From contig NC_018227.2 of assembly GCF_000304355.2 (NCBI RefSeq), positions 1,426,001 through 1,490,000 on the forward strand: a DNA stretch of 64,000 nucleotides, in the 5' to 3' direction. The stretch comes from Methanoculleus bourgensis MS2 (GTDB lineage Archaea > Halobacteriota > Methanomicrobia > Methanomicrobiales > Methanoculleaceae). The notes beneath the pieces were generated by a model. It was given only the letters and a program-made list of their open reading frames with translations. It had not been told where the DNA came from and made no database searches. Both the position numbers and the translations under genes were made by a program. Numbering within the stretch: the first letter of the stretch is position 1; each line of letters begins with the position of its first letter. Positions 1 through 64,000 of this stretch are shown piece by piece.

Positions 1-1
1 C

Positions 2-259
2 GTCCTCTGGAACGTCCTCTACGCGATGGGGATCTGCCCGAACGTGGAGACGGTGCGGATGGAGCATACCCGCAGGTTCCCGGATATCGACGCAGCAGTT
101 GCCGAGTATGGGAAGCAGTACAGGGTCAGGACCCCTGCACAGGAGAGAATGCTCAGGGATTACCTCGCCGGTATGCTCTCGGAGAACGGCGACGACCTGG
201 TGCTCTCCGGCATGACGACGCGGGTGAAGATCTGGTGGGAGGTGGACGGGTGCCGGTGA
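2..259 (+). CDS. SAM-dependent methyltransferase, C-terminal part only
   Basis: The reading frame is open from base 2, so the gene begins before the window. The 85 visible residues start VLWNVLYAMGICPNV, which resembles the distal part of class I methyltransferases, where a hydrophobic strand is followed by a short G-I-x-P-N segment. The protein ends with an amphipathic helix and WWEV. The SAM-binding glycine motif would lie upstream and cannot be seen. The substrate is unknown. The gene is 71 bases upstream of the CooC-like ATPase, so co-transcription is possible. Confidence 0.55.
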   Translation, partial: VLWNVLYAMGICPNVETVRMEHTRRFPDIDAAVAEYGKQYRVRTPAQERMLRDYLAGMLSENGDDLVLSGMTTRVKIWWEVDGCR

Positions 260-330
260 GAGAGGGCGCCCGCCGATCCGGGTACAGGGTGTTGAGTGGT
301 TGTAGAAGAGTATGAGGATGTGAACATAGT

Positions 331-1104
331 ATGAAGATTACCATCTGTGGCAAGGGAGGCAGCGGGAAGAGCAGCGTTGCCGCGCTGCTTGCCCGCGAGT
401 ATGCACGGAGGAACCGTGCGGTACTGGTCGTCGACACCGACGAATCGAACCTCGGGCTGCACCGTCTTCTCGGGACGGACGCCCCTCCTGACCTTATGGA
501 TTACTTCGGGGGCAAGAGAGCAGTGACAGAGAAGATCATGGCTGCGATGCCGGACCCGTCGTCCGTGGACCTGGTGGGGGAGACCTGGACCATCGACGCG
601 ATTCCCGGCGACTATGTCGCACGGGAAAACGGGGTCAGGCTCGTTGCCATTGGGAAGATCCATGACGCCGGGGAGGGGTGCGCCTGCCCGATGGGGATGC
701 TCGCCCGCCAGTTCCTCGACCACCTCGACCTCGGGGATGACGATGTCGTCATCGCCGATACGGAGGCCGGGATCGAACACTTCGGCCGGGGTGTAGACCA
801 GGGGGCCGACGTGGTCCTCATGGTCGTGGACCCGTCGTTTGAGTCGCTCCGGCTCGCGGAGAAGGTCGGGGATATGGCAGCACGGATCGGCGTTCCGCTC
901 TACTACATCTTAAACAGGGTCGACCTCTTCTCGGCCGCCCGGTTGCGCCGGAGCATGCCCGAATCCTCGCGGATCGCCTGCGAGATCCCGCCGGACCCCG
1001 CGATCCTTGCCGCGGGCCTCGACGGCCGGGCGCTGGAACAGAGCCATCCCGGGATCGTCACGCTCGCGGATACGCTGGACGCCACCTGGAGGGGAGGAGC
1101 ATGA
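331..1104 (+). CDS. CooC/MinD-like P-loop ATPase
   Basis: A 257-residue deviant-Walker ATPase of the ParA/MinD/CooC group. The N-terminus has GKGGSGKSS (residues 8-16), then a switch aspartate in VVDTDESNLG (about 34-43), and DDVVIADTEAGIEHFGRG near 138-155. The C-A-C-P motif near residue 114 resembles the paired cysteines CooC uses for metal or for dimerisation. CooC proteins drive nickel insertion into carbon monoxide dehydrogenase, so a metallocentre-maturation role is plausible, but no CODH gene is nearby. The stop overlaps the flavin reductase start as ATGA, implying translational coupling. Confidence 0.85.
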   Translation: MKITICGKGGSGKSSVAALLAREYARRNRAVLVVDTDESNLGLHRLLGTDAPPDLMDYFGGKRAVTEKIMAAMPDPSSVDLVGETWTIDAIPGDYVARENGVRLVAIGKIHDAGEGCACPMGMLARQFLDHLDLGDDDVVIADTEAGIEHFGRGVDQGADVVLMVVDPSFESLRLAEKVGDMAARIGVPLYYILNRVDLFSAARLRRSMPESSRIACEIPPDPAILAAGLDGRALEQSHPGIVTLADTLDATWRGGA

Positions 1105-1685
1105 TTCTCAGGCCCGGGCAGCGGGAGCAGGTACTCCCGCTCCCGGTTACGCTCATCTCGACGGTCTCTGACGACGGCACGAAAAACGTCGCCCCCTGGT
1201 CGAACATAACCCCGATCCTCAGGCCCCTGGACGAGATCGTCCTGGCATCCTGGATAAAGCGCGACACCCTCGAAAACATCCGCGCCACAGGCGAGTTTGT
1301 CGTGAACATCCCCCCGGCATCGATGGTCGAGGAGGTCATGATATGCGCGCGGAACTACCCGCCTGAGGTCGACGAGTTTGCGGAGGCGGGTCTTGCACCC
1401 CGGCCGTCGGTGAAGGTCCGCCCTCCCGGCGTCGGCGGGTGCCTGGCCTGGATGGAGTGCGTGCTCGCCGAGGAGATCGCGCGGGAGAACTACTCCCTCG
1501 TCATCGGAACGGTGGTCCACCTCGAGACCGACGATCGCTGCTTCAACGATGCCGGCGAGATGGACTTCGAGCGGGCAGAGCCACTCTCGGTTATGCTCGG
1601 GCGGGAGGGGATGTGGTTCACCCGGCCCGTCAGGTCGGGACGGTTTGCCCGCTACGCGGAGATGGCCGCCGGCAGGAAGGGTTGA
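1101..1685 (+). CDS. flavin reductase-like FMN-binding split-barrel protein
   Basis: A 194-residue protein of the flavin reductase-like family. It starts with the typical split-barrel strand pattern PVTLISTVSDDGTKNVAPWS, followed by a strand-rich core and the central segment ENIRATGEFVVNIPP. Such proteins bind FMN and, in methanogens, are often small flavoproteins in electron transfer or oxygen defence. The ATG lies inside the stop of the CooC-like ATPase (4-base overlap), so the two are probably made together. Its redox partner is not evident from the sequence. Confidence 0.85.
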   Translation: MILRPGQREQVLPLPVTLISTVSDDGTKNVAPWSNITPILRPLDEIVLASWIKRDTLENIRATGEFVVNIPPASMVEEVMICARNYPPEVDEFAEAGLAPRPSVKVRPPGVGGCLAWMECVLAEEIARENYSLVIGTVVHLETDDRCFNDAGEMDFERAEPLSVMLGREGMWFTRPVRSGRFARYAEMAAGRKG

Positions 1686-1692
1686 CGGCAGG

Positions 1693-2040
1693 TCAGAGCA
1701 TCCCGCACCCGGAGAGGTGATAGAGCCGGCCGACCCGTTCAGCCGCCTCCTCTGATTCCGCCTCCCGGATGCGTTCGAGGATTGTCTCGATATCCTCTTC
1801 AGGCATGCACCCGAGGTCTTCCCGACCGGAGAGGATCTGGTCGGTGAGGTAGCTCCAGTCCTCGTCAGAGAGCCGGCTGACCCGTTCCCTGAAGTCTTCC
1901 TCGTCTGCCGCGATATGGTTTGAGACCGGCGGGAGGATCGAGTGGAACTCGTGCCCGGACTCCGGGCAGATGATCCCCTCGTATTCAGGCGCCAGTTTCC
2001 GTAATATCGCAAAGTCCTTCTCGTCAAATTCGCGTGCCAT
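1693..2040 (-). CDS. hypothetical helical protein
   Basis: A 115-residue acidic protein I do not recognise. It is predicted mostly helical, with two stretches rich in Glu/Asp and Arg (around 48-60 and 80-100), and contains three cysteines (one in IICPESGHEFH, one in LGCMP, and one near the C-terminus in SGCGML). It is convergent with the flavin reductase gene and lies 41 bases downstream of the prenyl synthase stop on the same strand, so it may be the second gene of that operon. No membrane segment or signal peptide is visible. Confidence 0.6.
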   Translation of the reverse strand: MAREFDEKDFAILRKLAPEYEGIICPESGHEFHSILPPVSNHIAADEEDFRERVSRLSDEDWSYLTDQILSGREDLGCMPEEDIETILERIREAESEEAAERVGRLYHLSGCGML

Positions 2041-2081
2041 GGTTCACCAGGCCTCCCGGCGGCTACGGCCGGTACCTCTTC

Positions 2082-2969
2082 TCAGGAAGAGTTTGGGGCG
2101 GGACGGTATTTATCGATGCGGGGGCCGGCGATCGTGATCCCCACAATATCCCGGACCGCCTGTATGAAGGTCCTCTGCTCCCGGGGAGCGAGCAGCCGGA
2201 GCCTGGCCGCCGCACGGGCGATCTCCGCATCAAGCAGCGATGCCAGCGCCCGCCCGACCCTGTCATCTCTCGCGGAGATGCTCTGGAGGAGGAGCGCTTC
2301 GGACCCGGGGCGGCAGTCCCCGGGCACATGCAGATCTGCGATATCGTCTGCAATCTGCATCGCCTTCCCGGCAGAGAGACCAAAGTTTGCAAACGCAGTG
2401 ACGACGTTCTCGTCCGCGCCTGCCGTCATGGCGCCCCATGCTGCCGCAAGCGAAAAAAGGCACCCGGTCTTCCTGGTGATGACCGCATCGTAGAGTTCGA
2501 CCGAAGGGAGGAGCGGCTGCTCAAGCACCTCCCAGGCCACGCCCCTGGTCATGCTCTGCTGGGCCGACGCGAGCATCGTCACATACTGTGAGCCGTACGG
2601 GGCGGCGAGAGCGTAGGGGAGGGCGAGGATACCGACGGCATCGAGCACCGCCCGCCCCTCTCCCCGGGTGAGGTGGTGGGCCGGGGCTCCGCGCCGGACG
2701 ACGTCGCCGTCCAGCATATCGTCGAGGATGAGGCTTGCGGCGTGAGCGAACTCGAGGGCACAGGCAAGGTCGAGCGCCCGGGGAGTGGGGACCGTCATCC
2801 GGGTGAGGGCGGTGTGGACACGGAGGAGAAGCCCGGCCCGCATCCGCTTCCCCTTCAGGAGGAGCGGGAGGACGCCGGGGTCGACTGCCTCCCCATCGCC
2901 CGCCATCTCCTCGATCCGCCGGTTGACCGTGGGCCTGACCTGCTCCAGGTACTCGCGAAACGGCATCAT
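2082..2969 (-). CDS. polyprenyl diphosphate synthase
   Basis: A 295-residue trans-prenyltransferase that condenses isopentenyl diphosphate with an allylic diphosphate to build archaeal lipid or quinone-type side chains. The first [13 protein letters not shown] motif is DDMLD in LILDDMLDGD, followed by two arginines, and the second is DDIAD in QIADDIADLH; GKRMRAGL matches the IPP-binding region. I chose the ATG at 2969 because the longer open frame reaches back into the divergent promoter and its added residues look non-coding. Product chain length cannot be read; the residues before the first motif (LEFAHAASLI) are of a short-to-medium chain type. Confidence 0.88.
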   Translation of the reverse strand: MMPFREYLEQVRPTVNRRIEEMAGDGEAVDPGVLPLLLKGKRMRAGLLLRVHTALTRMTVPTPRALDLACALEFAHAASLILDDMLDGDVVRRGAPAHHLTRGEGRAVLDAVGILALPYALAAPYGSQYVTMLASAQQSMTRGVAWEVLEQPLLPSVELYDAVITRKTGCLFSLAAAWGAMTAGADENVVTAFANFGLSAGKAMQIADDIADLHVPGDCRPGSEALLLQSISARDDRVGRALASLLDAEIARAAARLRLLAPREQRTFIQAVRDIVGITIAGPRIDKYRPAPNSS

Positions 2970-3086
2970 GACGCACTCACAGGATCGCCGGTAAGCTCGC
3001 CCGGGTGGTAAAAAGGTGTGGGTCGATCCGGCGCTGCAGGTATATTCATTATTGTTGCGGGATTCAGGAGTCCCAGGCACGGGAAG

Positions 3087-4037
3087 ATGATGAGGCAGGA
3101 GGGGGTGGCGATCGAGAGAGAACCGGTGTATTTAGAGCCGGGTGACGTGTTCAGGGATTGGCTCGCGGGTGTCCTCGCCGACCGGCTGCCGGAGCATGAC
3201 GGCGACGTCCGGGTCTACCGGATAGAGCCCGCGTCGCACGTCGTCTGCCGCTACGAGTTTGTCGGCACGGGGTTCAGCGTCATCGGCAAATTCTTCGGGG
3301 CGCCGCAGGGTGCAAACACCCGCTACGACCCCGATGCGGCGATGAAGAACGAGTACGACCGGCTCAGGCGCGCGTCCGGCTGGATCCCGGTTCCCGGCGC
3401 TCTTGCGACGAACAGCCGGTTTCACTCGGTCCTTGTGACCGGGTACATCCCTGGCCCGACCATACGGGAACTCCTCGCGGCGGGGGCATCTCTCTATGAC
3501 CCCCTGACCGGCGTCGCGCACCTCCTCCGCCGGCTCCACGACAACACACGGACCTCCTGTAACCGGGAGCGTGAGTTTGCCTACTTTCATAAGGTGCTCG
3601 ACCAGAATGCGCTCCCTGCACCCCTGCGGGAGCGGTTCAACCGCCTGCTCGGGGCGTGGTGGCACAGTACCCGGATCAGCCGGGACGAAGGATGTATGGT
3701 CCACGGCGACGCCACGCCCGCAAACTACCTCTATGACAGCGGGGTCTGGGCGATAGACTTCGAAGGCGCCCGGGACTGTGCCCATCCCATCCGCGACCCC
3801 GGAATCCTCGCGGCGGAGCTCAAGGCGTCGGTCGGGAACACCAGGGCCGAAGACTACATCGGCCACCTCCTCTGGCACTACAGCCGGGGCGAGGCGGAGT
3901 TCCGCTGCCATACCGCCGATCTGCCGTTCTTCATGTCGCTCGGCTACCTCAGGATCGCCCGGCTGCCCTGGCGGGCTGCGGAACGCGACTGGCTGCTCCA
4001 GGAGGCGGAGGCATGTCTCGCCGCAGGCCCGGGGTAG
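3087..4037 (+). CDS. APH-fold small-molecule kinase
   Basis: A protein of about 316 residues in the aminoglycoside phosphotransferase/choline kinase fold. Kinase motifs are clear: the Brenner-type catalytic loop VHGDATPANYLYD with the catalytic Asp, and the metal-binding WAIDFEGARD just after it. The frame stays open to an ATG at 3018, but a TATA-like tatattcatt at about 3040 would place transcription start near 3070, so ATG 3087 fits better. The HAD phosphatase start overlaps its 3' end by 25 bases, suggesting a kinase/phosphatase pair. The substrate is unknown; drug resistance is not implied. Confidence 0.8.
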   Translation: MMRQEGVAIEREPVYLEPGDVFRDWLAGVLADRLPEHDGDVRVYRIEPASHVVCRYEFVGTGFSVIGKFFGAPQGANTRYDPDAAMKNEYDRLRRASGWIPVPGALATNSRFHSVLVTGYIPGPTIRELLAAGASLYDPLTGVAHLLRRLHDNTRTSCNREREFAYFHKVLDQNALPAPLRERFNRLLGAWWHSTRISRDEGCMVHGDATPANYLYDSGVWAIDFEGARDCAHPIRDPGILAAELKASVGNTRAEDYIGHLLWHYSRGEAEFRCHTADLPFFMSLGYLRIARLPWRAAERDWLLQEAEACLAAGPG

Positions 4038-4675
4038 CGGGGGTCCTCTTCGACTGCTACGGGACGCTCATTGATATCCTGACCGATGAGCACGATATCA
4101 GGACCTACCGGTGCCTCTCCCGGTGGCTTCTCTACCAGGGGGTCAGGATCGCGCCCGAGTCCTTGCGGGACTGCTACCTCCGGCGGGTACGGGAGGCGGC
4201 CGACCGGACCGGGGAGCGCTACCCGGAGGTGCGGGTCGAGGAGGTCTTCGCCGGCATCTGCGCCGAACACGGTATGTGGGAGGCTGATTTCGACCGGCTC
4301 GGGGTCGAGGCGGCACGGGCGTTCCGGGCCGCATCTCTCAGGCGGCTCGGGGTTATCGGGAAGAGCCGGCGGCTGCTTGACCTCTTCGGTGCGAAGAAAC
4401 TCGGCGTCGTCTCGAACGGACAGCGAGTCTTCTCAGAGCGGGAGATGCGGGCGCTTAACCTCTACGACCGGTTTGAGGTTGTCATCTTCTCATCAGACCT
4501 CGGTTACAAAAAGCCTGATCCGAGGATATACACGGCTGCCCTCACGCGGATGGGACTTCGCCCCCCCGACGTCCTCTTCATCGGGGACACCTGCGAAGAC
4601 GACGTCCTTGCGCCCCGGAGACTCGGGATGCAGGCGCTGCATGTACGGGAGGCATGGCAGCGCTACGGCGCCTGA
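4013..4675 (+). CDS. HAD-superfamily hydrolase
   Basis: A 220-residue haloacid dehalogenase-type phosphatase. Motif I is FDCYGTL with the nucleophile and acid aspartate position occupied by Asp and Tyr (D-x-Y-G-T), a pattern shared with some haloacid dehalogenases and small phosphatases. Motif II is VVSNGQ, motif III the Lys in YKKPDPRIY, and motif IV the GDTCEDD stretch. An all-alpha cap of C1 type sits between motifs I and II. It overlaps the upstream kinase gene and is probably co-translated with it. The substrate is not predictable. Confidence 0.87.
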   Translation: MSRRRPGVAGVLFDCYGTLIDILTDEHDIRTYRCLSRWLLYQGVRIAPESLRDCYLRRVREAADRTGERYPEVRVEEVFAGICAEHGMWEADFDRLGVEAARAFRAASLRRLGVIGKSRRLLDLFGAKKLGVVSNGQRVFSEREMRALNLYDRFEVVIFSSDLGYKKPDPRIYTAALTRMGLRPPDVLFIGDTCEDDVLAPRRLGMQALHVREAWQRYGA

Positions 4676-4687
4676 GCAGCGGCCCCG

Positions 4688-4700
4688 ATGGGTATATGGT
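4688..4700 (+). promoter_or_regulatory. TATA-like promoter before the RuvC-only gene
   Basis: The sequence gggtatatgg lies about 30 bases before ATG 4728 and after the HAD stop. At the usual archaeal spacing of 24-27 bases it would start a nearly leaderless transcript, so the RuvC-like gene may have its own promoter rather than being a dead fragment. Confidence 0.45.
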
Positions 4701-4727
4701 GCTCCGGTCACCAGTCTTTTCCTGTAC

Positions 4728-5321
4728 ATGGGGGCCATGAAGAGGGGGATGCCACACTCCGCGGATACTCCGCTGCCCGACGATTGGATCGGCGTTGACC
4801 TCAACACCACCGGGCACGTCGCCGTCGTCGCCCACCCGGCGAGCGGCGGGGTGGTGATGCTCGGCGACCTGCCGGAGCACCGGGAGAGCGGGAGCGCCGG
4901 GAGGGGCGGGTCTGCCCGGAAACCCCTGGACCACGAACGCGCCAACCAGAATCAGAAGATCGCAAAAGAGATCGTGAAGATGGCCCGGCAGCTCTGGTGC
5001 GGCATCAAACTCGAGGACCTCACAGGCGCCGGGTTTGCGGGCCGGAAGAAGCGGGGCACCCCCCTCTCGTTCTCCCGGCGTGAGGGGTCGTTCTACCACC
5101 TCCAGAAACTGATCGAGGCCCGGGCGCAGGACGCCGGGGTCCGGATCGTCTACGTGGACCCGGCGTTCACGTCCAGGTGCTGCAGCCGGTGCGGTGAGCC
5201 GGGTATCCGCAAGGGCAAGGAGTTTTTCTGCCCGCAGTGCGGGAACGCCGTTCATGCCGACGTGAACGCGGCGTTCAACATAGCAGCAGCACCGCCGGGA
5301 ACCGGGGCGGGGGTTTCATGA
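4728..5321 (+). CDS. stand-alone RuvC-domain protein related to TnpB (IS605 OrfB)
   Basis: A protein of at most 197 residues that contains only the nuclease half of TnpB. Numbered from the ATG at 4749, it has RuvC-I Asp17 in WIGVDLN, RuvC-II Glu89 in IKLEDLTG, a zinc ribbon C145-x2-C148 and C161-x2-C164, and RuvC-III Asp171 in HADVNAAFNIA. All three catalytic acids are intact, and the Glu-to-Asp distance (82) matches full TnpB. The N-terminal guide-binding half of about 180 residues is absent, with only 52 bases between it and the HAD stop. Starts at 4728, 4737 or 4749 are possible. It may be a transposon remnant or a repurposed nuclease; no right-end element or guide RNA was recognised downstream. 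Confidence 0.75.
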   Translation: MGAMKRGMPHSADTPLPDDWIGVDLNTTGHVAVVAHPASGGVVMLGDLPEHRESGSAGRGGSARKPLDHERANQNQKIAKEIVKMARQLWCGIKLEDLTGAGFAGRKKRGTPLSFSRREGSFYHLQKLIEARAQDAGVRIVYVDPAFTSRCCSRCGEPGIRKGKEFFCPQCGNAVHADVNAAFNIAAAPPGTGAGVS

Positions 5322-5344
5322 TACCTGAGTGCACATAGTCCCGC

Positions 5345-6088
5345 GTGACGAACGAACGGCGGTGGTTGATCACCTTCGGGGCGGGGCTTGTCATCCTCTC
5401 GATCGCGCTCTACGGCCTGCATTACCTGATCTTCCATGATATCCACCACATCGGGATCTATACGCTCGCTGACATCGCGTTCCTCCCGCTTGAGGTCCTC
5501 CTGGTGACGCTCGTCTTTCACCAGGTGCTCGAGTCCCGCGACCGGAAGCAGAGGATGGATAAACTGAACATGGTCATCGGGACGTTCTTCTCCGCCATCG
5601 GAACGCAACTCCTGACTTACATCTCCAACAACGATCCGAACCTGGACGAGATCCGGCCGCAACTGCTGGTCAACGATACCTGGACCGATGAGACGTTCCA
5701 GCGTGTGGAAGGAAGGCTGAAGCGGCATCCCTGTCGCATCAGGATAGAGGATGTCGACCTGGAGGCCGTCAAACGGTTCCTCGGGTCCCGTGAGGAGTTC
5801 CTCCTTCGGTTGCTGGAAAACCCCGTACTCCTCGAACACGAGGCGTTCACCGAACTCCTCAGGGCGGTATTTCACTTCAACGAAGAACTGCAGCGCCGGC
5901 CCGGCTTCTCCGGCCTGCCCGGGACCGATACGGCTCACCTCGCCCACGACCTCGAACGGATCTACGGCCTCCTGATCCGGGAGTGGCTGGACTACATGCA
6001 CTACCTGCAGGAGAACTATCCTTATCTCTTCTCGTTTGCGATGCGGACAAACCCCTTCGACGAGACGGCGACGGCGATCGTGGGGTGA
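5345..6088 (+). CDS. two-TM membrane protein of unknown function
   Basis: A 247-residue protein with a GTG start 23 bases after the RuvC-like gene. The N-terminus holds two hydrophobic segments (about 8-32 and 38-60), followed by a long, mostly helical cytoplasmic region with charged residues and a Trp/Tyr-rich C-terminal part (REWLDYMHYLQENYPYLF). No catalytic motif is seen. The family looks like a small conserved group of membrane-anchored helical proteins. The short gap suggests co-transcription with the RuvC-like gene, but no function links them directly. Confidence 0.7.
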   Translation: MTNERRWLITFGAGLVILSIALYGLHYLIFHDIHHIGIYTLADIAFLPLEVLLVTLVFHQVLESRDRKQRMDKLNMVIGTFFSAIGTQLLTYISNNDPNLDEIRPQLLVNDTWTDETFQRVEGRLKRHPCRIRIEDVDLEAVKRFLGSREEFLLRLLENPVLLEHEAFTELLRAVFHFNEELQRRPGFSGLPGTDTAHLAHDLERIYGLLIREWLDYMHYLQENYPYLFSFAMRTNPFDETATAIVG

Positions 6089-6124
6089 GGGGAGCCCCCG
6101 ACCCCAAAAGACCGCCGTGTCCGG

Positions 6125-6290
6125 GGTGTGATGAACTATCGCCACCTGCACCGGCCCCCTCACGCGGAAGCGCGCGGAATGGCGCGAAGGGGCGTCGCCT
6201 ACATCCGTTACCGAACTTCGCGAACTTCGCGGCTTCGCGTGAGACTCTATTGTCTCCTTATACTGAAAACTCACGCATCACGGGCCACAC
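6125..6290. repeat. dispersed CGCGAAG-type repeat
   Basis: The gap between the convergent genes at 6088 and 6312 holds repeated CGCGAA heptamer-like units in both orientations (cacgcggaagcgcgcgg, gcgcgaagg, then cttcgcgaacttcgcgg and cttcgcgtgag), able to form a long hairpin. It ends with ATACTGAAAACTCACGC (6260-6276), found identically at 27285-27301. It encodes no protein. The repeat may end transcription from both sides. Confidence 0.65.
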
Positions 6291-6311
6291 AATAAGATGA
6301 AAAATAACCCA

Positions 6312-7136
6312 CTACGCAAGGTTCGCCCGGATATGCCGCACCGTCTCGGGATACTGCTGCCTGAGGGCATCCCTCTCCAGGTTCTCCCTGACGATCCACC
6401 TGACATCCTGGTCGTCGAGGGCTGCGAGTTGACGGAGGTACTCAAACCCTATCCCGGGCAGGGCCGCAACGACCCGGCCCAGGGTGTACCCGAGCGCCTT
6501 CCTGAGGGCTACAAATGCCTCGGACTGGCGCTCCCCCGCCGTGTAGACCCGGATCAGGATCTTGCGGTGCAACCTGAGCGCCGCCTCGGCCAGTTCCGGC
6601 TCCGCCTGGAGGTCGGACTCCGCGATACCGGCGGCCGCCGCCCGCATGGGGAGCCACGACCCGGACTCAACCCACCCCTCCAGCCCGGCGACGGTCTCCT
6701 CCTGCCTGGCGACGAGGAGGTCGCAGACCCCGAGCGCCACTGCCTCCCTCACCCGCCGGCGGGGGTCGAGGGAGGCATCCTGCAGCTGGGCGAGCGCCAT
6801 CCCGGTGAATGCGGGTGCGACGGCCCCGATCGCCGCGATACCGAGAACCCCGCAGAGGGGGAGGAACTCATGCGGGTCGCCTGCCGGTGCATCCTCAGGG
6901 GAGACGCAGGCGAGTTCGGTACAGAGGCTCCAGAGAGCCCTGCAATCATTCTCATCGGCAGCCGCATACTCCCTGACGGCATCGGCAAACGCTGCGGCGA
7001 GGTCACGGTTGGCGCGGGGGCCCGGCAGGTTGCTCTCCGCAACCAGACAGGCTATCAGGTCTTCGGCGTTCCCGGTCGCAAGGAACCCCGAGAGTTGCCG
7101 GGCGACCTCCCGGATGTAGGTCTTTCTGCAGGTCAT
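6312..7136 (-). CDS. HEAT-repeat-like protein
   Basis: A 274-residue, all-helical protein built from about seven irregular HEAT-like helix pairs (for example RRRVREAVALGVCDLLVARQ and RKALGYTLGRVVAALP). It resembles archaeal HEAT/DNA-alkylation-repeat-like scaffolds but lacks residues marking a glycosylase. It lies 54 bases downstream of a small GTPase on the same strand, so the two probably form an operon in which the HEAT protein could be an effector or regulator of the GTPase. That pairing is inference. Confidence 0.7.
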   Translation of the reverse strand: MTCRKTYIREVARQLSGFLATGNAEDLIACLVAESNLPGPRANRDLAAAFADAVREYAAADENDCRALWSLCTELACVSPEDAPAGDPHEFLPLCGVLGIAAIGAVAPAFTGMALAQLQDASLDPRRRVREAVALGVCDLLVARQEETVAGLEGWVESGSWLPMRAAAAGIAESDLQAEPELAEAALRLHRKILIRVYTAGERQSEAFVALRKALGYTLGRVVAALPGIGFEYLRQLAALDDQDVRWIVRENLERDALRQQYPETVRHIRANLA

Positions 7137-7190
7137 CGTTCTGTATCCAGATCATCAGCTAGAGCGACCCGGAACCAAAAATAATGATCG

Positions 7191-7676
7191 CTACCCGGCA
7201 ACCAGGGTGGCGACGAAGGCATCCAGGGCTGCATAAACGTTCTCGCCGTTCCGCGCAGAGATGGGATACACCGTCTCCCCCGGCAAATCCCGGCTGATAG
7301 CCCCGGGAGCGGCGCCCGGGCAGTCGCACTTGTTCGCCATGAACGCAAGCGGCACCTCGAGTTCCTTCAGGCGGTCGTAGAGGTGCCGCGTCATCGCATC
7401 CACTCCCCTGGTGGCATCCACAACGATGATTGCACCGTCCATCCCCCGCGCGAGGATCTCCCTGACGAACTCGAACCGCTCCTGGCCCGGGGTCCCGAAG
7501 AGGTAGACCGCCCGGTCCCTCACCTGCAGTCTGCCGAAATCGAAGGCGACGGTCGTGGCGCCCTCTTTCGAGGTAGCCTCGATATTGCGGCTCCCGGAGT
7601 CGAGCGCCTGGATGAAACTGGACTTGCCTGCATTGAACGAACCGAAAACGACGATCTTGAGCCTGCCTTCTGCCAT
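7191..7676 (-). CDS. small Ras/Arf-like GTPase
   Basis: A 161-residue GTPase of the COG2229-type group. The P-loop is GSFNAGKSS, switch I threonine lies in EGATTVAFDFG, switch II is FGTPGQERF (DTPGQ variant with Gly replaced normally and the Asp position taken by Gly), the base-recognition motif is ANKCD, and SAR is present near the C-terminus. Start at ATG 7676 was taken because residues upstream of MAEGRLKIVV look non-coding. In bacteria this family works with Roadblock proteins in polarity or signalling modules; here it is paired with a HEAT-repeat protein instead. Confidence 0.88.
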   Translation of the reverse strand: MAEGRLKIVVFGSFNAGKSSFIQALDSGSRNIEATSKEGATTVAFDFGRLQVRDRAVYLFGTPGQERFEFVREILARGMDGAIIVVDATRGVDAMTRHLYDRLKELEVPLAFMANKCDCPGAAPGAISRDLPGETVYPISARNGENVYAALDAFVATLVAG

Positions 7677-7855
7677 CAGCCTTGTATCGGCCGCTGAATG
7701 TTTTAGCGTTTCGATATCCCCGTGCCTTCGGAGAGCAGGAGGCATACCCGGACACCCCGGAGATGCGTTCTTTCCAGGTGGAAAGGAAAAGGACGCCCCC
7801 CGCCTCGCCGGCCACTCTCAAGAGTGATATACCCGGCAGGCCCAAGGTTACCGGT

Positions 7856-8197
7856 ATGGGGTCGGAAGGGACGGATACCGTCGTGCAGGAGATCATGGCC
7901 GCCCTGGATGACGCATTCCTCGCGGAGAAGTACGCAAGGCTCCAGGCATCTGCTCTCGAGGGGCAGCAGTATACCCTGGCCGCGACATTCAGGATGGTCC
8001 AGGATATGGAGATCGAGAGCGCCATCGCCGGCATCCTCGCCAGGTTCGGTTTTGCTTACTACACGGTGGACGATGATGCCGAACTCTGGATCTCGGACGA
8101 ATACGGGCTGATGGTCTTCCTCTCCTTCACGTTCCCGGGCGGGCGCTACTACAACTACCGTATCGTCGCGTTCGATGTCGTCGGTGAGGACGAGTGA
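7856..8197 (+). CDS. hypothetical protein
   Basis: A 113-residue acidic protein of unknown function. The first half is helical (VVQEIMAALDDAFLAEKYAR) and the second is strand-rich with many aromatic residues (FAYYTVDDDAELW, GGRYYNYRIVAF). I chose ATG 7856 because gtgatatacc about 30 bases upstream looks like a TATA box that would give a leaderless mRNA; the longer frame would run through that promoter. It is divergent from the GTPase gene and ends before the PBS-lyase-like HEAT gene. Confidence 0.65.
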   Translation: MGSEGTDTVVQEIMAALDDAFLAEKYARLQASALEGQQYTLAATFRMVQDMEIESAIAGILARFGFAYYTVDDDAELWISDEYGLMVFLSFTFPGGRYYNYRIVAFDVVGEDE

Positions 8198-8305
8198 ACC
8201 CCTGCGGCCGGCGATGCAGCGATAAGGATGGGGAGATGCAGGAGGGTCTCCGCGCCAACACTATATACCACAAACGCCATCTGGTCTGCAGAAGAACCTG
8301 GTGGC

Positions 8306-8842
8306 ATGGGTATGGAACGCTCGGTAAAGCGCCTCATGGAAGACAGAGAGAAGCGACGGGAGGAGAACATCAAGAAATACATCGAGCAGCTCGAGCACGA
8401 GAGCACTCCCTACCGCTTACGGGCTGCCGAGGCCCTGGGGGGATGCGCCGATCCGCGGGCGGTCGAACCGCTGATCGCCGCCCTGCACGACCCGGAGAAC
8501 GAGGTCCGCTGGGTCGCGGCACAGGCGCTCGGGAAACTCCATGACGCACGGGCAGTGGACCCCCTCCTCCCCCTCCTCACCGACCCGGACCGCTGGGCGC
8601 GACGCGGCGCCGCCTGGGCACTCGGTGAGATCGGAGACCCCCGCGCGGTCGAACCGCTCCTCCCCCTCCTTGAGGACAGGAAGAAGGACGTCAGGGTGGC
8701 TGCTGCCGATGCGCTCGGGAAACTCCACGATGCCCGGTCGGCCGGCGCCCTCTCCGGCGCGCTCGAGAGCGAAGAAGAGCCCGAAGTCAGGACGGTGATC
8801 CGGCGTGCGCTCCGCGAGATCACCGGTGAGATAGGGTTTTGA
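8306..8842 (+). CDS. PBS-lyase-type HEAT-repeat protein
   Basis: A 178-residue protein of tandem HEAT repeats of the phycobilisome-lyase type. After a charged N-terminal helix (about 1-38) come four to five repeats with the consensus DPRAVEPLLPLL and RWVAAQALGKLHDARAVDPLL. Such proteins are scaffolds for protein-protein contacts and are common in methanogens; this one has no extra catalytic domain. The ATG at 8306 is preceded by GGTGG and by the TATA-like actatatacc near 8263, which argues against the longer frame that begins at 8228. Confidence 0.85.
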   Translation: MGMERSVKRLMEDREKRREENIKKYIEQLEHESTPYRLRAAEALGGCADPRAVEPLIAALHDPENEVRWVAAQALGKLHDARAVDPLLPLLTDPDRWARRGAAWALGEIGDPRAVEPLLPLLEDRKKDVRVAAADALGKLHDARSAGALSGALESEEEPEVRTVIRRALREITGEIGF

Positions 8843-8856
8843 CCGGGAGGATGCGA

Positions 8857-9696
8857 TCACCCGTACTCCAGGTGCAGCCCGACGCCAGTCTCCCGGACGT
8901 CCGCTACTTTTGAGAGCGTTATCTTTGCCGCAAGACCGGTGCAGTGGCAGGGGTGGAGGGCCGCCGGCTGTACCTCCGAGAAATAGTCAAGGACTCCCTG
9001 CATCTGCTCCGGTTGAGGTTTTTCGAGGTGGAACCCGCCGATGACGTCGGCAACCCGGTCTTCACCGCAGACCTCTCGCGCCTGCTCGACGATCGAGCAG
9101 ATCCCTGCATGGGAGCAACCGGTCACGATGACAAGCCCTTCCGGGGTCCTGCAGGCGAGCGCGGTGTCGTCGACGATGGCATCGTCCCTGATGCCGTCGG
9201 GCGTGTAGATGTAGCCGCCCGGAGGCACCTGCTCAAACTCGAACCGCCGTTCGATCTCGCCGAGGAAGACCAGGTTCTCGGTCAGCCAGAGGGGTGCGGC
9301 GGTGAGGAGAACTTTCCCATGCCTGAAGAGTTCCTCGACCGAGAGGTGACACCCGATCTCTCCGATACCGTCGCGGCTCCGGGTGAGGAAGGCGTCGGGG
9401 TGGGCGATGAATGTAGGCTCGATGCGTTCCCGGCCTTCGATGATCGCCTCGGTGTGGAGCCGGATGAGGGCGTCAAGGCCCCAGGTATGGTCAAGGTGGC
9501 CGTGCGAGAGGACGATGTCCTCGACGCGGAGGAGGTCGATCCCCATCTTCCGGGCGTTGGCGATGAGGATATCCGAGTAGCCGGCATCGAAGAGGACGCG
9601 GGTCCCGCCGTCCTCGAGATAGAGCGAGAGCCCTGGTTCCGCGAGGAAGTAGCGGTCGGTGAGGGCGACGTTATCCACGAGGACCGTCAACCTCAT
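8857..9696 (-). CDS. metallo-beta-lactamase-fold hydrolase (COG1237 type)
   Basis: A 279-residue MBL-fold protein. The zinc-binding signature is SHGHLDHTWG, followed by a later metal His in TGCSHAGI and the distal GGFHLEKP and HPCHCTG. The spacing and the GCSH motif match COG1237 enzymes, which include relatives of the methanopterin-pathway protein MJ0301. A role in pterin or cofactor synthesis is therefore possible but not shown. It is convergent with the HEAT gene and lies alone, with about 210 bases of non-coding sequence before the antiporter genes. Confidence 0.85.
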   Translation of the reverse strand: MRLTVLVDNVALTDRYFLAEPGLSLYLEDGGTRVLFDAGYSDILIANARKMGIDLLRVEDIVLSHGHLDHTWGLDALIRLHTEAIIEGRERIEPTFIAHPDAFLTRSRDGIGEIGCHLSVEELFRHGKVLLTAAPLWLTENLVFLGEIERRFEFEQVPPGGYIYTPDGIRDDAIVDDTALACRTPEGLVIVTGCSHAGICSIVEQAREVCGEDRVADVIGGFHLEKPQPEQMQGVLDYFSEVQPAALHPCHCTGLAAKITLSKVADVRETGVGLHLEYG

Positions 9697-9910
9697 GCAC
9701 GGCGCTCCCCACGGAGTGCGACTGTGGCCGTGACCGTGTCCATGCAGATACTGGGAACGTAGCGGTTAAGAAGGTTTCCCGGCGGGGTGATGCTCGCCGC
9801 GGGCTTCTGACCGCTCATTTCCCCCTGCCCGGTTCCCGTTCACGTCAACCCCCACCCCGCGAGGCGATAGCAGCGAGGATCCGGGAGTGGCTCCGGAGGG
9901 AAGCATCCGG

Positions 9911-11053
9911 TTAGTGGATGAACGGGTGCGTACTCCCCGCTCTATGGCGGGACCGTAGCCGTACCCAGTGCTGCTTTAAGATGGGGCTGTACTTCGCGGC
10001 GAACGAGCCGGCAATGGATGTTGCGACGACGATACCGGCGATGGTGCTCGAGGCGGCCGCCGAGCCGTAGAGCGCTGCAAGGATGATGGAGAACTCTCCG
10101 CGGGCGATGGTGTTAGACCAGATCTCAATACCAGCCGCGGTTGAGCCGTGGATCTGCCGCCCGATGAGCACGCCGGAGAGGAGTTTGCTCAAGGCGGCAA
10201 GCAGGCTGACCGCGGCGATGGCGACGAGGCCGACCTCTCCCGAGAACTCGACGGATATCCCGAAGAAGACGAAGAACAGCACCAGGAAGACGTCCTTGAA
10301 GGGGCGGGCCTGCCGTTCCAGTGCGGCCGGGGCGGTGGTGGAGAGCGCGGCCCCGAGTGCGATGACGGTGAGGGTATCAGGGATATCGATGGCCCGGGCA
10401 ACAAACGCGGCGGCGACCACCATGGTGAAGGTGATGAGGACCGGGAGTTCGTCGTCCCGGTCAAGTGCCCGACGAATCGCCCTCTTCCCCCATCGGCACG
10501 CCAGGAATAAGACCGCCGCCACCACGGCAAACCTGGCAATCATGCCGACCGGGATGGTGAAGCCCGAGTGCAGGATGACGATGAGGAGGACAAGGACGAT
10601 GTCCTCAAAGACCATCATCCAGACAACCGTCTCCGACTCGCGGAAGACCATCTTCTTGTTCTCAAGGATCGACGCAAACGCGAGGACTGAACTGCTGATA
10701 TAGAACGCTGACGCTACGACGACCGCATCGGGAAGCGGAAATCCAAGCGCCAGTGCCGCGACAAACCCGATCGCCAGGTTGACGTTCAGGTCGATGAGCC
10801 CGACTTTGAGGAAAGCCGACCGCTTCGCGAGGAGCCGGTCGGGCTTGAGTCCGAGCCCGACGTAGAAGAGCAGGAAGACGAGGCCAAGGTCGACGAAGAA
10901 GTCAGAGATCGGCGACGGGGTCACGAGGCCAAGCCCGCTCTTCCCGAGAGCGAGTCCGGCGATGATGTAGAACGGAACCGGCGGCAGTGAGAGCCGGCGG
11001 GAGACCAGGGCGAGGACCAGGCAGACCCCGAGTGCAACGGCGATCCCCTCCAT
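9911..11053 (-). CDS. CPA2-type cation/proton antiporter (KhtU-like)
   Basis: A 380-residue integral membrane protein with about 12 hydrophobic segments and the CPA2 (Kef/Nap) pattern, including FLLFYVGLGLKP early in the protein, FEDIVLVLLIVI in the middle, and WSNTIARGEFSIILA near the C-terminus. The acidic pair expected in the ion-binding region appears as E-D in the FEDI segment. No C-terminal RCK domain is fused; it is supplied by the gene just upstream, whose stop overlaps this start as TAATG. The arrangement equals KhtT-KhtU, a K+(or NH4+)/H+ antiporter system. Confidence 0.87.
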   Translation of the reverse strand: MEGIAVALGVCLVLALVSRRLSLPPVPFYIIAGLALGKSGLGLVTPSPISDFFVDLGLVFLLFYVGLGLKPDRLLAKRSAFLKVGLIDLNVNLAIGFVAALALGFPLPDAVVVASAFYISSSVLAFASILENKKMVFRESETVVWMMVFEDIVLVLLIVILHSGFTIPVGMIARFAVVAAVLFLACRWGKRAIRRALDRDDELPVLITFTMVVAAAFVARAIDIPDTLTVIALGAALSTTAPAALERQARPFKDVFLVLFFVFFGISVEFSGEVGLVAIAAVSLLAALSKLLSGVLIGRQIHGSTAAGIEIWSNTIARGEFSIILAALYGSAAASSTIAGIVVATSIAGSFAAKYSPILKQHWVRLRSRHRAGSTHPFIH

Positions 11054-11523
11054 TATCCGCGGACCGCCTCCTCGAATGCCGCGAGTACACCGCTCTCGCC
11101 GACGGCGACGGTCAGGTCGCCTTCCTGGAGGACCATCTCAGGAGGGGGGCTCGCGGTATTCTTCCCGCCCCGGGAGATTGCGACGACGATGACGCCGACC
11201 GGCAGGTCTCCGATGCGTCTCCCTGCGAGGCGTTTCCCGACGATGCAGGTGCGGATGCCTATGTGCAGGTCAGTGAGCGTGGAGAAGGTGATCTCTACCC
11301 CTTCTTTCGCCGGCTTCACCGGAGCGCCTGAGAGGATGCTCCCGAGCCTCCGGGCCTCCGCCCCCGAGAGATCGGCGACGCAGGGCACCGGAAAGTCCTT
11401 TGCAAGCAGGTAGACCTGCACGTTTCCCGATACCCTCCAGACGACAGCGATGGTGTCTCCAGCCTCGGATTCGAATTCGTATGTGGTTCCGATACCGGGA
11501 TGGTCCCGGGAGCGAAGAGGCAT
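11053..11523 (-). CDS. TrkA-C (RCK_C) regulatory subunit, KhtT-like
   Basis: A 156-residue soluble protein. Residues about 1-75 form a small mixed domain (IGTTYEFESEAGDTIAVVWR) and residues about 80-156 are a TrkA-C domain with IGKRLAGRRIGDLPVGVIVVAI-like strands, here CIVGKRLAGRRIGDL, and the closing LQEGDLTVAVGESGVL. In Bacillus, KhtT gates the antiporter KhtU through its C-terminal domain. The stop is shared with the antiporter start, so the two subunits are translationally coupled. The upstream 100 bases are AT-rich and probably contain the promoter. Confidence 0.82.
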   Translation of the reverse strand: MPLRSRDHPGIGTTYEFESEAGDTIAVVWRVSGNVQVYLLAKDFPVPCVADLSGAEARRLGSILSGAPVKPAKEGVEITFSTLTDLHIGIRTCIVGKRLAGRRIGDLPVGVIVVAISRGGKNTASPPPEMVLQEGDLTVAVGESGVLAAFEEAVRG

Positions 11524-11934
11524 GAGTAATTATTCATTAAGATCAGTTTAAATAAGTATCGTTTTTTACATTTACGTTTATATTGCAGAAACAGATTTTT
11601 TCAGACAAAATATAAGACATAATCCAATTATTCAGCTAGGTTTGAGGTTATTATGATCAGAGTCAAACGGGTCGCGCCGCCCCACTGCCACAGGTGATTG
11701 GACCTGCGGGATTCTCCGGGACATCGGTTCTGATAACCGGACCCCTTCCTGCCTGCCCAACCCTCTTCGGTGCTGCTGAGTCAGGTTGGTGCCCCTGATG
11801 CAGCTGCGCCCGCGATTGACCCCCCCATGACCCGACACTCACTTCCGGCAGCCAGATAGTGTACGGACCTTATCCACGATGGCGCCGGAGGAAAGAAGTC
11901 ACCGCCCGCCAAACCAACCTTTTGGAGTGGTATC
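11524..11934. other. gene-free region with AT-rich promoters and several hairpins
   Basis: Bases 11524-11640 are AT-rich and carry TATA-like elements for the minus-strand antiporter operon (tttaaataag near 11548) and for the plus strand (aaaatataag near 11608). Bases 11640-11880 are GC-rich and encode no convincing protein, but hold successive inverted repeats: GTTTGA/TCAAAC, CAGGT/ACCTG, CGGTT/AACCG and TCAGG/CCTGA. This could be a structured RNA or the long leader of the gene at 11935. I compared it mentally with SRP RNA, RNase P RNA and tRNA and found no match. Confidence 0.4.
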
Positions 11935-12327
11935 ATGACGGAAGATGTATGCAGTGTAAGTTTTTCCCCCGGTACGCCGGAGGAGTTTGAGTCGGTCGGC
12001 CTCGCGGCGGGGGTGCGACTCCCGCTCGATCGCCTGAAGGAGCTGCAGGAGCGCCACGGGTTTGAGGTCATTCTCTACTTCGACGAAGACCTCGCCAGAA
12101 ACTCGACACTTGATGCGGATTATGCAGATTTCCGGATCGTCCCGGTGCAGGCCCGGCCGTTCATGCCGCTGGCGGTGTTCCTGCGGGTGGTTGCGGAACA
12201 GGAGGAGATCGCCCGCCGGATGCAGGAAGAGACCCCGGTGATCGAAGTCCTGGAGACCGGGATGATCGACCGCTGCTCTGGGTGCGTCCACTGCGTGAAG
12301 CAGTACATAAAGGGGCTGCTCCTGTAA
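11935..12327 (+). CDS. hypothetical protein with C-terminal CxxCxxC
   Basis: A 130-residue protein I do not recognise. The first 100 residues are a mixed fold with two long helices (DRLKELQERHGF and LAVFLRVVAEQEEIARRMQEE). The C-terminus carries CSGCVHC, which could bind a metal or an Fe-S cluster. A GGAG stretch lies 8-11 bases before the ATG. It stands alone, convergent with the 2H phosphoesterase gene, and follows the hairpin-rich region, which may be its leader. Confidence 0.65.
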   Translation: MTEDVCSVSFSPGTPEEFESVGLAAGVRLPLDRLKELQERHGFEVILYFDEDLARNSTLDADYADFRIVPVQARPFMPLAVFLRVVAEQEEIARRMQEETPVIEVLETGMIDRCSGCVHCVKQYIKGLLL

Positions 12328-12336
12328 CGCGCACGC

Positions 12337-12999
12337 CTAACGGCGGACTGCCCTGCCATGGCCGGCAATCTGGCCAGCCCCGAGGTCGAACCCGGCAATG
12401 ATGCCCCGGCAGGTGCAGTGGTTGCCCAGGCGGCAGATAGCAGCCTTCGTCGCCTCGAACCGGACAGGGAAGTCGATCCCGGGGATTAACTCTGGAAGGT
12501 CGCCGAACCCGAGCGTGATATGCGGGGAGTAGCGCTCATACGCAGAGGTCTTCGGGAACCGGAGGAGGCAGTCGATGGAGTCTGCGGACGCTTCACCCGC
12601 GAACATCTCCGGACCGGCCGGTGAGGCCGTGTATGACTTTACAGCGTTCATGACGGTTTTGTGGAAGAGCTGAAGGATCTCCGGCCGCGGGATGTGAAAG
12701 ACAGAGACGGTCTCTCCCGTCCTCACCCGGTGCTTTGCGATAGTATCGATAGTCAGGGCCATAGGGGAACACCGCCGGGCGATCCGGTCAACTTTTGCGG
12801 TTATCTCCGGGATATCCTCACGCCTCGCCGGAAACATTGCAACCGAGATGTGCGGGAGGCAGTCTCCTCTCTCAAGGCGTATCCCTCCACCCGGGGTACC
12901 GGCAAGCAGGATCCGGTTCGCGCCGATCGCCATGTCCATAATCGGTCCGGGCGGCAGGATGACAACATCGATGGCAACCGTATCGGGAAACTCATGCAT
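12337..12999 (-). CDS. 2H phosphoesterase-like protein
   Basis: A protein of about 220 residues with the two H-x-S/T motifs of the 2H phosphoesterase (2'-5' RNA ligase-like) fold: PHISVAMFP near residue 50 and SPHITLGFG near residue 158. This group hydrolyses cyclic phosphodiesters of RNA or nucleotides; the substrate here is unknown. I use ATG 12999 because the codons before MHEFPDTVAIDVV are not conserved-looking. It ends 9 bases after the convergent CxxCxxC gene. Confidence 0.75.
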   Translation of the reverse strand: MHEFPDTVAIDVVILPPGPIMDMAIGANRILLAGTPGGGIRLERGDCLPHISVAMFPARREDIPEITAKVDRIARRCSPMALTIDTIAKHRVRTGETVSVFHIPRPEILQLFHKTVMNAVKSYTASPAGPEMFAGEASADSIDCLLRFPKTSAYERYSPHITLGFGDLPELIPGIDFPVRFEATKAAICRLGNHCTCRGIIAGFDLGAGQIAGHGRAVRR

Positions 13000-13060
13000 A
13001 GAGGGGTGATCAGCGGATAGGGTAGAAAAGTGTTTCCCGCCGATCCCCACCGGCCTTCGC

Positions 13061-13264
13061 TCACCACTTCACGCCGAAGATTGGTTCATCTTCGACGAGG
13101 TTTGTGATCCTCCGGACACTCGCCTCCATCGGGACTTCCTCTCCTCTGTTCAGGCTCTGCCTCAGTTGTTCAAGGCCTGCAGCCACCGAATCATCCTTCG
13201 ACTGGACACCGCTTACCGTCACCCGGAACGTCAGCGTCACCAGCCACTGGGTCGTCGTCTTCAT
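13061..13264 (-). CDS. small hypothetical protein
   Basis: A 67-residue protein of unknown function. It starts with a hydrophobic strand pair (QWLVTLTFRVTVSGV) followed by a helix rich in Gln/Glu and a C-terminal strand ending FGVKW, suggesting a small alpha/beta domain. Support for being real: GGGGAG sits 4 bases before the ATG and a TATA-like ggtatattcgg lies 25-30 bases further upstream. No paralogue is seen in the window. Confidence 0.6.
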   Translation of the reverse strand: MKTTTQWLVTLTFRVTVSGVQSKDDSVAAGLEQLRQSLNRGEEVPMEASVRRITNLVEDEPIFGVKW

Positions 13265-13642
13265 CTTCTCCCCTCATACGATGGACCGAATATACCACCG
13301 GGAGACATAAAGGCAGCTCACGACCGGGACAATTCTCCCCGGCTGTTCTCCGGTCGGCCGGGTCCACCACAGCTTGCGGTCCCAGTCCTCCGGACACCGC
13401 CCTCCCTCCCGCAGGCAGAAGGTCTTGGAGAAGAGGCAGGGTTCAGCTGAAAATGGCGATCGTCCGGTCGAAAGCCAGGTCTGTATCGGGATGACAGGTA
13501 CTGTTGCCGGAAGGGAGGGGAACGGTCATCGGGATGAAAGCACCGGCCGGTCGTTTGGACTGGGCCTGGAGGCTTGCAGCAGAAAACATGACAGGTATAT
13601 TTTTATACACCACAGGATATACAGGCCCGGCCGGTGAGAGAT

Positions 13643-13819
13643 ATGCAGGAAATCAGGACATTCAGGTGCAAGGACCTCGGCCTTGCATGCGAATTTGAGG
13701 AGAAGGCTGAAGACGAGAACGAACTCATGAAGCGGGTTGAGGGACACGTTCAGACCGCTCACCAGATGAACCCGGAACTACCGGAAGTGCAGGAGAAACT
13801 GCGCGAGGCTGTGAAGTGA
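13643..13819 (+). CDS. DUF1059-type small protein
   Basis: A 58-residue protein of the DUF1059 family, recognised by the N-terminal FRCKDLGLACEF, the acidic middle and the helix KRVEGHVQTAHQM with a conserved His pair. DUF1059 proteins are small, often stress-linked and of unknown mechanism. A GTG at 13634 is in frame, but GGTGAG there serves better as the ribosome site for ATG 13643. TATA-like ggtatatttttatac lies near 13590. A run of seven T follows the stop at 13840-13846. Confidence 0.85.
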   Translation: MQEIRTFRCKDLGLACEFEEKAEDENELMKRVEGHVQTAHQMNPELPEVQEKLREAVK

Positions 13820-13835
13820 GGGGTAAATCCACCAG

Positions 13836-13848
13836 GACCTTTTTTTGG
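13836..13848 (+). terminator. T-run terminator after the DUF1059 gene
   Basis: Seven consecutive T (13840-13846) follow the stop codon by about 20 bases in otherwise GC-rich sequence. Archaeal RNA polymerase stops at such runs without a hairpin. Confidence 0.55.
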
Positions 13849-13887
13849 GTAACCTCAACTACCCGATGATCCCAACCCATCAGTGAT

Positions 13888-14619
13888 TCATTTTGGCCCC
13901 ACGTCAGGAGCGGCGGCGGGTCGCGTCCTTCTCCTGCACTCCTCCATGCCACTGATCAGCCCGTCCCGCAGGGTGACGACCCGGCAGAAATACTCCTTAT
14001 GCCACTCTTCGTGCGAGACCATCACGATCGTCTGGTCAAGGTCCTCGTTTAAACGAGCGAAGAGGTCGAGGATGCTTCTTGAAGTCTGGCTGTCCAGGTT
14101 CGCGCAGGGCTCGTCGGCGAGCAGGATGCTCGGGTTGTTCACGAGCGCCCGGGCGATTGCCACCCGCTGCTGTTCACCGCCCGAGAGTTCGCTCTGCCGG
14201 TGGTCCATCCGGTCGCCGAGACCCACCCGCTCGAGGATCTCGGCGCTCCTCCTGAGGTACTCCTCCCTTCTGGCTCCCCGGACAAGCGACGTTAAGTAGA
14301 CGTTCTCCAGTGCCGTGAGTTCGCCGATAAGGGCGTAATCCTGGAAGACGTAGCCGAGCCGGTTCAGCCGGAAGAGGGTCCGCTGGTGGTCGGAGAGGGC
14401 GAGGACATCGGTCCCGTCGATCATGACACTCCCTGAGGTGGGCCGGTCGAGAAGCCCGAGGATGTGCATGAGCGTCGATTTACCACTGCCGCTCGCCCCC
14501 ATAATCCCGACAAACTCGCCCCCGGCGACCTCGAGCGAGACGCCTGCAAGGGCGCGGACCTCCACCCTGCCCATTGTGTAGACCCTGGTAAGGTTCTCTG
14601 CAACGATCACATGATTCAC
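13888..14619 (-). CDS. ABC exporter ATPase (MacB/LolD type)
   Basis: A 243-residue ATPase of the MacB/LolD/FtsE class. Walker A is GASGSGKST, the Q-loop is YVFQDYAL, the signature is LSGGEQQR, Walker B is ILLADEP, and the switch His is in MVSHEEWH. The start is GTG 14619, which overlaps the permease stop as GTGA; the longer frame to 14661 lies wholly inside the permease gene. With the permease and the CARDB-type protein upstream it forms a three-gene operon. This class works as a mechanotransmission machine or lipoprotein exporter rather than an importer. Confidence 0.93.
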   Translation of the reverse strand: MNHVIVAENLTRVYTMGRVEVRALAGVSLEVAGGEFVGIMGASGSGKSTLMHILGLLDRPTSGSVMIDGTDVLALSDHQRTLFRLNRLGYVFQDYALIGELTALENVYLTSLVRGARREEYLRRSAEILERVGLGDRMDHRQSELSGGEQQRVAIARALVNNPSILLADEPCANLDSQTSRSILDLFARLNEDLDQTIVMVSHEEWHKEYFCRVVTLRDGLISGMEECRRRTRPAAAPDVGPK

Positions 14620-15818
14620 CCCCTGATTGCGGTGAGGATATCCTCCCCGGCGATCTGCCACGCCGGGATGTAGCCCGCCACCACCGAGACCGCAAAGAGG
14701 CTCGCGATACTCCGGAGGATGGCCTGAACTTCCACAACCGGGTAGACCGGGCCGCCCGGGAAGACGAGCGGGTAGGCGGTCAGGTAGGCCATCACGCCGG
14801 CGGCGAGCGCCATCCCGGCCAGCGCACCGACGGCGGTGATGAAGAGCACCTGGAGGACGTAGGAGTTGATGATGATCTGCTGATCGATACCGATCGCCTT
14901 TAAGATCCCGATCTGCCGCCGCCGGTTCACGGTGTTGATGAAGATCACGATAAAGACCACCACGACGGCGATGATCAGGCTGACAAGTGTCGATATAGCG
15001 TTGATGATATTGAAACTCTGGATAGCCTGATCGACAAACCCCCCCGACTTCTCCTGATACGTCCGGATCTCCTCCTGGATCCCGTAGGAGAGGAGGACCA
15101 TCTTGTAATCATCTTCCCTGCCGTTGACCTCGGTCTTCACCAGGACCATGGATGCCTGGTCGCGAAGCCCCAGCACCCCGCTCATCTCCCGGCTGGTGAC
15201 GAAGGCTGCCGTATCAACGCCGAAGGACTGAGTCTTGTAGATCCCCTTCACGCGGTAGGTCCGCGTCTCGCCGTTCGGGTAGGCCACCTCCACCGAGTCG
15301 CCGACCACGACCCCCTGGAGTGAGGGGAGGCCGCCTGCCTCCTCCCCTTCCTGCCCGGCAAGGGTCACGCCCATGACGATAGCGTCGGTATCCCCGTTTG
15401 AGAGGAACTCGCCCTCGGTCATGTAGTCTGCAATCTTTGTGGCCGATCGCTCATCCTCAGGAGTTATGCCGTAGAGCGTGCTTGCGGTGTTGCGGCCCCG
15501 GTAGAAGTAGGTCACTCCGGCGGCTATCCGGGGTGATGTGCCGGTGATCCCGGGGATCCGCTCGACCTTCTTCTGGAGGCCGGTCACGCCGTCGATGTAC
15601 TGGCTCCCCTCCCGGGGTTCGATGACCAGGTTCGCGAAGTCGAAATTGATCGACTGGTCATCGAAGGTCTTGACAACCCCGGATATGATGGAGGGGAGGA
15701 AGACCAGATTCACGAAGATGAGAGCGACAATCATAATGGTGAGGGCGAGCGTTCCTTTGCTCCCGCGCTGGATGGATTTCCATGCCAGAAACGCGGAGAC
15801 CCTGAGGCCTTCAAACAT
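14616..15818 (-). CDS. FtsX/MacB-type ABC permease
   Basis: A 400-residue permease. One membrane segment near the N-terminus (about 25-45) is followed by a large extracytoplasmic MacB_PCD-type domain (about 50-270) and three C-terminal membrane segments with the FtsX signature NRRRQIGILKAIGI, a cytoplasmic coupling loop. The start ATG 15818 follows the upstream TGA by seven bases. It pairs with the ATPase at 13888-14619 and the surface protein at 15826-17091. The cargo is unknown. Confidence 0.92.
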   Translation of the reverse strand: MFEGLRVSAFLAWKSIQRGSKGTLALTIMIVALIFVNLVFLPSIISGVVKTFDDQSINFDFANLVIEPREGSQYIDGVTGLQKKVERIPGITGTSPRIAAGVTYFYRGRNTASTLYGITPEDERSATKIADYMTEGEFLSNGDTDAIVMGVTLAGQEGEEAGGLPSLQGVVVGDSVEVAYPNGETRTYRVKGIYKTQSFGVDTAAFVTSREMSGVLGLRDQASMVLVKTEVNGREDDYKMVLLSYGIQEEIRTYQEKSGGFVDQAIQSFNIINAISTLVSLIIAVVVVFIVIFINTVNRRRQIGILKAIGIDQQIIINSYVLQVLFITAVGALAGMALAAGVMAYLTAYPLVFPGGPVYPVVEVQAILRSIASLFAVSVVAGYIPAWQIAGEDILTAIRG

Positions 15819-15825
15819 GGGTGGA

Positions 15826-17091
15826 TCACTCCCGCTTTCGTCTCCGGTACCAGAAGGCCGCGGCAACGATGACAGCGGTGAGGATCGCTGCCGCGATGGC
15901 GATCGCCGGGACCGCATCCGGCCCTGCAACAACCAGGTTCAGGGGCTGCCGGGTTGTGTGCGCCCCGTAGTCATCGGTATACTGGATGGTGAGGGTGTAG
16001 GGAAACTCTCCCTCCCGGTCGGTCTGCAGGGAGAATACGGCAGGACCATCGTTGCCAGGCTCTATCGTCCCGAGAAACGCCTCTTTCGTCCCGGAGAGGT
16101 CAAGATCATCGATGGTTGCCCGGACTGACTTTGCATCCGCCGTCCCGGTGTTCTCAATCCTGATCGTCAGGTCCACCTGGTCTCCGGCGGTGATCCGGGT
16201 AGGTTCGGTCCTGATGGAAGCAACACCCATCTCGGCGCGGCCGACGATGGGGATGCCGACCGTCTCAACCTGTCGAAACATCGATCTCGCGGCGTTTTGG
16301 TATTCGATGGTGACAAAGACCGGCTGAAGCCCGAGAGGTGCATTGATGTCGGTCTCAAACATCATAGAGAGGACCGACTCCTCCCCGGGCTCAAGTTTGG
16401 GGATGTAGTAATTCTCCGAGGTCTTCGGGGTGATCGCACGGGAACTTGCGTTGATGTTGACCGAGACATCGCTTGCGCTCGCCTGGCCCTCGTTGTAGAG
16501 TGTGAGTGTTACGTTAAAGGATTCGCCCGGGTCGACGGATGCCGGGACGGTCCTCTCCACCCGGAGCGCGGGTTTCTTGATCAGGGCGTACGCCGAGTTG
16601 ACGTTCACCGGTATGGGGTACTTCACGCCGGTTGCGCCCCGCACCCTGACCCAGACCTCCGGGAAGTAGATACCCTCCTCACCGGGGGCGCGGATCCGGA
16701 AGGTGAGCGGGAAGGACTGGCCCGGGCCGATCTCGCCGACATCCTGGTAACTCCCGGACAGGACCTCGACCTCCTTGCTGTTTAAGAGCACGTTCTCGAT
16801 GTAGGCGTTGCCTGGTGTCTCCGGGGAGGCGTTCACCCCTCCGGAGTCCACCCGGACGTTGAGTGCCGACCCTGTGGCTGCGGACGCGGTGCTCGTGAGC
16901 ACCACGGTGATCGTCCCTTCGTCACCCGGCATCAGGACAGCGGGGGTGACGGTGTAGTTGGAGACGATCACCGTCGGGGCGGCTGCCGCTGCCGGGATGA
17001 GCACCAGTATTACGATAAGCACGCCGGCGATACAGTCGATCGTGCGCCTCCCCATGCCCTGCCGGGGAGCAGCACCGGGATTCCTAATCAT
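15826..17091 (-). CDS. CARDB/COG1361-type surface protein, signal peptide and C-terminal anchor
   Basis: A 421-residue exported protein. A signal peptide spans about residues 18-38 (hydrophobic IAGVLIVILVLIPAAAAA), three beta-sandwich CARDB-like domains follow (NTGTADAKSV and NEGQASASDV are typical repeats), and a single C-terminal membrane segment (about 395-416) is followed by RRRKRE. COG1361 proteins form S-layer-like or substrate-binding parts of archaeal export systems. The TATA-like atatataat near 17140 on the minus strand gives a promoter for the three-gene operon. Confidence 0.88.
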   Translation of the reverse strand: MIRNPGAAPRQGMGRRTIDCIAGVLIVILVLIPAAAAAPTVIVSNYTVTPAVLMPGDEGTITVVLTSTASAATGSALNVRVDSGGVNASPETPGNAYIENVLLNSKEVEVLSGSYQDVGEIGPGQSFPLTFRIRAPGEEGIYFPEVWVRVRGATGVKYPIPVNVNSAYALIKKPALRVERTVPASVDPGESFNVTLTLYNEGQASASDVSVNINASSRAITPKTSENYYIPKLEPGEESVLSMMFETDINAPLGLQPVFVTIEYQNAARSMFRQVETVGIPIVGRAEMGVASIRTEPTRITAGDQVDLTIRIENTGTADAKSVRATIDDLDLSGTKEAFLGTIEPGNDGPAVFSLQTDREGEFPYTLTIQYTDDYGAHTTRQPLNLVVAGPDAVPAIAIAAAILTAVIVAAAFWYRRRKRE

Positions 17092-17825
17092 CCAGTTCCT
17101 CTCCAGGATATGGTTCCAGGGAAACTTGATATCATATATAATCGTTGTGCACGTCTGCTCACTACCGGTCCTGAAGCGTGAGACGCCGATAGGATTATAT
17201 CCCCGAAAATACTTTTATGCCCTCAACAATATAATAGACTTGGGATACGGGGGAGCCAGTACCGTTTGGATGAACACCAGTTGGGTGCCAGAAACATACC
17301 TCCATTCACGCTCCAACGCTCTATACCTCCACATATCATCATAGCCGGGTACGCCTGTGCCGTCGTACTGCCTCCCCGTTCTCATTCATCAATCTGCCAC
17401 CGATTTTCTCGGCCAGCCTAGTGCCGGGTCAATCATTCAACGTCGGATAGGGGCGTGCCAGTGCTTGTCGTCATCTTCAATGTAGAGATCTCCCGTCTCT
17501 CTTCGCGGTCTCCCGCGTGAGATGTTGGTGCTCTCTATGGCCGCACTGCCTCACGCGGGGGATAGAGCCTCACGCGTTGCCCGCGAAATCCAGTTTTCGG
17601 GCGCTGAGAACTCACGTTGAGGCGTCACGTGAGGCCGCATCATTCTGTCAAAATTAGCGAAGTACTGTGGCAGGCGCATTCAGTGAAAAATCGTTCATCC
17701 TGACCGCCGTTCACTGACCTACCTGAATAGTTACATTTCAACGTCATATTGCAGTGATCTCTCGTTCGAGGCTGAATAGTTACACTCAGGCAAGGCTTTT
17801 ATCAGCGAACAGGCTATTCCACCAC
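17092..17825. other. gene-free region with promoters, repeat fragments and a 13-base direct repeat
   Basis: It contains the minus-strand promoter of the exporter operon near 17140 and a plus-strand TATA-like aatataatag near 17231 with no clear gene behind it (only a 24-codon frame from 17270). Bases 17490-17650 hold decayed repeat sequence (cttcgcgg, cccgcgtgag, gaactcacgttgagg). The 13-mer CTGAATAGTTACA occurs twice, at 17723-17735 and 17772-17784, just before the chagasin-like gene, with ggcttttatc as its TATA box near 17795. Confidence 0.55.
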
Positions 17826-18266
17826 ATGACTCACTCAAAGCGCATCCATGCGATGCTGGTTGCTGCATTCCTGATAGCGTGCATTCTCGGCGCCGGCTGC
17901 ACATCGCAACCGGAAGGACCGGGGGCCCCGACCGAAACACCCGCACCAGCAGAAGAGTTTGTCTTTAACGAGACAGCCAACAACACGACCGTCACCCTCC
18001 CGGCCGGAAGCGGGATCACGATCCGCCTCGCCGAGAACCCGACGACCGGCTATTCGTGGAACGTCACCTCATCCCGCGGGCTGCAGTATGTGAACGACAC
18101 GTTCATCCCGCCCGAAACAGGGCTCGTGGGTGCCGGCGGCGTACATGAGTGGCAGTACCGCGCCGCCGAGAAGGGCACCGGCGAGTTCTCCGCGATCTAC
18201 AGGCGGCCCTGGGAGAACGTGACCGGAAACGAGACTGCGTTCTCGATGACCTTCACCATCGAGTGA
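17826..18266 (+). CDS. chagasin-like (I42) protease inhibitor lipoprotein
   Basis: A 146-residue exported lipoprotein: a signal segment of about 20 residues ends in the lipobox ILGAGC, then a Pro/Thr/Glu-rich linker leads to an I42 domain. All three inhibitor loops are present: NPTTGYSW, GAGGVHEW and RRPW. Chagasins block papain-type cysteine proteases, so this surface protein probably guards the cell against its own or foreign proteases. ATG 17826 is chosen over an upstream frame because it starts the signal peptide. Confidence 0.88.
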   Translation: MTHSKRIHAMLVAAFLIACILGAGCTSQPEGPGAPTETPAPAEEFVFNETANNTTVTLPAGSGITIRLAENPTTGYSWNVTSSRGLQYVNDTFIPPETGLVGAGGVHEWQYRAAEKGTGEFSAIYRRPWENVTGNETAFSMTFTIE

Positions 18267-18290
18267 CGCTGCACGCTCTTCCCCGCGGCT

Positions 18291-18808
18291 ACTAGTGGAC
18301 CGTTTCACCTTATGTTGCGGGTCCTGATGCGGGGCGAGCGATCGCCACCTCGCGCGAAGACGCGAAGAACGCGAAGGGGACTCTGCCGCCCAGCAACCGA
18401 ACTTCGCGGCTTCGCGCCCTTCGCGTGAGATGGTATTGCATGGACAATATTAGATGAAATGATACACTAGTGGACCGTTTCACCTTATGTTGCGGGTCCT
18501 GATGCGGGGCGAGCGATCGCCACCGCACGCGAAGGCGCGAAGGACGCGAAGGGGACTCTGCCGCCCAGCAACCGAACTTCGCGGCTTCGCGCCCTTCGCG
18601 TGAGATGGTATTGCATGGACAATATTAGATGAAATGATACACTAGTGGAGCATTTCACCTTACCTTGAGGGTGTGTGGGAGCGATCGCCACCTCGCGCGA
18701 AGACGCGAAGAACGCGAAGGGGACTCTGCCGCCCAGCAACCGAACTTCGCGGCTTCGCGCCCTTCGCGTGAGATGGTATTGCATGGACAATATTAGATGA
18801 AATGATAC
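18291..18808. repeat. tandem array of three MITE-like units
   Basis: Three near-identical units of 175, 175 and 168 bases start at 18291, 18466 and 18641. Each begins ACTAGTGGACCGTTTCACCT and ends with sequence whose reverse complement is ACTAGTGTATCATTTCATCT, so the unit has imperfect terminal inverted repeats of about 25 bases. Neighbouring units share one ACTAGT. Inside is a large hairpin made of CGCGAAG repeats facing CTTCGCG repeats. No transposase is encoded; open frames across it are by-products of the repeat period. Confidence 0.85.
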
Positions 18809-19055
18809 ACTAGTAGGCCATTTCATCTTATTTTGCGGGTTCAGGTGCGGAACACCAGCCTCACGTGGAAAGCCACGCGGGAGAATACATGGGGCAGAGC
18901 GAGAGGCTGCATGCATGAACGCGGAGTACCCCCCGGCTCACCCGGGCAGTGGACCGTGGTGGCAATCACCCCGGGGGTGGGGACAGGGGAGGGGAGCCTC
19001 CCCGTCGCTAACCCGGGGAGGTCTTCGTGGAAAATTTAGCTGTAATGCTCCACTA
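18809..19055. repeat. diverged fourth unit of the MITE-like array
   Basis: It begins ACTAGTAGGCCATTTCATCT and its far end (19031-19055), read in reverse, is TAGTGGAGCATTACAGCT, matching the terminal repeat of the third unit. The interior differs from the three units to the left, with ccacgcgggag and several GC-rich palindromic stretches, so this is an older or different-length member of the same family (about 247 bases). Confidence 0.6.
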
Positions 19056-19081
19056 CGGGGGAGATTGCACCATTTTTTACC

Positions 19082-19104
19082 CCCGGAGGTGCGTGACCTC
19101 CGGG
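19082..19104. other. perfect 9-bp hairpin
   Basis: CCCGGAGGT and ACCTCCGGG are separated by five bases. It lies 120 bases downstream of the L40e stop on the minus strand. There is no T-run on the side needed for a classical terminator, so its role, such as transcript processing or 3' end protection, is uncertain. Confidence 0.45.
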
Positions 19105-19225
19105 CAGGCATCACTCCTGGTGAGAGGAGAACCTCCACGCGAACAGCGCCTGAAAAAAGGAGTATACCGGAATCCCGGCGGGCCGGGAAGATCCGGATGT
19201 ATTCAGGGGGTGCGCTGCAACGGCG

Positions 19226-19372
19226 TTACGCCTTCCGTTCCTTGGACTTGGGCCTGAGCTCATCAGAGCCGCACTTGCGGCAGCGGGTTGCGCGGACTGC
19301 GTTCCGGGCATTGCATTTCATACAGACCTTTACGTTGAGCAGACGTGCTTCAGCTTCGGGAAATCTCGCCAT
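19226..19372 (-). CDS. rpl40e: 50S ribosomal protein L40e
   Basis: A 48-residue zinc-ribbon ribosomal protein, [17 protein letters not shown] onward, with C-x2-C (CMKC) and C-x2-C (CRKC) knuckles separated by [10 protein letters not shown] and a basic tail. The start at 19372 gives the family's usual length; the longer frame would overlap RdgB. It is the last gene of the aIF2gamma-to-L40e operon. Confidence 0.95.
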
Positions 19373-19431
19373 ATCAAAAACACCACTTGTCAGTTGGATA
19401 CTATTCGTTCTTGGTAATAATAACAGTTCTG

Positions 19432-19980
19432 TCAGGAGGCGCGCTCCTGCCGGACCCATGCACGGAACGCCTCAAGCGCACGTGCCCGGTGTGATATCCT
19501 GCTCTTCTCGGCGAGCGGCATCTCGGCAAGCGTCCTTCCTTCATAGGCGAAGATTGGGTCGTAGCCGAACCCGCCCGCCCCCTGGGGCTCGACGATCGTC
19601 CCCGGCAGGATCCCGCGGAAGACCCGGATGCCGTCTTCCCGGGCGAACGCGACCGCAGTCTCGAAGTGAGCGCTCCGGTTCTCTACACCCTCCATGAGTT
19701 TCAGGATCCCCGCATTCCCGATGGTATCCTGGACGTAGGCGGCGCACGCGCCGGGGAACCCCCGGAGGGCGTCGATGAAGAAGCCGGTGTCATCGACGAT
19801 CAGCGGCCGGGAGAGCGTCTCGTAGGCATACGCCGCCTTCCCCCGGGCGATCTCCCCGACGTCGACGTGACGGAACTCCGGACACGCGAGCGCGACATGC
19901 TCGACCTCGAGCAGCCCCGCGAAGTATTCAGCCACCTCGCGCGCCTTGTTGGCGTTGCTCGTCACCACCGCAAGTTTCAC
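19432..19980 (-). CDS. rdgB: XTP/dITP diphosphatase (RdgB/HAM1)
   Basis: A 182-residue nucleotide house-cleaning pyrophosphatase that removes ITP, dITP and XTP. Family motifs are the N-terminal [12 protein letters not shown], the substrate loop in [22 protein letters not shown], and [13 protein letters not shown] with SRISHRARA at the end. The start is GTG 19980, overlapping the stop of the Kae1-Bud32 gene as GTGA, so it is co-translated with it, as in many euryarchaea. Confidence 0.94.
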
Positions 19981-21560
19981 AGGTACCGCCCCCGCAATTC
20001 CACCTCATGCTCGCGGGAGAGGACCTCATCCGCTCCCAGGAACGCGCCCGCATACCCCTCGATGAAGGCAGCCTTCAACTCGTCAAAGTTCTCGGTGGTG
20101 CTCTCGAGCGTCTGGAAGAAGACATGGAGGTCGACCCCCCGCGCCTCCACCTCCGGCGACGTGGACGCAAGCCCGAAGTCGATCAGGACACACTGCCCGT
20201 CGCGGACGATCATGTTGCTCGTCGTCAGGTCGCCGTGGACGATCCCGGCCCCATGCAGTCTCCCGACCGCCTCGCCGGCAAGGCCGACGTTCTCCGGTGT
20301 CGTGACATACTTCAGCACCTCTCCTGCGACCCGCTCCATCACGATCGTGTCGGCCGTGATATCCCGGATCACCGGGGTCGGGACGCCCGCCCGCCGCGCC
20401 GTCGCGATCAGGCGGGCCTCGGCGCGGGTCCGCTCCATGATCAGGCGCTGGTCAAGGCTCGGGTTCCTGTAGCGCTTGCTTGTCCGGCGCTTGACCACAT
20501 CCTCCTCACCGATCTCCACCACAGCCTCCGCACCCCGGGCGACGCCCCCCTCGTGCGGCCCAGCGGCAAAGATATCGCCGGGCTCGGTCCGCCAGGTGAT
20601 CGCCACCTCATCAGCCCGGTAACCCGGCCGGATCCGCGACTCCTCAAGAGAGAGCGTGACGCCATGCTCCAGCATGACCTTCCCGGTGTAGGCGATCATC
20701 GCGCCGTTGTCACCGAGGAACGTCCGCTCCGGGACGGCAAACGACGCACCCCGGTCCTCGCACATCACACCGAGCATCTCCTGCAGCCGCGCGTTCGCAC
20801 CGACCCCACCGACCAGCAGCACCTCGTCCTTGCCGGCATGCGCAAGCGCCCGCTCGGTCACCTCGACGCACATCGCAAACGCGGTCTCCTGCAGACCGTT
20901 GCAGACATCCTCGAGTGCAGCCGTGCTCTCCTGGGCGGCGCTGACGAGCCCGGAGAAGGCAAGGTCCATTCCTTTCACCGTATACGGGAGCTCGATATAC
21001 TCCCCCTGCCGGGCAAGCCTCTCGATGACCGGGCCGCCCGGGTGCGGGAGGTCGTGGCTCCGGGCGAACTTGTCGAGCGCGTTCCCGAGCCCAATATCCA
21101 GCGTCTCCCCGAAGATCCGGTAGCGGCCGTTTAAGTAGCCGAGCACCTGCGTGTTGGCGCCGCTCGCGTAGAGGACGATTGGATCGGAAAAACCGGTCGC
21201 CCACCTCCCGATCTCGACGTGCGCCACGCAGTGGTTGACGCCGATGAGCGGCACACCGAGCGCGATCGAAAGGGCTCGCGCGGCGGTCGCCACCGTCCGG
21301 AGGGACGGGCCGAGACCGGGTCCCTGGGAGAAGGCGACCGCCCGGATCCGCTCCGGCTCAGTAAGCACCCGGGATATGACCTCCTTCATCATCGACGCAT
21401 GGTGCTGCGCGGCCTCCCTTGGATGGATCCCGCCTTTCGGCGGGACATAGGGCGCTGAGTGGAGGGCGACCAGGTCTTCTCCAAAGAGGGCGGCGCTGAG
21501 ATTCCAGGCCGTCCCCTCAAGCCCCAGCACCAGCCCGTCCTCAGGTATTACATCAGGCAT
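19977..21560 (-). CDS. Kae1-Bud32 fusion: tRNA t6A synthase and kinase
   Basis: A 527-residue fusion of two KEOPS subunits. The Kae1 part (about 1-325) has the ASKHA fold with GLEGTAWNLSAAL, metal-binding His residues in HPREAAQHHA, and NRYRIFGETLD-like GRYRIFGETLDIGLGNALDKFAR. The Bud32 part (about 335-527) has the kinase motifs HGDLTTSNMIV and LIDFGLAST. KEOPS installs threonylcarbamoyl on A37 of ANN-decoding tRNAs. The fusion is typical of Methanomicrobiales and some other euryarchaea. Confidence 0.95.
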   Translation of the reverse strand: MPDVIPEDGLVLGLEGTAWNLSAALFGEDLVALHSAPYVPPKGGIHPREAAQHHASMMKEVISRVLTEPERIRAVAFSQGPGLGPSLRTVATAARALSIALGVPLIGVNHCVAHVEIGRWATGFSDPIVLYASGANTQVLGYLNGRYRIFGETLDIGLGNALDKFARSHDLPHPGGPVIERLARQGEYIELPYTVKGMDLAFSGLVSAAQESTAALEDVCNGLQETAFAMCVEVTERALAHAGKDEVLLVGGVGANARLQEMLGVMCEDRGASFAVPERTFLGDNGAMIAYTGKVMLEHGVTLSLEESRIRPGYRADEVAITWRTEPGDIFAAGPHEGGVARGAEAVVEIGEEDVVKRRTSKRYRNPSLDQRLIMERTRAEARLIATARRAGVPTPVIRDITADTIVMERVAGEVLKYVTTPENVGLAGEAVGRLHGAGIVHGDLTTSNMIVRDGQCVLIDFGLASTSPEVEARGVDLHVFFQTLESTTENFDELKAAFIEGYAGAFLGADEVLSREHEVELRGRYL

Positions 21561-21673
21561 AAAACAGGTATCGCTCCATGGTATGAAAACGCGGTTACGG
21601 CCATGGCCTGCAGGCGGGAGCAGGTAACGTGCAGCCGTGACCGTATGTTGGTATCAGAAGGTGAAGAACCTAC

Positions 21674-21829
21674 TTACTTCCGGAACTCGGTGTAGCCACA
21701 CTTGCCGCAGGCCACCCGGTCCTTGTGCTCGGCCATCAGCACGCCAGGGCCGCACCGGGGGCAGTGCCGCTTCTGCAGGACTACCTTATCGCCCTTGACC
21801 TCGTAGCACTCGTGTCTCTTGACCGCCAT
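21674..21829 (-). CDS. rps27ae: 30S ribosomal protein S27ae
   Basis: A 51-residue zinc-finger ribosomal protein starting [17 protein letters not shown]. It has the knuckles CPRC and CGKC separated by about 15 residues, and it ends YTEFRK. The ATG lies 5 bases after the S24e stop. Its small size and position directly after S24e are the archaeal norm. Confidence 0.93.
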
Positions 21830-21834
21830 GCTCT

Positions 21835-22128
21835 TCACGCCTCGCTCTCGACCTTCGGTTCGCCGCGCTTGAGCAGGTAGTCCCGCTCCGTCGACTTTCT
21901 GCTCTCCTCGTCGTCGTAGATACGGGCACGCCCGGTGACTTCCATCTTTCCGAACCGGGTCTTCAGCGAGTCCAGCACAAGGAGGTTCTCGTTCTTATTC
22001 AGCATCGCGGCGAGCTTCTCCTGGATGCTCTTCCGCGAGGGTGTCGGGCCGTCGAAGGTGAGCGTAAACACAAGCTCCCTCCGGTTCAACACCTCGTTCC
22101 TCACGTCACGGGTAATTTCGAACTCCAT
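21835..22128 (-). CDS. rps24e: 30S ribosomal protein S24e
   Basis: A 97-residue ribosomal protein. The N-terminal strand [18 protein letters not shown], the loop [16 protein letters not shown] and the C-terminal [11 protein letters not shown] are family hallmarks. A TATA-like gtttaaataaatc lies about 30 bases upstream near 22160, so S24e, S27ae and the Kae1-Bud32 genes may also be transcribed from their own promoter in addition to read-through. Confidence 0.95.
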
Positions 22129-22204
22129 CGATATCCCTAAAATGTTGTTGGCAGATTTATTTAAACTCTGGGATGGCGCGCTGACACCGGTTCAGCCGCG
22201 GGGC

Positions 22205-22690
22205 TCACTCACGCACAAAAGCCTTCAGAATAGTCTCCGCTTCCCGCTTCGCCGACGCATCAACGATCCTGAGGACGACACCCTCCCCGGGCTGGCCGTA
22301 GAGGACGGCCGCTCCCGACGGCGCGGCGAGGACGAGCGGGATGACCGCAAGATCCTCCTCACCGTCGACGAAGATCACCCCCGGCGGATCACGGATCACC
22401 TCATCAATCGCGTCCACGAGTTCGTCGGTGATCGTGCCCGCGGGGTTTTTCGCCGTTATCCTCCTTGCCTGGAGCAGGGGCGAGCGGGTGCAGGGGGTGC
22501 GCATCGTGTAGCCGTCGATGATGGCGATATCAGGGACAATGCCCGCGCTAAGGAGGTTGTGAGTCACCACATCCCCGACAGCGTAGATCGCCCGACCCTC
22601 GATCAGGGGGAGGAGTTCCCCGATATCACGGTAGAGGGTGCCGAATGGTATTTTCAGGAGATCCCGGTGCGCCTCGGGAAGTCGGAGCAT
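22205..22690 (-). CDS. GTP-dependent dephospho-CoA kinase (DUF359)
   Basis: A 161-residue DUF359 protein. Characterised members phosphorylate dephospho-CoA with GTP, the last step of archaeal CoA synthesis. Visible marks are AVGDVVTHNLLSAGIVPDIAIIDG, the TKNPAGTITDEL-like segment (here AKNPAGTITDELVD), and the acidic VDGEEDLAVIPLV near the C-terminus. The ATG shares a base with the Spt4 stop (TGATG), so translation is coupled. Confidence 0.9.
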   Translation of the reverse strand: MLRLPEAHRDLLKIPFGTLYRDIGELLPLIEGRAIYAVGDVVTHNLLSAGIVPDIAIIDGYTMRTPCTRSPLLQARRITAKNPAGTITDELVDAIDEVIRDPPGVIFVDGEEDLAVIPLVLAAPSGAAVLYGQPGEGVVLRIVDASAKREAETILKAFVRE

Positions 22691-22890
22691 CAGCGGACCT
22701 TCAGGGCGTACCGGCCGGGAAGGGTGATGTTCATCTTCTTTGCGATATCCGAGTGCTCGGGATCGATGATCACCACATACCCCGCCCAGTCTTCGCTCAG
22801 GTTAGCCGTGCCGCAGATCACACAGGACCCCCCTTCGACAACCCGGTGACACTCGCGGCAGACCCGGACAACCTTCTTACGCACGACCAT
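22690..22890 (-). CDS. spt4: transcription elongation factor Spt4 (RpoE'')
   Basis: A 66-residue zinc-ribbon protein. Two knuckles, C-R-E-C and C-V-I-C, hold the zinc, followed by SEDWAGYVVIIDPEHSDIA, the NusG-contacting beta segment. Spt4 pairs with Spt5 to raise RNA polymerase processivity. Its start overlaps the Rpo7 stop (TAATG), the usual archaeal rpo7-spt4 arrangement. Confidence 0.95.
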   Translation of the reverse strand: MVVRKKVVRVCRECHRVVEGGSCVICGTANLSEDWAGYVVIIDPEHSDIAKKMNITLPGRYALKVR

Positions 22891-23459
22891 TATGCCGCTC
22901 CTTTCCCTTTCTCCTCTTCAAATTCCTCTTCCAGCCAGACCGAGGTCCCAAGGCCCGACTGCCGCATGGTAAGGCCGATCTTGCTCTCCCGGGGCTCGCG
23001 CTCGTTGAGCGAGAGCGCGACGACCCGCGCCCGGACGCCGTCGCCCACAGCGATATACCGCTTCGAGTCCTGGCAGATCAGCCTGCCGTTCTTCTCGTCG
23101 TAGTTGATATATTCATCTGATATCTGGCTCACGTGGAGCATGGCGTCGATCGGGCCGAGGCTGATGAATGCTCCGAAGCTCGTCGTCTCCACAACCTCGC
23201 CCTCGATCACTTCCTGGAGCGCCAGGCGGAGCACCACCGCCTCGAACCTGACGTCGTAATAGACGGCGCCGTCACCCGGGATCAGTTCCCCCTCGCCGAT
23301 ATCGAGAACCTTCGTGACCGCAATGAAGATGCCGATCTCCTTTGCGATGCTGCCTTCCAGCTGTTCCTGCAGTACGTTGAGGATGACCGCATCAAGGTCC
23401 TCCCCGAGGCGGTGGGGCGGAACCCGCACCTTGTCCTCCAGTGTCATCTTAAAATACAT
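22890..23459 (-). CDS. rpo7: RNA polymerase subunit Rpo7 (E')
   Basis: A 189-residue stalk subunit. It has the N-terminal MYFKMTLEDKVRVPPHRLG tip domain and a C-terminal S1 domain from about residue 80, EGEVVETTSFGAFISLGPID to KIGLTMRQ. The acidic C-terminal tail (EEEFEEEKGKG) is common in methanogens. With Rpo4 it forms the stalk that helps open DNA and holds nascent RNA. It follows the PIN protein by 10 bases. Confidence 0.95.
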   Translation of the reverse strand: MYFKMTLEDKVRVPPHRLGEDLDAVILNVLQEQLEGSIAKEIGIFIAVTKVLDIGEGELIPGDGAVYYDVRFEAVVLRLALQEVIEGEVVETTSFGAFISLGPIDAMLHVSQISDEYINYDEKNGRLICQDSKRYIAVGDGVRARVVALSLNEREPRESKIGLTMRQSGLGTSVWLEEEFEEEKGKGAA

Positions 23460-23469
23460 GGTTTTTCAC

Positions 23470-23850
23470 CTATCCCCTCATCAGGTCCAGTGTTTTTTGT
23501 TTTCGCATTGAAACAACGCTAGTTCCCTCACGGAGGAGGGCATTCCGGAGCTCCCGGTCGTTCGTCACCACGACACACCCCTCCCGCCGGGCATACTCAA
23601 GCACCCTCTCGTCCACACTCTCTGCGCTACTCCCGCTCGGCACGATTGTCGAGCGCCGGGCCAGCGCCAGGCCCACACGGGCCGCGACAGCATCCCGGCC
23701 GCCGCCCCGGGCGAGCCCGGAGAGCTCGCCGACCACCTCTTCGAGCGTGACCAGCTCAAAATCCCCGAAGAGACCCAGAAGTTCACCATACAGGTCAATC
23801 CCGAACTGGACCGGCATCAGGAGGGCGTTGGTATCGAGGAGAACCCTCAC
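23470..23850 (-). CDS. PIN-domain protein (Fcf1-like, COG1412 type)
   Basis: A 126-residue PIN nuclease. Acidic residues are visible in [11 protein letters not shown], the EVVGEL helix, and [10 protein letters not shown], giving the usual Asp/Glu metal site. I use GTG 23850, which overlaps the aIF2gamma stop as GTGA; codons further upstream lie inside aIF2gamma. In euryarchaea this protein next to aIF2gamma resembles eukaryotic Fcf1/Utp24, a pre-rRNA endonuclease, so a rRNA-processing role is likelier than a toxin role. No antitoxin is adjacent. Confidence 0.88.
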
Positions 23851-25082
23851 TCGACCAGAACACCCATGCCGATCAGCCGCCATCGCCCGCCGACCTGTCT
23901 GCTGATGGCAATCCGTGATCCAACCTCCGCACAGACCGCCCGCTTCAGCTGGACCTCCATCTGGTTCTTCCTCGCATTCACGACCACGCCGACGGTGACG
24001 GCGGTGCCGACCGAGAGCATCAGCGGTTCCTTGTGCTTGAGTGGCTCGATGACCTGTTCGCTGTCCGCACCGACCACACGGTCCATGAGCGTGACGTCAA
24101 ACTTCAGCCGGTCCCAGACCGGCGGCAGTTCCCCGATACGCCCGGCAACCTGCCCAGCGAGAGCGTCGCTCTTCGTCAGTGCCGGATCGAGTTTCGTCGC
24201 GATACCAAGGAGACCGCCGGGCGCCGCCTCAGTCACCTTGACCTTTCCGGCGTTGATGGAGGTGATCTTTGTTGTGATCGGCTCCCACTTCATCCGGTTC
24301 TCGACCTGAACCTGCCGGCCGGGCCTGATCTCGATCTCATCCCCCTCCCGGAGGACACCCCGGACGAGCGAGCCCCCGATGACGCCGCCCTTCACGTCCC
24401 TCCAGCTGCCGCCCGGTTTGTTGATATCAAACGACCGCGCGATGAGCAGCACCGGGTCGATCTCCGGGTCGCGGGCAGGCTCGGGGATGACCTCATCGAG
24501 GGTCTGGATCAGGGCGCCGACATTGATTCCCCTCTGTGCCGAGACGGGGATGATGGGTGCGTTCTCAGCGATGGTTCCTTTGATGAACCTCTTTATCTGT
24601 TTATAGTGCTCCAGCGCCTCGGCCTGGGTGACCACATCGATCTTGTTCTGGACGATGACGATCTTTTTGATGCCGATCAGTTCGAGCGCCATCAGGTGTT
24701 CCTTGGTCTGAGGCTGGGGGCAGGACTCGTTTGCAGCAATGACAAGCATTGCCCCGTCCATCAGTGCAGAGCCTGAGAGCATCGTCGCCATCAGTGTCTC
24801 GTGGCCCGGGGCATCGACGAATGAGACCGTCCGGAACGGGACCGCACGACCTCCGCAGACCGGGCATTCGGCCTGGGATGTGTATGCCCCAGCCCCCTCG
24901 CATTTCTCACACTTATAAAACGTCGTATCCGCGTAGCCGAGCCGGATGGAGATGCCGCGCTTGATCTCCTCGCTGTGCCTGTCCGTCCAGGTACCGGTCA
25001 GCGCGCTGACCAGGGTGGTCTTGCCGTGATCGACATGACCCACGAGCCCAATATTGACACCGGGAATGAATGCATCTCGCAA
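23847..25082 (-). CDS. eif2g: translation initiation factor aIF2 gamma
   Basis: A 411-residue GTPase that carries initiator Met-tRNA to the small subunit. The P-loop is [10 protein letters not shown], the zinc knuckle is CEKC then CPVC, and VDAPGHE and NKID follow, then two beta-barrel domains. The frame can begin at TTG 25106, but a perfect AAGGAGGT ends about 10 bases before TTG 25082, which gives [12 protein letters not shown] and the normal length; I prefer that start. It leads the ten-gene translation/transcription operon. Confidence 0.93.
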
Positions 25083-25204
25083 AAGTTTTCGAACCTCCTT
25101 ATCCAATATATAGTGACACTACTTATACATAATCAGTAGGGATTACCTTTCCGCTCCCTGCCGGCATTCGTATAGCGTCCATGACCCTCTTTGCCGTTGC
25201 TCAT

Positions 25205-25262
25205 GATGCATACGAAGTATGAAAAATACCCCCTGGGGTTAGCGAAAATTTATACCTCATTA
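25205..25262 (+). promoter_or_regulatory. nikR promoter with a 13-base palindrome
   Basis: CATAC-GAA-GTATG at 25209-25221 is a perfect inverted repeat, and TATA-like aatttatacc lies at 25247-25256, about 35 bases before the nikR ATG. GTATGA is the half-site used by bacterial NikR, although there the halves are 16 bases apart. Autoregulation by NikR is therefore plausible but unproven. Confidence 0.45.
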
Positions 25263-25287
25263 GTATAGATATGAAACGGATCACAGT

Positions 25288-25710
25288 ATGTCAGGCGATA
25301 CCGAACTTTCACGTATCGGGATCTCTCTACCCAAGAACCTTCTTGATAAATTCGACGAGATCCTGAGTCTCCGGGGGTATTCCTCACGTTCAGAAGGGAT
25401 ACGGGACTCAATACGGAGTTATATTACGTACTACCAGTGGATCTCAGATGTCAAAGGAGAGCGCCAGGGTGTCATCACCATGGTCTATGACCACGACCAG
25501 CGGGGACTGCTCGAGACGCTCACCGAGATCCAGCATGAATATGCCCAGATCATCCAGGCATCCCTTCACTCACATATCACCCACAACAGGTGCCTTGAGG
25601 TGATCCTGCTCCGCGGGGATGGAACGGTGCTGAAGGATATTACGGAACGGTTGATGTCGCAGAAGGGTGTCGAGGCGGTGAAACTCACCACCATACCGCT
25701 TGAGGGTTAG
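25288..25710 (+). CDS. nikR: nickel-responsive regulator NikR
   Basis: A 140-residue repressor. The N-terminal ribbon-helix-helix (LSRIGISLPKNLLDKFDE, then SRSEGIRDSIRSYI) binds DNA, and the ACT-like C-terminal domain carries the nickel ligands in HEYAQIIQASLHSHITHNRCLEV (His, His, His, Cys). NikR shuts off nickel uptake when Ni is plentiful. In a methanogen Ni is needed for F430, hydrogenase and CODH. It is convergent with DUF2098 by 4 bases. Confidence 0.95.
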   Translation: MSGDTELSRIGISLPKNLLDKFDEILSLRGYSSRSEGIRDSIRSYITYYQWISDVKGERQGVITMVYDHDQRGLLETLTEIQHEYAQIIQASLHSHITHNRCLEVILLRGDGTVLKDITERLMSQKGVEAVKLTTIPLEG

Positions 25711-25997
25711 CCGCCGCCCTCACAACTCTGGTCGGTCCCCTTCTCCCAGACCTCTTTCAGCTGCTGCTGGAGTTCCTTCCGTTCCTCGAGGTAATCCTCG
25801 AGACTACGCTCAACTCTCTCTACCTTCCCGGCCACGCGGTCGACGCTGACGAGCTCGTCTACCCGGTAGTAGAGGCCGGTGCTGTCGATTTCGGCATACT
25901 GCCGGCCGTCGATCTCCTCGACCCGCAGGACCTTCCCGGTCGTGCCGGTGCGGGGATACCGGACGACTGCACCTACTGCCACGTCATCCGTGATCAT
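25707..25997 (-). CDS. DUF2098 methanogen-specific protein
   Basis: A 96-residue protein of DUF2098, known only from methanogens and close relatives. A small SH3-like barrel (VGAVVRYPRTGTTGKVLRVEEI, YAEIDSTGLYYRVDELV) is followed by a long charged helix (ERSLEDYLEERKELQQQLKE). Function is unknown. It is divergent from ycaO, 55 bases apart, and convergent with nikR, which ties it loosely to methyl-CoM reductase biology. Confidence 0.87.
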   Translation of the reverse strand: MITDDVAVGAVVRYPRTGTTGKVLRVEEIDGRQYAEIDSTGLYYRVDELVSVDRVAGKVERVERSLEDYLEERKELQQQLKEVWEKGTDQSCEGGG

Positions 25998-26052
25998 ACA
26001 CGGTAGGGTACATCTGTCATACTATTAAGGTATCACCTCCAAGGGATCCTGG

Positions 26053-27228
26053 ATGGTAATCACGATTCGCCCGGTAAAGAAACAGTACTTCGATGGAACG
26101 CACCGTTACCGGTCTCCCGAGGAGACGTATGCTGCCGTTGAGCCGTTGATGGCGGAGATCGGTGTTTCCGAGATCATCGATGTCACCCCCCTGGATCGTC
26201 TCAGGATCCCAGTCTTCTCAGCGGTCCGCCCGGGAGCGGCCCGGGGAGCGGTCCGTGTCCACGCGGGAAAGGGAAAGAAACCGGTCCACGCCCGCGTCTC
26301 GGCGATGATGGAGGCGCTCGAGCGTTACTGCGCCGAGTACCGGGGTGACCGGATGGAGTATGCGACCTACGAGGAGATCGGTCCGGGGCGGGCTGTACAC
26401 CCTGAAGACCTGATCATCCCGCGGGAACTCGAACAGGGAGAGAAGCTCCACTGGACCCCGGCATGGGATATCCTGAACGATGAAGAGGTCTATGTCCCGA
26501 GCAACGCCGTCTTCCACCCCTATGACACGCTTGGCATGACCGTGCCGCTCTTCCGGAGCGACTCGAACGGGCTTGCATCTGGAAACATCATGGAAGAGGC
26601 GATCCTGCACGCACTCTTTGAGGTGATCGAGCGGGACGCGCTCAGCCTCGCCGACCAGAAGCGTGACCTGGGCCGCCGCCTCACCATCGAAAACGACTGC
26701 GCCGCCCGGCAGGTCCTCGACCGGTTCGAGGAGAACGGGATCGACATCCACCTCTGGCTGCTCACCGGGAGGACCGGTATCCCCACCGTTGCGGCCGCTG
26801 CGGACGACACCGTCACGAAAGACCCGGCGATGATCGTCATCGGGTCGGGGACGCACTCCTCCCCGGAGATTGCAGCGCTCCGCGCCCTGACCGAGGTCGC
26901 CCAGAGCCGGGGGAGTTATCTTCAGGGCGGCCGCAACGACCCCCGGCGGGAGATGGTCATCAGGAAGGCGGGCTACGAGCGGCTGAAGCGGATTAACAGG
27001 ATGTGGTTTGCGGACGCAGAGGCCGTCGATATCAGGGACGTCCCCGACGCGAGCACCGAACGGTTCGACCTCGACATCGAACGGGTGCTTCAGGAGGTCA
27101 GCCCCTACACGGACCGGGTCTGCGTCTGCGACCTCTCAAGGACCCCGGTGCCGGTGGTGCGTGTTGTCGTCCCCGGGTTTGAGGTGTCATACATGGACCC
27201 GGACCGGCGGCACCCCGCGCAGGGGTGA
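26053..27228 (+). CDS. ycaO: YcaO, McrA glycine thioamidation (methanogenesis marker 1)
   Basis: A 391-residue YcaO-fold ATPase. Marks are the N-terminal FDGTHRYRSPEETY, ATP/Mg-binding acidic segments in VSAMMEALERYCAEYRGDR and EEAILHALFEVIERDA, and the C-terminal GSGTHSSPEIAALRALTEVAQSR. In methanogens YcaO makes the thioglycine of methyl-coenzyme M reductase McrA, using a sulfur donor, and often works with TfuA. No TfuA gene lies beside it here. A TATA-like stretch (actattaagg) is about 35 bases before the ATG. Confidence 0.93.
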   Translation: MVITIRPVKKQYFDGTHRYRSPEETYAAVEPLMAEIGVSEIIDVTPLDRLRIPVFSAVRPGAARGAVRVHAGKGKKPVHARVSAMMEALERYCAEYRGDRMEYATYEEIGPGRAVHPEDLIIPRELEQGEKLHWTPAWDILNDEEVYVPSNAVFHPYDTLGMTVPLFRSDSNGLASGNIMEEAILHALFEVIERDALSLADQKRDLGRRLTIENDCAARQVLDRFEENGIDIHLWLLTGRTGIPTVAAAADDTVTKDPAMIVIGSGTHSSPEIAALRALTEVAQSRGSYLQGGRNDPRREMVIRKAGYERLKRINRMWFADAEAVDIRDVPDASTERFDLDIERVLQEVSPYTDRVCVCDLSRTPVPVVRVVVPGFEVSYMDPDRRHPAQG

Positions 27229-27231
27229 GAA

Positions 27232-27340
27232 TCTCAATGGGGTGAAGCCCCTTCGCGGGCAACGCGTGAGACCCTATCACCCCCATACTGAAAACTCACG
27301 CGAAGGCGCGAAGAGCGCGAAGGACGATGGAGGGGTTGGC
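27232..27340. repeat. dispersed CGCGAAG-type repeat, second copy
   Basis: It holds cttcgcgggcaacgcgtgag, then ATACTGAAAACTCACGC (27285-27301, identical to 6260-6276), then cgaaggcgcgaagagcgcgaagg. The halves face each other as an imperfect hairpin. It fills the gap between the convergent ycaO and histone-deacetylase-family genes, the same placement as the copy at 6125-6290. Confidence 0.65.
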
Positions 27341-27385
27341 AACACCCCTTCCGTGCCGCTGTATCGGCCCTGAGTGGGTTCTCCC

Positions 27386-28357
27386 TCAGCAGAACCCGAC
27401 TTTCTTTAGGATCTCCACAACCCCTTCCGTGCTCCGGTGCGGGGACCGTTCATTAGCGGGAACAAACCGCTTGCCCCGCAAGGCGGCAAATATCGCCTCG
27501 ATCGCCTTCCCGTGCGACGGGCCGTACCCTCCCTCGAGCGTCAGCGCGAGAGGCAGGTCAGTGCCGTCGATCAGCATCCCGGCGAGCACGCCGAAGTCTT
27601 CAGGTTCGAGGTTCATGTGCCCGTGCTCGTCGTCGGCGAGGGCGTCCTGCCCTGCTGAGACGATCAGGGCGTCAGGCCGGAACCGGGCCAGTGCCGGGAC
27701 AAAGACCTCCCGAAAGACGAGTTGATAGTCGGCGATGGTGGAGCCCGCCGCAAGCGGGGCGTTGAGGGTGTAGCCCCGACCTGCACCGGTGCCGATCTCG
27801 TCCACCCACCCGGTCTTCGGGAAACTATCCTCCTCATGCACCGAGCAGAAGAGCACTTGATCACTCCCGTAAAAGATCGTCTGCGTGCCGTTGCCGTGGT
27901 GCAGGTCCCAGTCGAGGATCGCCACCCGGTCAACCGACTCAAGCGCTCTGGCCGCCGCTACGGCGGCGTTATTGAAGATACAGAACCCCATCGACCGGTC
28001 GGGACCGGCATGGTGTCCTGGCGGGCGGACAAGGGCAAACGAATGCTCGCCGTCGAGCGTCCTCTCCACCGCTGCAGAGGCCGAACCGGCGGCGTACGAG
28101 GCCACATCGAACGAATGAGAGGTGACGTAGGTATTCGGGTCTAAAAAACAGGTTCCCCGTGCGATCTCCTGCACCCAGCGGATATGCTGCGGGCGGTGGA
28201 CACGCTCCAGGTCCCCCTCGGTGGCCCGGACCGGGGCGCGCCACTTCACACCGTCGGGGACCCCGGAGAGGGCCGCCCGTAACCGGGAGCCCGTCTCGGG
28301 GTGAAGTTCCATATCGTGTCTGGCAAAGACATCACCGTAGATGACTGAACACTGCAT
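27386..28357 (-). CDS. histone deacetylase-family amidohydrolase
   Basis: A 323-residue zinc hydrolase of the HDAC/acetoin-utilisation (AcuC/APAH) fold. The catalytic features are VRPPGHHAG (His pair), GFCIFNNAAVAA, the zinc ligands in LDWDLHHGNGTQ, and the distal Asp and GGY in LEGGYGPSH. Bacterial and archaeal members deacetylate polyamines or proteins. It begins 6 bases after the AglB stop, so it is the last gene of that operon; its target is unknown. Confidence 0.92.
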   Translation of the reverse strand: MQCSVIYGDVFARHDMELHPETGSRLRAALSGVPDGVKWRAPVRATEGDLERVHRPQHIRWVQEIARGTCFLDPNTYVTSHSFDVASYAAGSASAAVERTLDGEHSFALVRPPGHHAGPDRSMGFCIFNNAAVAAARALESVDRVAILDWDLHHGNGTQTIFYGSDQVLFCSVHEEDSFPKTGWVDEIGTGAGRGYTLNAPLAAGSTIADYQLVFREVFVPALARFRPDALIVSAGQDALADDEHGHMNLEPEDFGVLAGMLIDGTDLPLALTLEGGYGPSHGKAIEAIFAALRGKRFVPANERSPHRSTEGVVEILKKVGFC

Positions 28358-28363
28358 CCTCTG

Positions 28364-31000
28364 TTAGTTGATGGTGCGCCCCTGCTGGATATCTTCTTCG
28401 GTGACATCGAACGTCTGCCCGGTGCCTGCGATCCGGTAGGGGCCGGTCGGCTTCACCTCGCCCGACCACCCGGATGTCGCATACGGGACGATGAACTCGC
28501 CATTTGCGCTCTCCTGGCGGTAGGTAAACGTACGGCCGGTGTTCGTCGTGACCGGCACCTCGATGATACCATCGCCCTTGATGTGGGCACCCGGGACGTA
28601 CTCGAATATCTTGATGATCTTCAGGTCAGGCCCGTTCTCGCCGGCGTTGACAAAGACGTTCTGGGGCGTCTCGTGGACGAGCCGGTAGTGCTGGAGCGCC
28701 GGCACCCGCTCAACCGGGTGGAGAATCGAGTCTGCCCGGAACTCGTGGAAGATGTTCAGCAGCGTTGCGGCAGACCCTGCCTGAGCGTTCTTGTTGTACG
28801 CCTCCACCGCGGCCGCGGCTGCGGTGGCGTTCATCTGCTCCATACGCGTGACGACCGGGAGAGAGTTGTTCACAGTGCCCGGCTCGCGGTACTCGGCGTA
28901 GAGCACCTCCGGCCCCGGGTCGGTCATGGATCCGTCGAAGTTATGGAGGCGGGAGACCATCGTCAGGTAGTACTGCTGCGTGTAGAACGGCACCGCCTGG
29001 TAGTTCGTCGAACCCGCGCTCACGGGGAGGAGGAAGTTGGGCTGGAACGGCGTCGTCTGCACCTTCTGGTCCGCCCACGTTGCCGGCGCGTGGAACTTCC
29101 CGGTAGCGATCTCGTGAGTGGTTATGACGTAGCGGGTGCCGATGTTGTCGAGGATCCGGTTTGCCTTCTCTTCCGAGGTCGAGGTGAGGTAGACCGCAGA
29201 GCCGTTCGGACCGGTGACCCCGTGCTGGAAGGGGTTGTTGTTCGGGATCCGTTTTGAGACGAAGGTGATCCAGTGACCGTAGTCCCACCAGGACATGACG
29301 CCGTAGGAATCCTCGGGGTAGGTGAAGGTCTCCTCGTCATGGATGGCATAGTAGTCAACACCGGGGTCGGGGGTGTTTGCGCCCATCCACTCCAGGGCCT
29401 CCATCCACTGTGAGTCGATACCACCGTATTTTACGGTTTTTGCCATCTCAAGGGTCGTCCCGAAGCAGATTCCCCCAAAGAGGAGCGTGACGACGACGAC
29501 AGCGGCGAACGCCCCGACCCTGAGGGGGTCGGGCCGGTCCCTCGGGGGGACTTTCGGCTTCCCGGTATCTCTGGCTCTCGCTCCCTTCTTCCCTTTCTTT
29601 GCCTTCTCCTGTCTCTCCCCGGGTTCGGAGGAATCACCGCTGCTTGCCGGCCGGAGGAGACGCGCGGCATCCTTCCAGGTCACGTTGATGACCGCCCCTG
29701 CACAGATCGCGGCGAGCAGGGCGATGTTTGCGGCGAGGTAGTACTCGTAGCGGAGGTGCGCGGCCGTCGATGCGAGGATTATCCCTGTCCAGATGAGGAC
29801 GAAGATGTGGGCCGGGTTCGCCTTCTCGCGGCTCCACCAGATCAGGGCGGCAGCGCCGCCTGCCGCAAGCACAAGGCCCCAGTGGAAGGTCGACCAGGCC
29901 GCCCCGTATGACCAGGCCCGCGCCTCCAGGACGGTCGTGGTGACCGGCTGCTCACCGAAGAAAGCGATGAGGCTCGATATGAGGAGGTTGTAGACCTCAG
30001 GCAGGGCAACAAAGAGCACCGCGACGGCGAGGGCCGCGAGGGCCGCGAGCGCGGCCGGGAAGTAGTATTTCGGCCGCTCTTTCAGGAAGACCGAGAGCCC
30101 ATAGAGCGCGAGTGTTCCGGCGATGAGGGCAGCGCAGGCGATGACGTGCCCGATGGTGTACCGGGAGAGGTCAAAGCCGGGGTGCGGGAAGCCGAACGCC
30201 ACTGTTCCGAGGATCACGACGCCGAAGGTGACGACATTTACGAGGACAAGATAGTCGCTTGACTGGTCCTGGAAGAAATCCAGGAGAAACTGGACCAGGG
30301 TGAAGGCCGCAACGATGAGCGCGAAGAGGATCATCGTCGGCATATTAAAGTAACCGAGGAGATAGCCGATCCCGGCGAGCGCCGCCGTTATCACCGGTAT
30401 CTTCAGGGTTTCAAGGCTCTTCGGGGAGAGCGGGCGGTCGCGGGCGGCGAGCAGCGCCACAACGTAGGCGAGGACGAAGATCGTCGAAAAGAGCGTCTCT
30501 GCGATGTGGTGGTCGACGAAGGCGAATATTGAGCGGTAGGCGTAGTTCCCGGAGATGACCGCAATCAGGCCTGCCGCGATGAGACCGGTCTTCCAGTCGG
30601 TTAGTTTTCTTGCGAGTAGGTAGGTGACAGGAACCATCGCCGCGCCCATCAGCGGCGGGACCCAGGATGCCACCACCAGGATCTCAGGGCGTGTTGTTGC
30701 CCCGGCGAGGATGCAGAGCGCCGATATGATCTGGATGAAGAGCGGTCCCCAGTAGATGACGTCACCGGTCGGGTAGAGCGTCATGGCATCGAACCAGGCG
30801 TAGCCGGGGAAGTTGGCGATGACCTGTTCGACCTGACGGAGGTTATACCAGGGGTCGTTGCCCAGGAGATTGACGCCCTCGGGCGTCACCATATCAGCCG
30901 CCGGAATGAAACCCCGCATCCAGAGTACGAGCAGGGTGAACAGAACAACAAAACCTATGACAATATATGGTCGGTACTTACTGAGATCCACGTGAGCCAT
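28364..31000 (-). CDS. aglB: oligosaccharyltransferase AglB (Stt3)
   Basis: An 878-residue membrane enzyme that transfers the lipid-linked glycan to Asn of surface proteins. About 12-13 membrane segments cover residues 1-490, a very charged linker (EPGERQEKAKKGKKGARARD) follows, and the extracellular part holds the catalytic-site motif WWDYG in SWWDYGHWI near residue 572. SVGVT-type metal-site features (EDSYG) precede it. The ATG is preceded by AAGGAGGG and a TATA-like gttattaatgg. It shares the operon with the HDAC-family gene, and sugar genes lie upstream. Confidence 0.95.
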   Translation of the reverse strand: MAHVDLSKYRPYIVIGFVVLFTLLVLWMRGFIPAADMVTPEGVNLLGNDPWYNLRQVEQVIANFPGYAWFDAMTLYPTGDVIYWGPLFIQIISALCILAGATTRPEILVVASWVPPLMGAAMVPVTYLLARKLTDWKTGLIAAGLIAVISGNYAYRSIFAFVDHHIAETLFSTIFVLAYVVALLAARDRPLSPKSLETLKIPVITAALAGIGYLLGYFNMPTMILFALIVAAFTLVQFLLDFFQDQSSDYLVLVNVVTFGVVILGTVAFGFPHPGFDLSRYTIGHVIACAALIAGTLALYGLSVFLKERPKYYFPAALAALAALAVAVLFVALPEVYNLLISSLIAFFGEQPVTTTVLEARAWSYGAAWSTFHWGLVLAAGGAAALIWWSREKANPAHIFVLIWTGIILASTAAHLRYEYYLAANIALLAAICAGAVINVTWKDAARLLRPASSGDSSEPGERQEKAKKGKKGARARDTGKPKVPPRDRPDPLRVGAFAAVVVVTLLFGGICFGTTLEMAKTVKYGGIDSQWMEALEWMGANTPDPGVDYYAIHDEETFTYPEDSYGVMSWWDYGHWITFVSKRIPNNNPFQHGVTGPNGSAVYLTSTSEEKANRILDNIGTRYVITTHEIATGKFHAPATWADQKVQTTPFQPNFLLPVSAGSTNYQAVPFYTQQYYLTMVSRLHNFDGSMTDPGPEVLYAEYREPGTVNNSLPVVTRMEQMNATAAAAAVEAYNKNAQAGSAATLLNIFHEFRADSILHPVERVPALQHYRLVHETPQNVFVNAGENGPDLKIIKIFEYVPGAHIKGDGIIEVPVTTNTGRTFTYRQESANGEFIVPYATSGWSGEVKPTGPYRIAGTGQTFDVTEEDIQQGRTIN

Positions 31001-31084
31001 CGGACCCTCCTTGTTACGAATCTGTTTTCTCTCGAACCATTAATAACCTTGGCGTATCCCGGAGAGAGGAGATTTGAGGTGTTA

Positions 31085-32227
31085 TCAGGGGTTTTTCATC
31101 AGTCGCAGAAAGATCTTCTCAAACGCCTCTGCTTTCCTCTTCCAACTGTGCTCCTCCATCCCGGACGGATACCGTCCGGGGGCGAGAGCCAGTTCATCGA
31201 CCTTCTCCACGAACTCTTCCCGGTCCCGGTAGACGGCGATGTGGTCGCCGCCCATCCGGAGCATATCAGGGATGGGCGTGGAGAGGATCGCCTTCCCGCA
31301 GGCCGAGTACTCGAAGTACTTGTTGGGGAGAGCGATATCGACCCACTGGGGAGGGGAGAGCGGGATGAGACAGAGGTCCATCGGTGCGATGTAGCCGGGG
31401 AGGTCGCGGTAGTCGACGGCCCCGGTAAAGTGCACCCGCCGGCTAACCCCGAGGTCTGCCGCAAGGGCGCGGAGGTCGTCGATGTAGCCGGTGAAGAGCG
31501 AACCCCCGACGATCAGGAGTTCTGCATTCCCGTGCCGTGCGAGGATCTCCGGAAACGCCCGGATCACCTCATCGAGTGCGTACCACCGCTCGACGGCCCC
31601 CGCAAACCCGAGCACGAAGGCGTCGGGGGCGATCCCGAGTGCCTCCCGCATCGCTGTGCCGTCCATCGGGCGGAAGAGGTCGGTGTTGACGCCGTTCGTG
31701 ATCAACTCCGCCTCGTATCCGTACATCCGGAGTTTCTCGACGAGTCCAGGCGAGACCGTCGTGATGACGTCGCTGTGGTCGAGGTTGTAGCGGGTTATGG
31801 CAAGGACGCCTTCCCGGAGCAGCCACCGCACGGCAGGGTTCTTGTAGTACGCGGCGGCTGAGTCAGGGAACCAGTCCTTCAGGTCGAAGACCACCGGAAC
31901 GCCCGCCTTCTTCGCCGCACGGACCATCGCTGTCCCGGCGAGGACATGGGCGCCGACGACGACATCGATATCGTAGTCGCGGATGATATTGCGGATGACC
32001 CGGTAGTGGCAGGGTGCGTTGAGGGTATAGTGGAGGAAGGGGCTTTCCACAGGGAACCGCGTCGCTTCGTGGACGTGGAGGAGCGTCTCCCGTTCCTTCC
32101 CCCTGCTGACGTGGAAATGAGGCACATGGACCTCGTGCCGCGTTGCGAGCTCCTCGAAGATGTTGTGGTGCCTCGATGGGATCGGGTGGTGGATGTAGTC
32201 CTGGGTGGAGATGAGGAGGATCTTCAT
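31085..32227 (-). CDS. GT4-family glycosyltransferase
   Basis: A 380-residue GT-B glycosyltransferase. The N-terminal Rossmann domain begins MKILLISTQDYIHHP. The C-terminal donor domain has LITNGVNTDLFRP, GFAGAVERWYALDEVI and the E-x7-E type region EYSACGKAILSTP. No membrane segment is seen. It probably adds a sugar to the N-glycan or another surface glycan made by the neighbouring genes. It follows the deleted aminotransferase on the same strand by 17 bases. Confidence 0.9.
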   Translation of the reverse strand: MKILLISTQDYIHHPIPSRHHNIFEELATRHEVHVPHFHVSRGKERETLLHVHEATRFPVESPFLHYTLNAPCHYRVIRNIIRDYDIDVVVGAHVLAGTAMVRAAKKAGVPVVFDLKDWFPDSAAAYYKNPAVRWLLREGVLAITRYNLDHSDVITTVSPGLVEKLRMYGYEAELITNGVNTDLFRPMDGTAMREALGIAPDAFVLGFAGAVERWYALDEVIRAFPEILARHGNAELLIVGGSLFTGYIDDLRALAADLGVSRRVHFTGAVDYRDLPGYIAPMDLCLIPLSPPQWVDIALPNKYFEYSACGKAILSTPIPDMLRMGGDHIAVYRDREEFVEKVDELALAPGRYPSGMEEHSWKRKAEAFEKIFLRLMKNP

Positions 32228-32244
32228 GATTACTCGGGAAAAAA

Positions 32245-32427
32245 TTAGTTATGCGCCCCGGAGCCCCCGGGCCGCATCGCAGATGTATGCCAGTTCTTCG
32301 TCGGGTAGAAGGTGAAGCAACCGGGGTCGGCGAGGTTCCCTGCCCGCTTCTCCCGGTACTCCGCCCCATGCGCCTGGGCCGCGTCCTCACCGATGAGCGG
32401 TCGGACGATGGGGATCTCCACCGTCAC
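32245..32427 (-). pseudogene. DegT/DnrJ/EryC1 aminotransferase relic with two deletions
   Basis: The 60-codon frame begins with a DegT N-terminus ([12 protein letters not shown]) and jumps directly to the PLP-lysine region ([18 protein letters not shown] to [10 protein letters not shown]), so about 170 codons are missing, joined at a shared Glu-Asp (gaggac). After PTKN the frame changes; in the other frame the sequence continues [17 protein letters not shown], as in intact DegT proteins after the lysine loop, so a second deletion is joined at a shared acgaagaac. It starts with GTG overlapping the acetyltransferase stop. It cannot be an active enzyme. Confidence 0.82.
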
Positions 32428-33017
32428 CGCCTCGCCTCCAGAGGCAGCGGTCGGAACCGTGCCGGCGTTCCTACCGCAAGCGTCCCGGGCGGGACATCCT
32501 TTGTCACCACCGCACCGGCGGCGACGAACGCCCCCTCGCCGACTGTGACGCCGGGGAGGATCGTCGCGTTTGCGCCGATGACGGCGTCGTCCCCGATCAC
32601 CGGGCCCCGGAGCGACTCATGGGGGCCGGGCGGATAGCGGTCGTTCGTCAGCACGGCGTTCGGGCCGATGAAGACCCGGTTGCCGATCCGGGTGCCGGTC
32701 GGGATGTAGACCAGGCTCTGGAGCCGGACATCGTCGCCGATCGTGCAGTCTCCCTCGATCACCGCCGCCGTCCCTATCGCCACCCGATCGCCGATGGTGG
32801 TCTTTTCGCGGATCAGCACGTTGTGCCCGGTCTGGAAGGCATCGCCGATCAGAACATCACAGTAGATGATGGTCCCCGACCTGAGGACCGCGTTCCTCCC
32901 GATGGTGACGCCCGGGTAACCTTCCTCCCCGATACGGTCGCGGGAGGGAAAACCGAGGGTCACCGGCTCAAATATCGTCGCCCCCTCGCCGAGGGCGTTA
33001 CATCCATGCTCAATCAT
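32424..33017 (-). CDS. hexapeptide-repeat acetyltransferase (WbpD-like)
   Basis: A 197-residue left-handed beta-helix acyltransferase. Hexapeptide turns run through most of the chain ([51 protein letters not shown]). It is close to N-acetyltransferases such as WbpD that act after an aminotransferase on UDP-sugars. Here the aminotransferase gene after it is broken, so the present substrate is uncertain. Its start overlaps the GlmS stop as ATGA. Confidence 0.88.
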
Positions 33018-34753
33018 TCAACGGTCACACTCTTTGCCAGGTTCCGCGGTTTGTCGACATCCCGTTGCAGGACGCATGCGGTGTGGTAGGCGAGCAGCTG
33101 GAGGACGACAGACGCGGTCAGCACCTGCACCAGAAGATGTGTGTTCGGGATAGGGATGAAGATGTCCACGATCTCGGCCAGTTCCTTATCGCCGTCAACG
33201 CCGAGCGCGATGACCGGCGCCCTGCGGGCCTTCATCTCCTTGATGTTGGAGGCCATCACGCTGTAGGTTGGGCCGGGGGTGCATATGGCGACCACCGGTG
33301 TCTCAGGGGTGAGCAGCGCAAACGGCCCGTGCTTCAGTTCCCCGGCTGCATACCCCTCGGCATGGACGTAGCTGATCTCCTTCATCTTGAGGGCCCCTTC
33401 CATTGCGACCGGGTAAAATGCCCCCCGCCCCACGAAGAAAGCATGGTCTGCCTTTGAACAGAGGGCGACTGCATCCCTGACGTCGTAGAGGAGGACATCC
33501 CCGATGGCCAGGTGTGCGTGCGAGAGAACGTCATCAAACGCCCTCTCGCACCGCAGGTTGACGATCTGCATCAGCGCCGCGAGCTGTGCCGTGTAGGACT
33601 TGGTCGCGGCGACACCGATCTCGGGGCCGGCCCGCATGAGCAGGGTACTGTCAGCAACCCGGGTGACCGTGCTCCCCTGCACGTTGGTGATGGCAAGTGT
33701 GGAGCAGTTGCGGGCTTTCGCCATCTTCAGGGCGGCTATCGTATCGGCGGTCTCACCTGACTGCGTGACCGCGATGACGAGGCCGCGGAGGGGGGGGACG
33801 AAGTACTTGAACTCAGACCCCATCTCTGCCCGGACAGAGATATTGCAGAGCGACTCTGCCAGGTACTTAAAGATCAGGGTGGTGTGGTAGGACGTCCCGC
33901 ACGCGACCAGTGTGATCTCGTCGGCACCCATGATCATCTGCCGCACATTATCGTCGATACCCGCCCTGATGGTCTCGTAGAAGGACTGGGGCTGCTCGAA
34001 GATCTCCTTCAACATATAGTGGTCAAACCCGCCCTTCCTGGTATCCTCAACACACCAGCTGATCAGCTCGATCGGGCGCTCCACCCTCCGGCCGCCGTGG
34101 TAGATGTCGAGGCGGTCGGGAGTTATATCGGCAACGTCGCCGTCCTCAAGATAGATCACGCGCTCGGTGTACTCCAGGAGCGGCGTCATATCAGAGGCGG
34201 CAAAGATCTCGGAATCCCCGATACCGAGGACGAGCGGGCTCGCGTCGCGGGCGGCGACGATCCTCTGTGTATCCGCCGCAATCGCGAGGATGGCATACGA
34301 ACCCCGAAGATAGGGGAGGGTCGCGTTGACCGCCGTAAGGAGATCCCCGTCGTAGTGCTCCTCGATGAGGTGGACGATCACCTCGGTATCGGTCTCTGAC
34401 CGGAAGATGTGGCCTCGCTCCTGCAGTTGCCGCTTCAGTTCGCTGTAGTTCTCGATGACCCCGTTATGTACGACGGCGATCCTCCCCCTGCAGTCCATGT
34501 GCGGGTGGGCATTGATGTCGTTTGGCTCGCCGTGGGTGGCCCACCGGGTGTGCCCGATCCCGGTGGACCCCCGGAGACTGGCTGCCCCCGCCTCACCGTC
34601 GGAGATGCGGCCGGTCTTCTTGTAGACCTCAAGCGCACTCCCGACCGTCGCGATGCCGAACGAGTCGTAACCCCGGTACTCAAGCCGCTTTAACCCCTGG
34701 ATCAGAACCGGCGTTGCCTCGCGTCTTCCGATGTAGCCGACAATCCCGCACAT
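33014..34753 (-). CDS. glmS: glutamine:fructose-6-phosphate aminotransferase GlmS
   Basis: A 579-residue enzyme making glucosamine 6-phosphate, the first committed step to UDP-GlcNAc. The glutaminase domain starts [10 protein letters not shown] with the catalytic Cys2, and includes [11 protein letters not shown]. Two SIS domains follow from about residue 270 ([26 protein letters not shown]-type [10 protein letters not shown]), ending [11 protein letters not shown]. The ATG shares a base with the nucleotidyltransferase stop (TGATG), so the sugar genes are coupled. Confidence 0.96.
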
Positions 34754-35907
34754 CAGACCACCCGGGCGCCGTCCTCGATGAGGCCGACCACTGTCTTCCC
34801 CTCCTCTATGGTGACACCATTACCCACGATACAATTCTTAAATGTTGTGAAGGGTGCCGCACGAACCCCGTCGCCGAGGACTGCACCAAACTCCTCCTTA
34901 AGCACCCGCTCCCCGACCTCCATGAAACTCGCAGAGGGGTATGTCGTGGTGTGGTCGGCAAGGATGCACCCCTGACCGAAGACGGCGGAGACAATCCTGG
35001 AATGCGATCCTATGGTGACGTCGTCCATGATGATTGAGTCGGCGATGTAGGTGAAGGGTTCAAGCACCACCCGGTCACCGATGCTTGAGTCGGGCATGAT
35101 CACGGTGTTTGGGCCGATGTTACAGTCGCACCCGATGGTGACGGGGCCATAGATCACGGTGTTCGCGCCGACGGTCGTCCCGGCGCCGATACGCACCACC
35201 CCCCGGCGGATGGCGGACGCATCGACCTTCCCGCCGATCTCAGGGGTGATCCCCCTGAGCATCCGGCTGTTGAGTTTCAGGAGATCCCAGGGGTAGATGG
35301 CATCCTGCCAGTCGTCTGCCGGGATCGCGCGTATCCTCCGGCCCGATGCAATCATGGCGGAGAGGGCGTCGGGGATCTCGTTTGTCTGGAGGTAGGGAAA
35401 GATATCAGGCGTGAACGAGTAGATCCCGGTCGATACCGTGAATGTCGGGGCATCCTCGGGTTTCTCGATAATCTCACGAACGATGCCGTTTCTGATCACC
35501 ACGACACCGAAGTTCGAGGGACTCGGGTGCTCGGCCACAAGCATGGCGTTTCGTTCCTTCCTGATACGGGCGATCGATTCAGCGTTGATGTAGTTGTCGC
35601 CGGGAAGAACGAGGAAGTCTTCCGTGATCTCTGACTCAGCCGCCCGGAGGGCGTCAGCGGTCCCGAGCTGGCGTTCCTGGACAACGACCTGAACCGGGGC
35701 GTCGAGCTTGTTGAGGTACCTGATGACATGCTCTTTGCGGTATCCCACCACCACCACGATATCGCGGATCCCGTTCTCAAGCAGGGCATCAATGACGTAC
35801 TCGATGATCGGCCGGTTCGCGACCGGGATCATGGCTTTGGGCTTGCTCCGGGTGAGCGGCCGGAGACGGCTCCCTTCCCCTGCTGCTAAAATGACTGCCT
35901 GCATCAT
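34753..35907 (-). CDS. bifunctional sugar-1-phosphate nucleotidyltransferase/acetyltransferase
   Basis: A 384-residue GlmU-like protein. The nucleotidyltransferase domain starts VILAAGEGSRLRPLT, with KPKAMIPVANRPIIEY and the metal Asp in VLPGDNYINAESI. The C-terminal half is a left-handed beta-helix of hexapeptides (GAGTTVGANTVIYGPVTIG). It is one of two tandem paralogues; in archaea such proteins make UDP-GlcNAc or dTDP-glucose-type precursors. The start is either of two adjacent ATGs (35907 or 35904). Confidence 0.92.
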   Translation of the reverse strand: MMQAVILAAGEGSRLRPLTRSKPKAMIPVANRPIIEYVIDALLENGIRDIVVVVGYRKEHVIRYLNKLDAPVQVVVQERQLGTADALRAAESEITEDFLVLPGDNYINAESIARIRKERNAMLVAEHPSPSNFGVVVIRNGIVREIIEKPEDAPTFTVSTGIYSFTPDIFPYLQTNEIPDALSAMIASGRRIRAIPADDWQDAIYPWDLLKLNSRMLRGITPEIGGKVDASAIRRGVVRIGAGTTVGANTVIYGPVTIGCDCNIGPNTVIMPDSSIGDRVVLEPFTYIADSIIMDDVTIGSHSRIVSAVFGQGCILADHTTTYPSASFMEVGERVLKEEFGAVLGDGVRAAPFTTFKNCIVGNGVTIEEGKTVVGLIEDGARVV

Positions 35908-35908
35908 A

Positions 35909-37108
35909 TCACCTGATGATCGAACCGTCCTCGATGCATCCTTCCACGAGAGAGTGGGGGGCTACCCGGGTGTTGCTGCCGATGAGGCTCCCGACGTTGA
36001 CCGAGCAGTTGATCCCGAAGAGGACGTTATCACCGATGATGGCCCCGAACTTTCTCCTGCCGGTATTCTTCCCGCAGACCTTCACCGCTTCGTTGTCGTG
36101 CCTGAGGTTTGCGACCTTGGTCCCTGCCCCAAAGTTGCATCCGCTGCCCACGACGCTGTCGCCGACGTAGTTGAAGTGAGGGATGTTTGTGGAGGGCATG
36201 ACGATGGAGTTCTTGATCTCGGTCGCATGCCCGATGTGGCAGCCATCGCCGATTGCGGTCGAGCCCCTGATGTAGGCGTGGGGGCCGATGATGCAGTTCT
36301 CGCCGATGACACAGTGCCCCTCGATGTAGGTCCCGGCCCTGATCACGGTTCCTTTGCCGATGCTGACCGTATCAGGGATGGTGCATCCGCTCTCGATGAT
36401 GCCGTGCTGCTGGTGGTCCGGAGAGGAGAGGAGCGCCTCGTTTGCGTCGAGGAGATCCCATGGCTGCCCGACATCGAGCCAGTAGGCAAGTTTGTATGCG
36501 GTGAGCGTCCTCTTCCTGATATAGGATGCGAGTGCGTCGGTCAGCTCGTATTCACCGCGGCCGGATATTGTGATCCCCGCGAGAAGGTCGAAGATATCGG
36601 GGTCGAAGAGGTAGGCGCCCGCGTTGACCAGGGTGCTCTTCGGGTGTTCGGACTTCTCTTCAAGACCGGTGATGCGGTCCTCCTCTACGGTCACCACGCC
36701 GTAGTCCTGCGGGTGGTCGGTCTCGTGAACCCCCATGCAGGGGGCATCCATCCGGCAGAGCCGCTCGATATCATCGCGCCGAAGAACCATATCCCCGTTG
36801 AGGAGGAGGAACCGGTCGTCGACCAGTCCTGCCGTCGCCCGGAGGGCGTCGCCGGTCCCGAGCTGGTGGCGCTGGGTCACGTAGGTGATATGCACGCCAA
36901 GATCGCTGCCGTCCCCGAAGTGGTTCCGGATCTCACGCTCATAGTAGCCGACGACAAAGACGAACACGGTGATCCCCGCATCCCTGGCCGCGAGGACCAG
37001 GTGTTCCATCATCGGGCGGTTGGCGATGGGAAGCATCACCTTCGGACGCCGGGCGGTCAGGGGGCGCATCCGTTTCCCCTCTCCTGCTGCCAGTACGACA
37101 CACTGCAT
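35909..37108 (-). CDS. GlmU-like N-acetylglucosamine-1-phosphate uridyltransferase
   Basis: A 399-residue protein with the same two-domain plan: VVLAAGEGKRMRPLT, KVMLPIANRPMMEHL and FLLLNGDMVLRRD, then a beta-helix with GKGTVIRAGTYIEGH and the acetyl-CoA region NVGSLIGSNTRVAPHS. It is probably the true archaeal GlmU, because the beta-helix includes RHDNEAVKV as in glucosamine-1-phosphate acetyltransferases. ATG 37108 is chosen since GGAG sits 8 bases upstream; GTG 37117 is possible. It follows GlmM. Confidence 0.92.
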   Translation of the reverse strand: MQCVVLAAGEGKRMRPLTARRPKVMLPIANRPMMEHLVLAARDAGITVFVFVVGYYEREIRNHFGDGSDLGVHITYVTQRHQLGTGDALRATAGLVDDRFLLLNGDMVLRRDDIERLCRMDAPCMGVHETDHPQDYGVVTVEEDRITGLEEKSEHPKSTLVNAGAYLFDPDIFDLLAGITISGRGEYELTDALASYIRKRTLTAYKLAYWLDVGQPWDLLDANEALLSSPDHQQHGIIESGCTIPDTVSIGKGTVIRAGTYIEGHCVIGENCIIGPHAYIRGSTAIGDGCHIGHATEIKNSIVMPSTNIPHFNYVGDSVVGSGCNFGAGTKVANLRHDNEAVKVCGKNTGRRKFGAIIGDNVLFGINCSVNVGSLIGSNTRVAPHSLVEGCIEDGSIIR

Positions 37109-37119
37109 ACTATTCACTC

Positions 37120-38382
37120 CTATTGGGCACCTGAAGCATGTTTCGCTCTCCCGAGAACAGTACGCCCTGCATCAAGCATCTCCTTTGCTTTTGCAGGCGT
37201 CTTTCCCTCGGCCGTGATCCGGATCTTCGGTTCGGTGCCGCTTGCCCGGATCAGGTACCAGCCGTCGTCGTCGCCAAAGCGGACGCCGTGCGTCGGTTCA
37301 TCGGCCCCCATCGCTGCCATGACATCACCGGGAGAAGTGATCCGGTACGACTCCCGGAGGAGGGTGTACCGGGGCATCCGGTCCAGTTCTTCGGCGATCG
37401 ACCACTCTGAGGCGATCTCGCAGAGCAGGGCCGCGGCGTAGACCCCGTCCGGACAGTAGGAGTGCCCGGGGAAGATCCAGCTCCCCGACGCCTCCCCGCC
37501 GAAATCCCCCCAGGAGAGGAGTTCTTCGGAGACGAAACTGTCGCCGACCGGCGTGCGGCGGACCTCTGCAACCTCCTCGATCGCCATCGAGGCATCGACT
37601 GTGGTGACAACGCGCTTCCGGTCGAGGTATTTCGCAAACAGCATGAGGAGATGGTCGCCGTCGATGTAGCGCCCCCGTTCGTCGAACGCCATCATCCGGT
37701 CGGCGTCGCCGTCGTGAACCACTGCACACGCGGCCCCCCGCTTCCGCACGATCTCCCCGATGTAGGGGAGGTTTGCCTCAAGCGGTTCAGAAGGGCGGGA
37801 AAACCGGCCGGAGACGTTGCAGTTCAGCCCGATGATGGTCGCCCCCGCCCCTGCAAGGAGGTCAGGGGTGATGACGCTGCCTGCACCGTTGCCGCAGTCG
37901 AGCACGACCGTGACTGGTCGGGAGAGGCTGACCTTATCAAGGATCGCCTCACGGTGTGCGGCAACCGCGTCGACCGGAGATGCGCAACCCTGCTCGTCCC
38001 AGCGTACCCAATGGGACTTCGTGAGCGCATCCTCGATTGCCGCCTGCTGCCGGCGGGTGAACGCCGACCCGTCGGGGTTGAGCAGTTTCACACCGTTGTA
38101 GGATTCGGGGTTATGCGAGGCGGTGATCATGCATCCTGCGTCTGCATCCCGCGTCGCGTAAGCGACCGTCGGTGTGGGCGCGATACCGCAGGTCCGGACG
38201 GTTGCACCGGCCGAGACCATACCGGCGATAACACAATGCTCCAGCAGTTCGCTGGTCGTACGGGTATCCCTGCCCACGACGACGTGCGGTGCGCCGTCTG
38301 CAGCGGCTGCTCCTACCTGGAGCGCCAGATCGACGAGGCCCGGGTCAAACTCCCGCCTGATCCCGGAAGAGCCGAATAGCAT
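37120..38382 (-). CDS. glmM: phosphoglucosamine mutase GlmM
   Basis: A 420-residue phosphohexomutase that turns glucosamine 6-phosphate into the 1-phosphate. The catalytic serine loop is MITASHNPESYNG, the metal loop DGDADRMMAFDERG, and the sugar loop GGEASGSWIFPGH; RASGTEPKIRI binds phosphate. ATG 38382, with GGAG before it, gives the normal N-terminus MLFGSSGIRREF. GlmM, GlmU-like and GlmS together give the complete route to UDP-GlcNAc for the N-glycan. Confidence 0.95.
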   Translation of the reverse strand: MLFGSSGIRREFDPGLVDLALQVGAAAADGAPHVVVGRDTRTTSELLEHCVIAGMVSAGATVRTCGIAPTPTVAYATRDADAGCMITASHNPESYNGVKLLNPDGSAFTRRQQAAIEDALTKSHWVRWDEQGCASPVDAVAAHREAILDKVSLSRPVTVVLDCGNGAGSVITPDLLAGAGATIIGLNCNVSGRFSRPSEPLEANLPYIGEIVRKRGAACAVVHDGDADRMMAFDERGRYIDGDHLLMLFAKYLDRKRVVTTVDASMAIEEVAEVRRTPVGDSFVSEELLSWGDFGGEASGSWIFPGHSYCPDGVYAAALLCEIASEWSIAEELDRMPRYTLLRESYRITSPGDVMAAMGADEPTHGVRFGDDDGWYLIRASGTEPKIRITAEGKTPAKAKEMLDAGRTVLGRAKHASGAQ

Positions 38383-38442
38383 ACTCCCATATAGCCCTTC
38401 TTCTCTAAAAAAACCACATGATGCCCGTGGGGCCACAGGCAT

Positions 38443-38627
38443 ACCGGATTAAAATAGTTGGGTGGCCATTTCTCATGGGGTAGTGAAGGCTGACCCCTTT
38501 TTGGGACCTGATCCCGTGAAAAAAACTAACCAAGCCATCGTTTCGGAAGCATACCTGCATCATCGAATGCGTATACGAAAAGGCTCCTGAAGCATTTTGG
38601 ATCTACCCCACCAGTCACTGAGGTGTT
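38443..38627 (+). ncRNA. IS110 left non-coding end, candidate bridge RNA
   Basis: The 185 bases before the IS110 transposase encode no protein. Stem-forming sequences are present: GGGGT (38477-38481) with ACCCC (38493-38497), and GGGACCTGATCCC at 38503-38515. IS110 elements of the IS621 type carry a bridge RNA of about 180 bases in this position, which guides recombination. The right end has only 20 bases before the next gene, so the left end is the only place for it. Ends of the RNA are not defined. Confidence 0.45.
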
Positions 38628-39911
38628 ATGAAGGAACTAACCAAGGTGTGTGGAATCGATGTCCATAAGATGTTTCTCCAGGTTTGCATTCTCTCGCGAT
38701 CTGGAGAATACTCCCAGCACCGTTTCCACAACACTCCTCATGGGATTCTCGCACTAAAAGACCTTGTGCTTGCTGAAGGGTGTGAGGTCGTTGCCATGGA
38801 ATCGACCGGGATCTACTGGTATCGCCTCTTTCTGGAACTCGAGTCAGATATCCGGACGATCGTTGCCAACGCGCGCCAGATCAAGAGTATCCCGGGGCGC
38901 AAGACGGACATGAATGATGCCCGATGGATTGCCGAGCTCGCTCTCCACGGGTTGATCCGGCCTTCCCGGATCTTTCCCCGGCGCGATCGTGAGTTCCGGG
39001 ATCTGACCCGCAACCGGGAAACACTGGTGAGAACCCGGACAACCATCAAGAACCGGATTCATAAGATCCTGGATAGTGCCGGTATCCGCCTGAACGTAGC
39101 GCTGAAAGACATCTTCGGGAAATCGGGTCGTCACTTGCTCGCCGGCATCGCTGAGCAGAAGGATCTGGAGGCCACCCTCGCGACTATCCCCTCACCCCTG
39201 ATTCTCCGCCGTGCTGATCAACTCCGAGAGATCCTCCAGGATAGCCCTCTCTCTCCTACCCAGCTGCATCTCCTCACGACCCAGTTGCACCTGCTTGAGG
39301 AGATTGAGGAGAAGATCGCTCATCTGGATGAGCTGATCCTTGCCTCACTCGAGGATTCCCAGATGGAGGCACTCCCGATTTGTACCTCGGTGCCGGGGAT
39401 CAGCATCACTGCGGCGACAACTATTCTCGCAGAACTGGGTGATGTCCGGGACTTCTCATCTGCGGATCGTCTGGTTTCCTGGGCGGGACTGGCACCATCA
39501 GTCTATCAATCTGCCGATACCCTGGTGTGTGGCAAGATCACAAAACAGGGGTCAAAGAGTCTCCGCTGGATCCTGGTGCAGGTGGCCCAGGCGGCAAGTC
39601 GGACTACGGATACCGTCTTCTCCCGCTTCTTCCGGCGTATCGCCTTCCGAAGGGGGCGGAATAAGGCAATTGTCGCTCTTGCCCGGAAGATCCTCACTAT
39701 CCTCTGGCATCTCCTGGTGAACCGAGAACTCTACGTCGAACCGGGTGTCCAGAGAGTGCGGAAACTCCCGGCACGCGCCACCTTGTCGAAGATCTCGATC
39801 GATGATGCGACCGAGATCCTGTTGAACGCGGGGTACCGAATTTACTCGCCCGAGAGCCAGAAGTCGGCCGGCAAGGGGGTGGGGGCAAAGAGGGCCACCC
39901 ATCCCCTTTAA
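38628..39911 (+). mobile_element. IS110-family transposase
   Basis: A 427-residue recombinase. The RuvC-like domain has the DEDD set Asp11 (GIDVHK), Glu58 (MESTGIYW), Asp94 and Asp97 (KTDMNDA). The C-terminal Tnp domain, about 255-345, includes VPGISITAATTILAELGD and SWAGLAPS, carrying the serine used with the RuvC site. The gene is full length and unbroken. ATACGAAA occurs outside both ends (38573-38580 and 39919-39926) and may mark element boundaries or the target core. The insertion lies between glmM and the DUF364 gene. Confidence 0.93.
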
Positions 39912-39931
39912 CATTTTCATACGAAAGGTAT

Positions 39932-40537
39932 TCATCGCCCGTAGGGGCACCAGTGCTCAAGGTTCATGAGACCGCAGACCCCGGCGGTCGACGGCCCGAG
40001 AAAGATCATCTGTTTCTTCCCCAGGTATTCGTCGATGCAGGCGACCCCTTTGTCTGAGGTCATGCCGTCTCCGGCAACCAGGAAGAGGTCGGCTGCTTCC
40101 GGTGAGTCAACAACCTGGCGCCCGAGGGCGCGTTCAAGCACCGGCATCGGGCCGATGAGGTAAATACGCTTCCCTGCAACCTCGCGGGAGAGTTCCTCAA
40201 GGCAGGGTGCGTAATGGTCAGGGGTGCATGACTGGAGTTTCCGTGTCAGGCAGAGGAACGCCGAGACGGCGTTGATGATCACGCTTGCCGCCCCACGCTG
40301 TTTCTGGTCTTTGAGCGGCGCACCGTACATGAAGGAAATCCGGGTGTTGGCCCGGACCGGCTCATTTGTGATGAACTGTCCGCTCTTCCCGCCGAAGTGC
40401 CCTTCCATGCAGACCCCTTTCGGATACTGGCAGACATCTGCGTCGTAGTTCACGCCCAGGGTTACGATACCATGCTCGCACCCGCTGTCTTCCAGGGTCT
40501 TCTCAAGTTTCGCGATTGCATCGTGTAGAAAACTCAT
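39932..40537 (-). CDS. DUF364-like Rossmann protein
   Basis: A 201-residue protein. The C-terminal half resembles DUF364, a putative metal-chelation Rossmann domain (RIYLIGPMPVLERALG, ADLFLVAGDGM, MIFLGPSTAGVCGL). The N-terminal half has CQYPKGVC with GHFGGKSGQF. Its stop codon lies 20 bases from the IS110 stop, so the element may have inserted at its 3' end; the ending LEHWCPYGR could be native or altered. Its start overlaps the cyclase stop (TAATG). Function is unknown. Confidence 0.7.
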   Translation of the reverse strand: MSFLHDAIAKLEKTLEDSGCEHGIVTLGVNYDADVCQYPKGVCMEGHFGGKSGQFITNEPVRANTRISFMYGAPLKDQKQRGAASVIINAVSAFLCLTRKLQSCTPDHYAPCLEELSREVAGKRIYLIGPMPVLERALGRQVVDSPEAADLFLVAGDGMTSDKGVACIDEYLGKKQMIFLGPSTAGVCGLMNLEHWCPYGR

Positions 40538-41148
40538 TATCTCTCCTCCTGTTTACAGAGTACCGCCCGTACGGGCGACCCGTCCAGACCTTTGAGCCGC
40601 AGTGGCAGCGCCACCATACAATACTCTCCTTCCGGCACGGCAGAGAGGTCAAGCAGTTCGAGGATGACCGTCCCATGCCCGAGCAGCAGGCGGTGGACCG
40701 AACCGTCACCTTGATAGGCTTCTATCGACGGAGCATCCGTCCCGAGACAGGTGATCCCGGCATCCGCGACGAGTCGTGCCGCCCCCGGGGAGAGCGCCGG
40801 GTACCCGGGCTCAAACTCCTGCCGCTCCGAAAACCAGGTCTTCAGGAGGAGCGTCCGGGTGCCGGCCAGCCGGCCGGTGAGGCGGTCGGGACCGATGATC
40901 CCTTCTGCGTCGCTGCAGTCAAGCACCCGTGCCGGTCCGGCGAGCACCCCGGACGGGATCTGGTCGACCGTCAGCCCGCCCTCGATGTAGTGCGACGGGG
41001 CGTCGATGTGCGTCCCGGTGTGGCTCCCGAGGGTCATCTCGGTCACGCGGTACTGCCCGGTATCGATCTCGTGGAACCGGGGCCTGATGTCACCGGGGTA
41101 GAGCACGGCATCTTCGGAGAGGTCGCGGGTGATGTCGTAGACCTTCAC
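40537..41148 (-). CDS. cyclase-family (kynurenine formamidase-like) hydrolase
   Basis: A 203-residue metal-dependent hydrolase of the cyclase/KynB family. The metal-binding HTGTHIDAPSHY is intact, and TDAPSIE and GHGTVILELLDL are typical later motifs. No other tryptophan-degradation gene is near, so the substrate may be another amide or lactone. GTG 41148 overlaps the Pcm stop as GTGA; the frame further upstream lies inside pcm and is not used. Confidence 0.87.
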   Translation of the reverse strand: MKVYDITRDLSEDAVLYPGDIRPRFHEIDTGQYRVTEMTLGSHTGTHIDAPSHYIEGGLTVDQIPSGVLAGPARVLDCSDAEGIIGPDRLTGRLAGTRTLLLKTWFSERQEFEPGYPALSPGAARLVADAGITCLGTDAPSIEAYQGDGSVHRLLLGHGTVILELLDLSAVPEGEYCMVALPLRLKGLDGSPVRAVLCKQEER

Positions 41149-41822
41149 GAGGAATCCTCCCCCCTCCACCCAAACTGCCCAATCAGCGGCACGAAACAGA
41201 CGCCGCCGAGCGGGATGCTCTCCACCCTGCCTTTGCGTTTGACGAGTTTGATGAGGTCCTGGCATTCACGCGGCCCTACCGGGGCGATTAATCGCCCGCC
41301 TTCCGCCAGCTGGTCGATCAGGGGCTGTGGGATTCCGGGCGATGCCGCCGTGACGATGATGGCGTCGTACGGCGCTTCCGGCGAGTACCCCTCTGTGCCG
41401 TCGCCGACGACCACCTGGACGCCGGTGACCCCCGCCCGGGCGAGGTTCTTGTGTGCCTGGTCGGCGAGGCTCGCGAGGCGTTCGATGGAGATGACCGAGC
41501 CTGCGAGTTCGGCCAGGAGGGCCGCCTGGTAGCCGCTGCCGGTCCCAACCTCGAGCACCCGGTCCTCCGGCTGAAGTTCGAGCTGTTCGGTCATGACGGC
41601 GACGATGTAAGGCTGGGAGATGGTCTGCCCCTCCCCGATGGGGAGCGGCCGGTCCTCGTAGGCAGCACGCTCAAAGCCCTTCGGCACGAAGAGGTGGCGC
41701 GGGACCTTCCGCATCGCGGCAAGCACTCGTTCATCCCTGACCCCCCGGGCCCGGACCTGGAACTCCACCATCTCCTCGCGTTCTCTCGTGAAGCGATCGG
41801 TCCCCGTCATGTCATCTCGCAT
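41145..41822 (-). CDS. pcm: [20 protein letters not shown] O-methyltransferase
   Basis: A 225-residue SAM-dependent repair enzyme for isoaspartyl residues in aged proteins. Marks are MRKVPRHLFVP, the substrate loop PLPIGEGQTISQPYIVA, the SAM motif VLEVGTGSGYQAAL, and VVGDGTEGY. The ATG shares a base with the SufB stop (TGATG), so it is coupled to the Fe-S assembly genes. Confidence 0.95.
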   Translation of the reverse strand: MRDDMTGTDRFTREREEMVEFQVRARGVRDERVLAAMRKVPRHLFVPKGFERAAYEDRPLPIGEGQTISQPYIVAVMTEQLELQPEDRVLEVGTGSGYQAALLAELAGSVISIERLASLADQAHKNLARAGVTGVQVVVGDGTEGYSPEAPYDAIIVTAASPGIPQPLIDQLAEGGRLIAPVGPRECQDLIKLVKRKGRVESIPLGGVCFVPLIGQFGWRGEDSS

Positions 41823-42913
41823 CAGAACCCGGATTCTGCTTTATCGATTGCGGCATCGATCTGTTTCTGCAGGACTGCAGGCAGACCACTGATCTTTACA
41901 TCCAGGAACCCACGTATGATGGTTGCGGTGGCCTCCTCCTCAGAGAGGCCCCGGGCCATGAGGTACTCGATCTCGTGGCGGGCGATCTTCCCGACCGCGG
42001 CCTCGTGGGAGAGTTCGGTGCCGGTCAGCGTTCCTTCGATCTCGGGGATAGCGTGGATGGTGCCGTCTTTTAAGATCAGACCCTTGCACTCGATATGCCC
42101 CCGGGTGTTCTCCTTCTCACCAAGGATGTGCCCCCGGGATATGACGGTGCCGCCGGTGGTGATGGCCCGGGTGATGAGTTCGGTGCTCGTGTGCTCGGCG
42201 GCAAGGATGGTCCGGGAACCAAGGTCGAGGAGCGACCCCGGCGTTGCGACGACGATGCTCGAGAACCGGGCTACGGCGTTCTTCCCGACAAGGCGTGCCG
42301 TCGGGTACATGTTGACCTGATTGACCGGCTGCATGCAGATGTAGTTCGAGAGGAAGGTGCCGTCCTCTTCGACGATGGTAGCGCTTCGCGGGAAGACGCT
42401 GATCCCCGGGTTCCAGTTGTGGATCATCGTGGACGTGACCTTGGCACCTTTGCCGACGTAGATCTCGGTCACCCCGATGTGCGCACCGTGTTCTTTCTGC
42501 CAGGAACTGGCGCACCCGGAGATGATGTGGATCTCAGACCCCTCCCTTGCGATGAAGATGTTGTGGACGTGCTGCACCGGCTCCTCGCGGAGGAAGAGAC
42601 AGGCCTGGAGCGGCATGGCAACCTTTGCTCCTTCATGGGCGATGACGACGAGGCCCTGCGGTTCTTTCTGCTTTGCCACGAACTGGGTGTACTTGTCCTT
42701 ATCCTTCGGGACCGCGTTCCAGTAGTAGTCCTTCACCCAGTCGTACTTCTCAAGGGCGGCCTTGATGGGGAGCATCTCGATCCCCTCGGCCCCGCAGGTG
42801 GTCTGCACCACCTTCTGGTCGATCTGGAAGAAACTTCCGCAACGGTTCTGCATCCCGACTTCAAGACCGGTCAGGGCGAGACGTTCCCGGTCCTCCTGCG
42901 AGAGGTGCTCCAT
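41822..42913 (-). CDS. sufB: SufB/SufD-type Fe-S scaffold
   Basis: A 363-residue beta-helical SufBD protein. Together with SufC it assembles Fe-S clusters. Visible are AHEGAKVAMPLQACLF, the core HNIFIAREGSEIHIISGC, and the C-terminal ELSHEAAVGKIARHEIEYLMARGL with the conserved His and Glu. Starts: ATG 42913, 5 bases after the SufC stop, gives MEHLSQEDRE and is my choice; GTG 42943 inside sufC is the alternative. Archaea commonly have only this one SufBD with SufC. Confidence 0.92.
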   Translation of the reverse strand: MEHLSQEDRERLALTGLEVGMQNRCGSFFQIDQKVVQTTCGAEGIEMLPIKAALEKYDWVKDYYWNAVPKDKDKYTQFVAKQKEPQGLVVIAHEGAKVAMPLQACLFLREEPVQHVHNIFIAREGSEIHIISGCASSWQKEHGAHIGVTEIYVGKGAKVTSTMIHNWNPGISVFPRSATIVEEDGTFLSNYICMQPVNQVNMYPTARLVGKNAVARFSSIVVATPGSLLDLGSRTILAAEHTSTELITRAITTGGTVISRGHILGEKENTRGHIECKGLILKDGTIHAIPEIEGTLTGTELSHEAAVGKIARHEIEYLMARGLSEEEATATIIRGFLDVKISGLPAVLQKQIDAAIDKAESGF

Positions 42914-42918
42914 GTCAG

Positions 42919-43650
42919 TTATATCTGTTTGCAACGCAGACACTCCCCGTATCCTTTTTCTTTGACCACGCGCAGAATCTCGCGGGGGTTTCCGTGACAC
43001 CGTATCTGGCCGCCTATCATCACATGGCCCTGGTCGGCCTCGAGGTAATCGAGGATGTAGCCTGTGTGGGTGATGATCAGGCCGCTCCGGCGCCGGTTGA
43101 TGATATGGACATCTTTCTCGAGCAGGGCCGCGATCTCCTTCCCCATCAGGTTCATGTTCTCGAGGTCGACACCGCTCTCAGGTTCATCCAGCATGAGGAA
43201 GTCGGGCTGCTGGACCTTCAACTGCAGGACCTCGCTCCGCTTTATCTCACCACCGGAGAACCCCACGTTGATGTCCCGGGCAAGAAAGTGTTCCATGTTG
43301 ACCGACTGCGCCAGCGCCTCTATCGCGCCTTCCCCCATGTGGGATGTGGCTGCGAGCAGCTTCCCGAGTTTCAGCCCTGATATTGCAGGCGGGTGCTGAA
43401 ACATCATGCCTATCCCGAGATGGGCCCGCTCGTGAATTGGCATGTAGGTGATCTCCTTCCCTTTAAAAACAATAGACCCGGATGTAATCGTATAGCCGCC
43501 AAATCCCATGATGGCCTTGAGCAGCGTGCTCTTTCCCGATCCGTTCGGGCCCATCAGGACATGAGTCTCCCCCTGCCCGATGTGGAGGTTGATATCGTGG
43601 AGCACTTCGGTGTCATCCACGCTCACGTGTAAATCACTGATATCCAGCAT
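42919..43650 (-). CDS. sufC: SufC ATPase
   Basis: A 243-residue ABC-type ATPase. Walker A is GPNGSGKST, the Q-loop is MMFQHPP, the signature is FSGGEIKR, Walker B is FLMLDEPESGVD, and the switch His is in LIITHTG. It powers the SufB scaffold. GGAGTG precedes the ATG by a few bases and TATA-like sequence lies in 43660-43690, so the sufC-sufB-pcm-cyclase-DUF364 operon starts here. Confidence 0.95.
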   Translation of the reverse strand: MLDISDLHVSVDDTEVLHDINLHIGQGETHVLMGPNGSGKSTLLKAIMGFGGYTITSGSIVFKGKEITYMPIHERAHLGIGMMFQHPPAISGLKLGKLLAATSHMGEGAIEALAQSVNMEHFLARDINVGFSGGEIKRSEVLQLKVQQPDFLMLDEPESGVDLENMNLMGKEIAALLEKDVHIINRRRSGLIITHTGYILDYLEADQGHVMIGGQIRCHGNPREILRVVKEKGYGECLRCKQI

Positions 43651-43883
43651 ACGGCACTCCGTTATGTATATGTCGGGGGATACATTAACGCTTGTAAGAT
43701 AACACCTGTTCTTTCAGCAGGGAGGAAAGCGAAAGACGCCCAAAATCACTCATTACTTCAAACAGGCACTAAAAGGAGGCCTGATTGCCATAAGGGTGTC
43801 GTAAATTGGGTAGAATCCTGCCCCTTCACTTTCACCCCGCGCACGGCCTATGGTTAAATAGCGGCCTCACCCCGTTCTGATGT

Positions 43884-44021
43884 ATGGAAAGAACCGCATT
43901 CACCACGTTTGCCTGTCTCGTCGAGCGGGCCGCCCGTCACCCGACCATTGTTCGGCGGAACCAGATGCGTAAAGTGGCGTATACCAGCACCCGGGAGCCC
44001 GGGAACCGCATTTGCCCATGA
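43884..44021 (+). CDS. possible small or truncated protein
   Basis: A 45-codon frame starting MERTAFTTFACLVERAARHP. A TATA box with correct spacing (about 25 bases before the ATG) would give a leaderless mRNA. The N-terminal 25 residues look like a normal amphipathic helix, but the C-terminal part runs into non-conserved sequence, so this may be the surviving start of a longer, deleted gene. I cannot assign a family. Confidence 0.3.
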   Translation: MERTAFTTFACLVERAARHPTIVRRNQMRKVAYTSTREPGNRICP

Positions 44022-44049
44022 GACCGGAGGCTGGGGATCATTACCCCGC

Positions 44050-44250
44050 TGAAACCTCGCGCGAAGACGCGAAAGGTGACGGCGGGGGAGGAGCTAAACG
44101 TCCTTCGCATGAGGCAACCCGGTGCACCTGGTAGATGCAATTGGTCCATTAGTGGAGCGTTTTACCTTGTTTTGCGGACCCCAGTGCGTGGAGTGATCTC
44201 GTCAGCCACACGCGAAGGCACGCGGGAGGACGCGCAGGGGCAACCCGGGA
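44050..44250. repeat. decayed pair of MITE-like units
   Basis: Cctcgcgcgaagacgcgaa and ccttcgcatgag at 44050-44112 match the interior of the array at 18291-18808, and tagatgcaattggtccattag (44132-44152) matches its right end. A second copy starts at 44149 with TTAGTGGAGCGTTTTACCTT and continues with ttttgcggaccccagtgcg, matching the left end. As in the main array, the two units meet head to tail with a shared TAGT junction. Confidence 0.6.
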
Positions 44251-44292
44251 TGTGTGGGAATATGAGATGCCCGGAGCAGTAGCCTTCGTGCG

Positions 44293-45396
44293 TCACTCTC
44301 TCAGGTAGGCCCGGGCACGGAGGTATGAGCCGGGGCGGTCGTGGGCGTGGGTGACGAGGTGGTTGTAGAGGTCGACAGTGGTCCGTGACTCCTCAAGCAG
44401 GGTGTTGTAAGATCGCACCGCATCGTTGTAATCCCGGGCTTTCCGGTTATATTCAGGGACGAGGCGGTTGTATTCCCGGACCTCCCCCGACCGGGAGAGG
44501 GCGGCCATCCGTGCGCCGAGCGACTCGATATACTCTTTCTCTGCCTCAAGTTCTCCTGCGCGCATCCCGAGCTCAGGCGCGAGCGCCTCGACCCGGGCAC
44601 GGGATACGGAGAGAGCACGTTCTATCGTCATGACCTGGTCGCACGCGGCGTAGTATCGTGGGCCGTCACCGACCGGGATCACCAGGGGGTCGGAGGCGAG
44701 GACCGTCCCGTTCGAGAGCACCGGGGGCGGGATGCCCACATAACTTGCGTTCGTGGTCTCGATGTAGGCGAGAGGGGTATTACGGTAGTGGCACCCGGCG
44801 CTCCCCACCCCCACGGCCATGTGCGCCTCGTCCCCGAAGTAGAAGAGCGCAACCCGGTAGCCCTCCCGGGCGAGAAGCCCGGCGAGAAGGAGACTTTTAT
44901 CGTCGCAGTCACCCTCTCCGTCGCCGTAGGTCTCGATGGGGAACTTCGGTTCGGTGATCGAGTCGTCGGTCCTGTAGGGGATGGACTGCACGAATGCGGT
45001 GACCAGTTCGAGGTAGCGGTCGTCGTCGAGCCCCTCACGGTCCCTGATCTCGCGGAAGGCCGCGATAAGGTTCGCATAGAAGGGTTCCTGGTGGGAGTCG
45101 TTCGCGAACGCCTGGTAGTAGATGGGGATCCACTCCTCTTCGGAGAGGTCTCTGTAGAGGTGGAGCCTCCGGTCAGCCTCTTTTGCACCTGCATAGACCG
45201 CCGGGTCGATACCGATCCTGATCGTCTCCTCCCCGTCCTCAAAGGGGAAGGTGTAGACCGGGAGGTGGTCGAGGCTCGCCCCCTCGACCGGCACGATCGT
45301 CGGCGGGACGGCTGCCGGGGGGGAGAGACCGCCCAGACACCCGGCCCCGAGGGTCATGACGACGAGGACGAGTATGGCAGAGATTTGTTTCCACAT
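44293..45396 (-). CDS. transglutaminase-like lipoprotein
   Basis: A 367-residue exported lipoprotein: a signal segment ends in the lipobox TLGAGC (Cys20). A transglutaminase-like domain at about 100-230 has the Cys in GEGDCDDKSLLLAGLL, the His in DEAHMAVGV and an acidic residue after LAYIETT, so the triad looks complete. The C-terminal 110 residues are a long helical, Tyr/Asn-rich coiled segment (NRLVPEYNRKARDYNDAVRS). It may act as a surface peptidase; the substrate is unknown. Confidence 0.85.
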   Translation of the reverse strand: MWKQISAILVLVVMTLGAGCLGGLSPPAAVPPTIVPVEGASLDHLPVYTFPFEDGEETIRIGIDPAVYAGAKEADRRLHLYRDLSEEEWIPIYYQAFANDSHQEPFYANLIAAFREIRDREGLDDDRYLELVTAFVQSIPYRTDDSITEPKFPIETYGDGEGDCDDKSLLLAGLLAREGYRVALFYFGDEAHMAVGVGSAGCHYRNTPLAYIETTNASYVGIPPPVLSNGTVLASDPLVIPVGDGPRYYAACDQVMTIERALSVSRARVEALAPELGMRAGELEAEKEYIESLGARMAALSRSGEVREYNRLVPEYNRKARDYNDAVRSYNTLLEESRTTVDLYNHLVTHAHDRPGSYLRARAYLRE

Positions 45397-45483
45397 GGTA
45401 TCAGGGGTACGCAGGGCATTTCTCTCCGGCGTGCCGGCAGATGGTTATCATGATCGTCTCACTCCACCTGTTACCCCCTGAGA

Positions 45484-45506
45484 ATAGTTATAGGTGCCCG
45501 GGCACC
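45484..45506 (+). promoter_or_regulatory. TATA box with an adjacent 14-base palindrome
   Basis: The TATA-like aatagttata is followed directly by the perfect palindrome GGTGCCCGGGCACC (45493-45506), where a repressor could block transcription start. The next gene begins at 45586 with AAGGAGG as its ribosome site. Confidence 0.45.
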
Positions 45507-45585
45507 CTGCCTTGTGACATGGGGACAATCTTCATGTGGGTTGCAGGAGATATCCGGAAACCGCCACGAGAAGGAGGCATACGAT

Positions 45586-46086
45586 ATGGATGCGTTTGAA
45601 CGAATACCGGTTGATGTTCGATGGAAACTGGCTGCACACGAACTCTCGGTGTTGCCGCTTGTCTATCGCAGGGTTATCAGGGACGGTGCCGACGACCATC
45701 TCTATAACGAGGTCGAGCGGGCGGTCTGGCAGGAACTGGGCAGGGAGGTGGGCGTCATCGCCCGTGCCTTCGGGATGCCGCTTAGGAACGCACACGAGGT
45801 TGCAGAGGCGTTTGCGGCGGCTACAAGGGTGTTCTTCGGGCCAGAATACAGTTACGAGATCAGGGACTCTGCGCCTGACGAGGCGGATCTGACGATCCGG
45901 AAGTGCGCGATGGCGGAGAGGGCCAGAGAGGCGGGGGAGAACCCTCTTGCCGCCTGCAATGTCTGCCACGCATTTGCAAACGCCGCGATACCGGACCTGA
46001 ACCGGAACTACGCTCCAAAGTACCGGGGCAGCATCTGTGCCGGCGATAGCACGTGCTCGGTCACGATAATACCCAGGCAGGAGTGA
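45586..46086 (+). CDS. cysteine-rich protein resembling ATC hydrolase/DUF6125 domains
   Basis: A 166-residue protein. The first 110 residues are helical; the last 60 contain the pattern RKCAMAERAR, CNVCHAF, YAPKYRGSICAGDSTCSVTI, with five Cys, resembling the ligand- or metal-binding domain of ATC-hydrolase/DUF6125-type proteins that are common in methanogens. The assignment is tentative. ATG 45586 follows AAGGAGG by 8 bases, a strong ribosome site, so the longer frame at 45514 is rejected. Confidence 0.6.
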   Translation: MDAFERIPVDVRWKLAAHELSVLPLVYRRVIRDGADDHLYNEVERAVWQELGREVGVIARAFGMPLRNAHEVAEAFAAATRVFFGPEYSYEIRDSAPDEADLTIRKCAMAERAREAGENPLAACNVCHAFANAAIPDLNRNYAPKYRGSICAGDSTCSVTIIPRQE

Positions 46087-46200
46087 CGCGGCGGGCCCCC
46101 TTCGGATGCATGCCGGGAGGGGGACATCGAGGCAACGGTCCCGCTCCCCGATCGATAGCATCAAATTCGCGGCCGCTGATATCCGGCAACAGGATCCGCC

Positions 46201-46737
46201 ATGAGTATCATCCTCATTCCAATCGGGAAGGTCAATCCGGCAGATATAACGATGCTCGAGGAGCCGCTGGAGGCGGTCTTCTCCCGAGCTGTCGTGACCG
46301 GGAAGAGGATCGCGCTCCCTGCAGCTGCGCGTAACGCCGCCCGCAACCAGTACGATGCCGAGGTGATGCTCGAGTTCCTCTCGCTCTCCGGGGAGACTGC
46401 CGGCTACGACCGGGTGCTGGGGGTCACCGACGTCGATCTCTACCTCCCGGGCATGAACTTCGTCTTTGGGCTTGCGGGCCGGAGGAACGCTGTGATCTCC
46501 CTCCATCGCCTCAGGCAGTCGTTCTACGGTCTGCCGGAGGATACGGAGGTCTTCCGTCGCCGGGCCATCGTGGAGGCTGTGCATGAACTGGGGCACACCT
46601 TCGGCCTCCCCCACTGTGAAGACCCCCGGTGTGTCATGCACTTCTCAAACACCATCGTCGAGACCGACCGGAAGGGGCCGGCGTTCTGCATGGTCTGCCA
46701 TCCAAGGGTCAAGACCGGGGAGGCAGCGCGGCGGTGA
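46201..46737 (+). CDS. amzA: archaemetzincin
   Basis: A 178-residue zinc peptidase. The extended metzincin site is HELGHTFGLPHC, followed by C-x4-C and CVMHFSN, then FCMVC, matching the archaemetzincin signature in which extra cysteines bind a second zinc. The active-site Glu and three His are intact. Physiological substrates are not known. Its stop overlaps the start of the THEP1 NTPase (GTGA). Confidence 0.95.
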   Translation: MSIILIPIGKVNPADITMLEEPLEAVFSRAVVTGKRIALPAAARNAARNQYDAEVMLEFLSLSGETAGYDRVLGVTDVDLYLPGMNFVFGLAGRRNAVISLHRLRQSFYGLPEDTEVFRRRAIVEAVHELGHTFGLPHCEDPRCVMHFSNTIVETDRKGPAFCMVCHPRVKTGEAARR

Positions 46738-47270
46738 CAGAGAACCTGCTCATCACCGGGCGGCCGGGCTCCGGGAAGACCACACTCATACGCCGCCTTG
46801 CGGAGCGTTTCGCCGACTGCTCGCCGGTCGGGTTCTACACCGTCGAGGTCAGGGAAGGGGGCGTGCGGGTGGGGTTTGACCTCGTGAGCCTCACCGGAGA
46901 GCGGCGGCTCCTCGCTCGCACCGGGTTTCCCGGCCCCTGCCGCGTGGGGAAGTACGGGGTCGATATTCCGGGGTTTGAGGGGTTCCTCTCGTCAGTCCCG
47001 TTCTTTGCACCGGACGCCCGCCTGGTGATCATCGACGAGGTCGGGAAGATGGAGTGCTATTCGGGTGTCTTTCGGAGGGTTGTGCGGGAGGTGCTCGACG
47101 CCGCCACACCCTGCGTTGCGACGATTGCACAGCGGGGAGCCCCGGGGCTCGACCGGATCAGGGCCCGGGCGGACGTCCGGGTCGTGGAGGTGACCAGGGC
47201 GAACCGTGACCACCTCCTGCCGGAGCTTGAGGCAGAGGTGCGGCGCCTGGTCGGTGACGGCCCGGGATGA
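46734..47270 (+). CDS. THEP1-type nucleoside-triphosphatase
   Basis: A 178-residue P-loop NTPase of the THEP1 (MJ1559/AF1317) family. Walker A is TGRPGSGKTT, Walker B is LVIIDEVGKME, and the C-terminal VVEVTRANRDHLLPEL is typical. Members hydrolyse ATP and GTP slowly and may modify RNA or nucleotides. GTG 46734 overlaps the archaemetzincin stop; the ATG at 46629 lies deep inside that gene and is not used. Confidence 0.92.
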   Translation: MTENLLITGRPGSGKTTLIRRLAERFADCSPVGFYTVEVREGGVRVGFDLVSLTGERRLLARTGFPGPCRVGKYGVDIPGFEGFLSSVPFFAPDARLVIIDEVGKMECYSGVFRRVVREVLDAATPCVATIAQRGAPGLDRIRARADVRVVEVTRANRDHLLPELEAEVRRLVGDGPG

Positions 47271-47628
47271 GGAGGAGGAAGAAATGATTGACACAGTTCT
47301 TGCGGGAAGACGAAAAATAGTTCCGATGTGTCGCGCTTATCTCGAATGTTCGGAGCATTCATCTATAATATATTTATTTTTTGATTCAAATGTATTTTTT
47401 ACAAATGGGCCATAATATCTGGATTAATTGCCATCCGAGACAGAATTTTCCCAAAATAAAAAGCACAACGTTTTTAAGTCAGCATTCCGACCTTATCGAT
47501 TGCCCCCAATATCTTTTTGTGACTACTCCCCTGTTCCAGCGTGCCGTCCCGGAGCGGAGCATCCTGCGTGCACCTTAACCGGTCAGTTCCCCGGACCGCC
47601 GTGCAAGCCCCCCGGCGTATCGGCGTGG
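47271..47628. other. AT-rich gene-free region
   Basis: Bases 47350-47410 are very AT-rich (tctataatatatttatttt), unlike the surrounding GC-rich DNA, and could hold promoter elements on either strand. A 65-codon plus-strand frame starts at 47381 but has no family features. No gene follows on the plus strand until 49338, and the minus-strand regulator gene ends at 47629, so I see no clear user for the TATA-like sequence. Confidence 0.5.
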
Positions 47629-47835
47629 TCATGCCAGGTCCTCGTCCTCGAAGGTAAAGACCTCCTCGATGGTAGAGTCAAGCGCCCGGGACACCTTGTA
47701 AGCGAGTTTCAGGGAGGGGTTGTACTTCCCCTGCTCGAGGAAGACGATCGTCTCCCGCCGCACACCGACCTGTTGTGCCAGTTCTTCCTGGGTAAACCCC
47801 GCCCTCGCCCGGAGCTCCTTGATCCGGGTCTTCAC
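47629..47835 (-). CDS. XRE-family HTH regulator
   Basis: A 68-residue helix-turn-helix protein of the YozG/Xre type: [21 protein letters not shown], then [20 protein letters not shown] and [14 protein letters not shown]. It is almost only the DNA-binding domain. GTG 47835 overlaps the stop of the upstream membrane protein as GTGA. It is probably the repressor of its own operon, acting at the palindromes at 48609-48645. Confidence 0.9.
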
Positions 47836-48215
47836 CCGGCGTCCCCCTTCCGGAGCAGGTGCCATTCAGCCGCGCTCGCACTGGTCCCCATGAGGAAGAG
47901 GAGGAGAACCAGCACCTCCCTCCCGCTCAGCCTGACCGTGCCGGTGATGTCGAGGAGGAGCAGGAGCATCAGGACGCCGAACGAGACCTGCCAGGCATAC
48001 GAACATGCGAACGCCCGGATCTTGCGGAACCGTTCGTCGTCGGGGGGGCCTTCGTCGGTCTTCATCCGTTCCATCACGGCCCCGAAGACCAGCAGGATAC
48101 CGAAGGGGATGAGGAGGATGGGGATCCAGGGGTTCAGTCCGGGGAGAACCAGGGCGATGGCGGTCCCGGCGAGGATGCATACGCCGCCGGCCGCGGCCTG
48201 CACCGCCGGTCTCAC
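47832..48215 (-). CDS. DUF2178-like membrane protein (second)
   Basis: A 127-residue protein with four hydrophobic segments arranged as two pairs around the motif [18 protein letters not shown], the charged loop typical of DUF2178. It starts at GTG 48215 overlapping the previous gene's stop (GTGA). Codons upstream in the same frame lie in the first DUF2178 gene and are not used. The two paralogues share the D-E-R-x-x-K loop, pointing to an old duplication. Function unknown. Confidence 0.8.
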
Positions 48216-48598
48216 GCCACGTCCCCCCGCCGGAAGAAGTACCACTGGAAAAGCCGGGCGGAGAGCGCCATCAGCAGGATGGTGACGAGCAGCACGCCCC
48301 CGACCGGGAGGGCGAGCAGCCCAAGGTAGTCCACCCAGAAGAGGATCGCGAGGAAGATGAGGGTGAGCAGCCACGAGTATGAGAGGCCGTATGCCCCGAG
48401 TTTCTTCGTCCGCTCATCGCTCTCCAGTTCATCCCGAAACCTCCAATACCGCATGACAACAACCGCGATGGTCACAAGACCGATCGTCACCAGGATCGAG
48501 GAGAGTGCCTCGATTCCGTCTATGAGGAATGGAAGGAAGATCCCTGCCGCCGCGAGAATCGCTCCCGCTGCAATCTTTATCGCGTATCGCGCCTTCAT
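48212..48598 (-). CDS. DUF2178-like membrane protein (first)
   Basis: A 128-residue membrane protein: two N-terminal helices (IKIAAGAILAAAGIFLPFL and IEALSSILVTIGLVTIAVV), the loop ESDERTKKLGAYGLSYSW, then two more helices. It is the first gene of a three-gene operon with a paralogue and an XRE regulator. DUF2178 proteins with an adjacent XRE regulator occur widely in archaea, but their task is not known; membrane stress or toxin-like roles are only guesses. Confidence 0.82.
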   Translation of the reverse strand: MKARYAIKIAAGAILAAAGIFLPFLIDGIEALSSILVTIGLVTIAVVVMRYWRFRDELESDERTKKLGAYGLSYSWLLTLIFLAILFWVDYLGLLALPVGGVLLVTILLMALSARLFQWYFFRRGDVA

Positions 48599-48608
48599 CG
48601 ACTCACCT

Positions 48609-48645
48609 GTTAGGTATATCTAACAATGTGTTAGGAATATATAAC
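48609..48645. promoter_or_regulatory. paired operator-like palindromes over the XRE/DUF2178 promoter
   Basis: GTTAGGTATATCTAAC (48609-48624) is a near-perfect palindrome and GTTAGGAATATATAAC (48630-48645) is a second copy. Their starts are 21 bases apart, two turns of DNA, so both would face the same side. The AT-rich centres resemble TATA boxes, and the sites sit 11-47 bases before the operon start at 48598. Binding by the XRE protein of the same operon is the simplest reading. Confidence 0.65.
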
Positions 48646-48654
48646 ATTTTGTAC

Positions 48655-49337
48655 CAGCAGGGCGAAGCGTGCCCGCCAGGCGAACAGGACAGGACGGTGC
48701 CGTGCCGGAAGGTGAATTTGCCGGGGTCGCTTCGAAGATGCGTGAGCATTATCGGCCCACGGCCTCGTCACGAATGGGAGCGTCTATACTCTGCGATTAA
48801 AAATAACATCATGATTGGCCTTGATTTCTTCAACGGGCGCCAGAAATAGATACGTGACCCCTTCCCTACTTTGTCCCACCCGCCTCAAGGCGGCCTCATC
48901 CTTTTCGGGAAGGATTTACTCACAACATAGGGTGTACGTTTCGGGATATATAGTAACGGTTCCCTCACGTATGGCGAACCCGGCCTCAAGGGTCATCTGT
49001 CCGGAGCCCCGCCGGCTGGATACTGCTGGACACGTCTGTTTCAGCCTTCTGAATTCTGCACCAGCCTTCCTTGCGGCAAACCTCACGGCCTGTCTTTCAC
49101 ACGTGGGACACAAACCGGCATCACGGCGGCAGCCTCCCCCTTAGGTGTCTCGGCCAGATCGCCCCGAAGGGCCAGGCGCGGCCCGTGCGGTGTCCGGGGG
49201 CTGTGCGAAAACCGGGGAGAAAAGATGTTTGCCGAAACTATGATATCCGCATTTTTTGGAGATTTCTCCAAAACCTTAATTTTGGTTGAGATTCTTTGGA
49301 TGGTGATCATCCCCACGATTGTGAGCAGGGTCAAACC
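48655..49337. other. gene-free region before the trehalose gene
   Basis: About 680 bases hold no convincing gene. A minus-strand frame at 48916-49113 has a TTG start and reads CPTCERQAVRFAARKAG, with C-x2-C, but no upstream signal; I leave it unassigned. A possible TATA-like element (cttaattttgg) lies near 49275, about 60 bases before the otsAB start. Confidence 0.45.
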
Positions 49338-51593
49338 ATGAACAGGTTACTGATAGTTTCAAACAGGCTTCCGATCAGCGTCTCCCGCCAGAACGGCGAC
49401 CTCCGCCTGCAACGGAGTGTCGGCGGTCTTGCCACCGGAGTCGGCTCTTTTTATAAATCCTACGAGAGCCTCTGGGTCGGCTGGCCTGGTATGAACGTTC
49501 AGAGAAAGCAGAAAGAGGAGAAAGACCGGATCATCGAGACGCTCCAGCGGGAACAGTGCCACCCGGTCTTCCTCTCCCCGTACGACATCAAACACTACTA
49601 TGACGGGTTCTGCAATAACACGCTCTGGCCGCTCTTCCACTACTTCAATCACTACACAAACTACGACCAGAAGACATGGAACGTCTACCAGAGGGTAAAC
49701 GAGAAGTTCTGCGATGCCGTGATGGAGGTGGCCCGGCCCGATGACGTCATCTGGGTTCACGACTACCATCTGATGCTCCTGCCCCAGATGCTCCGGGAGC
49801 GCCTGCCCGACGCGGAGATCGGCTACTTCCACCACATCCCCTTCCCGTCATTTGAGCTCTTCAGGCACCTCCCCTGGAGGAAGGAGATCCTCGAGGGAAT
49901 GCTCGGGGCGGACCTCATCGGCTTTCACACCTACGGCTACGTCCGCCACTTCCTCTCCAGCGTCCGGCGGATCCTCGGGTACGAGCACTCCTTCGGGGAG
50001 GTCAGGACCGGCACCCGGGTTGTCAGGACCGACCTCTTCCCGATGGGCATCGACTACCGCCGGTTCGCCGACGCAGCGGGCAGCAACCCGGTCCAGGGAG
50101 AGATCGCCCGGATCCGGCAGAAGTATGGGAAACGAAAGATCATCCTCTCGTTCGACCGCCTGGACTACACGAAGGGGATCCCGCTCAGGCTCGAGGCCTT
50201 CGATGCGCTGCTTGAGAAGAAACCTGAGTACCAGGGGAAGATCTCCCTTGTCCTCGTCGCGGTCCCGTCCCGGACCAGTGTCGGCCGCTACCAGGTGCTG
50301 AAGAAGAGGATCGACGAACTCGTCGGCCGCATCAACGGGAAGTACGGGACGACCGACTGGATCCCGGTCCGCTACTTCTACAACTTCCTCCCGTTCGAGA
50401 CACTGGTGGCGTTCTACAGCGCCGCCGACGTCGCCCTGGTGACCCCGCTCCGGGACGGCATGAACCTGATGGCCAAGGAGTACATCGCCACCAGGACCGA
50501 CGGCACCGGGGTGCTCATCCTCTCCGAGATGGCAGGGGCGGCCGAGGAGCTCGGGGAGGCGGTCATCGTCAACCCAAACGATCAGGACGCGGTGATTGAG
50601 GCGATCGAGGCGGCGCTCGCCATGCCGGAGAAGGAACAGGTCGAGCGGAACAGGCCCATGCAGAAGAGGCTGATGCGCTACGACATCGAGCACTGGGTCG
50701 GGGACTTCCTGACCAGGCTCGGCGACGCCCGGGCAATCCAGGTCGAGCGCTCCGAGCAGGTCGTCACCCCCGCGATCAGGGACCAGCTGGTTGATGAATA
50801 CGCCTCCGGCAAGAACCGGCTCCTTCTCCTCGACTACGACGGCACGCTGGTGCCCTTCGCTGCAAAACCCCGGATGGCGGTCCCCACTGAAGCCACACGA
50901 GAGGTGCTCGAGGAGCTCTCCCGTGCGCCCCAAAACGAGGTGGTAGTTATCAGCGGCAGGGACCGGCATACGCTGGACGCCTGGTTTGGGGCGATGGATA
51001 TCGGGCTTATCGCCGAGCACGGTGTCTGGGTAAAGGAGCGTTCCGGGGAGTGGCGGATGCCTGAAGCGCTATCGGACGAGTGGAAAGGGGAGATCTACCC
51101 GATCCTCGAACTCTACACTGACCGCACTCCCGGCGCTTTCATCGAAGAGAAGGACTACTCCCTCGTCTGGCACTACCGGAGGACCGAACCGATGCTCGGG
51201 GCCCAGCGGGCAAAGGACCTCAAAGATGACCTCCTGCACCTGACATCGAACCTCAATGTCGGCGTCATGGAGGGCAACAAGGTCATCGAGATCAAGAACA
51301 CTGTCGTCAACAAAGGAAGGGCTGCGCTGAACTGGGTCTCCCGGCACGCCTGGGATTTCATCCTCGCTATCGGGGACGACCGGACTGACGAGGACCTCTT
51401 TGCGGTTATGCCGCCGGAAACCTACTCGATCAAGGTCGGGCTCGCCCCAAGCAGGGCCCGCTTCAACCTGATCACCCAGCGTGATGTGGTGCCGCTGCTC
51501 CGGAGATGCATCGCGTGCGATAGAGGAGCGACCAGGAAAAAAGAGAAACGGGGGCGAGAGAAAGGTCTTATTGAGTCGGCTGCTCCGGGATGA
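49338..51593 (+). CDS. otsAB: fused trehalose-6-phosphate synthase/phosphatase
   Basis: A 751-residue bifunctional enzyme. The GT20 synthase domain (about 1-475) has [24 protein letters not shown] and [17 protein letters not shown]; the HAD phosphatase (about 490-740) has motif [22 protein letters not shown] and the late [11 protein letters not shown]. The pair makes trehalose, an osmolyte and protectant. ATG 49338 starts [12 protein letters not shown], the normal family start. The 3' end overlaps the SepRS gene on the other strand by 26 bases. Confidence 0.94.
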
Positions 51594-53163
51594 CCGATCT
51601 CGCCGTCAGGAAGACCGGCCCCCGGAGGTCCACTTTCTTGTTGTGGTCGGTGATGTAGCGCATCGCGTATTCCTCGATGCGCAGGTTGATGTCTGAAGGG
51701 AGTTTTGCCATCTTCACCTGGACACGGGTCTCTTCCCCGCACCGCGCCGCCTCCTCGATACGGGCGGCGGCGAGGCTTGCTGCGGCATCAAGATAGGTGA
51801 TACCGGTGGAGACCCCGTCACGCCTGACCTCCGCCCATTTCGGGAGGTCCGGCACCCCGAGCACCGCGCCGTTGTGAACGAAGACCTCATTCGAGCAGGC
51901 AGGCCCGCAGAGTTTCGTGTTGGATTCAGGCTCTTCGACGATCACTTCCACCTCTCTCCCCGCGATCTCACCCTTCCACGCGACAAATGCGCACGGCCCC
52001 GGAGCGGCGGCGTTTTCGGCGGCTGTTGCGCGAATCGCCTCCGCTATCCGCTTCCCGGTTGCAGACGCAGGCTCCGTGCGGAGGTGGACTGCGCCCGCGA
52101 TCTGGCGGTCGGAGAGGACCTGCGGGTAGAACTGCGGGTAGGTGAGCTCGCGGATATCGTTTGACTGGTAGGCGATCATCGCGAGCCGCTCCACCCCGAG
52201 ACCGAGGTTCATCACCGGCACGCCGATCCCGTACTCTGCGAGCGCCGAGGGGGAATAGATGCCGAAGGTAGCGACCTCGACCCAGCCAAGGACCGGGTGG
52301 CGGGCGTAGACCTCGGTCTGAGTATCGGGCATGTAGTACTTCGACCGCTTCTCGTCAGGCTGGAACCGGAACTCGGTAAACCCGAACGCCGAGAGGAGCG
52401 CCTCGCTGACGGCCTTGCCCTCCTCGAGGGTGACGTCCTCCCCCGCGACGACACAGGAGGCCGAGTGGTAGGCCATCAGGCGGGTGGGTCCCTCCTCCTG
52501 CTCCCGCCGGAAACAGCGGTCCACCGAGAAGAGCCGGATCGGGAGGTGGCGCTTCTCCCAGAGTGATGCGAGCGTCAGGAACCAGCCGCTGGTCATGTGG
52601 CTCCGGAGGGTGTTGCGCGACGACTCGGGGGCCAGCGCCCGGAACTCAGGGAAGACCTCGTCCATGATATGCACCACGGCCGCATCATCAGCCTCAAGGA
52701 CAGCCGCAAGTTCGTGCGTCAGTTCGTCGCCGTCGATCGTCCCCTTCTTGTAGCCGTGGAGGGTCTCGCGGAGTTTCTCCTCGGTCTCGGACGGGATCGA
52801 ACGGCCGAGGATGGCCTCGATCTCCTCAATCTGCTTCCGCGCGATCCCGACGTTCGGGCGGGGCAGGCCGCCGAGGTAGAAGACCCGGTCGAGGACAGCC
52901 ATCGCCTCGGGCCCAAACTGCCGGTAGATATCAGATTCCTCGACGATCAGGGGGTTCATCGCCTCGTCAAACCCCATCGAGAGGTAGGTCTCGCGGAGCC
53001 GTTGTGTGATCTCAAAGATCGGGTGCGCCGTAGCCCGGGTATACTTCAACCGGGGGTACCGGCCCGCGACCCCCGCCGGGGTCAGCACCGACGGCCCTTC
53101 GTGCCAGGCATGCTCAAAGTCCTCTCTTGCCTTCTTCCTGAACTCTTCCACATCAAATCTCAT
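51568..53163 (-). CDS. sepS: O-phosphoseryl-tRNA(Cys) synthetase SepRS
   Basis: A 531-residue class II synthetase that charges tRNA-Cys with phosphoserine, later turned into Cys by SepCysS. Class II motifs are visible: [20 protein letters not shown] (motif 2) and [11 protein letters not shown] (motif 3). [12 protein letters not shown] binds the phosphoserine part. This enzyme is found almost only in methanogens and relatives. SepCysS is not in the window. It follows the Taw1 start region, overlapping by 4 bases (ATGA). Confidence 0.95.
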
Positions 53164-54053
53164 ACATTCCGCTCCAGACAGACCACCCGGCTCACCGGGC
53201 TCTCGTCTTTTATGAAATAATCGCAGTGATCCGCAATCTTCGCGGCAAAGGCCCGAACGTCACGGTGTTCTGGCATCTGGTCCCTTTGCAGTCGATTTCT
53301 ACTGTATCCCAGGTACATATAACCCTTTACTTCCACGAAGCGGGCTCCGGAGTCCTGGTAGATCGCCGCATACCGCTCGGGCGCAAAGTCGTTGTAGCCA
53401 CGCACCACCGTGGTGCGGATGGCCGACCGGCGGCCGGCAAGTCCGGCGAGGCTCTCCTGCACCAGATCCCAGTAATCCTCCCTCGGCCGGCAGAGGCCGA
53501 GGTAGGTCTCCCGGTCGGGTGCGTCCAGGGAGACGTAGACCTGGTAGGGCCGGCACCGGGCGAGGACGTCGGGCCGGGTTCCGTTTGAGACCAGGAACGT
53601 CGTATACCCTTCAGCATTGAGGCCGTCGATCAGTTCCGGGAGGTGCGAGTAACAGGTTGGCTCCCCGGAGAGCGATATCGCGACCATCGTGGGACGGAGA
53701 GCCTCAGCGAACCGTTCCGGCGTGACGTAGGGCGAGACCTTGTAGCCTGAGAGCGCCCTCTTCTGGAGACGCCTGAGGTTTCCTATGATCTCAGCCGGGG
53801 GGCACTCCTCTTCTTCCACTACCTCGTGCTCGAACGACCGCCAGCAGAAGAGGCACTGCTGGTTGCACCGGAGGGTCGGGGTCATCTGGACGCAGCGGTG
53901 ACTCTCGATCCCGTAGAACTGCGCCTTGTAGCACATCTCCCCGCCCCTGAGCGCCCGCTTGTTCCACATGCAGGGTTTGACGGCCGCCGACGAGGAGGGG
54001 CTAACGAACTGGTAGCCCTGCCTCCGGAGGGCCTTACATGCTTCTGAGTGCAT
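53160..54053 (-). CDS. taw1: tRNA 4-demethylwyosine synthase Taw1 (TYW1)
   Basis: A 297-residue radical-SAM enzyme that builds the tricyclic wyosine base at G37 of tRNA-Phe from N1-methylguanosine and pyruvate. The radical SAM cluster motif is CNQQCLFCW, and the second-cluster cysteines include those in SAAVKPCMW and [19 protein letters not shown] is another family mark. ATG 54053 gives the usual [17 protein letters not shown] start and lies 20 bases inside the ArgRS gene. Confidence 0.94.
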
Positions 54054-55698
54054 CGATTCCGAGCGTCTCCAGAGACTCCTGTAAGGTGTTCCTGACCGCA
54101 TCCACGAGCGCGAGGCGGCTGTTCCTGGTCTCGCCCTCACTCTTCAGCACCGGGTCGTAGTGGTAGAAGGCGTTGAAGAGGTCGGCGAGCTCGCGGGCGA
54201 AAGCGGCGAGGTGGTGCGGGCGGAGTTCCGCCACGGTCTGCTCGATGACGACGGGGAACTTCGCGAGGTGCCGGACGAGCGCGACCTCGTGTTCGGTCTC
54301 GTAGTGATATGCCCGCTCGAACTCCCCGGCCTTCTCAAGGATGCTGCAGGCGCGGGCGTGGGCATACTGGATGTAGGGGCCGCTCTGCCGCTCGAAGTTC
54401 AGCGCCTCCTTCCAGTCAAAGACCGTGCTCTTCTCGGGGGAGACCCTCACGATGTCGTAGCGGATGGCAGCGATGGCGACCGACTCTGCAATGGCGCGCC
54501 GCTCCTCCTCCGGGAGCTCGGGGCGCCGGACGGTCACCTCCTCAAACGCCTTTGCGGTCACCTCCTCGACCAGGTCGTCGGCGGAGACGAACTTGCCCGC
54601 CCGGGTGCTCATGGAACCCTCGGGGAGGGAGACAAACTCAAAGTAGACGATCTCTGGCGGCTGCTCACCGAGGAGTTCGAGAGTGGCCTGAAGCTGGGCG
54701 CCGATCAGTTTGTGGTCAGCCCCGAGCACGTCGATCATCCGGTCGGCATTGCGCCCCTTCCAGGTATGGTAGGCGAGATCCCGGGTGCTGTAGACCGATG
54801 TGCCGTCGCTCCGCCGGAGGATGTACTTCTTCTCAAAACCCTGCTCCGAGAGGTCGACCCAGAGGGTCTCGTCCTCGTGGGCCTGCGGCAGTCGCCTGAC
54901 CTGTTCAATGACCCGGTCCACGTCCCCGATCCTGACAAAATCGCTCTCCCAGACGAACCGGTCATGGTGGGCGTTTAAGGCTGCGAGAGTCGCCTTGATC
55001 CCCTCCACACAGAGGGAGACGGCCGCCCGGAACTTGCCGGCGGTCTCGGGGTCGCCGCGCTCCACCTCCTGCATGAGAAGATCGATCTCCTCGGTGATAT
55101 CCGGGTTCTCCCGGATCTCCCGGTTCGCCGCGACATAGACCCGCGCGACGTAGTGATCTTCCTTCTCGCCCTCCTCACGGGCGATGCCGAGGTGATCGAG
55201 TCCCCAGGCGACGATGGCAACCTGGCGGCCCATATCGTTTAGGTAATACTGAACTTCAAGAGGATACCCGGCCTTCCGGAACGCCCGGGCAAGGGAGTCG
55301 CCGATGACGGTGTTTCGGATGTGGCCGACGTGGAGAGGGCCGTTTGGGTTCGCGCTGGTGTGCTCGAGTACCACCCGCTCTGAGCGGCGGGGGAGCTTCC
55401 CGTAGCCGGGCTCGAGTGCTTCCCTGACCGCCTCAGCGAGGAGCGAGGGGCCGAACCTGAAGTTGACGTAGGGGCCTGCCGCCTCGACCTGGATGTCGCC
55501 GAGGTCAGGGTCGGCCGCGAGCGTCCCTGCGATATCGCCGGCGATCTTTGCCGGGGCTCTCTTCTGCTTCTTTGCAAGTTTAAACGCTACCGTCGAGGCG
55601 AGATCAGCGTGATCCCCCCCCGTCGTGAGGAGGACATCCTCTTCACCGGTGCATGCCCGGAGCATGCGCTCAATCTGGTGGTATTTCTCCTGAAACAT
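54034..55698 (-). CDS. argS: arginyl-tRNA synthetase
   Basis: A 554-residue class I synthetase. The HIGH motif is NPNGPLHVGHIRN and the KMSK position is occupied by SMSTRAG, as is usual for ArgRS. The N-terminal Add-1 domain (about 1-105) and the C-terminal DALR anticodon domain (about 440-554, YAHARACSILEKA) are both present. Its start shares a base with the aRF1 stop (TGATG). Confidence 0.96.
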   Translation of the reverse strand: MFQEKYHQIERMLRACTGEEDVLLTTGGDHADLASTVAFKLAKKQKRAPAKIAGDIAGTLAADPDLGDIQVEAAGPYVNFRFGPSLLAEAVREALEPGYGKLPRRSERVVLEHTSANPNGPLHVGHIRNTVIGDSLARAFRKAGYPLEVQYYLNDMGRQVAIVAWGLDHLGIAREEGEKEDHYVARVYVAANREIRENPDITEEIDLLMQEVERGDPETAGKFRAAVSLCVEGIKATLAALNAHHDRFVWESDFVRIGDVDRVIEQVRRLPQAHEDETLWVDLSEQGFEKKYILRRSDGTSVYSTRDLAYHTWKGRNADRMIDVLGADHKLIGAQLQATLELLGEQPPEIVYFEFVSLPEGSMSTRAGKFVSADDLVEEVTAKAFEEVTVRRPELPEEERRAIAESVAIAAIRYDIVRVSPEKSTVFDWKEALNFERQSGPYIQYAHARACSILEKAGEFERAYHYETEHEVALVRHLAKFPVVIEQTVAELRPHHLAAFARELADLFNAFYHYDPVLKSEGETRNSRLALVDAVRNTLQESLETLGIDALRSM

Positions 55699-56969
55699 CA
55701 GTATCCGGTCCTGTAACGAAGGATTGCTGCGATCCCGCCGAACGCGTTGTAGAGCATCGAGCCTTCCTCGAAGTCGTCTGAGATGATCTTGACCGTCGTG
55801 CTGCTCTGGTCCGCAAGCGCGGTCAGTTCGTCGATGATATCGGCCTCTTCAGCCACGTAGAGCGACGCCCCGTCGTTTGGACAGGTGCCGAAGTCGAGGT
55901 CCCTGATGTGCTTGCCCGGCTCGATGATGATCGTCCTCTCCTCGGTGTAGTCATCGGTCGGGCAGGCGAGTCTCAGCCTGGCCCTCCGGAGTTTCTCAGA
56001 GAGGATGAGGGTATCGACGGCGCCGATCTCCAGGTTCTTCCGGACGCTCTCCTCACCATAGGAGGCCGCACCGTCATCCTTGACCAGTTCCTGGAGGAAC
56101 CGGTTCATCACGTTCTTCTCCTTGATGATATCAAGGTCTTTGAGGGCATCCGCCGCATTTTCGACGAGCTCGGCAAGCCCGGTCTCGTTCGTATAGGCGA
56201 CGTCGAAGAGCCCGATGATCCGCTTCTGGAGTTCGTGGTGGAGGTAGGCGCCTGCCTCGAACTCCTCCTTGGTCGGGGTCGGGCCGCCGATCAGCACGCC
56301 CTTGAACCGTTCGAAGAAGTCCTTCTCTGCAAGGAAGATGTCGCTCGCCCGGTCGCCGACCTTCTTGTAGAATTCGTTGATGGCAATCAACCGCAGTCGC
56401 TGGAAACGGACGCTTGACTGACCACCTTTTCGCTGCTTGCCGGGGACCATCGAGGTGACGCCGCTGATAGGTTCGATCCGGTTGCCGCGCAGGAAACCGA
56501 TGTAGGCCTCCCTTCGATCGATGACGATCAGCCCGTAGACCTCCTTCTCACCGAGCATCTCCTGCAGGGGCTCGAGCTCGAAGGTCGAGCTGCACCGGTA
56601 GATATAGGTGTTGAGCGGCTCGGGAGGTTCGATGATCTCGCACTCGAGACTGGTGCGGTCGCCGCCGGCGTTGATCGTGCCGCAGAAGACCGCCATGCCG
56701 TTCTCCGGCGGGCGCTTATAGTATTTGAGGCGGGCGAGGATTGAGGATATGGCACTCTGGACGTTCGTCCGGGTCTGTTTGCTCTTGATGTTGGCACACT
56801 GCCCAAACTCGTCACGGAGCTGGGCGGTAACGTCGTATATCTGCTTATCAGGGGGTATATAGAGTGTGATCAGCTCGGTACCGCTCCCTTCTTTCTCCGC
56901 AAGCCTCTCAAGCATCTTTTTAAATTCGTAGCGCTTTCGCGCGGTATCCATCTCTTGCGTCTCTTCCAT
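55698..56969 (-). CDS. prf1: peptide chain release factor aRF1
   Basis: A 423-residue release factor. NIKS (residues 60-63) reads stop codons, GGQ (182-184 in RKGGQSSVRF) triggers peptide release, and the third domain that binds ABCE1 or aEF1alpha covers about 280-423. The ATG at 56969 is chosen because the family begins shortly before the RKRYEFKKMLERL helix. It heads the aRF1-argS-taw1-sepS set of translation genes. Confidence 0.96.
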   Translation of the reverse strand: MEETQEMDTARKRYEFKKMLERLAEKEGSGTELITLYIPPDKQIYDVTAQLRDEFGQCANIKSKQTRTNVQSAISSILARLKYYKRPPENGMAVFCGTINAGGDRTSLECEIIEPPEPLNTYIYRCSSTFELEPLQEMLGEKEVYGLIVIDRREAYIGFLRGNRIEPISGVTSMVPGKQRKGGQSSVRFQRLRLIAINEFYKKVGDRASDIFLAEKDFFERFKGVLIGGPTPTKEEFEAGAYLHHELQKRIIGLFDVAYTNETGLAELVENAADALKDLDIIKEKNVMNRFLQELVKDDGAASYGEESVRKNLEIGAVDTLILSEKLRRARLRLACPTDDYTEERTIIIEPGKHIRDLDFGTCPNDGASLYVAEEADIIDELTALADQSSTTVKIISDDFEEGSMLYNAFGGIAAILRYRTGY

Positions 56970-57104
56970 TTGAACGTTCACCAAGCCAGCTGAATGATAT
57001 TCATGTATCGGAGCTACTATGTGTTTCTCCGGAGAGGGCATAAATCTGCGCACATTCGCCGATCTCCCCCGCCCCCGCTCCGGGCCGGGCGCCCCGCGCC
57101 CCCC

Positions 57105-57599
57105 TCACTGCAGGCAGCGGCAGATGAGGCAGATCGTCTTTGCATCGACGATCCTTTCGTCAGCGATCATCGCTGCAAGGTCCGCAACCGGGACGCGGAC
57201 GACCTCAATAACCTCGTCGTCGTCCATGCAGTAGTCGGAGCATGGCGAGAGCCCCCGGGCGAGATAGAGCCAGATCCGCTCGTCGGTGTAGCCGGGGGAT
57301 GAGTAGATCCAGCCCTTCGGGACGAAGGTCTCCGCCCTCATCCCGGTCTCCTCGATCAGCTCCCGGTAGGCGGTCTCGTGCGGCTCCTCCCCCTCGTCGA
57401 TGGTTCCCGCCGGTGCTTCGAGGATGTAGTCGTCGATGGCGAACCGGTACTGCCTGATGAGGTAGCAGTCATCCCCCTCGACCGGGAGGATGGCGACCGC
57501 CCCGCCGGGGTGGACGACCACCCGCTCCTTCTTCTTCCCGTCAGGGAGGGTAATCTCCGTCTTCTCGACGGTAAGCCTTCCGGCGCTGCAGATCTCCAT
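57105..57599 (-). CDS. NUDIX hydrolase (ADP-ribose pyrophosphatase type)
   Basis: A 164-residue NUDIX protein. The Nudix box is intact: GTIDEGEEPHETAYRELIEE, followed by TGM. EAPAGTIDEGE and the preceding YRFAIDDYILE match ADP-ribose pyrophosphatases. ATG 57599 lies only 2 bases after the QueC stop on the same strand, so it is the fourth gene of the archaeosine operon in transcription order, although it need not act in that pathway. Confidence 0.92.
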   Translation of the reverse strand: MEICSAGRLTVEKTEITLPDGKKKERVVVHPGGAVAILPVEGDDCYLIRQYRFAIDDYILEAPAGTIDEGEEPHETAYRELIEETGMRAETFVPKGWIYSSPGYTDERIWLYLARGLSPCSDYCMDDDEVIEVVRVPVADLAAMIADERIVDAKTICLICRCLQ

Positions 57600-57601
57600 G
57601 A

Positions 57602-58267
57602 TTATTCCTCGTACTCGATCGGGTCGGGCACCCCTATCGCGCGGAACGCCTCTCGGCGGTAGTGGCAGGAGGAGCAGACCCCGCACGCCCGGTCGTTGTT
57701 CTGGTAACATGACCAGGTCTCCCTGTAGGGGACACCGAGCGCAAGCCCTACCTTGAGGATTTCAGCCTTTGTCATCCTGACAAAGGGTGTCATGAGGGTG
57801 ATCCGGGGATCTGCCGCCGTGCCGAGGTCGACCACCCGCTGGAAGGCTTCGATGAACTCGGGCCGGCAGTCGGGATATCCGGGGTAGTCCCCGGTCTGGA
57901 CACCGATGAAGACCGCCTCCGCCCGGCGGGCTTCCGCAAGGCTGGTCGCGATGGCAAGCAGGTTTGCGTTCCGGAACGGGACGTAGGTGCTCGGTACCGC
58001 TTCCTGCTCGCCGGCATACTCCTCGATTGGGATCGCGGTATCAGTCAGGCTCGATGCCCCGATCTTCTTGAAGTGCTCAAGGCTGATCTCGACGAAATCC
58101 ACGGCATCAAGCATCCGGGCGATGGTCCGGGCGCACGTCCGCTCCTTCGCCTCAGTTCGCTGGCCGTAGGTGAAGTGAAGCGCGATGATGTCATAGCCCA
58201 TATCCTTTGCGACGTAGGCGAGCGTGGATGAGTCCATACCGCCCGAGAGGAGACAGACCGCTCTCAA
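57602..58267 (-). CDS. queC: 7-cyano-7-deazaguanine synthase QueC
   Basis: A 221-residue ATP-dependent enzyme making preQ0, the base inserted into archaeal tRNA before archaeosine. The PP-loop is LLSGGMDSST and the zinc site is formed by Cys residues in the WSCYQNNDRACGVCSSC region. The only possible start is TTG 58267, right after the QueE stop, since the codon before it is that stop in frame. It lies in the queD-queE-queC order. Confidence 0.95.
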   Translation of the reverse strand: MRAVCLLSGGMDSSTLAYVAKDMGYDIIALHFTYGQRTEAKERTCARTIARMLDAVDFVEISLEHFKKIGASSLTDTAIPIEEYAGEQEAVPSTYVPFRNANLLAIATSLAEARRAEAVFIGVQTGDYPGYPDCRPEFIEAFQRVVDLGTAADPRITLMTPFVRMTKAEILKVGLALGVPYRETWSCYQNNDRACGVCSSCHYRREAFRAIGVPDPIEYEE

Positions 58268-58876
58268 TCATTTCACCCCCAGGATCTTGTGGAGTTGTAC
58301 CTGGAACCTCACCGGGAGATCCTCCTCGACGATATACTCCGCGATGGCGCGGTAGTCGGCCCCCTCCACCGGCGATATGAAGACCTCACCCTGGATCTCG
58401 TAGTGGGCCATCACTGCCCGGGCGTAGAGAAGGTCGTTTTCGTCCGCAACCACGAACTTGACCGAGTCGCGGGGCGTGATGTGACGGAGGAGCGCCAAGT
58501 TACTCTTCTCCCCCGACGAGGGGCACTTGACATCCATGCAGATGGAGGCGTAGGCCTGCATCTCCCGGAAATCCAGGGTGCCGTTCGTCTCTATCTCGAC
58601 ATTGTAGCCGTGAATGTCAAACTTCCTGAGGAGTTCGAGGACCTCCTCCGCCCAGAGGAGCGGCTCCCCGCCGGTGATGCAGATGTGTTTTCCGTTCTGC
58701 AGCCAGATCAGGTCGAGGATCTGCGCAACACTCATCTCCTTCCCGCCCTTCCGGGCGTAGGGGGTATCGCACCAGGCGCACCTGAGGTTGCAGCCTGCGA
58801 GCCTGATGAAGGTGCAGGGCCGGCCCTGGTTCTTCCCCTCGCCCTGGAGACTCCGGAATATCTCACTGACGATCAT
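58268..58876 (-). CDS. queE: 7-carboxy-7-deazaguanine synthase QueE
   Basis: A 202-residue radical-SAM enzyme that forms the deazaguanine ring. The cluster motif is CNLRCAWCDT, and GGEPLL supports SAM binding. The N-terminal SEIFRSLQGEGKNQGRPC is the family norm. ATG 58876 overlaps queD by 14 bases; the longer frame lies in queD. Confidence 0.95.
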   Translation of the reverse strand: MIVSEIFRSLQGEGKNQGRPCTFIRLAGCNLRCAWCDTPYARKGGKEMSVAQILDLIWLQNGKHICITGGEPLLWAEEVLELLRKFDIHGYNVEIETNGTLDFREMQAYASICMDVKCPSSGEKSNLALLRHITPRDSVKFVVADENDLLYARAVMAHYEIQGEVFISPVEGADYRAIAEYIVEEDLPVRFQVQLHKILGVK

Positions 58877-59276
58877 ATGTGCGCTCTGCGTAACAGGACG
58901 TCGACTCCCAGACCCGGATCTTTGCCACGCGGGCATCGAGCCCCTGCCGCGCCGCTTCGGCGTTGATCATATCGGCAATCAGCGCGGCGATGAGTTCGCT
59001 TGTCGGGTCGCCGGGTGTGGTGACGACCGGGTGGAACGCCTCGATGCTCGCCGCCATGGGGTCGTCGGCGTTGAGGATCACCTGGTGGTCGAACCGCCCG
59101 ACGACCTCCTTTATACAGTTGTAGTCAAGGACGATCCCGGTACGCTCGTCAGACGTCCCCTCGATCCAGACCTCCACCCGCCACTGGTGGCCGTGCAGCC
59201 GGAAACACTTTCCCCGATAGTGGATCAGGCGATGGGTCGCCTCGAAAAAAACCTCCTTGTATATCCGGGTTATCAT
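58863..59276 (-). CDS. queD: 6-carboxytetrahydropterin synthase QueD
   Basis: A 137-residue member of the PTPS family. Zinc ligands are His in ATHRL and the LHGHQW pair; the catalytic Cys is in RGKCFRLHGH; the acidic catalytic residue lies in VWESTSCYAE. It makes the pterin feeding QueE and QueC. TATA-like ataatattatatc (59297-59311) lies about 25 bases before the ATG, so the archaeosine operon starts here and is leaderless. Confidence 0.94.
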   Translation of the reverse strand: MITRIYKEVFFEATHRLIHYRGKCFRLHGHQWRVEVWIEGTSDERTGIVLDYNCIKEVVGRFDHQVILNADDPMAASIEAFHPVVTTPGDPTSELIAALIADMINAEAARQGLDARVAKIRVWESTSCYAERTYDRQ

Positions 59277-59364
59277 CCATGAAGGTTGCCCGTCTGGATA
59301 TAATATTATATCATCTCCCGATCAAATACCTAGAGCGAAAGATCGGCGCGCAAGCGGGTTCCAC

Positions 59365-59400
59365 AATATATAAATCTGTAACGCGCGTTGTTTTATAGCA
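59365..59400 (+). promoter_or_regulatory. promoters of the S12-S7-EF2 operon
   Basis: A strong TATA box AATATATAAA (59365-59374) and a second one ttttatagc (59391-59399) lie before the S12 ATG at 59450, giving a leader of about 30-55 bases. They face away from the queD promoter 60 bases to the left. Confidence 0.6.
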
Positions 59401-59449
59401 CACCAGGAGTTGCTCCTATCCACAAATTCAATTGATACGAGGGTATTCG

Positions 59450-59878
59450 ATGGGAAATGGTAAATTTGCAGCCAGAAAACAGAAGCGCGACGCTAAGGGA
59501 CGCAGGTGGCGTGACCCTGTCTACGCCAGGCGCCAGCTCGGGCTTGATGTAAAATCCGACCCCCTTGAGGGAGCACCGCAGGCACGCGGGATTGTTCTTG
59601 AGAAGGTGGGTGTTGAAGCAAAGCAGCCGAACTCTGCGATCCGTAAGTGTGTCCGGGTTCAGCTGATCAAGAACGGCCGTCAGGTGACCGCGTTCGCCGT
59701 GGGCGACGGTGCCATCAACTTCATCGACGAACACGACGAGGTCGAGATTGAGGGGATCGGCGGCAGACTGGGCCGGTCGATGGGTGATATCCCCGGCGTC
59801 CGGTTTGTTGTAACCAAGGTAAACAACGTCAGTCTCAACGAGATGGTCATCGGGCGGAAGGAGAAGCCGCGGAGGTGA
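59450..59878 (+). CDS. rps12: 30S ribosomal protein S12
   Basis: A 142-residue ribosomal protein of the decoding centre. Marks are [40 protein letters not shown], and the C-terminal [21 protein letters not shown] 59450 is the normal archaeal start. It is followed after 5 bases by S7. Confidence 0.96.
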
Positions 59879-59883
59879 GGAGA

Positions 59884-60483
59884 ATGACAGAAGCAGAAGT
59901 AGTAGAGGCAGAAACCGGGAACCAGAAACTCCTCTTCAACCGCTGGGACATGAGCGAGGTAGAGATCCGGGACCCGAGCCTTGTCCGGTATGTGAACCTG
60001 CACGCGATGATCGTGCCGCACTCCTGCGGCAAGCTTGCCGGCCAGCAGTTCAATAAGAGCAACATGCTGATCGTCGAACGCCTGATCAACAAACTGATGC
60101 AGACCGAGAGGAATACCGGCAAGAAGGAGCTCGCTATCCGCATCGTCAAGGACGCGTTTGAGATCATCAACAAAAAGACCGGGAAGAACCCGATCCAGGT
60201 GCTGGTGGACGCTGTTGAGAACACCGGCCCCCGCGAGGAGACCGTCCGGCTGAAGTATGGTGGTATCAACGTCCCGAAGTCGGTCGATACCGCGCCCCAG
60301 CGTCGTGTCGACATCGCCCTGCGGTTCATCACCGACGGTGTTTTACAGGCGAGCCACAAGAAGAAGAAGAGCGTGAGCGAGGCACTCGCCGAAGAGCTGA
60401 TCGCAGCCGCCAACGGAGATACCCGCTCCTACGCCGTCTCGAAGAAAGAAGAGAGAGAACGTATCGCAAAGGCTGCCCGTTAA
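59884..60483 (+). CDS. rps7: 30S ribosomal protein S7
   Basis: A 199-residue ribosomal protein. The archaeal N-terminal extension ([14 protein letters not shown]) precedes [47 protein letters not shown] and [13 protein letters not shown] are core marks. The start is ATG 59884, with GGTGAGGAG directly upstream; GTG 59875 is in frame but is part of that ribosome site. Confidence 0.96.
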
Positions 60484-60493
60484 TACTCCCTTA

Positions 60494-60500
60494 TTTTTTT
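60494..60500 (+). terminator. T-run between rps7 and fusA
   Basis: Seven T in a row follow the S7 stop and precede the EF-2 start by only 8 bases. It may cause partial termination and thereby lower fusA read-through, or it may simply be a leader feature. Confidence 0.3.
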
Positions 60501-60508
60501 GGTGTTCT

Positions 60509-62701
60509 ATGACCAGACGAAAGAAGATGGTAGAGCGGGTGACGGACCTGATGGACAAGCCGGACCATATCCGGAACATCGGTATCGTCGCCCACATTGA
60601 TCACGGAAAGACAACCCTTTCAGACAACCTGCTCGCAGGGGCAGGCATGATCAGCGAGGAGCTCGCCGGCAGGCAGCTCTTCATGGACTCGGATGAGGAA
60701 GAACAGGCGCGCGGCATCACCATCGATGCAAGCAACGTCTCTATGGTCCACGAGTACGGTGGCGAGGAGTACCTGATCAACATGATCGATACACCCGGCC
60801 ACGTGGACTTCGGCGGTGACGTGACCCGTGCCATGCGTGCGGTGGACGGCGCTGTTGTCGTGGTGGACGCGGTCGAAGGCACCATGCCCCAGACGGAGAC
60901 GGTGCTTCGCCAGGCGCTCAAGGAGGGTGTCCGCCCGGTTCTCTTCATCAACAAGGTGGACCGGCTGATCAACGAGCTGAAGGTGGACGAGCAGGAGATG
61001 CAGATCCGCCTCGCAAGAGTGATCGACAAGGTCAACAAGTTGATCAAGGGCATGAACGAGAAGATGTACAACGCGGGCTGGAAACTGGATGCCGCGAAGG
61101 GCACGGTGTCCTTCGGTTCCGCGCTCTACAACTGGGCCGTCTCTGTCCCCTATATGAAGAAGAGCGGGGTCTCGTTCAAGGATGTCTTTGACAAGTGCAA
61201 CGCCGGCGACATGAAGTGGCTCGCGAAGTCGAGCCCCCTGCATGCCGTGCTCCTCGACATGGTGGTCAAGCACCTGCCTGACCCTCTCGATGCCCAGAAG
61301 CGGCGTGTCGGGATCATCTGGCACGGTGATAACGATGCCCCCGAGGGCAAGGCCATGCTCGCCTGCGACCCGAACGGGCCTATCTGCATGATGGTCACCG
61401 ACATATCGTTTGACCCGCACGCAGGCGAGGTCGCCACCGGACGAGTCTTCTCAGGAACACTCCGCCGGGGCACCGAGTGCTACATCATGGGCGCCGCCAA
61501 GCGCTCGAACCGTCTCGCACAGGTCGGAATCTTCATGGGTGCCGAGCGGATTGAGGTGGACGAACTGGCCGCCGGCAACATCGCCGCCGTCACGGGCTTA
61601 AAGGACGCTATCGTCGGTTCGACCGTCTCGACGCTCCAGGACATGACGCCCTTCGAGTCGCTGAAGCACTACTCCGAGCCGGTCATGACCGTCGCCGTCG
61701 AGGCGAAGAGCATGAAGGACCTCCCGAAACTCGTCGAGGTTCTCCGCCAGGTAGCAAAAGAAGACCCGACGGTCCAGGTCTCGATCAACGAGGAGACCGG
61801 CGAGCACCTGATCAGCGGTATGGGCGAGCTTCACCTCGAGATCATCACCGGCCGTATCAAGCGCGACAAGGGTGTCGAGATCATCACCTCCCCGCCGATC
61901 GTCGTCTACCGTGAGACGGTCACGGGCAGGGCGGGTCCGGTCGAAGGAAAGTCCCCGAACCGCCACAACCGGTTCTACATCGAACTTGAGCCGATGGACC
62001 CGGCGGTCGTAAAGCTGATCCAGGAAGGCGAGGTCTCGATGACCCAGCAGGCAGTGGAACGGCGTGATATCCTCATCGAAGCCGGTATGGATAAGGACGA
62101 GGCCAAGAACGTCAGGGCGATCGAGGGCACCAATATGTTCCTCGACATGACGAAGGGTATCCAGTACCTCAACGAGACGATGGAACTGGTCCTCGACGGC
62201 TGGCGCGAAGCGCTGCGCGGCGGTCCGCTCGCCGACGAACTGGTCCAGAACCTCAAGGTGCGGCTTGTGGATGTGAAACTCCACGAGGACGCTATCCACC
62301 GCGGTCCTGCCCAGGTCATCCCGGCGGTCAGGAGCGCCGTCAAGGCCGGTATTCTGATGGCCGGGGACTCGCTCCTTGAGCCTATCCAGAAGATCCAGAT
62401 CACGGTCCCGAGCGAGCAGATGGGCGCGGCGACCTCACAGATCCAGGGCCGGCGCGGTCAGGTCTTCGATATGCTGAGCGAAGGCGACACGATGACGATC
62501 GTCGGCAGGGCACCGGTCGCCGAACTCTTCGGGTTTGCCGGAGATGTCCGGTCCGCCACCGAGGGCCGCGCGATGTGGAGCACCGAGTTCGCCGGGTTCG
62601 AACTGGTTCCCTCCGGCATCGTGGATGATGTGGTCAGGAGTATCCGCCGGCGCAAGGGCTTGAAGGAACAGCTCCCGCGGCCGGAAGATTACCTGTCGTA
62701 A
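60509..62701 (+). CDS. fusA: translation elongation factor EF-2
   Basis: A 730-residue GTPase that drives translocation. The P-loop is [13 protein letters not shown], then [12 protein letters not shown] and NKVD; the distal domain carries the diphthamide site His in DAIHRGPAQ near residue 597, so the cell should have the diphthamide pathway. Length is that of archaeal EF-2. It ends the S12-S7-EF2 operon; the next gene is about 670 bases away. Confidence 0.97.
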
Positions 62702-62721
62702 TTGTCTCATCGAATACCCTC

Positions 62722-62736
62722 AATTTTTCTTTTTCA
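62722..62736 (+). terminator. T-rich terminator after fusA
   Basis: The T-rich tract atttttcttttt follows the EF-2 stop by about 20 bases in a GC-rich setting and fits archaeal termination. Confidence 0.6.
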
Positions 62737-62929
62737 TTTGCGAGCGGATGTGTCCGGCGAAGGCTGCCGGATCGAATCATTAGTGAGATCTCCGGCCGTA
62801 AGAGGGAATTTCCTGCCTGAAGATCAGCATACCTCTGGTGTTCTTCTGCCGGTACGAAACCGACGATACGTGCGATGCCGATCAAGGCCGGCGCTGATGC
62901 GCAGAGGGTACGTTCGTCCATCGTTCGCC

Positions 62930-63322
62930 TCAGGGCGGGTTTTTCTGTGGTTTTTCCGGTTTTTTTGGACCGGATTGGGAACCCCAAAGAGAAAGCCCGC
63001 TGTGTGGCTCGCCGACGGGTATTTCACCTAAATTTCCACGAAGAGATCCCTGGTTTGGCGACCGGGAGCCTCCCCTGTTCTGTTCCGTTCCATCATGCCC
63101 CGGGTCTGGCTTGTGCGGAGAGGGGGAGACCCTCTTCCCCGCGGTGAAGAGCCACCACGTTCCACTGCTCCCCGGGGATAGGTCGCTGATCTTGAAGCAA
63201 CCGTTGTTTGGCACACTTATGACTCGTTCCATCTTTTTTGCACGGTTGTCGTCCTTGTAGCGCCTGAGGTCCGTGACCGGGTTGAACGTATCGCCGGAGG
63301 CGCTCACCGTACAGATGTTCAC
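62930..63322 (-). pseudogene. possible gene remnant
   Basis: From GTG 63322 the frame reads VNICTVSASGDTFNPVTDL, then SVPNNGCFKISDLSPG and SGTWWLFTAGKR, which has the composition of a real extracellular beta-rich protein (strand, Asp-Leu-Pro/Ser-Gly turn, aromatic strand). After about residue 70 it becomes Pro/Gly/Ser-rich and ends in KKPEKPQKNPP over T-rich sequence, which looks non-coding. It may be a truncated gene. The rest of 62737-63372 holds no clear feature. Confidence 0.3.
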
Positions 63323-63372
63323 CCTGACCGAATCATTGATGTGGCACGGGGGTATCTCACGGTCGGGATGGT

Positions 63373-64000
63373 ATGACGAACTTCAATCAGGGTCTGCAGG
63401 GTCTCGCCGGGAACGGGCAGGCGGCCCTGGCCCCGGCACAAAAGCCGGAGAGCGCTGCCGGCCGCTACCTGCCGGCGGTCATCCCTGTGCCGCTCACCCT
63501 GACCACCGCGTTCATCGTCAGGGACCGGGGCGTGCTCCTGGTCGACACCGGCAACCCCGGGGATGAGGCAGCCATCCTGACCGCGATGAGGCGGGACGGT
63601 ATCGGGCCTGACGACGTCTCCCTGATCCTCATCACGCACGCCCATCCGGACCACTACGGGAGCACCGACGCGCTCCGGGACCTGACCGGTGCACCGGTCG
63701 CCATTCATTCAGCCGACGCCGGAACCATGCGCCTGGGGTTTGACGGGCTCACCTTTTCTGCCGGCATCATCCCGCGCCTGATTGGATTTGCAACAGGCAG
63801 GATGACCGTCCTTGATTCAGGCGGCGTTGAGCCGGATATCGTCATCGAGAGCACCGCCGACCTTGCGGCCTTCGGGATCAGGGGGTCCGTCATCCCCACG
63901 CCGGGGCATACCCCCGGCTCGGTCTCGATCCTTGTCGCCGGCGGCACCGCCATCGTCGGCGACCTTCTCGTTGCCCTGCTCCGGGGTGGGAGGCCGCGAA
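63373..64000 (+). CDS. MBL-fold metallo-hydrolase, cut by the window end
   Basis: The first 209 residues of a metallo-beta-lactamase-fold protein. The zinc motif is THAHPDHYG near residue 85-93, preceded by LLVDTGNPGDEA; the later TPGHTPGSVS supplies the next His, and GDLL the Asp. This glyoxalase-II-like pattern is common to many thioester or lactone hydrolases. The N-terminal 30 residues look loose, so a later start is possible. The C-terminus lies beyond base 64000. Confidence 0.87.
   Translation, partial: MTNFNQGLQGLAGNGQAALAPAQKPESAAGRYLPAVIPVPLTLTTAFIVRDRGVLLVDTGNPGDEAAILTAMRRDGIGPDDVSLILITHAHPDHYGSTDALRDLTGAPVAIHSADAGTMRLGFDGLTFSAGIIPRLIGFATGRMTVLDSGGVEPDIVIESTADLAAFGIRGSVIPTPGHTPGSVSILVAGGTAIVGDLLVALLRGGRPR

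Follow-up and report, generated by a model that had tools for sequence, protein, structure and literature searches.

To our knowledge, the well-known domestications of TnpB (Cas12, TldR and Fanzor) keep RNA guidance. In TnpB itself, DNA is not the only possible substrate of the RuvC site: it can also process RNA, and it processes the protein's own mRNA into guide RNA (PMC10278001). For ISDra2 TnpB, helices alpha1 and alpha2 of the RuvC domain bind the guide RNA, and Tyr309 stacks on the first base pair of the guide-target duplex (PMC10097598). TldR is a TnpB that has been taken over for a non-transposon role, losing RuvC catalysis while keeping guide RNA and DNA binding (PMC13418256).

Here we analyze a stretch of 64,000 nucleotides from Methanoculleus bourgensis MS2 (the window; NC_018227.2), which lies within a single 2.79-Mb contig and encodes a TnpB RuvC domain as a protein of its own.

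The gene and its product

The features of the locus are as follows, in window coordinates.

4013 to 4675, forward strand: HAD-family hydrolase gene, the intact, syntenic upstream neighbour (context, outside the system)
4693 to 4716, forward strand: promoter block, a TATATGG box (4693 to 4699) and an ACCAGTC element (4710 to 4716), from an upstream DNA alignment of 14 orthologues
4728 to 5321, forward strand: RuvC-only, TnpB-derived nuclease gene, intact frame of 197 amino acids from 4728
4797 to 4799, forward strand: codon of the RuvC-I catalytic Asp24
5013 to 5015, forward strand: codon of the RuvC-II catalytic Glu96
5181 to 5240, forward strand: zinc ribbon (C4) with Cys152, Cys155, Cys168 and Cys171
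5259 to 5261, forward strand: codon of the RuvC-III catalytic Asp178, in the motif HADVNAAFN
5345 to 6088, forward strand: two-TM protein gene, starting 23 bases after the RuvC stop

Translation could start at 4728, 4737 or 4749; residue numbers used here count from 4728, and Asp24, Glu96 and Asp178 are Asp17, Glu89 and Asp171 of the preliminary description. Each of the three catalytic positions aligns in 46/46 RuvC-only proteins and 39/39 full-length relatives. The zinc ribbon has a Pfam TNB match (Cas12f1-like_TNB, E 4e-20), and the NCBIfam model guided_TnpB aligns with the window protein over profile positions 270-388 of 389, which is its C-terminal part, at a score below the family cut-off. 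The same holds for the NCBIfam models of full-length TnpB, of which the C-terminal parts alone match, all below their cut-offs, and matches in the PADLOC and PHROGs collections are mostly to TnpB/Cas12-like proteins or transposases. The spacing from the catalytic Glu to the last Asp is 82 residues in the window protein versus 83 in ISDra2 TnpB (E278 and D361; PMC10097598). Alignment and profile searches thus bear out the earlier reading of an Asp/Glu/Asp site and zinc ribbon at TnpB-like spacing with no N-terminal half: positions 4728 to 5321 encode a complete TnpB RuvC and zinc-ribbon module without the WED/REC half. The structural comparison with TnpB that had been proposed points the same way, as the AlphaFold2 model (mean pLDDT 82) combines an RNase H fold with a zinc ribbon, and the top matches in the PDB are to AsCas12f, with a TnpB at rank 13.

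As for the TATA-like promoter that had been described, the TATATGG box recurs ahead of most orthologues within the genus; the block with ACCAGTC is kept in most of these but not in the two sister-genus copies. A terminator-like inverted repeat at 4697-4713 was considered as an operator and rejected because some orthologues do not preserve its arms, and an Rfam match to BjrC80 at 5047-5173 (E 0.05, far below gathering) was set aside as chance. The short length of the gene had raised the concern that the junction with the HAD gene contains a frameshift or a gap in the sequencing, which was rejected: the HAD gene is intact, and the same HAD-RuvC junction recurs in many genomes, those of the same genus included.

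Distribution and chromosomal position

A profile search, with hits sorted by frame length, profile coverage and inspection of loci, places the RuvC-only gene in ~55 of 232 Methanomicrobiales genomes, nearly always as one copy, versus up to 4-11 copies for full-length TnpB elements with a guide-RNA scaffold. The nearest named orthologues of the window gene are from Methanoculleus and Methanomicrobiales MAGs. The start positions are bimodal: RuvC-only proteins begin ~6-30 residues before RuvC-I and full-length relatives ~130 or more. When 84,980 species genomes were scanned, not exhaustively, with two peptide patterns, RuvC-only members among the best 80 loci were confined to Methanomicrobiales.

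Within the genus, the gene lies between the HAD hydrolase gene and the gene at 6312-7136, and the order in Methanoculleus and sister genera is APH-HAD-RuvC-[TM]-G, with two sister-genus genomes carrying the RuvC-only gene at this same site. The flanking gene at 6312-7136 (reverse strand) encodes a conserved 274-aa protein without a Pfam match, which keeps its place beside the RuvC/TM locus both within the genus and in sister genera. In Methanoregulaceae there is another fixed site, where the RuvC-only gene follows two genes that we take to be dph6-like and DUF2070-like, names that come from reading the sequences rather than from a profile search. No neighbour gene of the RuvC-only loci points to a pathway. 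Given syntenic, nearly always single-copy genes in ~55 genomes, the possibility that the homologs are only scattered, frameshifted fragments is excluded.

Presence is uneven. All genomes of genus group g13 have the gene (8/8), and a full-length RuvC-only orthologue occurs in 11/35 same-genus genomes, the window included. A twelfth same-genus genome (G016) carries a copy in which an in-frame deletion takes out the catalytic Glu, and G092 has a partial copy. The gene is therefore dispensable, having been lost repeatedly in the genus and being present once without its catalytic Glu.

The neighbouring membrane protein gene

The two-TM open reading frame does begin 23 bases after the RuvC stop, as first described, but the proposed coupling of the two genes does not survive comparison across genomes. 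At 28 same-genus loci all four combinations occur (RuvC and TM, 5; RuvC only, 7; TM only, 10; neither, 6), with no association (Fisher p 0.45, trend negative). Of the 232 genomes of the order, 210 have the TM family (132/135 among good genomes) versus ~55 with the RuvC-only gene, so an operon with the membrane protein was rejected on grounds of independent loss at one locus and the near-universal presence of the TM family. A search of archaeal genomes thus confirmed that RuvC-only homologs exist but not that a membrane protein gene consistently follows them; the two-TM gene is a neighbour only, gained and lost independently. Many Methanoregulaceae have a TM homolog near the RuvC-only gene in a neighbourhood otherwise unlike that of Methanoculleus, where the two genes are convergent and not co-directional, which suggests an old neighbourhood and not an operon.

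Convergent pairs of this kind are seen at loci L047, L049, L091-L093, L096, L128, L155 and others. The two-TM family is uncharacterised, has no Pfam family above cut-off and is near-universal in Methanomicrobiales, often with two paralogues; a second copy lies at G000:C1:238866-239483.

Ancestry and constraint

In a tree of 85 RuvC domains, one branch (support 100/99) parts the 46 RuvC-only rows, all from Methanomicrobiales or MAGs of that group, from the 39 full-length rows. Since this one branch separates the two sets, a single loss of the N-terminal half is the simplest reading, and it is probable provided that the tree is rooted on the full-length side. A six-frame search for the lost half elsewhere in the genome came up empty in 17 genomes that have a RuvC-only gene and found it in 3 positive-control genomes; a split TnpB with its N-terminal half supplied in trans was rejected on this basis. 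The Methanoculleus branch is long (1.27), which is compatible with relaxed constraint in that lineage. On a concatenated APH and HAD tree of the genus, presence of the RuvC gene needs at least 4 changes, which are best read as losses because sister genera have the gene at the same site.

The Asp, Glu and Asp residues and the four cysteines are kept in 46/46 RuvC-only proteins despite pairwise identities that drop below 40%. The dN/dS comparison that had been suggested as a check gave a median pairwise value of 0.32 in the genus, at the high end of the neighbouring genes (0.12-0.31), which shows purifying selection on the gene.

Other positions that are near-invariant in full-length TnpB have been lost from the RuvC-only proteins. 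For example, the Trp aligned with window Gly120 is present in 100% of full-length and 9% of RuvC-only proteins, and the Tyr aligned with window Ala131 in 95% and 0%, respectively. By motif position rather than by structural superposition, this Tyr would be Tyr309 of ISDra2 TnpB. Helix alpha1 is in the model of a Methanoregula protein and missing from that of the window protein, so to judge by the models the window lineage has also lost this guide-RNA-binding helix.

The guide-RNA scaffold and the C-terminal peptide

In full-length relatives, tnpB carries at its 3' end a scaffold that is conserved and structured and terminates in ATGTCAG (alifold z -9.6 and -7.9 versus column shuffles). A covariance model built from this scaffold (R1) had no match in the window or in genome G000, nor at core Methanoculleus or Methanoregulaceae RuvC-only loci. 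It matched three RuvC-only loci, and none of the other 51 sources gave a significant match.

L042, 8568 to 8700, forward strand: scaffold relic in the coding sequence of the RuvC-only gene of G039 (E 7e-17)
L043, 7871 to 8006, reverse strand: scaffold relic in the coding sequence of the RuvC-only gene of G038 (E 9e-16)
L044, 7880 to 8012, reverse strand: scaffold relic in the coding sequence of the RuvC-only gene of G055 (E 4e-15)

These three are early-branching RuvC-only genes, and a genome-wide search confirmed the matches. The embedded scaffolds keep the GGGAGCACTGATACCCC core (with one change in G038) and, largely, the ATGTCAG end, which is translated as part of '..MSES..'. What comes after it is translated from the former guide and flank region and makes up a C-terminal peptide (ENLLFLLE, ENIFAILE and EHLMCMLE). 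A similar peptide, ENLLAVLE, ends ~20 Methanoregulaceae proteins whose genes have no detectable scaffold, and in the window lineage the peptide has been lost as well. As a test for live RNA function, synonymous conservation was compared over the whole scaffold region of the three genes and was not significantly elevated (66% versus 56% identical codons, p 0.16).

In a same-genus genome (G031), contigs C1, C13, C20, C42 and C46 hold several matches of 84 nt to the scaffold's 3' part, three of them at contig starts; these may be small non-autonomous elements that carry the scaffold end alone.

Possible functions

We consider it somewhat likelier than its opposite that the gene encodes a host-domesticated, guide-independent RuvC nuclease, derived from TnpB and settled in an ancestor of the Methanomicrobiales. 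The starting point would have been a chromosomally settled TnpB from one archaeal subfamily, which lost its WED/REC half once and became a host gene; the remaining RuvC and zinc-ribbon domain has kept its metal site and is under purifying selection. Its product may be a small metal-dependent endonuclease, working without a guide on DNA that is single-stranded, flapped or opened in some other way, or on RNA; since the RuvC site of TnpB acts on DNA and processes RNA, the substrate could be either. The role might lie in host nucleic-acid maintenance or accessory defence, with specificity set by substrate structure and, in most families, by a hypothetical partner that reads the C-terminal peptide of the ENLLAVLE type; the Methanoculleus lineage, window included, would later have lost both peptide and guide-RNA-binding helix. 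Because the gene has been lost repeatedly, the function is presumably beneficial but not essential. This proposal draws on the one-branch separation, the vertical synteny within families and the intact active site, together with the absence of an N-terminal half in trans and of a detectable scaffold in the window lineage. The preliminary description had likewise raised the possibility of a domesticated nuclease rather than a simple decayed transposon, and the conserved catalytic residues, synteny, dN/dS of 0.32 and one-branch tree agree with it. Counted against it are the patchy presence (11/35), the Glu deletion in G016, the partial copy in G092, a dN/dS at the high end of that of the neighbouring genes, the long branch and the lack of a neighbour that points to a pathway.

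Several of these latter features would also be expected of a functionless TnpB relic in slow neutral decay, namely the repeated losses (at least 4 changes on the genus tree), the G092 and G016 copies and the long Methanoculleus branch. We nevertheless regard decay as unlikely, given that seven catalytic and zinc residues are kept in 46/46 proteins across several families, that the promoter block is conserved and dN/dS is 0.32, and that the gene is kept in 8/8 genomes of group g13. Little more credence is due to a protein that still binds RNA, as a minimal RuvC ribonucleoprotein that uses the embedded scaffold or cuts it in its own mRNA, at least in G038, G039 and G055. The covariance matches inside three coding sequences (E 7e-17 to 4e-15), the kept GGGAGCACTGATACCCC core and largely kept ATGTCAG end, the known processing of mRNA by TnpB RuvC (PMC10278001) and the binding of guide RNA by helices alpha1 and alpha2 (PMC10097598) are consistent with this, but the scaffold cannot be detected either in the window or at any other RuvC-only locus searched, the synonymous excess is not significant, and the WED half, which binds part of the scaffold, is gone.

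It is improbable that the protein antagonises mobile TnpB by competing, as a fragment of the nuclease lobe, for guide RNA or by dimerising with the full-length protein. Origin in the same subfamily would suit such a role, as would the lack of a RuvC-only gene in five genomes with full-length subfamily members and scaffold (G040, G044, G065, G102 and G191), but these are too few for significance, perfect conservation of catalytic residues would be needless, and the residues that have been lost are those that probably contact guide RNA. That the RuvC protein forms a functional unit with the membrane protein encoded downstream, as the 23-base gap in the window and the nearby convergent homologs in many Methanoregulaceae might suggest, is very improbable in view of the independent loss of the two genes at one locus, their opposite relative orientation in another family and their unequal distribution.

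A further proposal, which we put forward tentatively and think rather less likely to hold than to fail, is that Methanomicrobiales preserve a series of graded steps between an RNA-guided nuclease and a guide-free one. The series would run from full TnpB with guide RNA, through RuvC-only genes that contain the scaffold and translate the former guide and flank as a C-terminal peptide, to RuvC-only proteins with the peptide but no scaffold and finally the bare RuvC domain of the window. Its end product would be active and guide-independent; the RNA embedded in the early forms may still control them or be cut by them.

Comparison with known systems

The closest relatives are TnpB proteins of IS200/IS605-type elements (the 'Derived' group, with an ADxN RuvC-III motif), specifically a subfamily whose full-length members occur in Methanosarcina, Methanohalophilus, Methanocalculus, Methanoliparum and viral contigs. 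The RuvC-only proteins have in common with them the D-E-D triad, CxxC-CxxC zinc ribbon, fold and ancestry, but they lack the WED/REC half, most members lack a guide-RNA scaffold, and the gene is nearly always single-copy at a fixed position rather than part of a mobile multicopy element. By structure and by profile, the RuvC/TNB lobe is best matched by Cas12f and other type V effectors, but the RuvC-only proteins have no recognition lobe, and no CRISPR-like repeat array was found in positions 1-14000 of the window. Bacterial RuvC Holliday-junction resolvases are likewise small, stand-alone nucleases with an RNase H fold (T. thermophilus RuvC, TM-score 0.44, a weak match), whereas the present proteins have an extra zinc ribbon and a clear sequence kinship to TnpB instead. 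The literature searched contained no description of a RuvC-only TnpB clade; the survey of Altae-Tran 2023 (PNAS) was outside that search and may hold an earlier mention.

The RuvC-only proteins offer natural material with which to probe what a lone TnpB RuvC domain does, and what appear to be intermediate forms, still alive, allow the loss of the guide RNA to be traced step by step. Like TldR, they would represent recruitment of TnpB to a non-transposon role, but they are its opposite in keeping the catalytic residues and losing the guide machinery. In this way, the reverse of the known domestications appears to have taken place, the targeting half and guide RNA being discarded and the cutting domain kept.
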